Of a DNA stretch of 31,971 bases, positions 1 through 31,971 are shown one piece after another. The notes below the pieces were generated by a model. It did no database searches, had not been told where the DNA came from, and saw only the letters and a list, made by a program, of their open reading frames with translations. Every line of letters begins with the position of its first letter. The first letter of the stretch is position 1. The position numbers and the translations under genes were made by a program. The DNA is from a virus: the IMG/VR virus record IMGVR_UViG_3300023296_000032, positions 1-31,971 of that record; one strand, given 5' to 3'.

Positions 1-11
1 ACTAATCTATT

Positions 12-125
12 ATGAAAAGTAAAATACTACTTATAATTTTTTTGTGTCTAACTTCCTGTAAGAGTCTAGACTTTAATCCAACAACAACTATACTTAAACA
101 TATAATAACTAGCAAGGATAAATAA
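12..125 (+). CDS. Tiny predicted lipoprotein (37 aa)
   Basis: The frame encodes 37 residues: a lysine-containing N-terminus, a hydrophobic stretch (ILLIIFLCL) and a lipobox-like LTSC with the candidate lipidated cysteine at residue 16. The mature part would be only about 22 residues. An in-frame stop lies at 3-5, so the ATG at 12 is the first possible start. Its stop overlaps the next ATG by one base (TAATG), which suggests coupling. Small phage lipoproteins are sometimes outer-membrane spanins or superinfection-exclusion proteins. Nothing here decides between these, and the lysis genes are in the other arm. Confidence 0.5.
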   Translation: MKSKILLIIFLCLTSCKSLDFNPTTTILKHIITSKDK

Positions 126-307
126 TGTTTGAATGGAAACACCCAGATTATTATACTAAAATAAAAAAAGATTTCCATAAGGAAGCAAGGAGAGAGGAAG
201 CAGAATTAAAAGAATCCTATAGAGAATCTCTTAAACAAACTAAAGAAAGAAAAGACTTGACAAATAATAATAAATATGATAGGGATAATCATAATGAAAA
301 AATATAA
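125..307 (+). CDS. Hypothetical charged helical protein (60 aa)
   Basis: The 60 residues are almost all charged or polar (many K, E, R, N) and probably form one long helix. I do not recognise a family. The start overlaps the stop of the preceding lipoprotein gene (TAATG), and the 3' end overlaps the following gene by 14 bases when that gene starts at 294. It is typical of small early phage genes of unknown role. Confidence 0.55.
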   Translation: MFEWKHPDYYTKIKKDFHKEARREEAELKESYRESLKQTKERKDLTNNNKYDRDNHNEKI

Positions 308-497
308 AGTTAGAGTATTTGGAATGGGCATAGATGCTAAAGCATTAATACCTTTTCCCTGTGAGCCAACCTTAGATATGATTGAGAATGTTGTAGCTGA
401 GTATTTAAATGAAGGGCTAATGAAAGTAGAGTATGACACCTTCCATATAAGAAATAGATATACAATAACTTACGAGGAAATTCAATCTGAATTATAA
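294..497 (+). CDS. Hypothetical protein (67 aa)
   Basis: I chose the ATG at 294 (MKKYKVRVFGMG) because AGGG lies at 281-284 with a suitable spacer. A start at 276 in the same frame would have no ribosome site. The product alternates short beta-like stretches (YKVRVFGM, MKVEYDTFHI, RYTITYEEI) with one helix (LDMIENVVAEYLNEG), giving a small alpha/beta protein with no recognised family. Its 3' end probably overlaps the true beginning of the primase frame. Confidence 0.6.
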   Translation: MKKYKVRVFGMGIDAKALIPFPCEPTLDMIENVVAEYLNEGLMKVEYDTFHIRNRYTITYEEIQSEL

Positions 498-552
498 ACA
501 ACAGCTAGAAGTAATAGAGGGACTATTCATTCCACCAGATACAGCTATCAGA

Positions 553-1281
553 ATGGATTGTCCTTTCTGTCATGGTAAGAATACCCTATCAGTAGATACA
601 GCTTCCAATAATATAAATTGGTTTTGCTTTCATGCTGCCTGTAAAGCTAAAGGTAAGTATACAGGTGAGAAAGATATGAATTATGTAAACTCAACATTCA
701 ATACTAATAATAAAACAAATGATGTACACTTTGCGATACCAGATAGTTTTACAACTGTATATTCAGATGACAAAGCAATGAAGTATCTACATAAGAATAA
801 TTGTTGGGAAGCATGGAGTTTAGGTAGAGCCACAATTAAATTTGATGTTGCACAGAACAGGGTAGTATTCTGCGTTAAAGATCCAAAAACAGATGAGATT
901 GTAGGTGCAGTAGGTAGAGGATTAACTTCCAGAGTATACCCTAAATGGTATATGTATGGTAACAAAGATGTACCATTTTCTTGTGGTCTATTGGAACATA
1001 AGGAAGCTATCCTTGTAGAAGATTGTGCCTCTGCTTGTGCAGTATCTAATGTATTAACAGGTATAGCTTTGATGGGTACATCATTAAAAGAATCTCATAA
1101 GAAACACTTGACACAGTACAAGAAATTGTATATAGGTTTAGATAGAGATGCAACAATAAAATCATTTGATATTGCTAATGAATTAAAATCTTATGGTGTT
1201 AAGAACGTTCATGTTAAAGTATTAGAAGATGATTTAAAATATTACAAAACAAACGAAATAAAGGATATGTTTAATGACTGA
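553..1281 (+). CDS. DNA primase, zinc-binding plus TOPRIM (T7 gp4 N-terminal-like)
   Basis: It should synthesise RNA primers for lagging-strand DNA synthesis. Counting from the ATG at 553, a zinc module is formed by C3, C6, C25 and C30, followed by a TOPRIM fold: E156 in AILVEDCASA and a DxD pair at D197/D199 in YIGLDRDA, matching the metal-binding acidic residues of T7-type primases. The usual EG after the first motif is ED here. There is no fused helicase: the helicase is a separate gene downstream. The ATG at 553 has no ribosome site and sits only three codons before the zinc motif. The frame is open back to 469, and the upstream residues look like a genuine N-terminus, so the real start may be a non-ATG codon near 487 (CTG, with GAGGA at 474-478). 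The end overlaps the next ATG. Confidence 0.88.
   Translation: MDCPFCHGKNTLSVDTASNNINWFCFHAACKAKGKYTGEKDMNYVNSTFNTNNKTNDVHFAIPDSFTTVYSDDKAMKYLHKNNCWEAWSLGRATIKFDVAQNRVVFCVKDPKTDEIVGAVGRGLTSRVYPKWYMYGNKDVPFSCGLLEHKEAILVEDCASACAVSNVLTGIALMGTSLKESHKKHLTQYKKLYIGLDRDATIKSFDIANELKSYGVKNVHVKVLEDDLKYYKTNEIKDMFND
1108..1136 (+). promoter_or_regulatory. Candidate internal sigma70-type promoter
   Basis: A perfect TTGACA (1108-1113) is followed after 17 bases by TATAGG (1131-1136). The 11-mer AACACTTGACA at 1103-1113 is identical to the one around the stronger promoter at 6519. It lies inside the primase coding region and could drive the small gene at 1274 and the winged-helix gene at 1452. The -10 box is weak, so this is only a candidate. 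Confidence 0.3.
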
Positions 1282-1432
1282 TAAGATGATGCAAGAAATA
1301 GTAGATGACTGGAGAGAGTGGAGATATGATATTATAGAATTAAATACTGCTACATGGACACAGAGAGATGAGCATAAACTTAATGCTATAACAGTTATAT
1401 TAGAAGAACAATTAAAATTACAGAAAGAGTAA
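1274..1432 (+). CDS. Small protein sharing a C-terminal motif with the next gene (52 aa)
   Basis: The ATG at 1274 lies 8 bases inside the primase gene. The product is acidic and aromatic in its first half (DDWREWRYDIIEL) and ends with an amphipathic helix, DEHKLNAITVILEEQLKLQ. The next gene ends with nearly the same helix, so the two look like a shared or duplicated C-terminal module, possibly for interaction. No family is recognised. Confidence 0.55.
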   Translation: MTDKMMQEIVDDWREWRYDIIELNTATWTQRDEHKLNAITVILEEQLKLQKE

Positions 1433-1451
1433 TAAAAAATGGAGGATTATA

Positions 1452-1862
1452 ATGCAAGATGAATTTATGTTTAAAAATAAATATCCATATAAAGCAGGGC
1501 ATCGAGGGCATAGAAACTCAATAACAAGTGCAGAAGATACTGATAAAAGATTAAGCAGATTACATAAGCAAATATTAACTGAGTTATATAAAAACCCAGA
1601 AGGATTAATTGGTTCTGAATTATCTAACATTTTAAATGTTAACTTATTAACAATTAGACCTAGAACTACTGAACTTAAATTACAGGGTGTAATAGTTGAT
1701 ACCGAAAAAAATAGAAATAATGAGGGAGGAAAACCTGAATCAATATATAAGTTAAGATCAGAAACTTTACTAGAGGAGTTTGATATAAATGTATCAGAGC
1801 ATAAACTTAATGCAATAACAAATATGTTAGAAGAACAATTAGAATTACAAACAAAGGAGTAG
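1452..1862 (+). CDS. Winged-helix DNA-binding protein (136 aa)
   Basis: Residues about 33-95 read as a winged helix-turn-helix: RLHKQILTELYKNPEG, then GSELSNILNVNLLTIRPRTT as the helix-turn-helix and LKLQGVIVDTEKNRN..GGKPESIYKL as the wing. It is therefore probably a DNA-binding regulator or replication accessory protein. The C-terminal helix SEHKLNAITNMLEEQLELQ matches the end of the gene before it. A good ribosome site (GGAGG, 1441-1445) precedes the ATG. The regulatory target is unknown. Confidence 0.7.
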   Translation: MQDEFMFKNKYPYKAGHRGHRNSITSAEDTDKRLSRLHKQILTELYKNPEGLIGSELSNILNVNLLTIRPRTTELKLQGVIVDTEKNRNNEGGKPESIYKLRSETLLEEFDINVSEHKLNAITNMLEEQLELQTKE

Positions 1863-1869
1863 AAAACAA

Positions 1870-2130
1870 ATGGATGATATATATTTAAATACTTTTAGTA
1901 ATGATCTAAAAGATAGTATTAAAAAAAGGTTAGACAAAGATGGCAGAGGGTATAATGATTTGGAAGAAACAATAGATAGATTGACTACACAAAAAGAATA
2001 CCTACAAGAGCAATTAAGAAAAGCAGGAACAGAAATTAAAGAATTAAAAGATGATAATAAAAAATTATCCAGACAAATCGAGGATAATAATAATCTTGTA
2101 GGGAAATTAAGAGATAAGGCATTAATATGA
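1870..2130 (+). CDS. Small coiled-coil protein (86 aa)
   Basis: After a short N-terminus (MDDIYLNTFSNDLKDSIKKR), residues about 30-80 form a heptad-rich coiled coil (LEETIDRLTTQKEYLQEQL and onward). There is no transmembrane segment and no catalytic motif. It starts 7 bases after the winged-helix gene and overlaps the next gene by ATGA. An oligomerisation or scaffold role is all that can be inferred. Confidence 0.6.
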   Translation: MDDIYLNTFSNDLKDSIKKRLDKDGRGYNDLEETIDRLTTQKEYLQEQLRKAGTEIKELKDDNKKLSRQIEDNNNLVGKLRDKALI

Positions 2131-2408
2131 AATGCTTTTTAATTATATCACACGAAGAAGAAATAGATACCCCTGATGGAGGTGAGCCTACTGAGTGGAT
2201 TACTGTTAGGAATATGATTCATTTTAAATCCTTTGCAAAAGCACTAATTTATTTACAAGAAAATATATGTGATGGGGATACTCGTAAGCTTATGAATCTT
2301 AAGACACTAAGTGCCTATAAAAAAGAATGTCGAATCTCTTGTTTTCCTACTGTCTGGAAAAAAGAAGTAGAAAAACAGGTTGATATATGGGAGGAAAAAT
2401 ATAGATGA
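2127..2408 (+). CDS. Hypothetical protein, paralog of its downstream neighbour (93 aa)
   Basis: It begins MKCFLIISHEEE and contains IHFKSFAKALIYLQENI. The next gene begins MKCLFVSLHDEE and contains ISFKSKKNLLNYLQKNI. The order and spacing of these blocks agree, so the two are tandem duplicates that have diverged. Both junctions are ATGA overlaps. The function is unknown. Confidence 0.6.
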   Translation: MKCFLIISHEEEIDTPDGGEPTEWITVRNMIHFKSFAKALIYLQENICDGDTRKLMNLKTLSAYKKECRISCFPTVWKKEVEKQVDIWEEKYR

Positions 2409-2710
2409 AATGTTTGTTTGTGTCTTTGCATGACGAGGAAGATGATGGTGATGAGGAGTATATATATGATAAAACTTTTACCACTAAGGCATCCCTTATA
2501 TCTTTTAAATCTAAAAAAAATTTATTAAACTACTTACAAAAAAATATTAGTTATTCAAAGGGTAGCAAAGTAGTAGATTTTAAATCTATTAAAAAATATT
2601 TGGATGAGTGGGGTCACTGTATGTGGGTACTCCCATATAAAGATTTACAATGGGCAATATCTAATTTTAGACTTACAAAAATTAATATTAATATAAAGGA
2701 AACAGCATGA
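2405..2710 (+). CDS. Hypothetical protein, paralog of its upstream neighbour (101 aa)
   Basis: This is the second member of the pair. It shares the MKC(F/L) start, the acidic loop after the first strand (HDEEDDGDEEY) and the FKS...YLQ(E/K)NI block with the 2127 gene. Its C-terminus is aromatic-rich (HCMWVLPYKDLQWAI). It overlaps both neighbours by ATGA and leads directly into the helicase gene, so it is probably co-translated with the replication genes. No family is recognised. Confidence 0.6.
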   Translation: MKCLFVSLHDEEDDGDEEYIYDKTFTTKASLISFKSKKNLLNYLQKNISYSKGSKVVDFKSIKKYLDEWGHCMWVLPYKDLQWAISNFRLTKININIKETA

Positions 2711-3921
2711 TTGAAAAACAAATAATAAAACTAATGCTTAATAAAGATTTTTATACAGAGTATAAAGGTAGGGTATCTCGTAATGTATTTCAAGGTAGCT
2801 TCGGCTCCTTGTATGATACAGTACAGAAAGCACATGATAAGTATGATGCTAATATAAGTATTGATGAGTTGTACTCCTTACATACTACAGTATTTAATCC
2901 TGCATTAACACGGGCAGCCAAAGAACAATTCCATGAATTACTTGAGGACATAAAAGAAACACAGGAACCTTCTAAACAAATAGCAGATGATATTATAAAA
3001 ATATTAATTGAAAGAGATGTTGCACAGAAGATAGCAATAGAAGCTACTGAAATATTTAATGGTAAACCTGCAGACTTTAATTTTATTACTAATCTTATAG
3101 AAAAGCATAAGACAGGATTACCTGCACAAAAACTAGATGCAGTAACAAACGACATTACTAAACTACTTGAGGAGTTAAATGTTGTTAGTAAGTGGCAATT
3201 TAATATCACTATACTTAAAACTCACATAGGTGGAATTGGTCCAGGAAATTTAATGATAGCATTTGCTAGACCAGAGGTAGGTAAGACAGCATTCTGGGTT
3301 AGTCTTGTAGCAGCACCCTATGGATTTGCTGAACAGGGTGCAAAGGTACACGCATTTATTAATGAGGAACCTGCAGTGCGTACACAGATGAGAGCCATTA
3401 GTTCTTTTACTGGTCTTAACAAAGAGCAGATTACTGAAAATGTTCCTGCAGCTAGGGAAGAATGGATTAAAATAAAAGATAATATTACTATGATTGATAC
3501 TGTTGATTGGTCTATGGACGATATAGATAGTCACTGTGAAAAACATAAACCAGATATAATTATTATAGACCAATTAGATAAAGTAAATGTAAGTGGTACA
3601 TTTGCAAGAACAGACGAGAAGTTACGAGCCATCTATACAAGTGCAAGAGAGATAGCAAAGAGAAGAAATTGTGTAGTCATTGCTATATCACAAGCATCAG
3701 CAGATGCAGATAATAAAGATCATATAACTTTTACTATGATGGAAAATTCTAAAACAGGCAAAGCAGCTGAAGCAGATTTAATTATTGGCATTGGTGGTAA
3801 TACTTCTATTGATCCAGGCAATACTGATAGAGTATTAAATGTTAGTAAGAATAAAATAACAGGGTGGCATGGGAGTCCACACTGTGTGTTAAATAGATAC
3901 ATAAGTAGATTTATAGGATAA
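2707..3921 (+). CDS. Replicative DNA helicase, RecA-fold DnaB-like (404 aa)
   Basis: It is expected to unwind DNA at the phage fork as a hexameric ATPase. The N-terminal ~150 residues are helical, like the DnaB N-terminal domain. The ATPase core has a Walker A-like ARPEVGKT (A187-T194), where the usual first glycine is alanine but GKT is intact. A Walker B-like DIIIIDQLD follows with D288, and then a C-terminal RecA region (VVIAISQASADADNK, a motif-H3-like segment; KTGKAAEADLIIGIG). It is not fused to the primase. It overlaps the upstream gene by ATGA and is followed 12 bases later by the polymerase. Confidence 0.88.
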   Translation: MIEKQIIKLMLNKDFYTEYKGRVSRNVFQGSFGSLYDTVQKAHDKYDANISIDELYSLHTTVFNPALTRAAKEQFHELLEDIKETQEPSKQIADDIIKILIERDVAQKIAIEATEIFNGKPADFNFITNLIEKHKTGLPAQKLDAVTNDITKLLEELNVVSKWQFNITILKTHIGGIGPGNLMIAFARPEVGKTAFWVSLVAAPYGFAEQGAKVHAFINEEPAVRTQMRAISSFTGLNKEQITENVPAAREEWIKIKDNITMIDTVDWSMDDIDSHCEKHKPDIIIIDQLDKVNVSGTFARTDEKLRAIYTSAREIAKRRNCVVIAISQASADADNKDHITFTMMENSKTGKAAEADLIIGIGGNTSIDPGNTDRVLNVSKNKITGWHGSPHCVLNRYISRFIG

Positions 3922-3933
3922 CAGAAAGGTAAT

Positions 3934-5976
3934 ATGATAACAACAGTAGACGTAGAAACTTCGTACCAAAAAACAGCTTCAGGTGGCTTTGATCCATCAC
4001 CATTTAATCCTAGTAACATATTAGTTAGTGTAGGAATTAATGATGAATACTATTTCACTAATCATAGTGAGAGAGTTGATGTTGGTTGTCACAAAAAGAT
4101 ACAAAAAATATTAGATAAAACTAAATTATTAATAGGACATAACATTAAGTTTGATTTAAGTTGGCTACTTGAGGCAGGATTTACGTATACAGGTAATGTA
4201 TATGACACTATGATAGCAGAGTATGTATTAAATCGTGGTGTTAGGGATAGTTTAACACTATTAATGTGCTGTAAGCGTAGAAATTTAGATGCTAAAGATG
4301 ATGCAGTAAAAGAATATATGGATCTAGGTGTATCCTTTGAGAATATCCCTGAAGAAATTGTAGAAAAATATGGTAGAGTTGATGTGGCTATTACTAGACA
4401 ACTGTTTGATGCACAGATGGTAGACTTAAGATCCGATAAGCATAAAGGTTTATTAAAAACAATTAAAGTTATGAATGAATTTTTAATAGTGCTTACTGAT
4501 ATGGAACGTAATGGTATTAATATAAACTTAGAAGACCTTGCACAAGTAGAAAAAGAATACCGAGCAGAGTTTGCATATTTAAAACAGAAGATAGATAAGA
4601 TTGTCTACAATAAAATGGGTGATACTAAAATTAATCTGGGTAGTCCAGAACAATTGTCATGGTTAATATATTCTAGAAAGCCTACAGATAAAAATGAATG
4701 GGCTAAGATATTTAATACAGGTGTGGATAAGTTTACAAAGAAAAATAAAAAGAGACCTAAGTTTTCTTTCTCAAGGTTTAGAACTTTAGTAGCTAATAAT
4801 TCTGAGCCTATACATAGAACTATGGCTAGTAGATGTTTACATTGTACAGGTAAGGGTGTAACTTTAAAAATTAAAGTTGACGGCACACCTTATAAAAAAT
4901 ATAGTAAGTGTGAGGATTGCCATGGAGAAGGTATTATATACTCTAACATGGCTAAACTTGCAGGGTTTAATCAAAGACCTAGAAATGTATATGATATAGC
5001 TGACTCTGGATTTAAAACAGATAGAATAACCTTAAGTAAAATTGCAACAGAAGCAGAGGGAGAGTTCAGGGAGTTTATTGATTCTATAATTAGACACAAC
5101 GCTATCTCTACATACCTAAATACTTTTGTAGAAGGTATACAGAACTTTACAAATGCTAATGGATTATTACATCCTAAGTTTATGCAAGCTGTAACAGCAA
5201 CAGGTAGACTATCAAGTAGAGATCCTAACTTTCAAAATCAACCTAGAGGTACTACCTTTCCTATTCGTAAAGTTATACAATCTAGATTTGAAGGTGGTCA
5301 GATTCTTGAGGTAGACTTTGCACAACTAGAGTTTAGAACTGCAGTATTTCTTGCACAAGATAAACAAGGTATGGAAGATATAAAAAATAAAATAGATGTA
5401 CATAAATTTACTGCTGACATCATAGGTGTATCACGACAAGATGCAAAGGCACACACGTTTAAACCTTTGTATGGAGGCACAACAGGTACAGAAGATGAGA
5501 AGAAGTATTATAAAACATTTGCGGAAAAGTATAAAGATATAACTAAATGGCATGAGGAATTACAAAGTCAAGCTATAAATTTTAAAAGGATAATATTACC
5601 TACGGGTAGAGAATATTCATTTCCATATGCAGAACGTATGCCTTGGGGTGGGTCTAGTTATTCTACTCAAATAAAAAATTACCCAGTACAAGGATTTGCA
5701 ACTGCAGATATTGTACCTTTAGCATGTATAAAAATATATAAGCTAATGAAAGAGCAGAAGGTAAAGAGTTTACTTATTAACACAGTTCACGATTCTATTG
5801 TGGCTGATGTCTATCCTGGAGAAGAAGCTGTAATGAGTAAAATATTTGACCAGGGTACAGCATCCGTAATACCTGCATTGAAAGAGTATTATGGAATAAA
5901 CTTTAATGTTCCACTTGACACAGAGATCAAAATGGGATATGATTGGTTAAATATGAAGGAGATAACTAATGACTAA
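3934..5976 (+). CDS. Family A DNA polymerase with 3'-5' exonuclease and zinc insertion
   Basis: The replicative polymerase. Exonuclease motifs: Exo I D6/E8 (TVDVETS), Exo II H69-N70...D74 (LIGHNIKFD) and Exo III Y146...D150 (YGRVD), so proofreading should be active. Polymerase motif A has D461 (EVDFAQLEFR). Motif B is R501...K505...F509...Y513-G514. Motif C has H619-D620 (NTVHDSIV). F509 aligns with F762 of E. coli Pol I. Between the thumb motif INLGSPEQL (233-241) and SGFKTDRITLSKIA (358-371) lies about 110 residues of extra sequence with a pair of CxxCxGxG motifs (C301/C304 and C326/C329), as in the DnaJ zinc domain. It is preceded by a basic stretch (KFTKKNKKRPK). AAAGG precedes the ATG, and the end overlaps the next gene by 8 bases. 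Confidence 0.95.
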   Translation: MITTVDVETSYQKTASGGFDPSPFNPSNILVSVGINDEYYFTNHSERVDVGCHKKIQKILDKTKLLIGHNIKFDLSWLLEAGFTYTGNVYDTMIAEYVLNRGVRDSLTLLMCCKRRNLDAKDDAVKEYMDLGVSFENIPEEIVEKYGRVDVAITRQLFDAQMVDLRSDKHKGLLKTIKVMNEFLIVLTDMERNGININLEDLAQVEKEYRAEFAYLKQKIDKIVYNKMGDTKINLGSPEQLSWLIYSRKPTDKNEWAKIFNTGVDKFTKKNKKRPKFSFSRFRTLVANNSEPIHRTMASRCLHCTGKGVTLKIKVDGTPYKKYSKCEDCHGEGIIYSNMAKLAGFNQRPRNVYDIADSGFKTDRITLSKIATEAEGEFREFIDSIIRHNAISTYLNTFVEGIQNFTNANGLLHPKFMQAVTATGRLSSRDPNFQNQPRGTTFPIRKVIQSRFEGGQILEVDFAQLEFRTAVFLAQDKQGMEDIKNKIDVHKFTADIIGVSRQDAKAHTFKPLYGGTTGTEDEKKYYKTFAEKYKDITKWHEELQSQAINFKRIILPTGREYSFPYAERMPWGGSSYSTQIKNYPVQGFATADIVPLACIKIYKLMKEQKVKSLLINTVHDSIVADVYPGEEAVMSKIFDQGTASVIPALKEYYGINFNVPLDTEIKMGYDWLNMKEITND

Positions 5977-6190
5977 GACTAATATAGTACTAAGAGTAGT
6001 AGGGTATACGTATAGTAAACCCTCAATAACAGTTGAGTTAGATATGAGTAATAGGAATGAGGCTTTAAGTATAGCCGATAAACTTAATGACATAGCTAAA
6101 GCAAAAGGCGAAGACACTACAATATATTTCGTAGAAACTATTGATATACCAGAGTATAATAAAGATAGTGATGACGAGATACCATTTTAA
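5969..6190 (+). CDS. Small protein with SSB-like acidic C-terminal tail (73 aa)
   Basis: The 73 residues read as a strand-helix-strand (VLRVVGYTYSKPSITVEL; NEALSIADKLNDIAKAK; TTIYFVETI), followed by a tail ending DSDDEIPF. Bacterial single-stranded DNA-binding proteins end in a similar peptide (DDDIPF in E. coli) that recruits partner proteins. The protein is too short for a standard OB-fold SSB. It may be a minimal SSB-like protein or one that only mimics the tail. It overlaps the polymerase gene by 8 bases, which supports a role at the fork. Confidence 0.65.
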   Translation: MTKTNIVLRVVGYTYSKPSITVELDMSNRNEALSIADKLNDIAKAKGEDTTIYFVETIDIPEYNKDSDDEIPF

Positions 6191-6213
6191 TAATAACTAA
6201 CCAAGGATACAAT

Positions 6214-6435
6214 ATGAATACACCCTTACTAGACAAAGAGTTGTGGGAAGAATACGGTAATGATGAGCAAGAAGAAGCTTATGATATGCTACAAAGTTTA
6301 AAGTCCCAACATAATGGAGATCCTACAATGTTATATATAAATGAAAATGAAGAACTACAAAGTTACTTAATGTGGTTTGCTCGCACCGAAAACTTAACGT
6401 GTGAGATTACAGAGGGAGTTACTAGAGTATGCTAG
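6214..6435 (+). CDS. Hypothetical acidic protein (73 aa)
   Basis: A small, strongly acidic protein (LWEEYGNDEQEEAYDMLQSL) with a short C-terminal beta-like part (LTCEITEGVTRVC). AAGGA lies just upstream of the ATG. No family is recognised. Its stop overlaps the start of a 28-codon membrane peptide gene. Confidence 0.55.
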   Translation: MNTPLLDKELWEEYGNDEQEEAYDMLQSLKSQHNGDPTMLYINENEELQSYLMWFARTENLTCEITEGVTRVC

Positions 6436-6515
6436 AGGTGTTACTGGGTGTGGGTTTTATAGTGTTAATTTTACTATTTGTGTGTGATGTGTTTTATCCA
6501 CCTTATAAAAAATAA
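6429..6515 (+). CDS. Putative single-pass membrane peptide (28 aa)
   Basis: The ATG at 6429 overlaps the end of the preceding gene by 7 bases. The peptide is essentially one hydrophobic helix (VLLGVGFIVLILLFV) followed by CDVFYPPYKK. It ends just before the strong promoter at 6519. Such micro-proteins are common in phages, but coding status cannot be proven from one sequence. Confidence 0.4.
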   Translation: MLEVLLGVGFIVLILLFVCDVFYPPYKK

Positions 6516-6518
6516 CAC

Positions 6519-6547
6519 TTGACAAACATACTAAAATGTGGTATAAG
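6519..6547 (+). promoter_or_regulatory. Strong sigma70-type promoter
   Basis: TTGACA (6519-6524), a 17-base spacer and TATAAG (6542-6547) match the bacterial housekeeping promoter closely. It stands in one of the few intergenic spaces of the plus arm. Transcription would start about 6554, just before a very strong ribosome site (AAGGAGG, 6562-6568) and the ATG at 6572. It should drive the 282-aa protein, the nuclease and perhaps the rest of the arm with host RNA polymerase. Confidence 0.8.
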
Positions 6548-6571
6548 TAAATCAATCAACTAAGGAGGACT

Positions 6572-7420
6572 ATGGAAAATAACATAGCAAATATAAGTGA
6601 GATGACCAACGAGCAGATAATGAAAGCTATTGGTCAGGACGATGGTTCAAGTAAAGGAATAAATATTCCTAGACTTGGAATCAACAGGGCACCAGAAGAT
6701 GACGATGGTAATAAATTACCAGTAGGTAATTTGTTTACATTTGATGCTAGTGTTGGTCAAAACGTATATGGAAAACCAGTTACATTTAGACCATTCATAA
6801 GTGCAATGCAATACATGCACTATGATCCAGATAAAAGTGAGTATGTAAACAGATCCATTATCATTAAGAGTTGGAAAGAAGAAGCTGTAGATATACTTGG
6901 TGGAGTAAAATGTGGTAAGGTTCTATTTAAAGATAGGGAATCTTTAACGCCAGAACAGTTAGCAGAGCAGAGAACTATAAGATGTTATAGATTACTCTAT
7001 GGTCTGTTATCTTTTAATGGAGTAAAAGCAAATGGAGAAGAACACATTGTTTCTAACATGCCTGTGCTATGGAGAGTTACAGGTACAGCATTCTCTCCAG
7101 TGGGGTCTGCTTTGGAACAAATAAACAAGCGTAAAAAACTAATGTTTACTACTACACTATCTATAGATACGAATAGACAGAAAAAAGGTGGTAATGTTTA
7201 TTACACACCAGAGATTTCTGTTAATTCTGAGGCTGGATTAGAGATGTCTAAGGATGATATGGAAACATTAACAGTCTTTCAAGAAGCTATTAATAAAGAA
7301 AACACAGAAGTAGTTGATCTTTATAAAGCAGCTAAGAAAGCTGCCTACAAAGTATCTGATGCAGATATGAAAGTAGTAATAGACGCAGTTGAAGATCCAC
7401 TTGAAGTGCTGGTTGGATAA
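6572..7420 (+). CDS. Highly expressed replication-region protein, possibly ssDNA-binding (282 aa)
   Basis: I do not recognise a named family with certainty. The protein has an acidic N-terminus (QDDGSSKGINIPRLGINRAPEDDD), a beta-rich middle (FTFDASVGQNVYGKPVTFRPF; MPVLWRVTGTAF; LMFTTTLSIDT) with many basic residues, and a helical C-terminus. The best promoter in the window and a near-perfect ribosome site precede it, implying abundant expression. It lies between the polymerase and the nuclease, where phages often encode a single-stranded DNA-binding protein. That role is inference. It ends in a TAATG overlap with the nuclease gene. Confidence 0.7.
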   Translation: MENNIANISEMTNEQIMKAIGQDDGSSKGINIPRLGINRAPEDDDGNKLPVGNLFTFDASVGQNVYGKPVTFRPFISAMQYMHYDPDKSEYVNRSIIIKSWKEEAVDILGGVKCGKVLFKDRESLTPEQLAEQRTIRCYRLLYGLLSFNGVKANGEEHIVSNMPVLWRVTGTAFSPVGSALEQINKRKKLMFTTTLSIDTNRQKKGGNVYYTPEISVNSEAGLEMSKDDMETLTVFQEAINKENTEVVDLYKAAKKAAYKVSDADMKVVIDAVEDPLEVLVG

Positions 7421-8304
7421 TGAGCGACATACTTCATAAGGTTCAGAACTATCTGGATAAAGCAAATAAAGATCCTGTAGAAGTATCTGATAAATTACTT
7501 GAAGAGTTTGGTGAGGCATGTAAAAGTGCCTTACGCAAACAGTTTTCAGAGAAACGAAGAGGAACATTTAAACCAAGAATGTCAAGTATAGGTAGACCAC
7601 TATGCCAATTGCAGATGGAAGCAAGAAATGTAAAGGGTGAAGGTCAACCATATAATGTTAAGATGAGAAATACTTTTGGAGATCTCATTGAAGCATTGGC
7701 TATATTTGTTATGAAATCAGCAGGAGTAGAGATAAAAGATGAACAGAAAAAAGTTAAACTTAAATTTGCTGACTCAGAAATTGAAGGCAGGATTGATGTT
7801 AAGATTAATGAGAAGGTGTGGGATATTAAAAGTGCATCACCATACTCATTTACTAAAAAGTTTGAAGGTGGATTCGATGAAGTTGCAAAGGATGATGCGT
7901 TTGGATATATACCTCAAGGATATCTTTATAGTGAAAGTGAGAAGATGCCTTTTGGTGGATGGATAGTAATTAATAAATCTACAGGTGAGTGGACAGTATG
8001 TGAAACTCCTATAGATGATGACGAGTATAGAGTTAAAGCATTGGCTAGTGCAGAACAAAACATTGCAGCTATTAAAAACAATGTACCTTTTAAAAGATGC
8101 TTTGAAGAAGTAGAAGAAACATTCAGAACTAAGAAGACAGGTAATAAAATTTTGGGCATGTCGTGTACATTTTGCCCATACAAACTTCCTTGTTGGGGAA
8201 GTGAATTGAAACTGCTACCACAACAGCAGTCTCAAGGTAAGAACCCTAAGTGGGTTTGGTATACTGAAGTAAAGAACCCTAAGAAAAAGGAAACTTTTGA
8301 ATAG
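7420..8304 (+). CDS. Cas4/RecB-like PD-(D/E)XK exonuclease with probable Fe-S cluster
   Basis: It should degrade DNA ends, for replication, recombination or host DNA breakdown. Motifs in order: a helix with G87 and E91 (FGDLIEAL), EGRIDV with D126, WDIKSA with D135 and K137 (the D-x-K core), and a QGYLY helix with Q166 and Y170. Four cysteines are placed as in Cas4/AddB-type nucleases: C62 before the nuclease core and C249, C252, C258 after it (CxxC-x5-C), consistent with a 4Fe-4S cluster. In T7 the analogous slot is filled by the gp6 exonuclease. The start overlaps the preceding stop (TAATG). Confidence 0.88.
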   Translation: MSDILHKVQNYLDKANKDPVEVSDKLLEEFGEACKSALRKQFSEKRRGTFKPRMSSIGRPLCQLQMEARNVKGEGQPYNVKMRNTFGDLIEALAIFVMKSAGVEIKDEQKKVKLKFADSEIEGRIDVKINEKVWDIKSASPYSFTKKFEGGFDEVAKDDAFGYIPQGYLYSESEKMPFGGWIVINKSTGEWTVCETPIDDDEYRVKALASAEQNIAAIKNNVPFKRCFEEVEETFRTKKTGNKILGMSCTFCPYKLPCWGSELKLLPQQQSQGKNPKWVWYTEVKNPKKKETFE

Positions 8305-8322
8305 GGAATGTTATTTCAACTT

Positions 8323-8357
8323 GGTAGGGGATAGTATTGAGGGGTCTATTTCCTACC
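8323..8357 (+). promoter_or_regulatory. 12-bp RNA hairpin after the nuclease gene
   Basis: GGTAGGGGATAG (8323-8334) pairs over all 12 positions, two of them G-U, with CTATTTCCTACC (8346-8357). The loop is 11 bases. It occupies most of the 66-base gap between the nuclease and the next small gene. Only TTT follows the stem, so it is a weak terminator at best. It may protect the 3' end of the upstream mRNA or control the next gene, whose ATG at 8371 has no visible ribosome site. Confidence 0.55.
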
Positions 8358-8370
8358 TTTATCATATGCT

Positions 8371-8550
8371 ATGATATATTTTGTAGTATCTAAAAAGAAA
8401 GAAGACAAAGAATTTAGAATGTTTACTAATATGATTTTTGATACAGAAAAAGATGCAGAAGAATTTGGAAGAAAAAGTATGAAGAGAGGTTTAGAATTTA
8501 AAGCAGTAGAATATAATAGTGAAAATTATAAAAGGTATTGGTACAAATAA
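8371..8550 (+). CDS. Hypothetical small protein (59 aa)
   Basis: The frame from 8371 gives MIYFVVSKKKEDKEFRMF, then TEKDAEEFGRKSMKRG, ending in YNSENYKRYWYK: a small alpha/beta protein with a lysine- and aromatic-rich end. No ribosome site precedes the ATG, which lies 13 bases after a strong hairpin. Its stop overlaps the next gene by TAATG, which supports it being translated. No family is recognised. Confidence 0.55.
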   Translation: MIYFVVSKKKEDKEFRMFTNMIFDTEKDAEEFGRKSMKRGLEFKAVEYNSENYKRYWYK

Positions 8551-8885
8551 TGATAAAAGGAAAAAAGATTGATGAAGCAAATTCAATAAAAGTTTTAGTT
8601 ACACCTTGGGAAAAAGGTTTTACTTGTGGTATCGTAATTGACAGTAAAGCTTCCATGTCAACAGAGGAATATGAATTATGTTCTACTGTTGCAAGAGGTA
8701 TGATTAAGATAGCAACTTCAGATCCCCAAACTACATTCATGTATGGGCTTCGTGGTTTTGCTGATGACAAAAAGAGTAACACAAAAACTTTAACAATTAA
8801 CTCTGTAGCAGAATTTGACAGTGAAGATAATGTTATTGATTTTATTGAATACTTAAAACATAAAAGAGATAAGGAGTTAAACTAA
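8550..8885 (+). CDS. Conserved hypothetical protein (111 aa)
   Basis: I chose the ATG at 8550 because it forms a TAATG overlap with the preceding stop. An in-frame TTG at 8538 is possible but unneeded. The sequence WEKGFTCGIVIDSKASMSTE, then CSTVARGMIKIA and MYGLRGFADD, resembles a family I recall from marine phages without a known function. It lies one base before the phosphoesterase gene, with AAGGAG near its end serving that gene. Confidence 0.65.
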   Translation: MIKGKKIDEANSIKVLVTPWEKGFTCGIVIDSKASMSTEEYELCSTVARGMIKIATSDPQTTFMYGLRGFADDKKSNTKTLTINSVAEFDSEDNVIDFIEYLKHKRDKELN

Positions 8886-8886
8886 T

Positions 8887-9630
8887 ATGGCAACACACTT
8901 AGTAATAGGAGACCCTCACTGCACTCCAAAGGCAAGCAATGACAGATTTTTATGGGCAGGTAAATTTGCTTATGATCTGAAACCAGACACCATAGTATGC
9001 ATGGGAGACTTTGCTAGTATGGATTCATTATCAAGCTACGACAAAGGTAAGAAATCTTTTGAAGGAAGAAGATATAAAAAAGATATAGACCATGTACATG
9101 ATGCATTGGAATTATTTAACAAAGGTCTTAATGGAAGACGACCAAGAAAAATCATGTTACTTGGTAATCACGAAGATAGGATTAATAGAACAGTAAATGA
9201 CATCCCCGAACTGGAAGGTACAATTAGTACAGATGATTTTAAATTTGAAAAATATGGTTGGGAAGTTCATGCTTACCAAGAGCCAGTTGTGGTCGATGGT
9301 ATATATTACTGTCATAACTACCCTACTGGTGTTATGGGTAAGCCTATTAGTGGTGACAATATCGCTCGTGCCTTATTAATAAAAAATAAAGTATCCTCTA
9401 CTGTTGGTCATATACATACATTCGATTATGCCATGTGTGCATTACCTTCGGGTAGAAAACTTATGGGGCTATCTGCAGGATGTTACTTACATCATAAGGA
9501 AGACTATGCTAAAAACACACAGCAAATGTGGTGGAGTGGTTTAGTAGTTAAACGTAATGTAGATAAAGGGGAGTATGATCTTGAAATGATTGAGTATAAT
9601 ACTGTTAGGAGAAAGTATGGTAAAAAGTAA
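8887..9630 (+). CDS. Calcineurin-like metallophosphoesterase (247 aa)
   Basis: A two-metal phosphoesterase with the complete motif set: GDPH (D9, H11), GDFASMD (D41), LLGNHEDR (N94, H95), CHNY (H143) and GHIH (H175, H177). The length is usual for the family. The substrate cannot be read from sequence: phage members may act on nucleic acid ends, nucleotides or protein phosphates. Its place among replication genes favours a nucleic acid or nucleotide substrate. A ribosome site (AAGGAG) lies in the tail of the preceding gene. Confidence 0.88.
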   Translation: MATHLVIGDPHCTPKASNDRFLWAGKFAYDLKPDTIVCMGDFASMDSLSSYDKGKKSFEGRRYKKDIDHVHDALELFNKGLNGRRPRKIMLLGNHEDRINRTVNDIPELEGTISTDDFKFEKYGWEVHAYQEPVVVDGIYYCHNYPTGVMGKPISGDNIARALLIKNKVSSTVGHIHTFDYAMCALPSGRKLMGLSAGCYLHHKEDYAKNTQQMWWSGLVVKRNVDKGEYDLEMIEYNTVRRKYGKK

Positions 9631-9916
9631 AAGAGTATATGATAAAATAATAGACCATGGTCATGACATATCATACGAGAATGAAAGAACACATGATAGT
9701 GTTAATTCACCTGCTCATTATAAGTATGGTAAGAAAGAAACCATTGATGTTATAAGAGATTGTACCACTAGTGATGAGTATCATGGGTACTTAAAGGGTA
9801 ATGTCTTGAAATATGTTTCAAGGTATAAGTTTAAGGGGGAGCCATTGGAAGATCTAGAGAAGGCACAATGGTATTTAAATAGATTAGTACAGGAGGTTAA
9901 AAATGGGGGCAGTTAA
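9617..9916 (+). CDS. DUF3310 family protein (99 aa)
   Basis: The segment VNSPAHYKYGKKETIDVI, then GNVLKYVSRYKFKG and LEDLEKAQWYLNRLV, is the DUF3310 signature found in many phages. The family is related to T7 gp1.7, reported as a nucleotide kinase, so a role in nucleotide metabolism is possible. I chose the ATG at 9617, preceded by AGGAG at 9607-9611, over an in-frame TTG at 9590. It overlaps the end of the phosphoesterase gene by 14 bases and the next gene by 14. Confidence 0.85.
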   Translation: MVKSKRVYDKIIDHGHDISYENERTHDSVNSPAHYKYGKKETIDVIRDCTTSDEYHGYLKGNVLKYVSRYKFKGEPLEDLEKAQWYLNRLVQEVKNGGS

Positions 9917-10088
9917 GAACGCACTACTAGAGGTGGAAGCCTTTGTGTATGAGTGTATAGAAAAAGGAAGAACATTAAATCAAACAATAAGAGATGCAGA
10001 AGATGAGTTTAGTAGGGTAGATAATGTATACTTTATTAATGCAGATTTTATTGAAGATAAGTATTATCAATTTAGAGGGAACATATGA
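9903..10088 (+). CDS. Hypothetical small protein (61 aa)
   Basis: A mostly helical acidic protein (LLEVEAFVYECIEKG, LNQTIRDAEDEF) with a short end IEDKYYQFRGNI. AGGAGG at 9891-9896 precedes the ATG at a good distance. It overlaps both neighbours (14 bases upstream, 4 downstream). No family is recognised. Confidence 0.6.
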   Translation: MGAVKNALLEVEAFVYECIEKGRTLNQTIRDAEDEFSRVDNVYFINADFIEDKYYQFRGNI

Positions 10089-10288
10089 AAGAGAATGAAA
10101 GGACAGGATCAAGAACATATTTAATAGACTCAATACAACTGCAAGATATAATGAGGTACCTAATGACTAGACCTTACGCTGAAGTAGTACAGCTTATGAA
10201 TATGTTAAGTAGATTAAATCAACTAGATCCTAGCATTGGTGCAGACTTTGTTAAGAAACAAACAGGTGATACCAATGGAAAAAAATAA
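10085..10288 (+). CDS. Hypothetical small helical protein (67 aa)
   Basis: Starts in an ATGA overlap with the preceding gene. The central part (LQDIMRYLMTRPYAEVVQLM, then LSRLNQL) is predicted helical and somewhat amphipathic. The C-terminus is basic and overlaps the next gene by 14 bases. No recognised family or motif. Confidence 0.6.
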   Translation: MKENERTGSRTYLIDSIQLQDIMRYLMTRPYAEVVQLMNMLSRLNQLDPSIGADFVKKQTGDTNGKK

Positions 10289-10508
10289 TTCAATACATAA
10301 GACAGGTTTATTGTTTGAACTAAAGATAGGTTTAAATAAAAACAATTCAATTGTGATTGACTATGGTGGAAAACCCGTGGGTAAAATAAGAGAAGCACTT
10401 AAAGATTTTAAGTACCAAGCTAATCTTTGTGCAGCAATTATTAACCATGCTAACTCTACGGGTAAAAAACTAGAGGATGACATTAAGGAAATGATTCAGA
10501 AAATTTAA
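10275..10508 (+). CDS. Hypothetical small protein, last gene of the plus arm (77 aa)
   Basis: I chose the ATG at 10275 (MEKNNSIHKTG), which has AGGTGA at 10263-10268. A TTG at 10236 in the same frame is less likely. Short strands (LLFELKIGL; SIVIDYGGKPVGKI) are followed by helices (YQANLCAAIINHA; LEDDIKEMIQKI). It ends 25 bases before the terminator region. No family is recognised. Confidence 0.6.
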   Translation: MEKNNSIHKTGLLFELKIGLNKNNSIVIDYGGKPVGKIREALKDFKYQANLCAAIINHANSTGKKLEDDIKEMIQKI

Positions 10509-10533
10509 AGTTTTGGTCTGAAGAAGTTGCACC

Positions 10534-10559
10534 AAAAAAAAGGCTCCCTTAAAGGAGCC
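10534..10559 (-). terminator. Intrinsic terminator for the minus-strand operon
   Basis: On the minus strand GGCTCC (10559-10554) and GGAGCC (10547-10542) form a 6-bp GC-rich stem with a 6-base loop, followed directly by eight U residues (A tract 10534-10541 on the plus strand). This is a canonical intrinsic terminator for the structural and lysis genes. Confidence 0.85.
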
Positions 10560-10576
10560 CTGTTGTTGCCTAACTG

Positions 10577-10601
10577 GGGGAGTTAACGCTCCCCTTTTTT
10601 T
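10577..10601 (+). terminator. Intrinsic terminator for the plus-strand operon
   Basis: GGGGAG (10577-10582) pairs with CTCCCC (10589-10594) around a 6-base loop, followed by seven T (10595-10601). It ends the replication arm. Because it lies beyond the minus-strand terminator, the two transcripts overlap by about 67 bases. Confidence 0.88.
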
Positions 10602-10611
10602 ATGCGTGTAA

Positions 10612-10779
10612 TTATTTCTTTGCTATAGTATCTTTATTAATTCCTTTTTTTATTATGTAGTCTTGGGTACCATTGGCACCTGTATTAACTTCCTTCTTAA
10701 GATCTCTGAATAAACTCATCTCTTTTATTTTTTTATAATTATCTTTTAAAAATGCTTCTATTGATTTTGTATCTCTCAT
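10612..10779 (-). CDS. Hypothetical small lysine-rich protein (55 aa)
   Basis: The ATG at 10779 overlaps the stop of the DUF6321-like gene (TAATG), and the frame runs to a TAA at 10612, just inside the terminator region. The product is helical and basic (IEAFLKDNYKKIKEMSLFRD, then KKEVNTGANGTQDYIIKKG). It is the last gene of the minus operon. No family is recognised. Confidence 0.55.
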   Translation of the reverse strand: MRDTKSIEAFLKDNYKKIKEMSLFRDLKKEVNTGANGTQDYIIKKGINKDTIAKK

Positions 10780-11027
10780 TAACAATTCCATGCTCTTAAA
10801 GCTTTATTAATTCTACTCTGAGGATCATTAGCAGTTTTCTTTGAAGTAAGTTTCTTCTTCATACCACGCATACGTGCACAAAAACTAGCACGCCTTGGGT
10901 TACCAACCTCTTTACTAGGTGCTTGTAAGTTACCACCAGTTTCTTTGTTGTAACTATCTCTACCTTTTTGGTTTAACCCACCCTTAGGATTCTTACCTTC
11001 ACTTCTAGTCCATGCTGCTTTAGCCAT
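10779..11027 (-). CDS. DUF6321-like basic protein (82 aa)
   Basis: The sequence MAKAAWTRSEGKNPKGGLNQ, then GNPRRASFCARMRGMKKKL and a final RINKALRAWNC, matches a small basic family I know from many marine phages (DUF6321). Its function is unknown. It is rich in K, R and G and may bind nucleic acid. It overlaps both neighbours by single bases (TAATG), within a block of four small basic proteins. Confidence 0.8.
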   Translation of the reverse strand: MAKAAWTRSEGKNPKGGLNQKGRDSYNKETGGNLQAPSKEVGNPRRASFCARMRGMKKKLTSKKTANDPQSRINKALRAWNC

Positions 11028-11275
11028 TATGCAAAACTCCTATATGGTTTTACTTTGTTTGCTATACTCTTAGGTTGTTTAACAAATTGTTTACCTGCTG
11101 CTGTACCTTTTCTTTTAGCTGCAGTTGTAGCTGCATACTGCGAAGCTGATAAAGATTTAATTGCTTTTGCAGGTAAGTATCTTTCACCTGTTTTACTTGA
11201 AGGTTTACCAGACTTAGTTGTCCATTTCTGTTTTCCCCAAGCTTGTAAACTTCTTTGTGATTTTGCTAGTGCCAT
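11027..11275 (-). CDS. DUF5872-like basic protein (82 aa)
   Basis: The segments LQAWGKQKWTTKSGKPSSKT, then ERYLPAKAIKSLS and AAGKQFVKQPKSIANKVKPY, fit the DUF5872 family of small lysine-rich proteins in phages and giant viruses. The function is not established. It is coupled to both neighbours by TAATG overlaps. In homologs I recall, this domain follows a WSARKAQ-type domain in the same chain; here that domain is the separate upstream gene. Confidence 0.8.
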   Translation of the reverse strand: MALAKSQRSLQAWGKQKWTTKSGKPSSKTGERYLPAKAIKSLSASQYAATTAAKRKGTAAGKQFVKQPKSIANKVKPYRSFA

Positions 11276-11445
11276 TATGTTGTATACCCTCCACCTGCTT
11301 TCTTATAAGCTTTAGCTAATGCTTGTGCTTTTCTTGCAGACCATTTTCCAGCAGCTGTACCTTGAGTTGCTGAACCTTTTATTCTATTAAAGATTTGTTT
11401 TCTTTTACCAGGTTGAGTATAGTTGTTTGCTTTATTCACTGTCAT
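11275..11445 (-). CDS. Small basic WSARKAQ-motif protein (56 aa)
   Basis: The frame from the ATG at 11445 gives MTVNKANNYTQPGKRKQIFN, then GTAAGKWSARKAQALAKAYK and KAGGGY. A strong ribosome site (GAGGAGG) lies just upstream, inside the end of the 221-aa gene, which it overlaps by 14 bases. The motif KWSARKAQ.LAKAYK.AGGGY recurs in marine phage proteins, often next to DUF5872, which is the next gene here. No function is known. Confidence 0.7.
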   Translation of the reverse strand: MTVNKANNYTQPGKRKQIFNRIKGSATQGTAAGKWSARKAQALAKAYKKAGGGYTT

Positions 11446-12097
11446 CGTTTTCCTCCTCTAAGTTTCTAATTTTATAATCGTAGCTTCCTTCTTCGTGTTC
11501 ATCTGTAATCCATTTAGCTGAATTTTCTACAGAGTATATCTTACTACTTACTAATCTATTAATTAAATTTTTATTTGGGTCAACACCCATAGATGCATCA
11601 AACATTTTAAGTCTATTGTTTGGTTGTATTGCATAGTTTCCATCATCTAATGCAATCACATGACCACATTTATGTTGATCTGGTTTCTCTGCATAACCAA
11701 AATTTAATTCATTAAAATCTCCTGCACACCAATCTATTGTAAATAAATATTTACCTTTACGTTTTACTTTACGTCTAGATGTGTATTGCATAGTAGCACC
11801 AGCTAGTTCATAAAAAGTTGTAACACTTACATTATAACTAAAACTATCCCACATTACTAATTCATCTAATGGTAATTCTTTTACCCCAGGTTTAGAGCAG
11901 AAAGCTGATATAGGTGCCCTCCACCATAGCCCGCCATCTTCCATTAAGAAATGAAACATAGGTACTCTGTTTGGTATAGAACTAAATCCAAATACACCAA
12001 CTTCAAAGTATTTGTCGTGTGAATCTTTTTGATCTCTTAAAAAATTACCTCTAACATAACATTCTATTACAGGTATATTTGCGTTTAAGTAAGCCAT
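11432..12097 (-). CDS. Conserved hypothetical phage protein (221 aa)
   Basis: A soluble protein rich in aromatics (VFGFSSIPNRVPMFHFLMED, then WWRAPISAF and WDSFSYNVSVTTFYEL) with an acidic C-terminus (NLEEENDDSE). I recall similar proteins near the lysis genes of marine phages, but not a function. It starts inside the end of the endolysin gene (13-base overlap), so it is translated with the lysis block. It has no transmembrane segment or recognised catalytic motif. Confidence 0.7.
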   Translation of the reverse strand: MAYLNANIPVIECYVRGNFLRDQKDSHDKYFEVGVFGFSSIPNRVPMFHFLMEDGGLWWRAPISAFCSKPGVKELPLDELVMWDSFSYNVSVTTFYELAGATMQYTSRRKVKRKGKYLFTIDWCAGDFNELNFGYAEKPDQHKCGHVIALDDGNYAIQPNNRLKMFDASMGVDPNKNLINRLVSSKIYSVENSAKWITDEHEEGSYDYKIRNLEEENDDSE

Positions 12098-12534
12098 TCT
12101 GTATAATCCTTTCCGTTATATAATAATGATTGTTTTCTATTTTCTTCTTTACTATATGAGCAATGCACCCATCCACTTGAGGGGTCATCTGGATTATAAA
12201 ATTCTAGTATAAGTTGATCAAACACTAGGTTATTCTTAATGTACTTTGCCAATTCTTTATTGTCTACTCCAAAACATTCGAAGTCTGCAGCCTCACCTTT
12301 AGCATGCTGACTAGTAGACTTGCTACCAATAGCTTCGCATAGTTCTTCTGATCTATACCCAGAAGTAATAACCATAGGCTTACCGAAATTTCTACGTGTT
12401 GGTTCTAATATTTGCACACATAGTTCTGTTAAATTTTCTATGTGCTCAAGAGTAGGTTTGTTGTCTATACCTTTTCTTATAGCAGTTTGAGACTTGGTTA
12501 ATTCTGATAAACTAAAGTGCCCACTAAGCTGCAT
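12085..12534 (-). CDS. Endolysin, peptidase M15 (D-Ala-D-Ala carboxypeptidase-like)
   Basis: A zinc peptidase expected to cut peptidoglycan cross-links at lysis. The M15 signature is complete: SGYRS (58-62), SQHAKGEAADF with zinc ligands H77 and D84, the catalytic E111 in LILEFY, and the third ligand H124 in GWVHCSY. The length (149 aa) is normal for a single-domain phage M15 enzyme. There is no signal peptide, so release should depend on a holin. A run of membrane micro-genes lies immediately upstream. Confidence 0.9.
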   Translation of the reverse strand: MQLSGHFSLSELTKSQTAIRKGIDNKPTLEHIENLTELCVQILEPTRRNFGKPMVITSGYRSEELCEAIGSKSTSQHAKGEAADFECFGVDNKELAKYIKNNLVFDQLILEFYNPDDPSSGWVHCSYSKEENRKQSLLYNGKDYTEWLT

Positions 12535-12542
12535 ATTTATAC

Positions 12543-12653
12543 TTACCTTTTATTTTTTTTACATTTACATCTTGGTCCAGATAATTTAGTAGCAATCCAC
12601 TCGAATGCGTTATCAATACTACTAAAAAATCGTAGAAGTAATTTATCTATCAT
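12543..12653 (-). CDS. Putative lysis-region peptide with CKCKK end (36 aa)
   Basis: The ATG at 12653 overlaps the stop of the preceding micro-gene (ATGA). The peptide has an amphipathic aromatic N-terminal half (MIDKLLLRFFSSIDNAFEWI) and a basic cysteine-containing end (SGPRCKCKKNKR). It ends 8 bases before the endolysin ATG, and its last codons (AAAAGG) supply the endolysin ribosome site. Function unknown; a holin-related role is only suggested by position. Confidence 0.5.
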   Translation of the reverse strand: MIDKLLLRFFSSIDNAFEWIATKLSGPRCKCKKNKR

Positions 12654-12766
12654 TTGTTTTTTCTCTTATATCCTAGACCAGTTGTCCTGTTACTATATAA
12701 TTTTTGCCATGACCAAGTACTTAACTTACTTGAGTAATGATATATTAATAATACTATTGTTTTCAT
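12650..12766 (-). CDS. Hypothetical micro-protein (38 aa)
   Basis: It is joined by ATGA overlaps to the genes on both sides. The N-terminus has a short hydrophobic run (KTIVLLIY). The rest is aromatic and basic (WSWQKLYSNRTTGLGYKRKN). The continuous chain of overlaps is the main support for translation. No family is recognised. Confidence 0.45.
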   Translation of the reverse strand: MKTIVLLIYHYSSKLSTWSWQKLYSNRTTGLGYKRKNK

Positions 12767-12942
12767 TTTGAAGAATTTATAAAACCATAGATTCTACTAA
12801 TTGCTCTGTCAATACCACTTAACTCACCTTTTATGTGCTGTTGATCACTCTTAATTTCAACTAAAGTTATTAATGCCCATACTAAAATTCCAAATAAAGC
12901 AGTAGTTAAAAATCCTATAATTTTTTTAATATCCATTTTCAT
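12763..12942 (-). CDS. Putative membrane protein of the lysis region (59 aa)
   Basis: From the ATG at 12942: MKMDIKKIIG, then a transmembrane helix at about residues 9-28 (IGFLTTALFGILVWALITLV) and a hydrophilic helical C-terminus (EIKSDQQHIKGELSGIDRAI). One N-terminal membrane anchor followed by a coiled-coil tail is the layout of inner-membrane spanins and some holin accessory proteins. It starts directly after the stop of the Cys protein gene and ends in an ATGA overlap. Confidence 0.6.
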   Translation of the reverse strand: MKMDIKKIIGFLTTALFGILVWALITLVEIKSDQQHIKGELSGIDRAISRIYGFINSSK

Positions 12943-13155
12943 TTAAATTTGTTCTACTTCTTTACATATAAACTTAGTTGCTATTTTATTGTTATTAATA
13001 AAGCTATCTTCTTGTGCAATTATTAATTCCCTAGATATTTCAAATGCAGCAATAGTACATTCTTTCCATGAATTATATTCTTGCTTTATTTCTACTGGCT
13101 CTAAGCATTGATCATTTATAAAGGAACATAAAAATATTACTAATATAAACTTCAC
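12943..13155 (-). CDS. Secreted cysteine-containing small protein, GTG start (70 aa)
   Basis: I place the start at the GTG at 13155, which overlaps the stop of the upstream membrane peptide (GTGA) and gives a clean signal-like N-terminus (MKFILVIFLCSFINDQCLEP). A GTG at 13188 in the same frame would add 11 residues that break the signal peptide. Cysteines at 10, 17, 33 and 64 could form disulphides after export. I recall similar small proteins (hydrophobic start, C...QCLEP..., KECTIAAF) in marine phages, none with a known role. It may act in the periplasm at lysis. Confidence 0.65.
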   Translation of the reverse strand: MKFILVIFLCSFINDQCLEPVEIKQEYNSWKECTIAAFEISRELIIAQEDSFINNNKIATKFICKEVEQI

Positions 13156-13241
13156 CCAGTTGGTCCCCCAAATATAGCAAGAAGACACATCATTATAATT
13201 AGTATTGCTGTAAATCTATAATTCATCCTGAGAACCCCCAT
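13152..13241 (-). CDS. Single-pass membrane peptide (29 aa)
   Basis: The ATG at 13241 is preceded by AGAGG at a suitable distance. An in-frame ATG at 13226 would shorten it by five residues. The peptide is one hydrophobic helix (FTAILIIMMCLLAIFGG). Its stop overlaps the GTG start of the secreted Cys protein. Tiny membrane peptides like this accompany lysis genes in many phages. Confidence 0.5.
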   Translation of the reverse strand: MGVLRMNYRFTAILIIMMCLLAIFGGPTG

Positions 13242-13287
13242 ATTAATTGCCTCTCTTTATAAGAAGCTGTTTAAAATTTATATTCAT

Positions 13288-13665
13288 TTACTTTCTTTTA
13301 ATTAAATCTGTTGCTTTTAAACCATAGACACTTGCAATTACACCCACAAAAATACTCTGATACCAGAATGGTAAGTTACCAAAGTGCTCAAAGAATAAAT
13401 TCATTTTTTCCATATGAGTAGGATTATCTGACCATACAGAAAATGCCAACATTACTATAGGCAATGAAAGTAGGATTAAAATAAATTCATCTTTCCAATC
13501 TGACTGTCTAGCCTCTAGTAATTTACCAGAGTACTCTAAGTCACCCGTTGCCATCTTAGCTGCGTGGTTCATCTGGGCATCTGCCATCAGCATCTTAGTC
13601 TTTTGTTTATTTTTATAAATATGACTACCTGCTTGGACAGCTAATTTAATTGCACTAAACCACAT
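13288..13665 (-). CDS. Putative holin (125 aa, two membrane segments)
   Basis: An N-terminal helix with positive charges (KLAVQAGSHIYKNKQKTKML) is followed by a long soluble helix, a first transmembrane segment at about 61-78 (FILILLSLPIVMLAFSVW), a loop, a second at about 99-117 (FWYQSIFVGVIASVYGL) and a basic tail (LIKRK). The size, topology and place upstream of an M15 endolysin fit a holin that releases it. I recall this type from marine phages. Holin activity is inferred from context. Confidence 0.65.
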   Translation of the reverse strand: MWFSAIKLAVQAGSHIYKNKQKTKMLMADAQMNHAAKMATGDLEYSGKLLEARQSDWKDEFILILLSLPIVMLAFSVWSDNPTHMEKMNLFFEHFGNLPFWYQSIFVGVIASVYGLKATDLIKRK

Positions 13666-13666
13666 A

Positions 13667-13771
13667 TTAAAATAGTGTTATGCCTATAACGAAACCTACA
13701 GCTGCACTGATAACACAGTGTCTGTGATTAGTCCATAGTTTTTCTAGTTCTGTTTTTAATATTTGTATCAT
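13667..13771 (-). CDS. Small membrane peptide (34 aa)
   Basis: The ATG at 13771 has an excellent ribosome site (AAGGAG). The peptide has a charged N-terminal half (MIQILKTELEKLWTNHRH) and a C-terminal hydrophobic helix (CVISAAVGFVIGITLF). Its stop lies 1 base before the holin ATG, so it is probably co-translated with the holin and may modulate it. Confidence 0.5.
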   Translation of the reverse strand: MIQILKTELEKLWTNHRHCVISAAVGFVIGITLF

Positions 13772-13785
13772 ATTATCTCCTTATA

Positions 13786-13962
13786 TTAGTTATTAAAAAA
13801 ATTATAGATACCACCAATCATACTTGCAATTAGAATGAGTACCCATACTGCTCCTTTACCTTTATTAATATCTGCTCTTAAATTTTTAGTTTCACTTCTA
13901 AGTTCTTTTATTTCCCTTACTAGGAAATCTATTTTAACTTCTGTGGCTGATTTTCTAGGCAT
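13786..13962 (-). CDS. XhlA-like small membrane protein (58 aa)
   Basis: From the ATG at 13962, which overlaps the stop of the 1203-aa gene (TAATG): a soluble N-terminal coiled coil (FLVREIKELRSETKNLRADI) followed by a C-terminal transmembrane helix (AVWVLILIASMIGGIYNF). This is the layout of XhlA-type haemolysin/holin partner proteins of phages. The resemblance is in layout rather than a verified match. It opens the lysis block. Confidence 0.6.
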   Translation of the reverse strand: MPRKSATEVKIDFLVREIKELRSETKNLRADINKGKGAVWVLILIASMIGGIYNFFNN

Positions 13963-16900
13963 TAGTTCTTCTTATCAAAAGGACTAGGGATTGTTAATGG
14001 TTCTCTTAGATCAGCAAAAGTTGCCTGCTCTAATTTAATCTTATATTTATCTGCTAACTCCCTAATTTTAGTTGCAGTTTTTTGTATCTTTAATTCGGCT
14101 GTGTCTCTATTGATTAAACCTTTTCTAAATTCATTCTTTACTATATTAATCTGCTCTTTATATCCATCTATCGTTCTCTTTAATTCAAATGTTTTTGAAG
14201 TCTTAAGTTTATCTAAATCTGCTCTTTCAAATTTAAATCCTAATGTAGTTAGTAAAGCACCTAATTCACTTTGATCACTCTTAAAAGGAGAATCCAAACC
14301 TTTTCTTGTAGATTCTAGTTTTCTACTTGAGTATGATCCTGGTAAGAAAGGCATATTGGGTATAACTTTTTCAAACAGAGTATTGAGTCTAACTTTTATA
14401 TCTTCACTAGGTATACCTGTTTGACCTTTAATTTTTTGTTGTCTAAATAAATCATACCCCATTAAAGGGAACATAACCTCACCAGCTAATCCTAAAGAAG
14501 GTTGTAGGGGTGCTGGTAATCCAGGAATACCTGGAGATCCTAAATCCATTATATCTCCACCTGGTACAAATCTAGTTATATCTATATACATGGGTGGTTT
14601 TGTTTCGCTATCTTTGCCAATCTTAGGCATAGGTACTTTAATATTTCTGTGGGGTAGAAATCCCATTCCCATAAATCTTCCTTGTTTTCTTTCTGGCATA
14701 ACACCTCTTTCTGCATCTTCATCTCCACCACCTATAAGATCACCTATTTTGTTTAGTCCATAACCTATAGTTGCATACTTTGCATATTTCCAAGGTCTAA
14801 CAATAGCTGTCTCTGCTAATAGTGGTATAATTCTATATGTATATGCAAGGAATGGAGTAACACTATTTCTCATCCAATTAATTGCAGGTGCATCAATGTT
14901 ATAATCTATAAAAGATTTTCTAGCATCTAATGCTGCATCCTGGAAAGAAAATCCTTTTGCTATTCTGTCTTGGTAAACTGATAATCTAAATACTTGGTCT
15001 TCAAATTGATAAAATTTTGTAAGACTAGAAAATATATTATTTGATTTTACATCCTGAAGTACATTATTAGCTGCATTAAGTGAGTTATCCATTACATTTT
15101 TAGACTCATCAAAACTATAAGGAAACTTTTTACCACCTTGAAATTGTTTTAATTCTACATTTACAAAGTCTGCCTCAAATACACCATGTCTTGTAGCAGA
15201 TTCTACTAACTTAGATCTTTGTAAAACCTTTTTACCATCTTTAGTTATAGTCTTACCATGTGTGGTTAAAGCTTTCCATGCTGGTTTTAAATATTTGTAT
15301 TGGGCATCTACCAAATCATGTAATATAAAATTACTCATTACATTATTTACGTGTACAGTAGGATTCCATGCAGTTTTAGATACCTTCCATATTGAGTTAT
15401 ATTTTCTATAGGTTTTATAAAAGTCTTGTTGTTGTACATTCTTATTAACTGCAACTAAATTTTTGTATACTTCTGTAGGTACATACTTACCTGCTAAATT
15501 ACCATACCGAAATTTACCAGCAGTCTGACCCATAGTAGTTTCTGGCATTTGTGTATAGCCATTCTTCTTACCTATAGGTAATGTATTCAATGAATCATAT
15601 ACCCACTCTTGTTTTGATATACTATTATATAATCTAAACTGACTTAAAGTTTCTGCAAATCCTCTACCTGTTTCTGCAATACCAAATGCTGCATCTTCAA
15701 TTTCACTAAGACCTACTCTTTGTTGTTTTGTAAGTTCCCAACGTATATCAACTTGTACTTCCTCTAATTTTTTCTTTTTATCTGCAAGTAGGAATGTTTT
15801 TCTCTTTTTACTTCTTGTAGCTTTTATGGCTGCATCAGAGTCATCTATTATTTTTTTAATATTAACTTTAGAACTAGGTGCTAACTCCCACCCTCTATGT
15901 CCTTTAATTTCTTTTCCTTTACCTATTGCTGATTCAAATAATTTTGTTTTCTTATTTTGTATTTCTGTTGTAGTAGTGAATGCTTTTTGCTTTTTATATA
16001 TTTCATCATACTGCTTTAGAGTAATTGTATCCGTTACACCTCTTGTTTTTAATTCTTCACCAAAAGGTCTGTCCTCAGTCTTACCCTTATATGATCTCTT
16101 TAAATATATATCTTTATTTCTTTTAAAAGTTTGTGGGGTAATAAGACCCATATCAACATAGTGTTGACCAATCTCAGTAATCATTTCCCTAGCTTCTTTA
16201 CTTAAATTTTGTATAGCTTTTGGTGCGGATTTAATTTTAATATCACCCTGTATTAAATTGTGTAATACAACTTGCTCATCAGGAGTTAAATTAGCATTAA
16301 TTTTCTTTGCCATAAAATTAAACTTCATTCCAGTATGATTAGCAAATCCTTGAGACTCTGCTTTTAAACCCTTTATACTTGATGGTAATTTATATCCATC
16401 TATAAAATTTCTACCTAGCCAATCAAATAATGTTTCACTAAGTTCCACAGTTTTATCTTCACCTTTACCAAAAGTTCTATCTATTTTAATATGTCTTGAA
16501 CCTCTAATACCTACAGCACCCGCAACAGCACCTGCAAATGCTCTACTAAGTTTTGTAGTTATTGGTGCTTCTTCATCAGTTCCTGCGTATCCTATAATCC
16601 CACCTGCACCAGCAGCACCTGCCTCTGCACCATACTCACCATTAGTTAAGTAGTTTAATGCTGGCTTACCAAATTTTCTTTGGTAAGGTTCGACTATATA
16701 ATCTCTAAATATTTTCCTTGGTCCTCTTAATAATTCTGTTTTATTTTTAGTAATCATATCTTCACTAATAATATCATCACCCATTTTAATTTCTTCTCTA
16801 GCTTGTTTGGCTACATCCTCTTGACCTGCACCACTAGTTATCTTTACATTCTTTAACTTAGCATCGTTAGCAGCTTTAACATTAGGTTCAAAACCTGGTA

Positions 16901-17573
16901 TACCTAGGGATTCCCTAGTAAATACTTTCTCACCTCTTAATTTTTTAGCCACACCTGCGATTATAGGGGATACTATTGCACCACCTACTGCACTAGCGGC
17001 AGCTTGTTTAGCCCTGCTATCTAATATACTTTCATCATCAACATAACCTAAACCACCTACAATACCAGCACTAACAAATCCATATTTTGCTGCTTTGTAT
17101 AATACTTTAGTTTTAGTTACAGGTATTAACCATCCTGCAGGATCTAATAAAGCACTTCCAAAATAAGCACCTGCAACTGCCCAATTAGTGGACCCATCAG
17201 GATCCCTCATGTACTCATATAATTTTTTTTGATCAGCCTTCATTTCTTCGGTATTACCAAATCCAAGATTCTTTTCTGACATTTGTGCCACACCTCTAAC
17301 TGTATCTGAGAATCCTAACTTAGTTGCAAACCCTACTTTTTCCCATAAACTTTTATCGCCATCGTAGGTATCTTCAGACTCTGACATAAACTTTTCAAAA
17401 GGATTTTCATTTTCTAAATCAACATTAGATCCAGGATTTCCTTTATCTGTTATTTTAAATTTTTGAGTTTCTTCTGTAGGTAATAGATGACTAAATGGAT
17501 TTACATCTACATCTATATTATCAGGTATTTTAGCATCTTTAGGTGGTAGTAGATGGTCAAATTCATTTGCCAT
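13962..17573 (-). CDS. Very large probable internal/ejection virion protein (1203 aa)
   Basis: The longest gene here. The N-terminus repeats a short motif (FDHLLP at 5-10, FSHLLP at 27-32). Glycine/alanine-rich hydrophobic stretches follow at about 130-215 and 320-360, which could insert in membranes. Around residues 735-960 lies a segment with AWNPTVHVNNVMSNF (M746), FEDQVFRLSVYQDRIAKG, then FIDYNIDAPAINWMRN and FLAYTYRIIP, resembling the LPD38 domain of large polyvalent phage proteins. The C-terminus is helical and charged. In short-tailed phages such large proteins are packed in the head and injected with the DNA, as T7 gp16 is. I see no lytic transglycosylase or protease motif. Role inferred from size and position. 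Confidence 0.65.
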   Translation of the reverse strand: MANEFDHLLPPKDAKIPDNIDVDVNPFSHLLPTEETQKFKITDKGNPGSNVDLENENPFEKFMSESEDTYDGDKSLWEKVGFATKLGFSDTVRGVAQMSEKNLGFGNTEEMKADQKKLYEYMRDPDGSTNWAVAGAYFGSALLDPAGWLIPVTKTKVLYKAAKYGFVSAGIVGGLGYVDDESILDSRAKQAAASAVGGAIVSPIIAGVAKKLRGEKVFTRESLGIPGFEPNVKAANDAKLKNVKITSGAGQEDVAKQAREEIKMGDDIISEDMITKNKTELLRGPRKIFRDYIVEPYQRKFGKPALNYLTNGEYGAEAGAAGAGGIIGYAGTDEEAPITTKLSRAFAGAVAGAVGIRGSRHIKIDRTFGKGEDKTVELSETLFDWLGRNFIDGYKLPSSIKGLKAESQGFANHTGMKFNFMAKKINANLTPDEQVVLHNLIQGDIKIKSAPKAIQNLSKEAREMITEIGQHYVDMGLITPQTFKRNKDIYLKRSYKGKTEDRPFGEELKTRGVTDTITLKQYDEIYKKQKAFTTTTEIQNKKTKLFESAIGKGKEIKGHRGWELAPSSKVNIKKIIDDSDAAIKATRSKKRKTFLLADKKKKLEEVQVDIRWELTKQQRVGLSEIEDAAFGIAETGRGFAETLSQFRLYNSISKQEWVYDSLNTLPIGKKNGYTQMPETTMGQTAGKFRYGNLAGKYVPTEVYKNLVAVNKNVQQQDFYKTYRKYNSIWKVSKTAWNPTVHVNNVMSNFILHDLVDAQYKYLKPAWKALTTHGKTITKDGKKVLQRSKLVESATRHGVFEADFVNVELKQFQGGKKFPYSFDESKNVMDNSLNAANNVLQDVKSNNIFSSLTKFYQFEDQVFRLSVYQDRIAKGFSFQDAALDARKSFIDYNIDAPAINWMRNSVTPFLAYTYRIIPLLAETAIVRPWKYAKYATIGYGLNKIGDLIGGGDEDAERGVMPERKQGRFMGMGFLPHRNIKVPMPKIGKDSETKPPMYIDITRFVPGGDIMDLGSPGIPGLPAPLQPSLGLAGEVMFPLMGYDLFRQQKIKGQTGIPSEDIKVRLNTLFEKVIPNMPFLPGSYSSRKLESTRKGLDSPFKSDQSELGALLTTLGFKFERADLDKLKTSKTFELKRTIDGYKEQINIVKNEFRKGLINRDTAELKIQKTATKIRELADKYKIKLEQATFADLREPLTIPSPFDKKN

Positions 17574-17575
17574 TT

Positions 17576-18607
17576 TTATAAACCATAATCATTAGGTTCA
17601 TATCCTAAAGATTTTAGTAAATCTTTTGCTTCCTGTACAGCACTTTCATTACCAATTGATTTCTGATAATTTATTGCTCTTCTAGCATTGGTTACAACTT
17701 CGGGTTCAACAGAATTAGTTGTTGCTGCACCAGCATAAGTTTTACCTTCACTAGGTAAGTACTGTTCCTGAAACCATCTGTTATAAATGTATTGATTTTG
17801 AGTAGTTTTATCAGATATTGTACCATCTTTTAAACCCTTTTTATAATCTTCATTATATCCTTTAGCAGTAGCAAAGTCACCTGTTAGAGTATCTTTATCT
17901 CTATTAAATACATTATCTGCCATTGATTTATATCTAGCTCTCTCTGTTGAGTCCATGGCTAAATATCTAGTTTCAGCTTTTTCTTTACCATCACCAAATA
18001 TTTGTTCGTATGTAGGTAAAGCAGTTGTCTTCATTTCTGTTTTTTCTGGTACAGCTTCAGTTACCTGTGGTCCAACTTGTGTTCCTTTAACAGCTGGTGT
18101 AATAACTTCTTCTGTAGTCTCAGTTATAGGAGTAGACTTAGGTATCTGTAACTGTGCAGTCATAGTACCAATTTTAGAGTCACCTGTAGTTAATCCCATA
18201 ATAGTTTTTTCTCTTTCTTTTATAGCATTAAATCTACTTTCAGCTCTTTTTGTATAACTACTATCTGTAGCTTTTAAATATTGTTTTAGTTTATCTGCTT
18301 TAATTTCTGGGTTATCACCTAATTGAATTAAGATATTTTTGTAGTCATTGACATCACCTGTAATAAAATTATTCTGACCCATATATTCTGCTACGTCTAC
18401 ACCAAATTGTCCAGAGAGTTTATCATAAGTTTCTTTTCTAGATTTTTCTTTTTTTTCAAACTCTGGTAAAGTATTTTCATAAAAGTTTAAACCTGCTCTT
18501 TGAATAATCTCACCTTTCATTTTATCTTTAGCTGCTACTTCTGCATTGTACTGACCCATAGCACCTGTAGCTACACCCTGTATCATTCTTCCAAAATCTA
18601 TTGCCAT
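17576..18607 (-). CDS. Probable virion-internal protein (343 aa)
   Basis: The N-terminus (MAIDFGRMIQGVATGAMGQY) is weakly hydrophobic. It is followed by a long helical, charged part (EFEKKEKSRKETYDKLSGQF) and a low-complexity TPxxETTEEVITPAVKG-type linker near residues 175-200. No known domain is seen. It sits two bases upstream of the 1203-aa gene and directly follows other virion genes, so it is probably a structural or ejection protein. Confidence 0.55.
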   Translation of the reverse strand: MAIDFGRMIQGVATGAMGQYNAEVAAKDKMKGEIIQRAGLNFYENTLPEFEKKEKSRKETYDKLSGQFGVDVAEYMGQNNFITGDVNDYKNILIQLGDNPEIKADKLKQYLKATDSSYTKRAESRFNAIKEREKTIMGLTTGDSKIGTMTAQLQIPKSTPITETTEEVITPAVKGTQVGPQVTEAVPEKTEMKTTALPTYEQIFGDGKEKAETRYLAMDSTERARYKSMADNVFNRDKDTLTGDFATAKGYNEDYKKGLKDGTISDKTTQNQYIYNRWFQEQYLPSEGKTYAGAATTNSVEPEVVTNARRAINYQKSIGNESAVQEAKDLLKSLGYEPNDYGL

Positions 18608-19125
18608 TATATAATCTCCTCTTCTTTAGGTTGTGGTGCAGCCATTAAACCTTTTTGCTCAGGTTGTTTTTTAATTTCTTCTTGCACACCTTTAGATGCT
18701 TTCTCAAATTCTTGTTTACTTTTTTTAACATCCAATATAGATTTCATCTCTGTATTGTTTGTTAAATCCTGCATAGATATTCTAAATTTCTTAACACCAC
18801 CTTGAATACCAATTGTAGCTATCATTTTCATAATAGGTTCTGTAATAATAAATGCAACATCAGGAGTCCACTTACCTTCTGTAAATCCACTAAATACAAT
18901 GATTCTTCCAATAGCTTCTACAGGAATACCTGCATCTAACATACCAATAACTTGCTCAGCAAATTGTGGTTCAGTTAATTTCTCCCAGACATACTCTGCA
19001 GCTTCTGCTGTGTTTGTATATTGGGGTGGATGTTCCCAAGCAGAGTTGCCTGGTTTATCAGTTAATCCTTGACCAGGAATTGGTGCGTCAAAAGGGTTGT
19101 TAGGTGCTTCTTGAAATTGATTCAT
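18607..19125 (-). CDS. Conserved marine-phage virion-associated protein (172 aa)
   Basis: The start (MNQFQEAPNNPFDAPIPGQG, then LTDKPGNSAWEHPPQYTNT) followed by a helical region with EGKWTPDVAFIITEPIMKMI resembles a family I recall from marine phages that begins with a proline-rich APIPGQSLTDEP-type segment and is found near structural genes. The C-terminus is charged (KKSKQEFEKASKGVQEEIKK). Its exact place in the particle is unknown. The stop overlaps the ATG of the 343-aa gene by one base. Confidence 0.6.
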   Translation of the reverse strand: MNQFQEAPNNPFDAPIPGQGLTDKPGNSAWEHPPQYTNTAEAAEYVWEKLTEPQFAEQVIGMLDAGIPVEAIGRIIVFSGFTEGKWTPDVAFIITEPIMKMIATIGIQGGVKKFRISMQDLTNNTEMKSILDVKKSKQEFEKASKGVQEEIKKQPEQKGLMAAPQPKEEEII

Positions 19126-19132
19126 ATATATC

Positions 19133-19486
19133 CTATGTTAAGTCTCTTTTATATTCTCTATCTTTACCCATGGCATTCATTAATCTTCTTTCCCACTCAT
19201 AATTTAAATCTTTACCATCTACAGTTTCAGGACCACGAATATTACCTGCTGTGTCGGATCTCTCACTACCCATTCTGCCACCATAACTAGGTGCTGTAAC
19301 AGATGTACTTGGAATCTCGTAATCTCCACCAACTCCTCCTTTATTCATTAAACTACCAGCCAATGCTCCACCTATTTTACTACCCCATGCTGCACCTGTA
19401 GGTCCACCTATAGAACCTCCAATAGCACCTCCTGCCCATACTGCCGTATCCTTTACTTTATCTTTAACCCACTTTTTAAATGACAT
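19133..19486 (-). CDS. Glycine-rich hydrophobic virion protein (117 aa)
   Basis: A basic start (MSFKKWVKDKVKDTAVW) leads into a Gly/Ala-rich membrane-like segment (GGAIGGSIGGPTGAAWGSKI, then GGALAGSL) at about 19-45, then a polar tail (NYEWERRLMNAMGKDREYKR). Segments of this type occur in small phage proteins thought to cross the cell envelope during DNA ejection. That role is inferred from composition and neighbours. Confidence 0.55.
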   Translation of the reverse strand: MSFKKWVKDKVKDTAVWAGGAIGGSIGGPTGAAWGSKIGGALAGSLMNKGGVGGDYEIPSTSVTAPSYGGRMGSERSDTAGNIRGPETVDGKDLNYEWERRLMNAMGKDREYKRDLT

Positions 19487-19498
19487 TATACTCTCCTA

Positions 19499-20872
19499 TT
19501 ATGATAATAAATTAAAACCAAACTTACCTATCATCTGATACATAGAATCTTTAGATGCCTGATCCTGTAAATCTATTGCTGTAGATCTTTCAAGTGCAGC
19601 CATTGCTAAATTATGATTTCTATTCTGTGCATTCTCAGAAGCAGTATTAACCCATGAAGCTTCATCTCTCCATTGTTGCCATGCTGCTGACATTGCCCAG
19701 TTAGATAATCCCAATAGATTCTGTGCGTTAGTTTGATTGACAGCATTAACTGCTGCAGTGTTTGCAGTATTAATACCTCTTCTCCAAACTACATTTGATT
19801 GGTCTATCTCTCTTTGATTGTTAACGTTAAATTGATCTCTTTGATTTTCTATGGTTGAGTTAAACTGATTAATAGCAGACTCTCTTTCTGCGTTAGCCTG
19901 ATCAACTGCTACTGAATTTTGTGCGTTTAAGGATGCTATCTTATTTGTTTCACTAGTTGCATACTGACCCATTGCATCTGATCTAGCTGCATTCTGTTCA
20001 GCCATTTGTGAACTCATGTTATCATAGAATTGATTAATTTGATTCTGGCTACTAGCATTAAATTGAAATGCTGCATTTGCTGCTGCTTGATCTGACATTA
20101 AGAATGATTGTCTTGCTTGCATATTAGACAAACTAGCTTGTTGATTATTAGACAAGTTAGCCATATCCATTTGTAAATATGATTGAGCATTTGTAATTGC
20201 AGCTTGCTGATTATTTGCAAGATTCTGAAATATCATTTGCTTATAAGTATCTGCATCTGCTTTAGCAATTGGTATAGCAGAGTTCATGATACCTTCGGCT
20301 AATGCCTCAGCTGCCATAGAACTTTGACTCATACCTCTATTAGCCATAGCTGCTTCAGTTGCTTTAGCTGCACCTCTAGCCCATACTGGTAAAGGATTAC
20401 CTGCTGCTACTGCTGTTTCAACATCACTTTGTAAACTTGCTAGCTGACCTCTAACTGTAGAATCTGTACTAACAGTTCCTGTTTGTGCTACTGCAGGTGC
20501 TGTTACTGTACCTTGTGCCCCAGTCATAGTAGGAGTTGATGCTGCTACTCCTGATGCAGTATAAACATTAGCTGCTTGTGTAGTAGGTACTGTAGTTGCT
20601 GTAGAGGTTGGTGCTGCTGCTCCAGTTATTGTAGGTGTTGTTGCACCTGTAGGTGTAGCTGCTGCTACTGTCCCACTAACTCCTGCAGTACTCATTAATT
20701 CATTACTTGCTACATTTTGTAATTGCGGAGATATAGTAGTCCCCGTAGGCATAGTAGGATTAGCTACTATAGACTCAATCAGTGAAGTAGCTTTACTTGA
20801 TGTAGTTTGATTACTAGATGTAGGCTTAACTGAGCCTGTCTGTAAGTTAACTGTATCTACTGTAGCTGCCAT
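19499..20872 (-). CDS. Low-complexity and coiled-coil structural protein (457 aa)
   Basis: Residues about 1-140 are a Thr/Ala/Pro-rich low-complexity region. Residues about 200-400 are Asn/Gln/Ala-rich and probably form a long helical rod (NQFYDNMSSQMAEQNAARSD; INQFNSTIENQRDQFNVNNQ). The end is aromatic (WAMSAAWQQWRDEASW). This fits an extended virion protein, either internal or tail-associated. No catalytic motif is seen. It lies between fibre-type genes and the ejection-protein candidates. Confidence 0.6.
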   Translation of the reverse strand: MAATVDTVNLQTGSVKPTSSNQTTSSKATSLIESIVANPTMPTGTTISPQLQNVASNELMSTAGVSGTVAAATPTGATTPTITGAAAPTSTATTVPTTQAANVYTASGVAASTPTMTGAQGTVTAPAVAQTGTVSTDSTVRGQLASLQSDVETAVAAGNPLPVWARGAAKATEAAMANRGMSQSSMAAEALAEGIMNSAIPIAKADADTYKQMIFQNLANNQQAAITNAQSYLQMDMANLSNNQQASLSNMQARQSFLMSDQAAANAAFQFNASSQNQINQFYDNMSSQMAEQNAARSDAMGQYATSETNKIASLNAQNSVAVDQANAERESAINQFNSTIENQRDQFNVNNQREIDQSNVVWRRGINTANTAAVNAVNQTNAQNLLGLSNWAMSAAWQQWRDEASWVNTASENAQNRNHNLAMAALERSTAIDLQDQASKDSMYQMIGKFGFNLLS

Positions 20873-20875
20873 AAT

Positions 20876-20998
20876 TTATCTTCCTTGTCCGTTATATTTT
20901 TTAAATGTTGAACTCTTGTTTAAACTTTTAGTGTGCCTTCTGGGTCTCTTTGGTGGTTTATCTCTTTTTATGTAGTGTGAAAAATTCTGTTTAGCCAT
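20876..20998 (-). CDS. Tiny basic protein conserved in marine phages (40 aa)
   Basis: The frame from the ATG at 20998 gives MAKQNFSHYIKRDKPPKRPR, then RHTKSLNKSSTFKKYNGQGR: about one third of residues are K or R. I recall near-identical short proteins next to structural genes in several marine phages. It ends 4 bases before the 457-aa gene. It could bind DNA or RNA in the particle, but no function is established. Confidence 0.65.
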   Translation of the reverse strand: MAKQNFSHYIKRDKPPKRPRRHTKSLNKSSTFKKYNGQGR

Positions 20999-21003
20999 GG
21001 GTA

Positions 21004-21363
21004 TTACTTAGGCAGGCTTACCTTAACTGCAGCTATATCAACTTTCCAACTATCAATTCCATCATCATATATTTTTTCAAGTTGAGATTCCCATGTACCA
21101 TATGCTTTTCTTCTCATATCTAAAATTGTTCTAGCAACAACAGCATCATTAATTGTTAAACCCCATTCTTGACAATAAGTAAAATCAAATCCAGAAGGTA
21201 CTGTGTTTAATAATTGTAATTCAGTAAATGTATCTTTAGTCAATAATAAAAAAGCATCATTACTTGGTGTTTGTGCTATTATTGTAACATCTCTTTGAAT
21301 TGGATTTTCTATAGTTCCAAAGAACGTCTCCCAATTACTGGCTTCAATTTTATATAACTTCAT
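21004..21363 (-). CDS. Tail-fibre-associated protein / chaperone candidate (119 aa)
   Basis: The C-terminal segment AYGTWESQLEKIYDDGIDSW, followed by K..IAAVKVSLPK, belongs to a motif (YPSIEDQLDxxYxDGIDxWKxxIxxVKxxxPKP) that recurs in proteins encoded beside tail fibres of marine phages and resembles fibre assembly chaperones. The N-terminal part is a small alpha/beta domain. It overlaps the preceding gene by 14 bases and lies just downstream of the propeller genes, in keeping with a role in fibre assembly. Confidence 0.65.
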   Translation of the reverse strand: MKLYKIEASNWETFFGTIENPIQRDVTIIAQTPSNDAFLLLTKDTFTELQLLNTVPSGFDFTYCQEWGLTINDAVVARTILDMRRKAYGTWESQLEKIYDDGIDSWKVDIAAVKVSLPK

Positions 21364-21958
21364 CTTCTACTCCTATAAGTTTTATCTTATCTTTTGGGTT
21401 AATATTTCCTTCAAGAATTTTTGTTTCTTTAGGAATTAAACCTATACTCTTTAATGCGTTCCATGTATAGGGATTACTCATGGCATTTCTTAATTTAGCT
21501 GGAGATGGTCTGCCATTAGCAATCATTTCAGCTTGTATTTCTCTACCAATATTTACAGTAAATTCATTAGCTGCATTAGCTTCAAACATTTCTTCATCAC
21601 TATAACCTTCTATTCTTGTAGGTTCTGCAATCACATAAAGTTCTTTTAATAGTTTATTTAGAATTTCAATCTCTTTTTTATTAAGTTCAAAGGCTTCTTT
21701 AGCTGCTGGTTGATGACTTTCACCTTCCAATATTTCAGCTTTAAGTTCTAAGATTTCATGTTCTAAACCATGACCACCATTTTGTAGATGTTTTAGTTTA
21801 GCAAGTTTAGCTTGATCTTTTAAATTTCCTACTTCTTCCAGTACAGCTGCTCTAACTCTACCCTCTAAAAAACCTTTTAAAGTTTTTATTTTTTCCCAAG
21901 CAGTATCTCCTATTACTTGGTATCTGTAATTGAACTCTGTATTTAGTTTTGATGCCAT
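21350..21958 (-). CDS. Conserved coiled-coil protein next to tail fibres (202 aa)
   Basis: The sequence MASKLNTEFNYRYQVIGDTA, then WEKIKTLKGFLEGRVRAA with a long coiled coil (HEILELKAEILEGESHQPAA) and a C-terminal segment AMSNPYTWNALKSIGLIPKE, belongs to a family I recall beside fibre genes of marine phages. Its function is unknown; a chaperone or minor tail role is plausible. It overlaps the 119-aa gene, so both are probably made together. Confidence 0.65.
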   Translation of the reverse strand: MASKLNTEFNYRYQVIGDTAWEKIKTLKGFLEGRVRAAVLEEVGNLKDQAKLAKLKHLQNGGHGLEHEILELKAEILEGESHQPAAKEAFELNKKEIEILNKLLKELYVIAEPTRIEGYSDEEMFEANAANEFTVNIGREIQAEMIANGRPSPAKLRNAMSNPYTWNALKSIGLIPKETKILEGNINPKDKIKLIGVEDEVI

Positions 21959-21993
21959 GTTGTTATCTTCTTTCTATGTTGTTGTTATTAATT

Positions 21994-23274
21994 TTATGCA
22001 CTTGTTGAATATCCTGCTGCTGCTAGAGCATATCTTGCAGTTCCTACTCCAGTAACATCAGCTGCTACAACTCCAGAGTTTGAAACTAGATTAGTTAATG
22101 AAGAATTTGAACCAGTACTACCATAACCAAAGATAGCCTTATCTCCTCCATACCCAGATGCTGCACATTGATTCCTAGCTGTTCCGACACCAGTTACATC
22201 TGCTGCTACAACACCTGAACTTGAAATTAAATTTGATAAAGAAACATTAACATCACCTGCAGCAATTCCATATGCAAATAATGCTTGACCAGTTGAACCA
22301 TAACTTGCTGCTGCTGCACCATATCTAGCTGTTCCTACTCCTGTAGTATCACTTGCAACCACTCCTAAATTTGAAACTAAATTAGTTAATGAATAATGAA
22401 TAGGACCACCAGACCATATATAACCATATCCAAAGATAGCTTTATCTCCACCGTAACCACAAGCTGCTAGAGAACCTCTACCAGTACCTACACCAGATAC
22501 ATCAGTTGCAACAACACCAACATTAGAAACTAAATTAGTCATAGAAACATATGAACCACTATAACCATAACCAAATATTGCCTTATCTCCTCCGTATGAA
22601 GTTGCTGCTAATTCATTCCTAGCTGTACCAACACCAGTAACATCTGCTGCTACCACACCACTATTATTAACAAGGTTAGTTATTGATGTAACACTTCCAG
22701 AATTTCCATAACCAAAAATGGCTTTATCACCACCATATCCAGCTGCTGCTGGTCTATTCCTAGCTGTTCCTACTCCTGTAACATCTGCTGCTACAACTCC
22801 AGAACTAGATACTAAATTGGTCATAGATACATTTGAACCAGTATAACCAAAACCAAATATAGCTTTTTGAGTTGGTGGTGCAGTAGGCTCTAATGCAGAA
22901 GCATCATCATCTAAAGGTAGCCAACCTTTAGTAGCATCTGAATAAACTATGTTTAATGATTGACCATCTGTATTATATTCCACTGTGTAAGTATCATCAT
23001 TACCTTGATAATTTAAACCATTTGAATCTATTATAATTTTGTTTGTTCCCCAAGTTCTTAAATAATCTATAAAAACTATTTGATCACCTTTTTCAGCAGA
23101 GCTTGGCAAAGTGATTGTGCAAGTATTTGAAGTCGTATTAATCCAGTAACCATTTCCAGCAACAGCAGTTAATGTTGAACCTGTAATAATTGTAGAGTTC
23201 CAATTAAGTCCAGCAGCACTTACTGCTATAACCCCAGAACTTCTTAATATATTACTTTGTACTATTCCACTCAT
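21994..23274 (-). CDS. Tail protein with six-repeat propeller, copy 3 (426 aa)
   Basis: Two parts. Residues 1-123 are a tail-type beta domain (GYWINTTSNTCTITLPSSAE, then GDQIVFIDYLRTWGTN and IDSNGLNYQG) that I know from phage tail proteins. After a proline linker, residues 137-424 are six repeats of 47-52 residues with the consensus KAIFGYG-variable-TNLVSNxGVVAADVTGVGTARxxLAAAxYGGD. The TAR...AAA.YG.DKAIFGYG part resembles Kelch blades, so a six-bladed propeller is predicted. Differences concentrate in the loop after FGYG. Repeat 4 carries an extended loop (YIWSGGPIHYS). Probably a receptor-binding or fibre-tip protein. It is last in transcription order of three tandem paralogs. Confidence 0.75.
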   Translation of the reverse strand: MSGIVQSNILRSSGVIAVSAAGLNWNSTIITGSTLTAVAGNGYWINTTSNTCTITLPSSAEKGDQIVFIDYLRTWGTNKIIIDSNGLNYQGNDDTYTVEYNTDGQSLNIVYSDATKGWLPLDDDASALEPTAPPTQKAIFGFGYTGSNVSMTNLVSSSGVVAADVTGVGTARNRPAAAGYGGDKAIFGYGNSGSVTSITNLVNNSGVVAADVTGVGTARNELAATSYGGDKAIFGYGYSGSYVSMTNLVSNVGVVATDVSGVGTGRGSLAACGYGGDKAIFGYGYIWSGGPIHYSLTNLVSNLGVVASDTTGVGTARYGAAAASYGSTGQALFAYGIAAGDVNVSLSNLISSSGVVAADVTGVGTARNQCAASGYGGDKAIFGYGSTGSNSSLTNLVSNSGVVAADVTGVGTARYALAAAGYSTSA

Positions 23275-23278
23275 AATT

Positions 23279-24529
23279 TTATCCTACTTTTGCTGCTGCT
23301 AATGTAGTTCTTGCAGTTCCTACACCCGTTGTATCACTTGCAACTACACCAGTATTAGAAACTAAATTAGTTAATGATAATTTTGCAACATTATTAAATC
23401 CATACCCAAAGATTGCTTTATCTGTACTGTACCCAGCTGCTGCCAAATTATGTCTACCTGTACCCACTCCTGTTACATCTGCAGCAATTACTCCAGTATT
23501 AGATACTAAGTTTGTTAATGAATAAGTAGCCGCACCATAACCAAAAATTGCTTTGTCAGTACCATAAGTTGTTGCTGCTAAAGTTTCCCTAGCGGTACCA
23601 ACTCCTCCAACATCACTAGCTATCACCCCAGTATTTGAAACTTTATTGCTTAATGATACGGTACTACCAATATAACCATATCCGAAAATACCTTTATCTT
23701 CACCATAACCAGCTGCAGCCAATCCTCTTCTAGCAGTACCCACACCTCCTGTATCAGTTGCTACAACACCTGTAATAGAAACTTTATTAGACATAGATAA
23801 ATTAGAACTTCCATCAAATCCATAAGCAAAAATACCTAGTTGTGTACCATAACTAGATGCAGCTATACTTCCTCTAGCAGTTCCAACACCTGTAGTATCT
23901 GCTGCTACTACACCACTATCTGAAACTAAATTTGTTATTGCAGTTACACTTGCAGTTTGACCAAAACCAAATAACGCTTTATTTCCGCCATATGTAGTTG
24001 CTGCTAAATAACCTCTAGCCGTACCTACACCTGTTACATCTGTTGCCACTACCCCTGAACTATTAACTAAATTAGTCATTGAAACATAAGGAGTAGTAAA
24101 TCCATATCCAAATATTGCTCTTAATGGGGGTGGTGCAACTCCTACATCTGCTACTGCATCATCTGAAACTGGAATCCAACCTTTAGTTGCGTCTGAATAT
24201 ACGATTGATAAACTTTGACCAGCAGTAGAATAATCTACAGTATATGTATCTGGATCGCCTTGAAAATTTAATCCGTTAGAATCTATAATTAAGTTATTGA
24301 TTGACCAAGTTCTAGCATAATCTACTAATACAATTTGATCTCCAATTTCTGCTGAACTAGGTAAAGTTACAGTACAAGCATTAGATGTTGTATTAATATA
24401 ATATCCATTTGCTGCTTCTGCTGATAATGTTGTTCCAGTTATAACTGCTGAACTCCAGTTAAGACCAGCTACAGTAGGAGCTATAACTCCTGATGCTCTA
24501 AATACGTTGCTTGTTATTTGTCCACTCAT
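23279..24529 (-). CDS. Tail protein with six-repeat propeller, copy 2 (416 aa)
   Basis: The same design as its neighbours: a beta domain (GYYINTTSNACTVTLPSSAE, then DQIVLVDYARTWSIN) and six Kelch-like repeats from residue 137 to the end, e.g. KALFGFG...AITNLVSDSGVVAADTTGVGTARG. Two repeats (3 and 4) have SNKVS in place of TNLVS, so the blades are diverging. The final repeat ends LAAAKVG rather than AAAGYST. The gap to the next gene is only 4 bases, and AGGA in the last codons serves as its ribosome site. Probably an adhesin of the tail. Confidence 0.75.
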   Translation of the reverse strand: MSGQITSNVFRASGVIAPTVAGLNWSSAVITGTTLSAEAANGYYINTTSNACTVTLPSSAEIGDQIVLVDYARTWSINNLIIDSNGLNFQGDPDTYTVDYSTAGQSLSIVYSDATKGWIPVSDDAVADVGVAPPPLRAIFGYGFTTPYVSMTNLVNSSGVVATDVTGVGTARGYLAATTYGGNKALFGFGQTASVTAITNLVSDSGVVAADTTGVGTARGSIAASSYGTQLGIFAYGFDGSSNLSMSNKVSITGVVATDTGGVGTARRGLAAAGYGEDKGIFGYGYIGSTVSLSNKVSNTGVIASDVGGVGTARETLAATTYGTDKAIFGYGAATYSLTNLVSNTGVIAADVTGVGTGRHNLAAAGYSTDKAIFGYGFNNVAKLSLTNLVSNTGVVASDTTGVGTARTTLAAAKVG

Positions 24530-24534
24530 AATTT

Positions 24535-25794
24535 TTATGCCGTTGTTGAGTATCCTGCGGCTGCTAATCCAGTTCTTGCTGTACCAACTCCTGATACATC
24601 TGTTCCTATTACTCCAACATTTGTAACCAAGTTAGTCATGTTTTGTCTGCCAGCATTATCACCATAACCAAATATAGCTTTATCACCACCATAAGAACAA
24701 GCCGCTGGACCTCCTCTAGCTGTTCCAACTCCTGTTACGTCTGCTGCAATTACTCCAAGATTTGAAACTAAATTTTTATGTGCTGTTTTTCCTGATATAA
24801 CTCCATATGCAAAAACACCTTTATCTCCTCCATAACCAGCAGCTGCTCTGTAAGTAGTTGCAGTACCTACTCCAGTTCCGTCACTTTGAACTACACCTAA
24901 ATTATTTACTATATTAGAAAGATTTGAACTAGCAGCACCAGAACCAAATGCAAATATAGCTTTGTCTCCACCAAATCCACAAGCTGATGAGTTTGTTCTA
25001 GCAGTTCCTACACCAGCAGTATCACTTGCTACAACACCTAAATTAGATACTAAATTTGATACTGCTGTAGCACTACCACTATTACCAAAAGCAAATATAG
25101 CTTTATCATTACCATATGAAGCGGCAGCTCTTTCGTTTGTTGCAGTACCAACTGCAGATACATCTGTTCCAACTACTCCTAAATTAGTAACTAAATTAGT
25201 CATACCTACATTTGATCCAGTAGTACCAAAACCAAATATTGCTTTATCCCCACCATAAGATGCTCCAGCTAAATATGCTCTTGGAGTACCAACACCAGTT
25301 ACGTCTGATGCTACTACACCACTACTATTAATTAAATTACTTAATGAACTATAGCCACTAGAAGGTTGTCCATATGCAAATAAACCTTTCTGTGTTGGTG
25401 GTGCTGTATGATCAAAAGCTGAAACTATATCAGATGCTGGTGTCCAACCAACAGTTGCTCCAGAATAAACTAAATTAACTGCTTGACCACTTGTGTCATA
25501 ATCAACAATGTAAGCATCTGTTTCAGATTGAAATAATAAACCATTACTATCTATTGTGATTGCGTTAGTACCCCATGTTCTTGCATAGTCTGTAAGAATA
25601 ATCTGATCTCCAGCTGTCGCAGAACTTGGAAGTGTAATTGTACAAGCGTTTGAGGTAGTGTTAATAAAATAACCTTTACCAGCACTAACTGTTACAGTTG
25701 AAGCTGTAACTACTGGTTGCCAACTTAAACCACCAGCTGCTGCAACTATACTTCCAGATGATCTAAAAATATTGTCTTTTACCAATCCACTCAT
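24535..25794 (-). CDS. Tail protein with six-repeat propeller, copy 1 (419 aa)
   Basis: First of the three paralogs to be transcribed. The N-terminal domain (GYFINTTSNACTITLPSSAT, then GDQIILTDYARTWGTN) is followed by six repeats from residue 136. These are the most divergent set: FAYG or FAFG often replaces FGYG, and GVGTAT replaces GVGTAR in two repeats, which would remove the conserved arginine of a Kelch-like blade. C-terminus LAAAGYSTTA is almost the same as that of the 426-aa copy. Predicted tail-tip or fibre protein. Confidence 0.75.
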   Translation of the reverse strand: MSGLVKDNIFRSSGSIVAAAGGLSWQPVVTASTVTVSAGKGYFINTTSNACTITLPSSATAGDQIILTDYARTWGTNAITIDSNGLLFQSETDAYIVDYDTSGQAVNLVYSGATVGWTPASDIVSAFDHTAPPTQKGLFAYGQPSSGYSSLSNLINSSGVVASDVTGVGTPRAYLAGASYGGDKAIFGFGTTGSNVGMTNLVTNLGVVGTDVSAVGTATNERAAASYGNDKAIFAFGNSGSATAVSNLVSNLGVVASDTAGVGTARTNSSACGFGGDKAIFAFGSGAASSNLSNIVNNLGVVQSDGTGVGTATTYRAAAGYGGDKGVFAYGVISGKTAHKNLVSNLGVIAADVTGVGTARGGPAACSYGGDKAIFGYGDNAGRQNMTNLVTNVGVIGTDVSGVGTARTGLAAAGYSTTA

Positions 25795-25808
25795 GGTGTT
25801 TTAAATTC

Positions 25809-26138
25809 CTATAATGTTTGATCTAAATAACTAATAACAACATCAACATTTCCTGCACTTGCTAATGCAGCAGAAAGAACATCTCCAGCTTCTAATACAA
25901 GTCTAGATGTATGTTCGAATGTTGCGTTTGCACCTAGAGCTTGATCTGAATAAATTTCAAAGTCATTAGCACCTGCATCATCTCTTATATATAAATCAAA
26001 AGTTTCAGCTGCACCTGCAGTTTCACATAATGATAAATTAAGTATAGTATAAGTGTGTCCACTTGCTACAGTCAATAAATCGTTTTCACTATTAGTAACT
26101 CCTGCTACTAATTTTACTTTCATTAATTCACTTGCCAT
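25809..26138 (-). CDS. Small beta-rich structural protein (109 aa)
   Basis: The sequence reads as a beta sandwich (ELMKVKLVAG, LLTVASGHTYTILNLSLCET, ETFDLYIRDDAGANDFEIYS, then FEHTSRLVLEAGDVLSAAL and VDVVISYLDQTL). Similar small proteins occur beside tail fibres in marine phages, but I know no assigned function. It lies between the repetitive fibre gene and the propeller genes, so a tail or fibre accessory role is likely. Confidence 0.65.
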   Translation of the reverse strand: MASELMKVKLVAGVTNSENDLLTVASGHTYTILNLSLCETAGAAETFDLYIRDDAGANDFEIYSDQALGANATFEHTSRLVLEAGDVLSAALASAGNVDVVISYLDQTL

Positions 26139-26157
26139 ATTTATTTTCCTTTATTAA

Positions 26158-27654
26158 TTAAAAACCCATTACAAAGGATTTTCCTATTGTTGTTAATTGA
26201 CCACCTTCTGCTGTTACTATTCCAGCTGTTGTTAAATTTCTAACACCTGTATAATCTTTATTACTATCTAATATAACTGCTTTACTAGCGATAGCTGTAC
26301 CAGTTCCTGTAGCACCTAAATCTAAAGCATTAATTTCACCAACCACAACAGTAGCACCATCTAAAATATTAATTTCTGTTGCAGTAGAAGTTACTGCTAC
26401 ATCTTCATTTACTTTTGGTGAAGTTAAAGTTTTGTTTGTAAGAGTTTGTGTTGCGTCATTTAAAGTAATATTTGATGTGTTAGACAAATCTGTTGAGGTA
26501 ATACTTATGTTTGCTGTTCCATCAAAACTTTGACCTGCAATTGTTCTAGCCGTAGCTAGTGCTGTAGATGTAGCTGCTAACCCTACCGCAATATTAGCTG
26601 TACCATCAAAACTAGTACCCCCAATAGTTCTAGCTGTTTCTAATGCTGTAGCTGTAGCTGCATTACCAGTAGTACTTTGGTTTAAAGTTGCCACTGTAAA
26701 GTCTAGTGTGTTATCTGCATCATCATATGCTACTGTAATACCTGATTCAGTATTTGAAGATACCATTGCACCAACTGTATCTGAAATAACTTCAGACAAA
26801 TCAATATTGGCTGTACCATCGAATGATACTCCGTGAATAGTTCTAGCCGTAGCTAATGCTGTAGTAGTATCCGATAAAGCGACTGCAATGTTTGCTGACC
26901 CATCAAAACTAGTACCACCAATAGTTCTAGCCGTAGCTAATGCTGTAGTAGTATCCGATAAAGCGACTGCAATGTTTGCTGACCCATCAAAACTAGTACC
27001 ACCAATAGTTCTAGCTGTTTCTAATATTGTAGCTGTTGCGGCATTACCTGTAGTATCTTGATTAAGAGTACCTACTGTAAAATCTAAAGTATTATCAGCA
27101 TCATCATATGCTACTGTAATACCCGATTCAGTATTTGAAGTAACCATAGCACCAACTGTATCTGATATTGTTTCTGCTAAAGTAGTACCAGCAAGAGTTA
27201 ATGCTCCTGATATATCTACTGCACCATTGATATCAATAGTAGTTGCAGCTATTTGTATTTCTGTATCTGCTACTATATCTAATTGACCATCTGTTGATTG
27301 AAAAATATAAGTTCCAGTGTCGCCAAAGTTTAATCTTTCTGTACTATTCATTAAGATGTCATCAGAGAATTTAAAGTAATCCTCATCTTCCATCCATGTT
27401 AATATACCATCAGCAGTCTCTCCATCAAATGTTACAGCAATATCTGTGCCTGCTGTAGCATCACCAATAGTGATTGCTGTGCCTAATAATTTTGTAATGG
27501 GTCCACCTTCTGCGGCTGTCCCATCGTGAGTATGTCCTGAAGTTACAGCAAATGCAGCAAGAACTTGATCAAATTCTGCATTTATATCTGATGCCTCAAT
27601 AACTGCACCATCAACAATAGCTGATGCACTCTGTCTTGTATATGTTGCTCCCAT
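26158..27654 (-). CDS. Repetitive tail fibre protein (498 aa)
   Basis: The N-terminal domain (SASAIVDGAVIEASDINAEF, then FAVTSGHTHDGTAAEGGPI) is typical of phage fibre proteins and probably attaches to the tail. The middle holds repeats: a unit of about 70 residues (SDTVGAMV.SNTESGITVAYD, then ARTIGGTSFDG.ANIAV) occurs twice, and ARTI.G.SFDG.ANI occurs six times. The end (LTNKTLTSPKVNEDVAVTST) is a common fibre repeat type. An exact 84-bp tandem duplication lies at 26836-27003. No hydrolase motif is seen, so it is a binding rather than an enzymatic fibre. Confidence 0.8.
   Translation of the reverse strand: MGATYTRQSASAIVDGAVIEASDINAEFDQVLAAFAVTSGHTHDGTAAEGGPITKLLGTAITIGDATAGTDIAVTFDGETADGILTWMEDEDYFKFSDDILMNSTERLNFGDTGTYIFQSTDGQLDIVADTEIQIAATTIDINGAVDISGALTLAGTTLAETISDTVGAMVTSNTESGITVAYDDADNTLDFTVGTLNQDTTGNAATATILETARTIGGTSFDGSANIAVALSDTTTALATARTIGGTSFDGSANIAVALSDTTTALATARTIHGVSFDGTANIDLSEVISDTVGAMVSSNTESGITVAYDDADNTLDFTVATLNQSTTGNAATATALETARTIGGTSFDGTANIAVGLAATSTALATARTIAGQSFDGTANISITSTDLSNTSNITLNDATQTLTNKTLTSPKVNEDVAVTSTATEINILDGATVVVGEINALDLGATGTGTAIASKAVILDSNKDYTGVRNLTTAGIVTAEGGQLTTIGKSFVMGF
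26836..27003 (-). repeat. Exact 84-bp tandem duplication in the tail fibre gene
   Basis: Bases 26836-26919 and 26920-27003 are identical by direct reading, and the identity continues for 12 more bases (27004-27015). The unit keeps the reading frame (28 codons, one ARTIGGTSFDGSANIAVALS block plus linker). Other repeats in this gene have diverged, so this copy is recent. Confidence 0.95.
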
Positions 27655-29199
27655 TTACCTTCTTCCCCCTGGTGTAAATTCTAATTGAAACCCTTTGATT
27701 GCAAAGGGTGCGTTAGTACTTGTGTCTGTTATTTTTAATGCTACTGCAAATCCTGATCCTTCTACTGATTCTCTTGTAATAGGTAAATCTCCTTGACCAT
27801 AAGCTGCTGTACCAAATGTTCCTGTTCCAAAATAGGCTCCACTACCAGATGATTCTAATGCTATTAAACTTGGTTGAGGAGTATTTATATCGTCATAATT
27901 ATATCTTACAAATAAACTTGAACTTACGATACCTTCAGGTTCCCAGTTTATGTTAACTCTGTCCATTGATTTTCTAATACCAGCATCACCCATTGTCATA
28001 TCTGGGGATCTATATGTTGCATCAATAGCAGATGTTGAGCCTGCTGTTGTAAACACATTTCCTGATTCCTGTAAATATATATATCCATCATATCCACCAT
28101 GAACAATAGTTTCTATATTGCTAATATAATCAGAATCACATGATGAAACTTTTAAACCCTTTATATCTGCATACTCAAAACCTAATTGACCTGTAGTAGG
28201 GTTTGATTTAATAACAGCTAATAAACCTTTTTGATTTGCTTCTAATCCTGAATCTTTAGGATAAAATAGTCTGTATTGAGATTTGTTTCTAACTACTGCT
28301 GCTGTAACATTATCATATGTAATCTCATTAATTCTTTCTTGTACTTGTTTTGAAATAGTACCAAGTTCTATGTCACCAATTCTATCTGTACCTGCAACAG
28401 TTCTTAAACCATCTGCAGCTAAAAATATTAAATCTCCACCTAATTCCTGGATAGAATGGGGTGCAATTGTACCAACGTTTTTAGCAACTTCAGCCAGTGC
28501 AAAGTTAGTAGATGAAGTACCTGTTAATTTATATATCTTTCTTTGGCAGAATATAAATAATTCATCTCTAAATACTTTTAATCCTGTAACAACATCACCA
28601 ACTTTTATCTCTCCCGCACCACTAGCCGAAGTAAAGTCGTCTTCTAAAAAAGGTACTGAGAATAATATGCTGTGTGTAGAATTTGACATACCACCATAAA
28701 ATACATGATTGGCAAATGTCTTAACAAATTTAGGATTAGTAGGTGCAGTGCCACCACCTGTAGCATTTATTACATCTACTGTAAAACTTGTATCAACAGT
28801 AAATGCTGCTGCTTCTCCTGTTGCAATTATAATTTTACTTGTTCCATTAAAGTTAAATTTATCAAAATCATATGTGTAAACTTTACCTTGGGTAGTTGCC
28901 AGTGAAGTCCATGCTCCACTTGTCCCACCATAAGATACTGTACCACCTCTAGCTACAACTATCTTATTATTAAAGATTGCAGACATTTGTATTCTTTCAT
29001 TAGCTAATGTTACTTGAGGTACTATTGTTGAATTATATTTTGTAGTCCCATTAAGTCTTCTGTATCCACCTTCTGTAGATGGTTCAAAATTTACTAATTG
29101 TAATGCTTCTCCTGGTTGCATGTCATAAACATCTTTGTTTAAAACAAGTCCACCACCACAGGTAGCATTAAAGTTTTTTAATAGGGAAGTATCTGCCAT
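27655..29199 (-). CDS. Tail nozzle-like protein (tail tubular protein B type, 514 aa)
   Basis: The sequence opens with MQPGEALQLVNFEPSTEGGY and RRLNGTTKY and continues through beta-rich blade-like segments (FANHVFYGGM; GLKVFRDELFIFCQRKIYKL; SIQELGGDLIFLAADGLRTV). This pattern fits the nozzle protein of short-tailed phages (T7 gp12, or the P22 gp10 stabilisation protein), which closes the tail tube. It directly follows the adaptor gene, as gp12 follows gp11 in T7. The assignment is from pattern and order; I cannot align it here. Confidence 0.7.
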   Translation of the reverse strand: MADTSLLKNFNATCGGGLVLNKDVYDMQPGEALQLVNFEPSTEGGYRRLNGTTKYNSTIVPQVTLANERIQMSAIFNNKIVVARGGTVSYGGTSGAWTSLATTQGKVYTYDFDKFNFNGTSKIIIATGEAAAFTVDTSFTVDVINATGGGTAPTNPKFVKTFANHVFYGGMSNSTHSILFSVPFLEDDFTSASGAGEIKVGDVVTGLKVFRDELFIFCQRKIYKLTGTSSTNFALAEVAKNVGTIAPHSIQELGGDLIFLAADGLRTVAGTDRIGDIELGTISKQVQERINEITYDNVTAAVVRNKSQYRLFYPKDSGLEANQKGLLAVIKSNPTTGQLGFEYADIKGLKVSSCDSDYISNIETIVHGGYDGYIYLQESGNVFTTAGSTSAIDATYRSPDMTMGDAGIRKSMDRVNINWEPEGIVSSSLFVRYNYDDINTPQPSLIALESSGSGAYFGTGTFGTAAYGQGDLPITRESVEGSGFAVALKITDTSTNAPFAIKGFQLEFTPGGRR

Positions 29200-29200
29200 A

Positions 29201-30307
29201 TTATACTATTGATAACCTTGAATTTCCTGATGATACTCTAGTATCTTTCATGTAGTCTGATCTAGAACTATAGTCAGTTTTTAATAAACTTAATTTTCTT
29301 TGGTAATCTCTATTAGACATACTGGCATGATCGGGATCTGATCTTAACATATATGTATAATATTTAGATCTATCTACAATTAAAGAACCAAATCTATCTG
29401 GTAATCCCATAACATCGCCATGTGCTGATAAATCCGTATGAGTTGTGTAGTATTCATAACTAATTAAGTAGTCATTTTTATCAGGTATTGGAGTTAATCC
29501 GAATGCACTGTAGTCTGGTTTTTTATAAACATATTGGGGTAGACCATAGTGACCACTACTATTTTGTGAATCTTGTTCTTTAAATCTTTGCATGTAATCA
29601 TCATAAGATATGTATCTTAATTTTCTAGTCATTATATCTGCTCTAGATACTCTTACATAGTCTACATCTAGGTTAGTTGCTGTAGTTGTATTATTAACAG
29701 TTATAAATGTTGTTTGATCTGTTGCAGTAAATTGTACATCTAGTATTGCACCTGCATTAAAGTCTGTTACTGTTAATGTTGTATTTAAATTTTGTGTACC
29801 TTCTGCTGCTGTACCCACTTGTACCTTTAAAGCAGCACCTGTACCATTAGAATCTAATACTCTAACTTGTAAATTATAAGTTTTATTTACTACAGTTGAT
29901 ATTGATTGATATGCAGCATAATCATTTAATCTTAATCTACCATTACTAGAACTATTATAAGCTGCACTACCTGCACCAGCTAATGTAGTCCAACTAGTTA
30001 TGTTAGAAGTAAACTCACCATTAGTAATTAATTCATTTGGTTTTAAAAAAAAAGACTCAAAATCTACTCTACGCATATCCGTTGGGAATGTGTATTCACT
30101 GTCTCCAGTGTAAGTAGTTTGAGTCGTTGACGTGTGTAAAAGAGGTATCTCTACACTCTCATTGTAAATATCATGAACAGATTTGTTAATAAAATCTTTA
30201 ACAGCAGTTTGAATACCACGACTACTAGAAAAAGTAGATGAAGTCATTTCAACTTCATTTAATTCTCTGAGTACTCTGTTGGATAAATCTAAGTAAGTGG
30301 TAGCCAT
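29201..30307 (-). CDS. Tail adaptor (tail tubular protein A type) with CBM-like insert (368 aa)
   Basis: The helical start (MATTYLDLSNRVLRELNEVE) and the segments TFPTDMRRVDFESFFLKPNE and RKLRYISYDDYMQRFKEQDS, then FGLTPIPDKNDYLISYEYYT and LPDRFGSLIVDRSKYYTYML, fit the gatekeeper/adaptor that joins portal and nozzle in T7-like tails. Between these, residues about 92-222 are an extra beta domain beginning ELITNGEFTSNITSWTTLAG and ending NNTTTATNLDVDYVRVSRAD. That form (NG.F...I..W ... LDVDYVRV) is typical of carbohydrate-binding, jelly-roll modules. The start is preceded by AGAGGA. It lies one base before the nozzle gene. Confidence 0.8.
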   Translation of the reverse strand: MATTYLDLSNRVLRELNEVEMTSSTFSSSRGIQTAVKDFINKSVHDIYNESVEIPLLHTSTTQTTYTGDSEYTFPTDMRRVDFESFFLKPNELITNGEFTSNITSWTTLAGAGSAAYNSSSNGRLRLNDYAAYQSISTVVNKTYNLQVRVLDSNGTGAALKVQVGTAAEGTQNLNTTLTVTDFNAGAILDVQFTATDQTTFITVNNTTTATNLDVDYVRVSRADIMTRKLRYISYDDYMQRFKEQDSQNSSGHYGLPQYVYKKPDYSAFGLTPIPDKNDYLISYEYYTTHTDLSAHGDVMGLPDRFGSLIVDRSKYYTYMLRSDPDHASMSNRDYQRKLSLLKTDYSSRSDYMKDTRVSSGNSRLSIV

Positions 30308-30311
30308 TTAT

Positions 30312-30494
30312 TTATTCCTCTGTTTTATTGTTATCTTCTGCAAATTGTTCGCATCTAATTAATAATCTTTTAATACGAGACTGAGCATCATCTAATTGTT
30401 TCTTCAAATCATCAATCTGCTTTTTTAAGGCGGTGTTATCAGACTTGTATTCAGAAATTATTTCAAGAAGCTGATGTCTTTTCTGATATTGCAT
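30312..30494 (-). CDS. Short coiled-coil protein (60 aa)
   Basis: Nearly the whole protein is a coiled coil (HQLLEIISEYKSDNTALKKQ, then DDLKKQLDDAQSRIKRLLI). It starts 32 bases inside the end of the preceding coiled-coil gene, in the +1 frame, and has no clear ribosome site. It could be an independent small virion protein or the second half of a longer coiled coil reached by a frameshift. It ends 4 bases before the adaptor gene. Confidence 0.55.
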   Translation of the reverse strand: MQYQKRHQLLEIISEYKSDNTALKKQIDDLKKQLDDAQSRIKRLLIRCEQFAEDNNKTEE

Positions 30495-30645
30495 TAAGTA
30501 TTGAAGTTATCTGATCTAATTTATCTGATTGTTCTTCTACTTTACTTTCTAAATTCTTTATCCTTATACCCTCATTAGTACCTAATGGAGTAGATCTTTG
30601 ACCTGTGCTTGCATCAGTTTCTTTTATTAAATTATATGTAGCCAT
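30463..30645 (-). CDS. Short virion-region protein with C-terminal coiled coil (60 aa)
   Basis: The N-terminus (MATYNLIKETDASTGQRSTP, then LGTNEGIRIKNLE) is followed by a heptad region (LESKVEEQSDKLDQITSILN) that runs to the end. AGGAAA lies just upstream of the ATG. It is the first gene after the hairpin that follows the capsid genes. Function unknown; a head-tail joining accessory is possible from position. Confidence 0.6.
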   Translation of the reverse strand: MATYNLIKETDASTGQRSTPLGTNEGIRIKNLESKVEEQSDKLDQITSILNAISEKTSAS

Positions 30646-30677
30646 AAATTTCCTAAAGTTTATAAGGGGTGTTATCT

Positions 30678-30701
30678 AAGGGGGATATTAATACCCCCCT
30701 T
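30678..30701 (-). promoter_or_regulatory. Hairpin between capsid and tail genes
   Basis: AAGGGGG (30678-30684) pairs perfectly with CCCCCTT (30695-30701) around a 10-base AT-rich loop. On the minus transcript the stem is followed by AGATAACA, not a U run, so it is not a standard terminator. It lies in the longest gap of the virion arm (30646-30716), directly after the two head-protein genes, where T7 has its partial terminator after gene 10. It may reduce read-through or stabilise the capsid mRNA. Confidence 0.5.
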
Positions 30702-30716
30702 AAAGTTATTTATCTA

Positions 30717-31154
30717 TTAGTTATTGTCAGTTTCATCAATACCTGATACGTCACATAGAACTGCCCAAACACGGATTTTACCCACACTTGAAGCTGCTCC
30801 TGCAAGTAAAGCATCTAGAGTATCTGCACTAGCATTAACAAGATTAGCTGTTGCTGTAAGAACACTATAACCTGTTGCGTTCGTATCACCATCAACAAAA
30901 TTGTCAACGTCTCCACCTGTTATACCTAAATCAATAGTTACTGAACTTGATAGTGCTGTAAGCACCTCAACTCCTGCCTGCATGATTAAAGTTTCTGCAG
31001 GTAGATCTAGACACTGAACAATGTCTCCATCTGCAGTACCAGCAGCACTATTAATTGCTGCGATATCAATTGTGTTCTCAACTAAGTAAGGTGTTCTACC
31101 ATTAGACGGATGCCCTGTAGTACCACCTACTCCTGTTTTGTCGTAAGTTGCCAT
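30717..31154 (-). CDS. Putative head decoration protein (145 aa)
   Basis: An N-terminal polar segment (MATYDKTGVGGTTGHPSNGR) leads into a beta-rich protein (TPYLVENTIDIAAINSAAGT; ETLIMQAGVEVLTALSSSVT, then IDLGITGGDVDNFVDGDTNA and GKIRVWAVLCDVSGI). It is encoded 26 bases after the major capsid gene. Size, fold type and position fit a capsid decoration or head fibre-base protein. This is inferred; no specific family is verified. Confidence 0.6.
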   Translation of the reverse strand: MATYDKTGVGGTTGHPSNGRTPYLVENTIDIAAINSAAGTADGDIVQCLDLPAETLIMQAGVEVLTALSSSVTIDLGITGGDVDNFVDGDTNATGYSVLTATANLVNASADTLDALLAGAASSVGKIRVWAVLCDVSGIDETDNN

Positions 31155-31180
31155 ATTCTATTTCTCCTTCTAAGTTAGAA

Positions 31181-31971
31181 TTAACCGATTGTTATAACAC
31201 CAGAGTAAACTGCTTCAGTTCTTAGAATTTTTCTTCCAAAAACGTGAAGACCTCTTACGATGTCTGAAAATGAATCAGGGTCTCTGATAAGTTCTGTTTT
31301 CGCAATATGGTTTGCAGTTGCTACTGCACCTTGATGTCCATAAAGGAAAGCGTACTCATTAGCACCTGCTGATCCAAAAGTTTTACTTGCTGCTGATCCA
31401 CTTGATACAGCTATAGCATTAGTAGTGTACATTCTAAACCCAAATAAAGGTCTATCTGTAATCATACCATTTCTCATAGCTGAAGCTGACCCATCTGCCA
31501 TAACAGATTGATCAACGATTTTTGCACCTGCTTTTCTAAGTTGTTGATAGAAAGCTGGTGGTGCAACGAACCATCTGTTTTCTTCTGGTACATCTTGACC
31601 ATCAAGAACTGTTTTAGCTGCTGACATAATATCTGTTAATGTGTCAACTGCTGCATCACCATCTATAGGTGATCCGTCTGTTCCTGTATTAGCTGCAGAA
31701 GTACTCGCTCCAGAGTAGATTGCACTCAATACATTAAAGTCGTAGTTCTTTTTAAGTGCATAAGCACCTGAAGAAGTTGCAAGAGCTTCAAAGTTTACAT
31801 GTGATTGTCTTTCTTCGATGTCATCTACTTTAAACGCAAAGTAAGAACCTTGGTCGACAGTCAATTGAATTTGATCGTCTGCAAGTGTTTGCGTGTTAAC
31901 TGTTTGACCTCTAGCGTAGTCATTCACCGTAATAGTCGGCTCTTTTATTATATTTACTGTGTCGCCAAAAT
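31181..31971 (-). CDS. Major capsid protein (C-terminal part, runs off the right edge)
   Basis: The frame is open to the last base of the window, so the N-terminus lies outside. The GTG at 31927 is internal: upstream codons read FGDTVNIIKEPTITVNDYAR, a usual capsid segment. The visible 262 residues include DIEERQSHVNFEALATSSGA, EENRWFVAPPAFYQQLRKAG, GFRMYTTNAIAV and GAVATANHIAKTELIRDPDS, then IVRGLHVFGRKILRTEAVY, the pattern of phage coat proteins thought to adopt the HK97 fold. Portal, scaffold and terminase genes should lie further right. Confidence 0.88.
   Translation of the reverse strand, partial: FGDTVNIIKEPTITVNDYARGQTVNTQTLADDQIQLTVDQGSYFAFKVDDIEERQSHVNFEALATSSGAYALKKNYDFNVLSAIYSGASTSAANTGTDGSPIDGDAAVDTLTDIMSAAKTVLDGQDVPEENRWFVAPPAFYQQLRKAGAKIVDQSVMADGSASAMRNGMITDRPLFGFRMYTTNAIAVSSGSAASKTFGSAGANEYAFLYGHQGAVATANHIAKTELIRDPDSFSDIVRGLHVFGRKILRTEAVYSGVITIG

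Follow-up and report, generated by a model that had tools for sequence, protein, structure and literature searches.

Phages of the CBA120 type (Ackermannviridae) carry several receptor-binding proteins each, with a gp10-like XD domain in the stem and with receptor-binding modules exchanged between the TSPs (PMC8825819, PMC8432352). Propellers are also known from phages: Kelch proteins are reported for jumbo phages (for example, CBB_550, CBB_552, and CBB_554), and CBB_552 was detected in the virion (PMC5259590). For pelagiphages, metaviromic islands are described, in which hypervariable host-recognition genes lie beside conserved neighbours (PMC3909814).

The locus presented here consists of three adjacent genes (A, B, and C), each encoding a stem and a Kelch-like head, followed by a small gene termed P1. 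It shares with TSP1-4 of CBA120 the presence of multiple putative receptor-binding proteins, an XD domain in the stem, and module exchange, but it differs in that the XD2 and XD3 parts are unmatched, that the heads are predicted Kelch-like propellers instead of beta-helix enzymes, and that the phage is probably short-tailed. The jumbo phage proteins are likewise propellers of phages, but they are recognised by InterPro Kelch models, and the available text of PMC5259590 describes neither an XD1 stem nor an exchange pattern for them. With the metaviromic islands, the locus has in common that hypervariable genes are situated next to conserved ones; in the available part of PMC3909814, however, the islands are described for tail-fibre C-termini and C1q-like proteins, not for propeller heads, slot-specific stems, or P1.

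Genome setting and gene organization

The window, i.e., the whole IMG/VR virus record of 31,971 bases, constitutes a partial genome. Its DNA polymerase and its capsid protein share 77% identity with their counterparts in Pelagibacter phage HTVC033P, an HMO-2011-type short-tailed phage whose host is SAR11 strain HTCC1062 (PMC9038755). Judging from these core genes, the source phage probably is a short-tailed phage of the HMO-2011 type and infects SAR11. The array is flanked by a tail-fibre gene (26158-27654) with its small neighbour (25809-26138) on one side, and by a conserved gene (19499-20872), 70% identical to HTVC033P gp56, on the other. A near-duplicate of the array, with a protein identity of 99.6-100%, is found in IMGVR_UViG_3300022885_000080, and other heads also recur across samples. 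The features are as follows, in the order of transcription:

25809..26138, minus strand: 109-aa gene upstream of A, member of the tail module, weak match to phrog_1276
24535..25794, minus strand: gene A, 419 aa, XD1-type stem and six-repeat Kelch-like head
25393..25794, minus strand: stem of A, residues 1-134, slot-A clade
24535..25392, minus strand: head of A, six repeats
23279..24529, minus strand: gene B, 416 aa, stem and six-repeat head, structure predicted
24125..24529, minus strand: stem of B, residues 1-135, slot-B clade, fold matching XD1 of TSP4
23279..24124, minus strand: head of B, closed six-bladed Kelch-like propeller (predicted fold)
21994..23274, minus strand: gene C, 426 aa, stem and six-repeat head
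22870..23274, minus strand: stem of C, residues 1-135
21994..22869, minus strand: head of C, six repeats, the longest b-c loop in repeat 4
21350..21958, minus strand: P1, 202 aa, conserved linked partner of Kelch-like heads, of no known family
21004..21363, minus strand: P2, 119 aa, usually after P1, C-terminal match to phrog_9114 (unknown function)

All three genes are encoded on the minus strand and transcribed in the order A, B, C, with gaps of 5 and 4 bases; the open reading frames agree exactly with the lengths and gaps given in the initial annotation. A and C are 56% and 66% identical to B, respectively. Each protein comprises an N-terminal domain of about 134 residues and then exactly six repeats of about 47 residues, as had been proposed from the sequence: a split by pattern yields six units of 45-52 residues per gene, the first of which begins at residue 135 or 136. 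In the alignment of all 18 repeats, nine positions (F5, G8, N18, G24, V25, D29, V33, G34, and T35) are invariant, such that the nearly constant repeat core that had been described is correct and cannot be due to chance.

Predicted fold and number of blades

The AlphaFold2 model of B, calculated as a single chain with 68 homologues, has a mean pLDDT of 85.9, with values of about 93-98 (~96) in the propeller blocks, and residues 1-22 are disordered. The head is predicted as a closed ring of six four-stranded blades, the outer strand of which is assigned weakly by DSSP. When B was compared with the PDB by Foldseek, the 50 best matches were without exception six-bladed Kelch or designed Kelch (SAKe) structures, the best ones including KLHL12 (E 5.6e-15, target TM-score 0.81), KLHL17, and Keap1. 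The model supports the view that the head of B is by fold a Kelch-type six-bladed beta-propeller, and the closed propeller suggested on the basis of six equal repeats is thus borne out at the level of prediction.

The likeness to the Kelch domains of KLHL12, KLHL17, KLHL20, and Keap1 concerns the closed six-bladed predicted fold and the variation at the loops equivalent to BC and DA (PMC7333892, PMC6720452), but identity is about 16% and, in the present case, a phage head is situated on an XD1 stem, without a BTB domain or a Pfam Kelch match. As the Pfam Kelch profiles matched neither A, B, and C nor five other members at E-values up to 0.1-1, membership in the Pfam Kelch family was rejected. 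Photorhabdus PLL/PHL lectins gave a weak profile match (E 1.6e-6); the propellers of these lectins are seven-bladed. Kinship with them was rejected because of the weakness of this match, the six blades found here, and their absence from the 50 best fold matches.

Among the homologues, which were sampled nonrandomly as the best 80 per scan, six repeats are present in 156 of the 162 unique complete open reading frames; 150 of these have plain six repeats, and 6 show an additional spurious hit of 3-4 bit located in the stem. The exceptions possess 5, 5, 5, 3, 2, and 2 repeats. Homologues with an intact 3' end terminate 0-3 residues past the last repeat. A blade number nearly fixed at six is expected if the ring has to close, and not if the repeat number varies freely, which had been named beforehand as an observation that would speak against a propeller.

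Variable loops

Variation within the repeat is concentrated at two sites. The first comprises columns 9-16 after FGYG (b-c loop) and had been recognised in the initial annotation, whereas the second, equally variable one had been missed; it consists of columns 38-39, the xx of TARxxLAA (d-a loop). In the first locus set (634 unique repeats), entropy has its maxima at these columns. In the larger set, it averages 3.11 bits over columns 9-14 and 38-39, versus 1.22 bits (stem-bearing proteins) or 0.65 bits (others) at the remaining columns. Internal insertions occur almost exclusively after columns 9, 10, or 12, and G, S, Y, T, and N are frequent at the variable positions. Across 11 independent close pairs, the ratio of replacement to silent codon changes is 41:15 in the variable columns vs 50:61 in the core (p 6e-4), which points to relaxed or diversifying selection on the loop columns, short of proof of positive selection.

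In Kelch-ligand complexes, the edge and the floor of the ligand pocket are formed by the BC and DA loops (PMC7333892, PMC6720452). The variable columns were assigned to the b-c and d-a loops by strand order, and by analogy with Kelch topology, both loops probably share one face of the propeller, which is consistent with the earlier suggestion that the variable loops line one side.

The XD1-type stem

Based on sequence profiles and predicted fold, the N-terminal part, initially annotated as a beta domain, is of the XD1 type known from CBA120 TSP4 and T4 gp10. By profile, the stem matches residues 74-175 of TSP4 (E 1.6e-9), and the stem of B, modelled alone, matches XD1 of the same protein (Foldseek E 1.1e-9, 1.2 A over 102 columns). 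The next fold matches are gp10, CpaA, gp9, and StcE, essentially the same relatives that are named for XD1 in the TSP4 paper (PMC8825819). Neither of the docking domains XD2 and XD3 was matched: the PDB matches cover the XD1 part only, and the stem has about 135 residues. With regard to gp10 and gp9 of T4, sequence and fold of the stem are alike, but these proteins belong to the baseplate wedge of a contractile tail, whereas the stem described here has a single domain and bears a propeller. The XD1 domains of TSP4 are trimeric (PMC8825819) and, by likeness to TSP4 and gp10, the stems of A, B, and C may be trimeric, too.

In the stem tree, A and B form clades of 14 rows each (support 100/97), whereas the C types are spread over several clades. 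At one locus (L041), B-type and C-type stems occur in swapped order.

Exchange of heads

The heads do not follow the slot grouping of the stems in the propeller tree, which is poorly resolved and from which no fine claims are drawn. Identities of heads and stems are nearly unrelated, the head medians being about 0.52-0.57, while stems range from <50% to 97%. Comparison of the window with locus L006 illustrates this: at the DNA level, all three stems are 94-97% and all three heads 65-73% identical, and identity downstream of the array amounts to about 98-100%. In all three genes, dS is 0.09-0.12 in the stems vs 0.76-0.86 in the heads; as silent sites have diverged throughout the head, replacement of the head, not mutation of its loops, accounts for the difference. 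Converse cases exist as well: gene 2 of L043 and L014 has a common head (dS 0.10) on different stems (dS 1.17), which belong to different slots, and L154 and L032 differ by a dS of 0.02 in the head and of 0.57 in the stem. In 31 gene pairs, the identity of the stem DNA is 0.90 or more; the heads of these pairs are at most 0.74 (20 pairs) or at least 0.92 (11 pairs) identical, with none in between. Particular joins of stem and head could be mis-joins of metagenomic assembly at near-identical stems. Overall, there is a clear signal that stems are inherited by gene slot and heads exchanged whole, and receptor-binding-type modules appear to be exchanged among paralogues here as in CBA120-type complexes.

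Head diversity could alternatively be generated in place, by a diversity-generating retroelement or by blade-wise shuffling of repeats. The restriction of variation to a small number of loop positions, at which G, S, Y, T, and N prevail, would fit such a process, as would the inner-repeat index, which is kept at 0.23-0.28, i.e., slightly above the chance value of 0.167. Nevertheless, we regard this as very improbable: silent sites have diverged to the level seen for unrelated heads (dS about 0.8), heads on near-identical stems show all-or-none identity, and no match to PF00078 (reverse transcriptase) over the cut-off was obtained in 24 records, the longest of which has 524 kb, for which reason a retroelement was rejected. 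Blade-wise shuffling is improbable as the main source of diversity; the clear signal is that of whole-head replacement.

Glycine-rich heads and array size

Stems of the same type carry heads of another kind in Pelagibacter phage HTVC023P, in which four tandem genes (gp59-62) combine the same stem with glycine-rich heads (Pfam PF21722, Gly_rich_2), without Kelch-like repeats and without P1. In HTVC033P, the genome slot of the array is occupied by gp62 and gp64, which have glycine-rich heads but no stem match, no Kelch-like repeats, and no P1. Five mixed loci (L037, L069, L108, L164, and L175) contain both Kelch-like and glycine-rich heads, and in L068 both kinds follow a common short N-terminal tag (MIISGxxxGGGTPG type). 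Among the arguments for a role in recognition, this independence of head and stem is the strongest. A relationship of the glycine-rich heads to gp38 adhesins would be a guess and was discarded, the match to solved structures having been found for the stem, not for the head.

Complete arrays with an XD1-type stem consist of one (18), two (4), or three genes (11), and those without this stem of one to four genes. Three genes are thus common in the window's own lineage, but they are not a rule of the family, and the assumption that arrays never exceed three genes is wrong, as sizes of 1, 2, 3, and 4 occur. These numbers bear on the possibility that A, B, and C form one hetero-trimeric or larger mixed spike, the heads of which act together. 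Such a spike would agree with the trimeric XD1 domains of TSP4 and with three slots that have distinct stem clades and are often kept as three adjacent genes. It is nevertheless unlikely, since the occurrence of arrays with one, two, or four genes speaks against a hetero-trimer being obligatory in the family, since the B-type and C-type stems of L041 are swapped in order, and since single genes are replaced with their stem: L007 and L008 have A and B in common, whereas gene C differs throughout, stem included. The exchange of heads gene by gene, with the stems conserved, together with non-Kelch heads on the same stem, makes alternative receptor binders the better supported of the two functions initially proposed.

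The partner gene P1

P1 has no match in Pfam, PHROG, or PDB. Its family is present in 81 of 108 loci, in 70 of which it directly follows the last Kelch-like gene at a distance of <=100 bp. In a reverse search starting from P1, 72 of the best 80 loci have a Kelch-like gene immediately upstream; three others are at a contig edge, two have a Kelch-like gene elsewhere, and three are without any. Between phages whose N-termini are unrelated, the identity of P1 is 55-65%. That many different heads are accompanied by a single conserved partner suggests that P1 may be an assembly chaperone, and it is a candidate for a new family of fibre-assembly proteins. Searches of 50,697 cultured phage records yielded neither P1 nor the repeat; in the case of the repeat, low-complexity filtering by BLAST may contribute to this result. 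In 84,980 bacterial and archaeal species, represented by one genome each, a single relative was detected, namely in a metagenome bin of Oligoflexia (L190), where a Kelch-like head behind a signal-peptide-like N-terminus is followed by P1.

This member in a bacterial genome bin, as well as the fact that propellers are generic scaffolds, might indicate that the heads are structural or decoration domains, serving virion stability or weak adhesion to particles and other non-host matter. We consider such a function quite unlikely, however, because rapid whole-head exchange and loop-confined variation look like recognition modules, and glycine-rich heads substitute on the same stem.

Proposed function and significance

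In our opinion, A, B, and C probably are receptor-binding spikes, three in parallel, whose heads are exchanged as cassettes and whose dedicated assembly partner would be P1. They would be displayed side by side on the tail of a short-tailed phage of the HMO-2011 type that probably infects SAR11, the disordered N-terminal peptide and the XD1-type domain forming a slot-specific stem and the six-bladed propeller the head, which, as anatomy and evolution suggest, would bind a cell-surface ligand with its hypervariable b-c/d-a face. Whole heads would be swapped by recombination, the homology likely being provided by stem DNA on one side and by the next stem or P1 on the other; the need for ring closure would hold the blade number at six, and P1 may serve any Kelch head in assembly or folding.

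More tentatively, and as a possibility we rate somewhat below even, the locus might represent a mobile general-purpose adhesin kit of slot-specific XD1 stems, interchangeable ring-closed six-bladed heads, and a P1 that accepts every head. Such a kit would be common to marine and other phages whose N-terminal tags are unrelated, and its pair of head and P1 would be the one found in the bacterial bin.

Few phages in the ocean are as abundant as those of SAR11, and A, B, and C offer a concrete, testable answer to the question of how they may match the diversity of host surfaces: a propeller face with known variable residues and whole-head exchange on fixed stems, three per genome. As the head type can be read from metagenomes apart from phage lineage, it can be tested directly whether host range goes with the head or with the remainder of the genome.

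Variation in array organization

In the homologous locus L041 of another record (L041:1174-3801), the order of the B-type and C-type stems is swapped, such that slot identity, i.e., the gene position with its own stem clade, is set by the stem and not by gene order. A three-repeat gene (L052:10910-11731, 273 aa), whose protein possibly constitutes a half propeller that pairs, is flanked by six-repeat genes. Four repeat genes are situated in tandem in L134:3987-8531, the last one with five repeats; among the loci seen, closed four-gene arrays are found in L134 and L137 only.

Further genes in the window

11432-12097, minus strand: gene with a match (E 3.4e-55) to phrog_3704, which carries the name ferredoxin
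21004-21363: P2, 119 aa, C-terminal match to phrog_9114 (unknown function)

The first of these is a candidate auxiliary metabolic gene. P2 comes in most loci after P1, the linked partner of the Kelch-like heads, and its relative in L052 contains Pfam DUF4376.

Concerning the tail genes beside the array, 26158-27654 encodes a tail-fibre protein with internal repeats (ARTIGGTSFDGSANIAVALSDTTTALAT); compared to L006 it is mostly diverged or unaligned, with a DNA identity of about 95-98% at the 3' end. The region 27655-29199 matches phrog_5107, named amidase, as is the HMO-2011 annotation; its location among tail genes, however, suggests a structural tail protein, and the amidase name may be a misannotation.

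A bacterial relative

Among 84,980 species genomes, the sole relative (L190:7806-9555) stems from an Oligoflexia metagenome bin. It consists of a twin-arginine-like signal sequence (RRKFF), a six-repeat head, and then P1, surrounded by ordinary bacterial genes. Since Bdellovibrio uses phage-like fibre adhesins on prey (PMC10769870), it is possible that this head is a co-opted adhesin.
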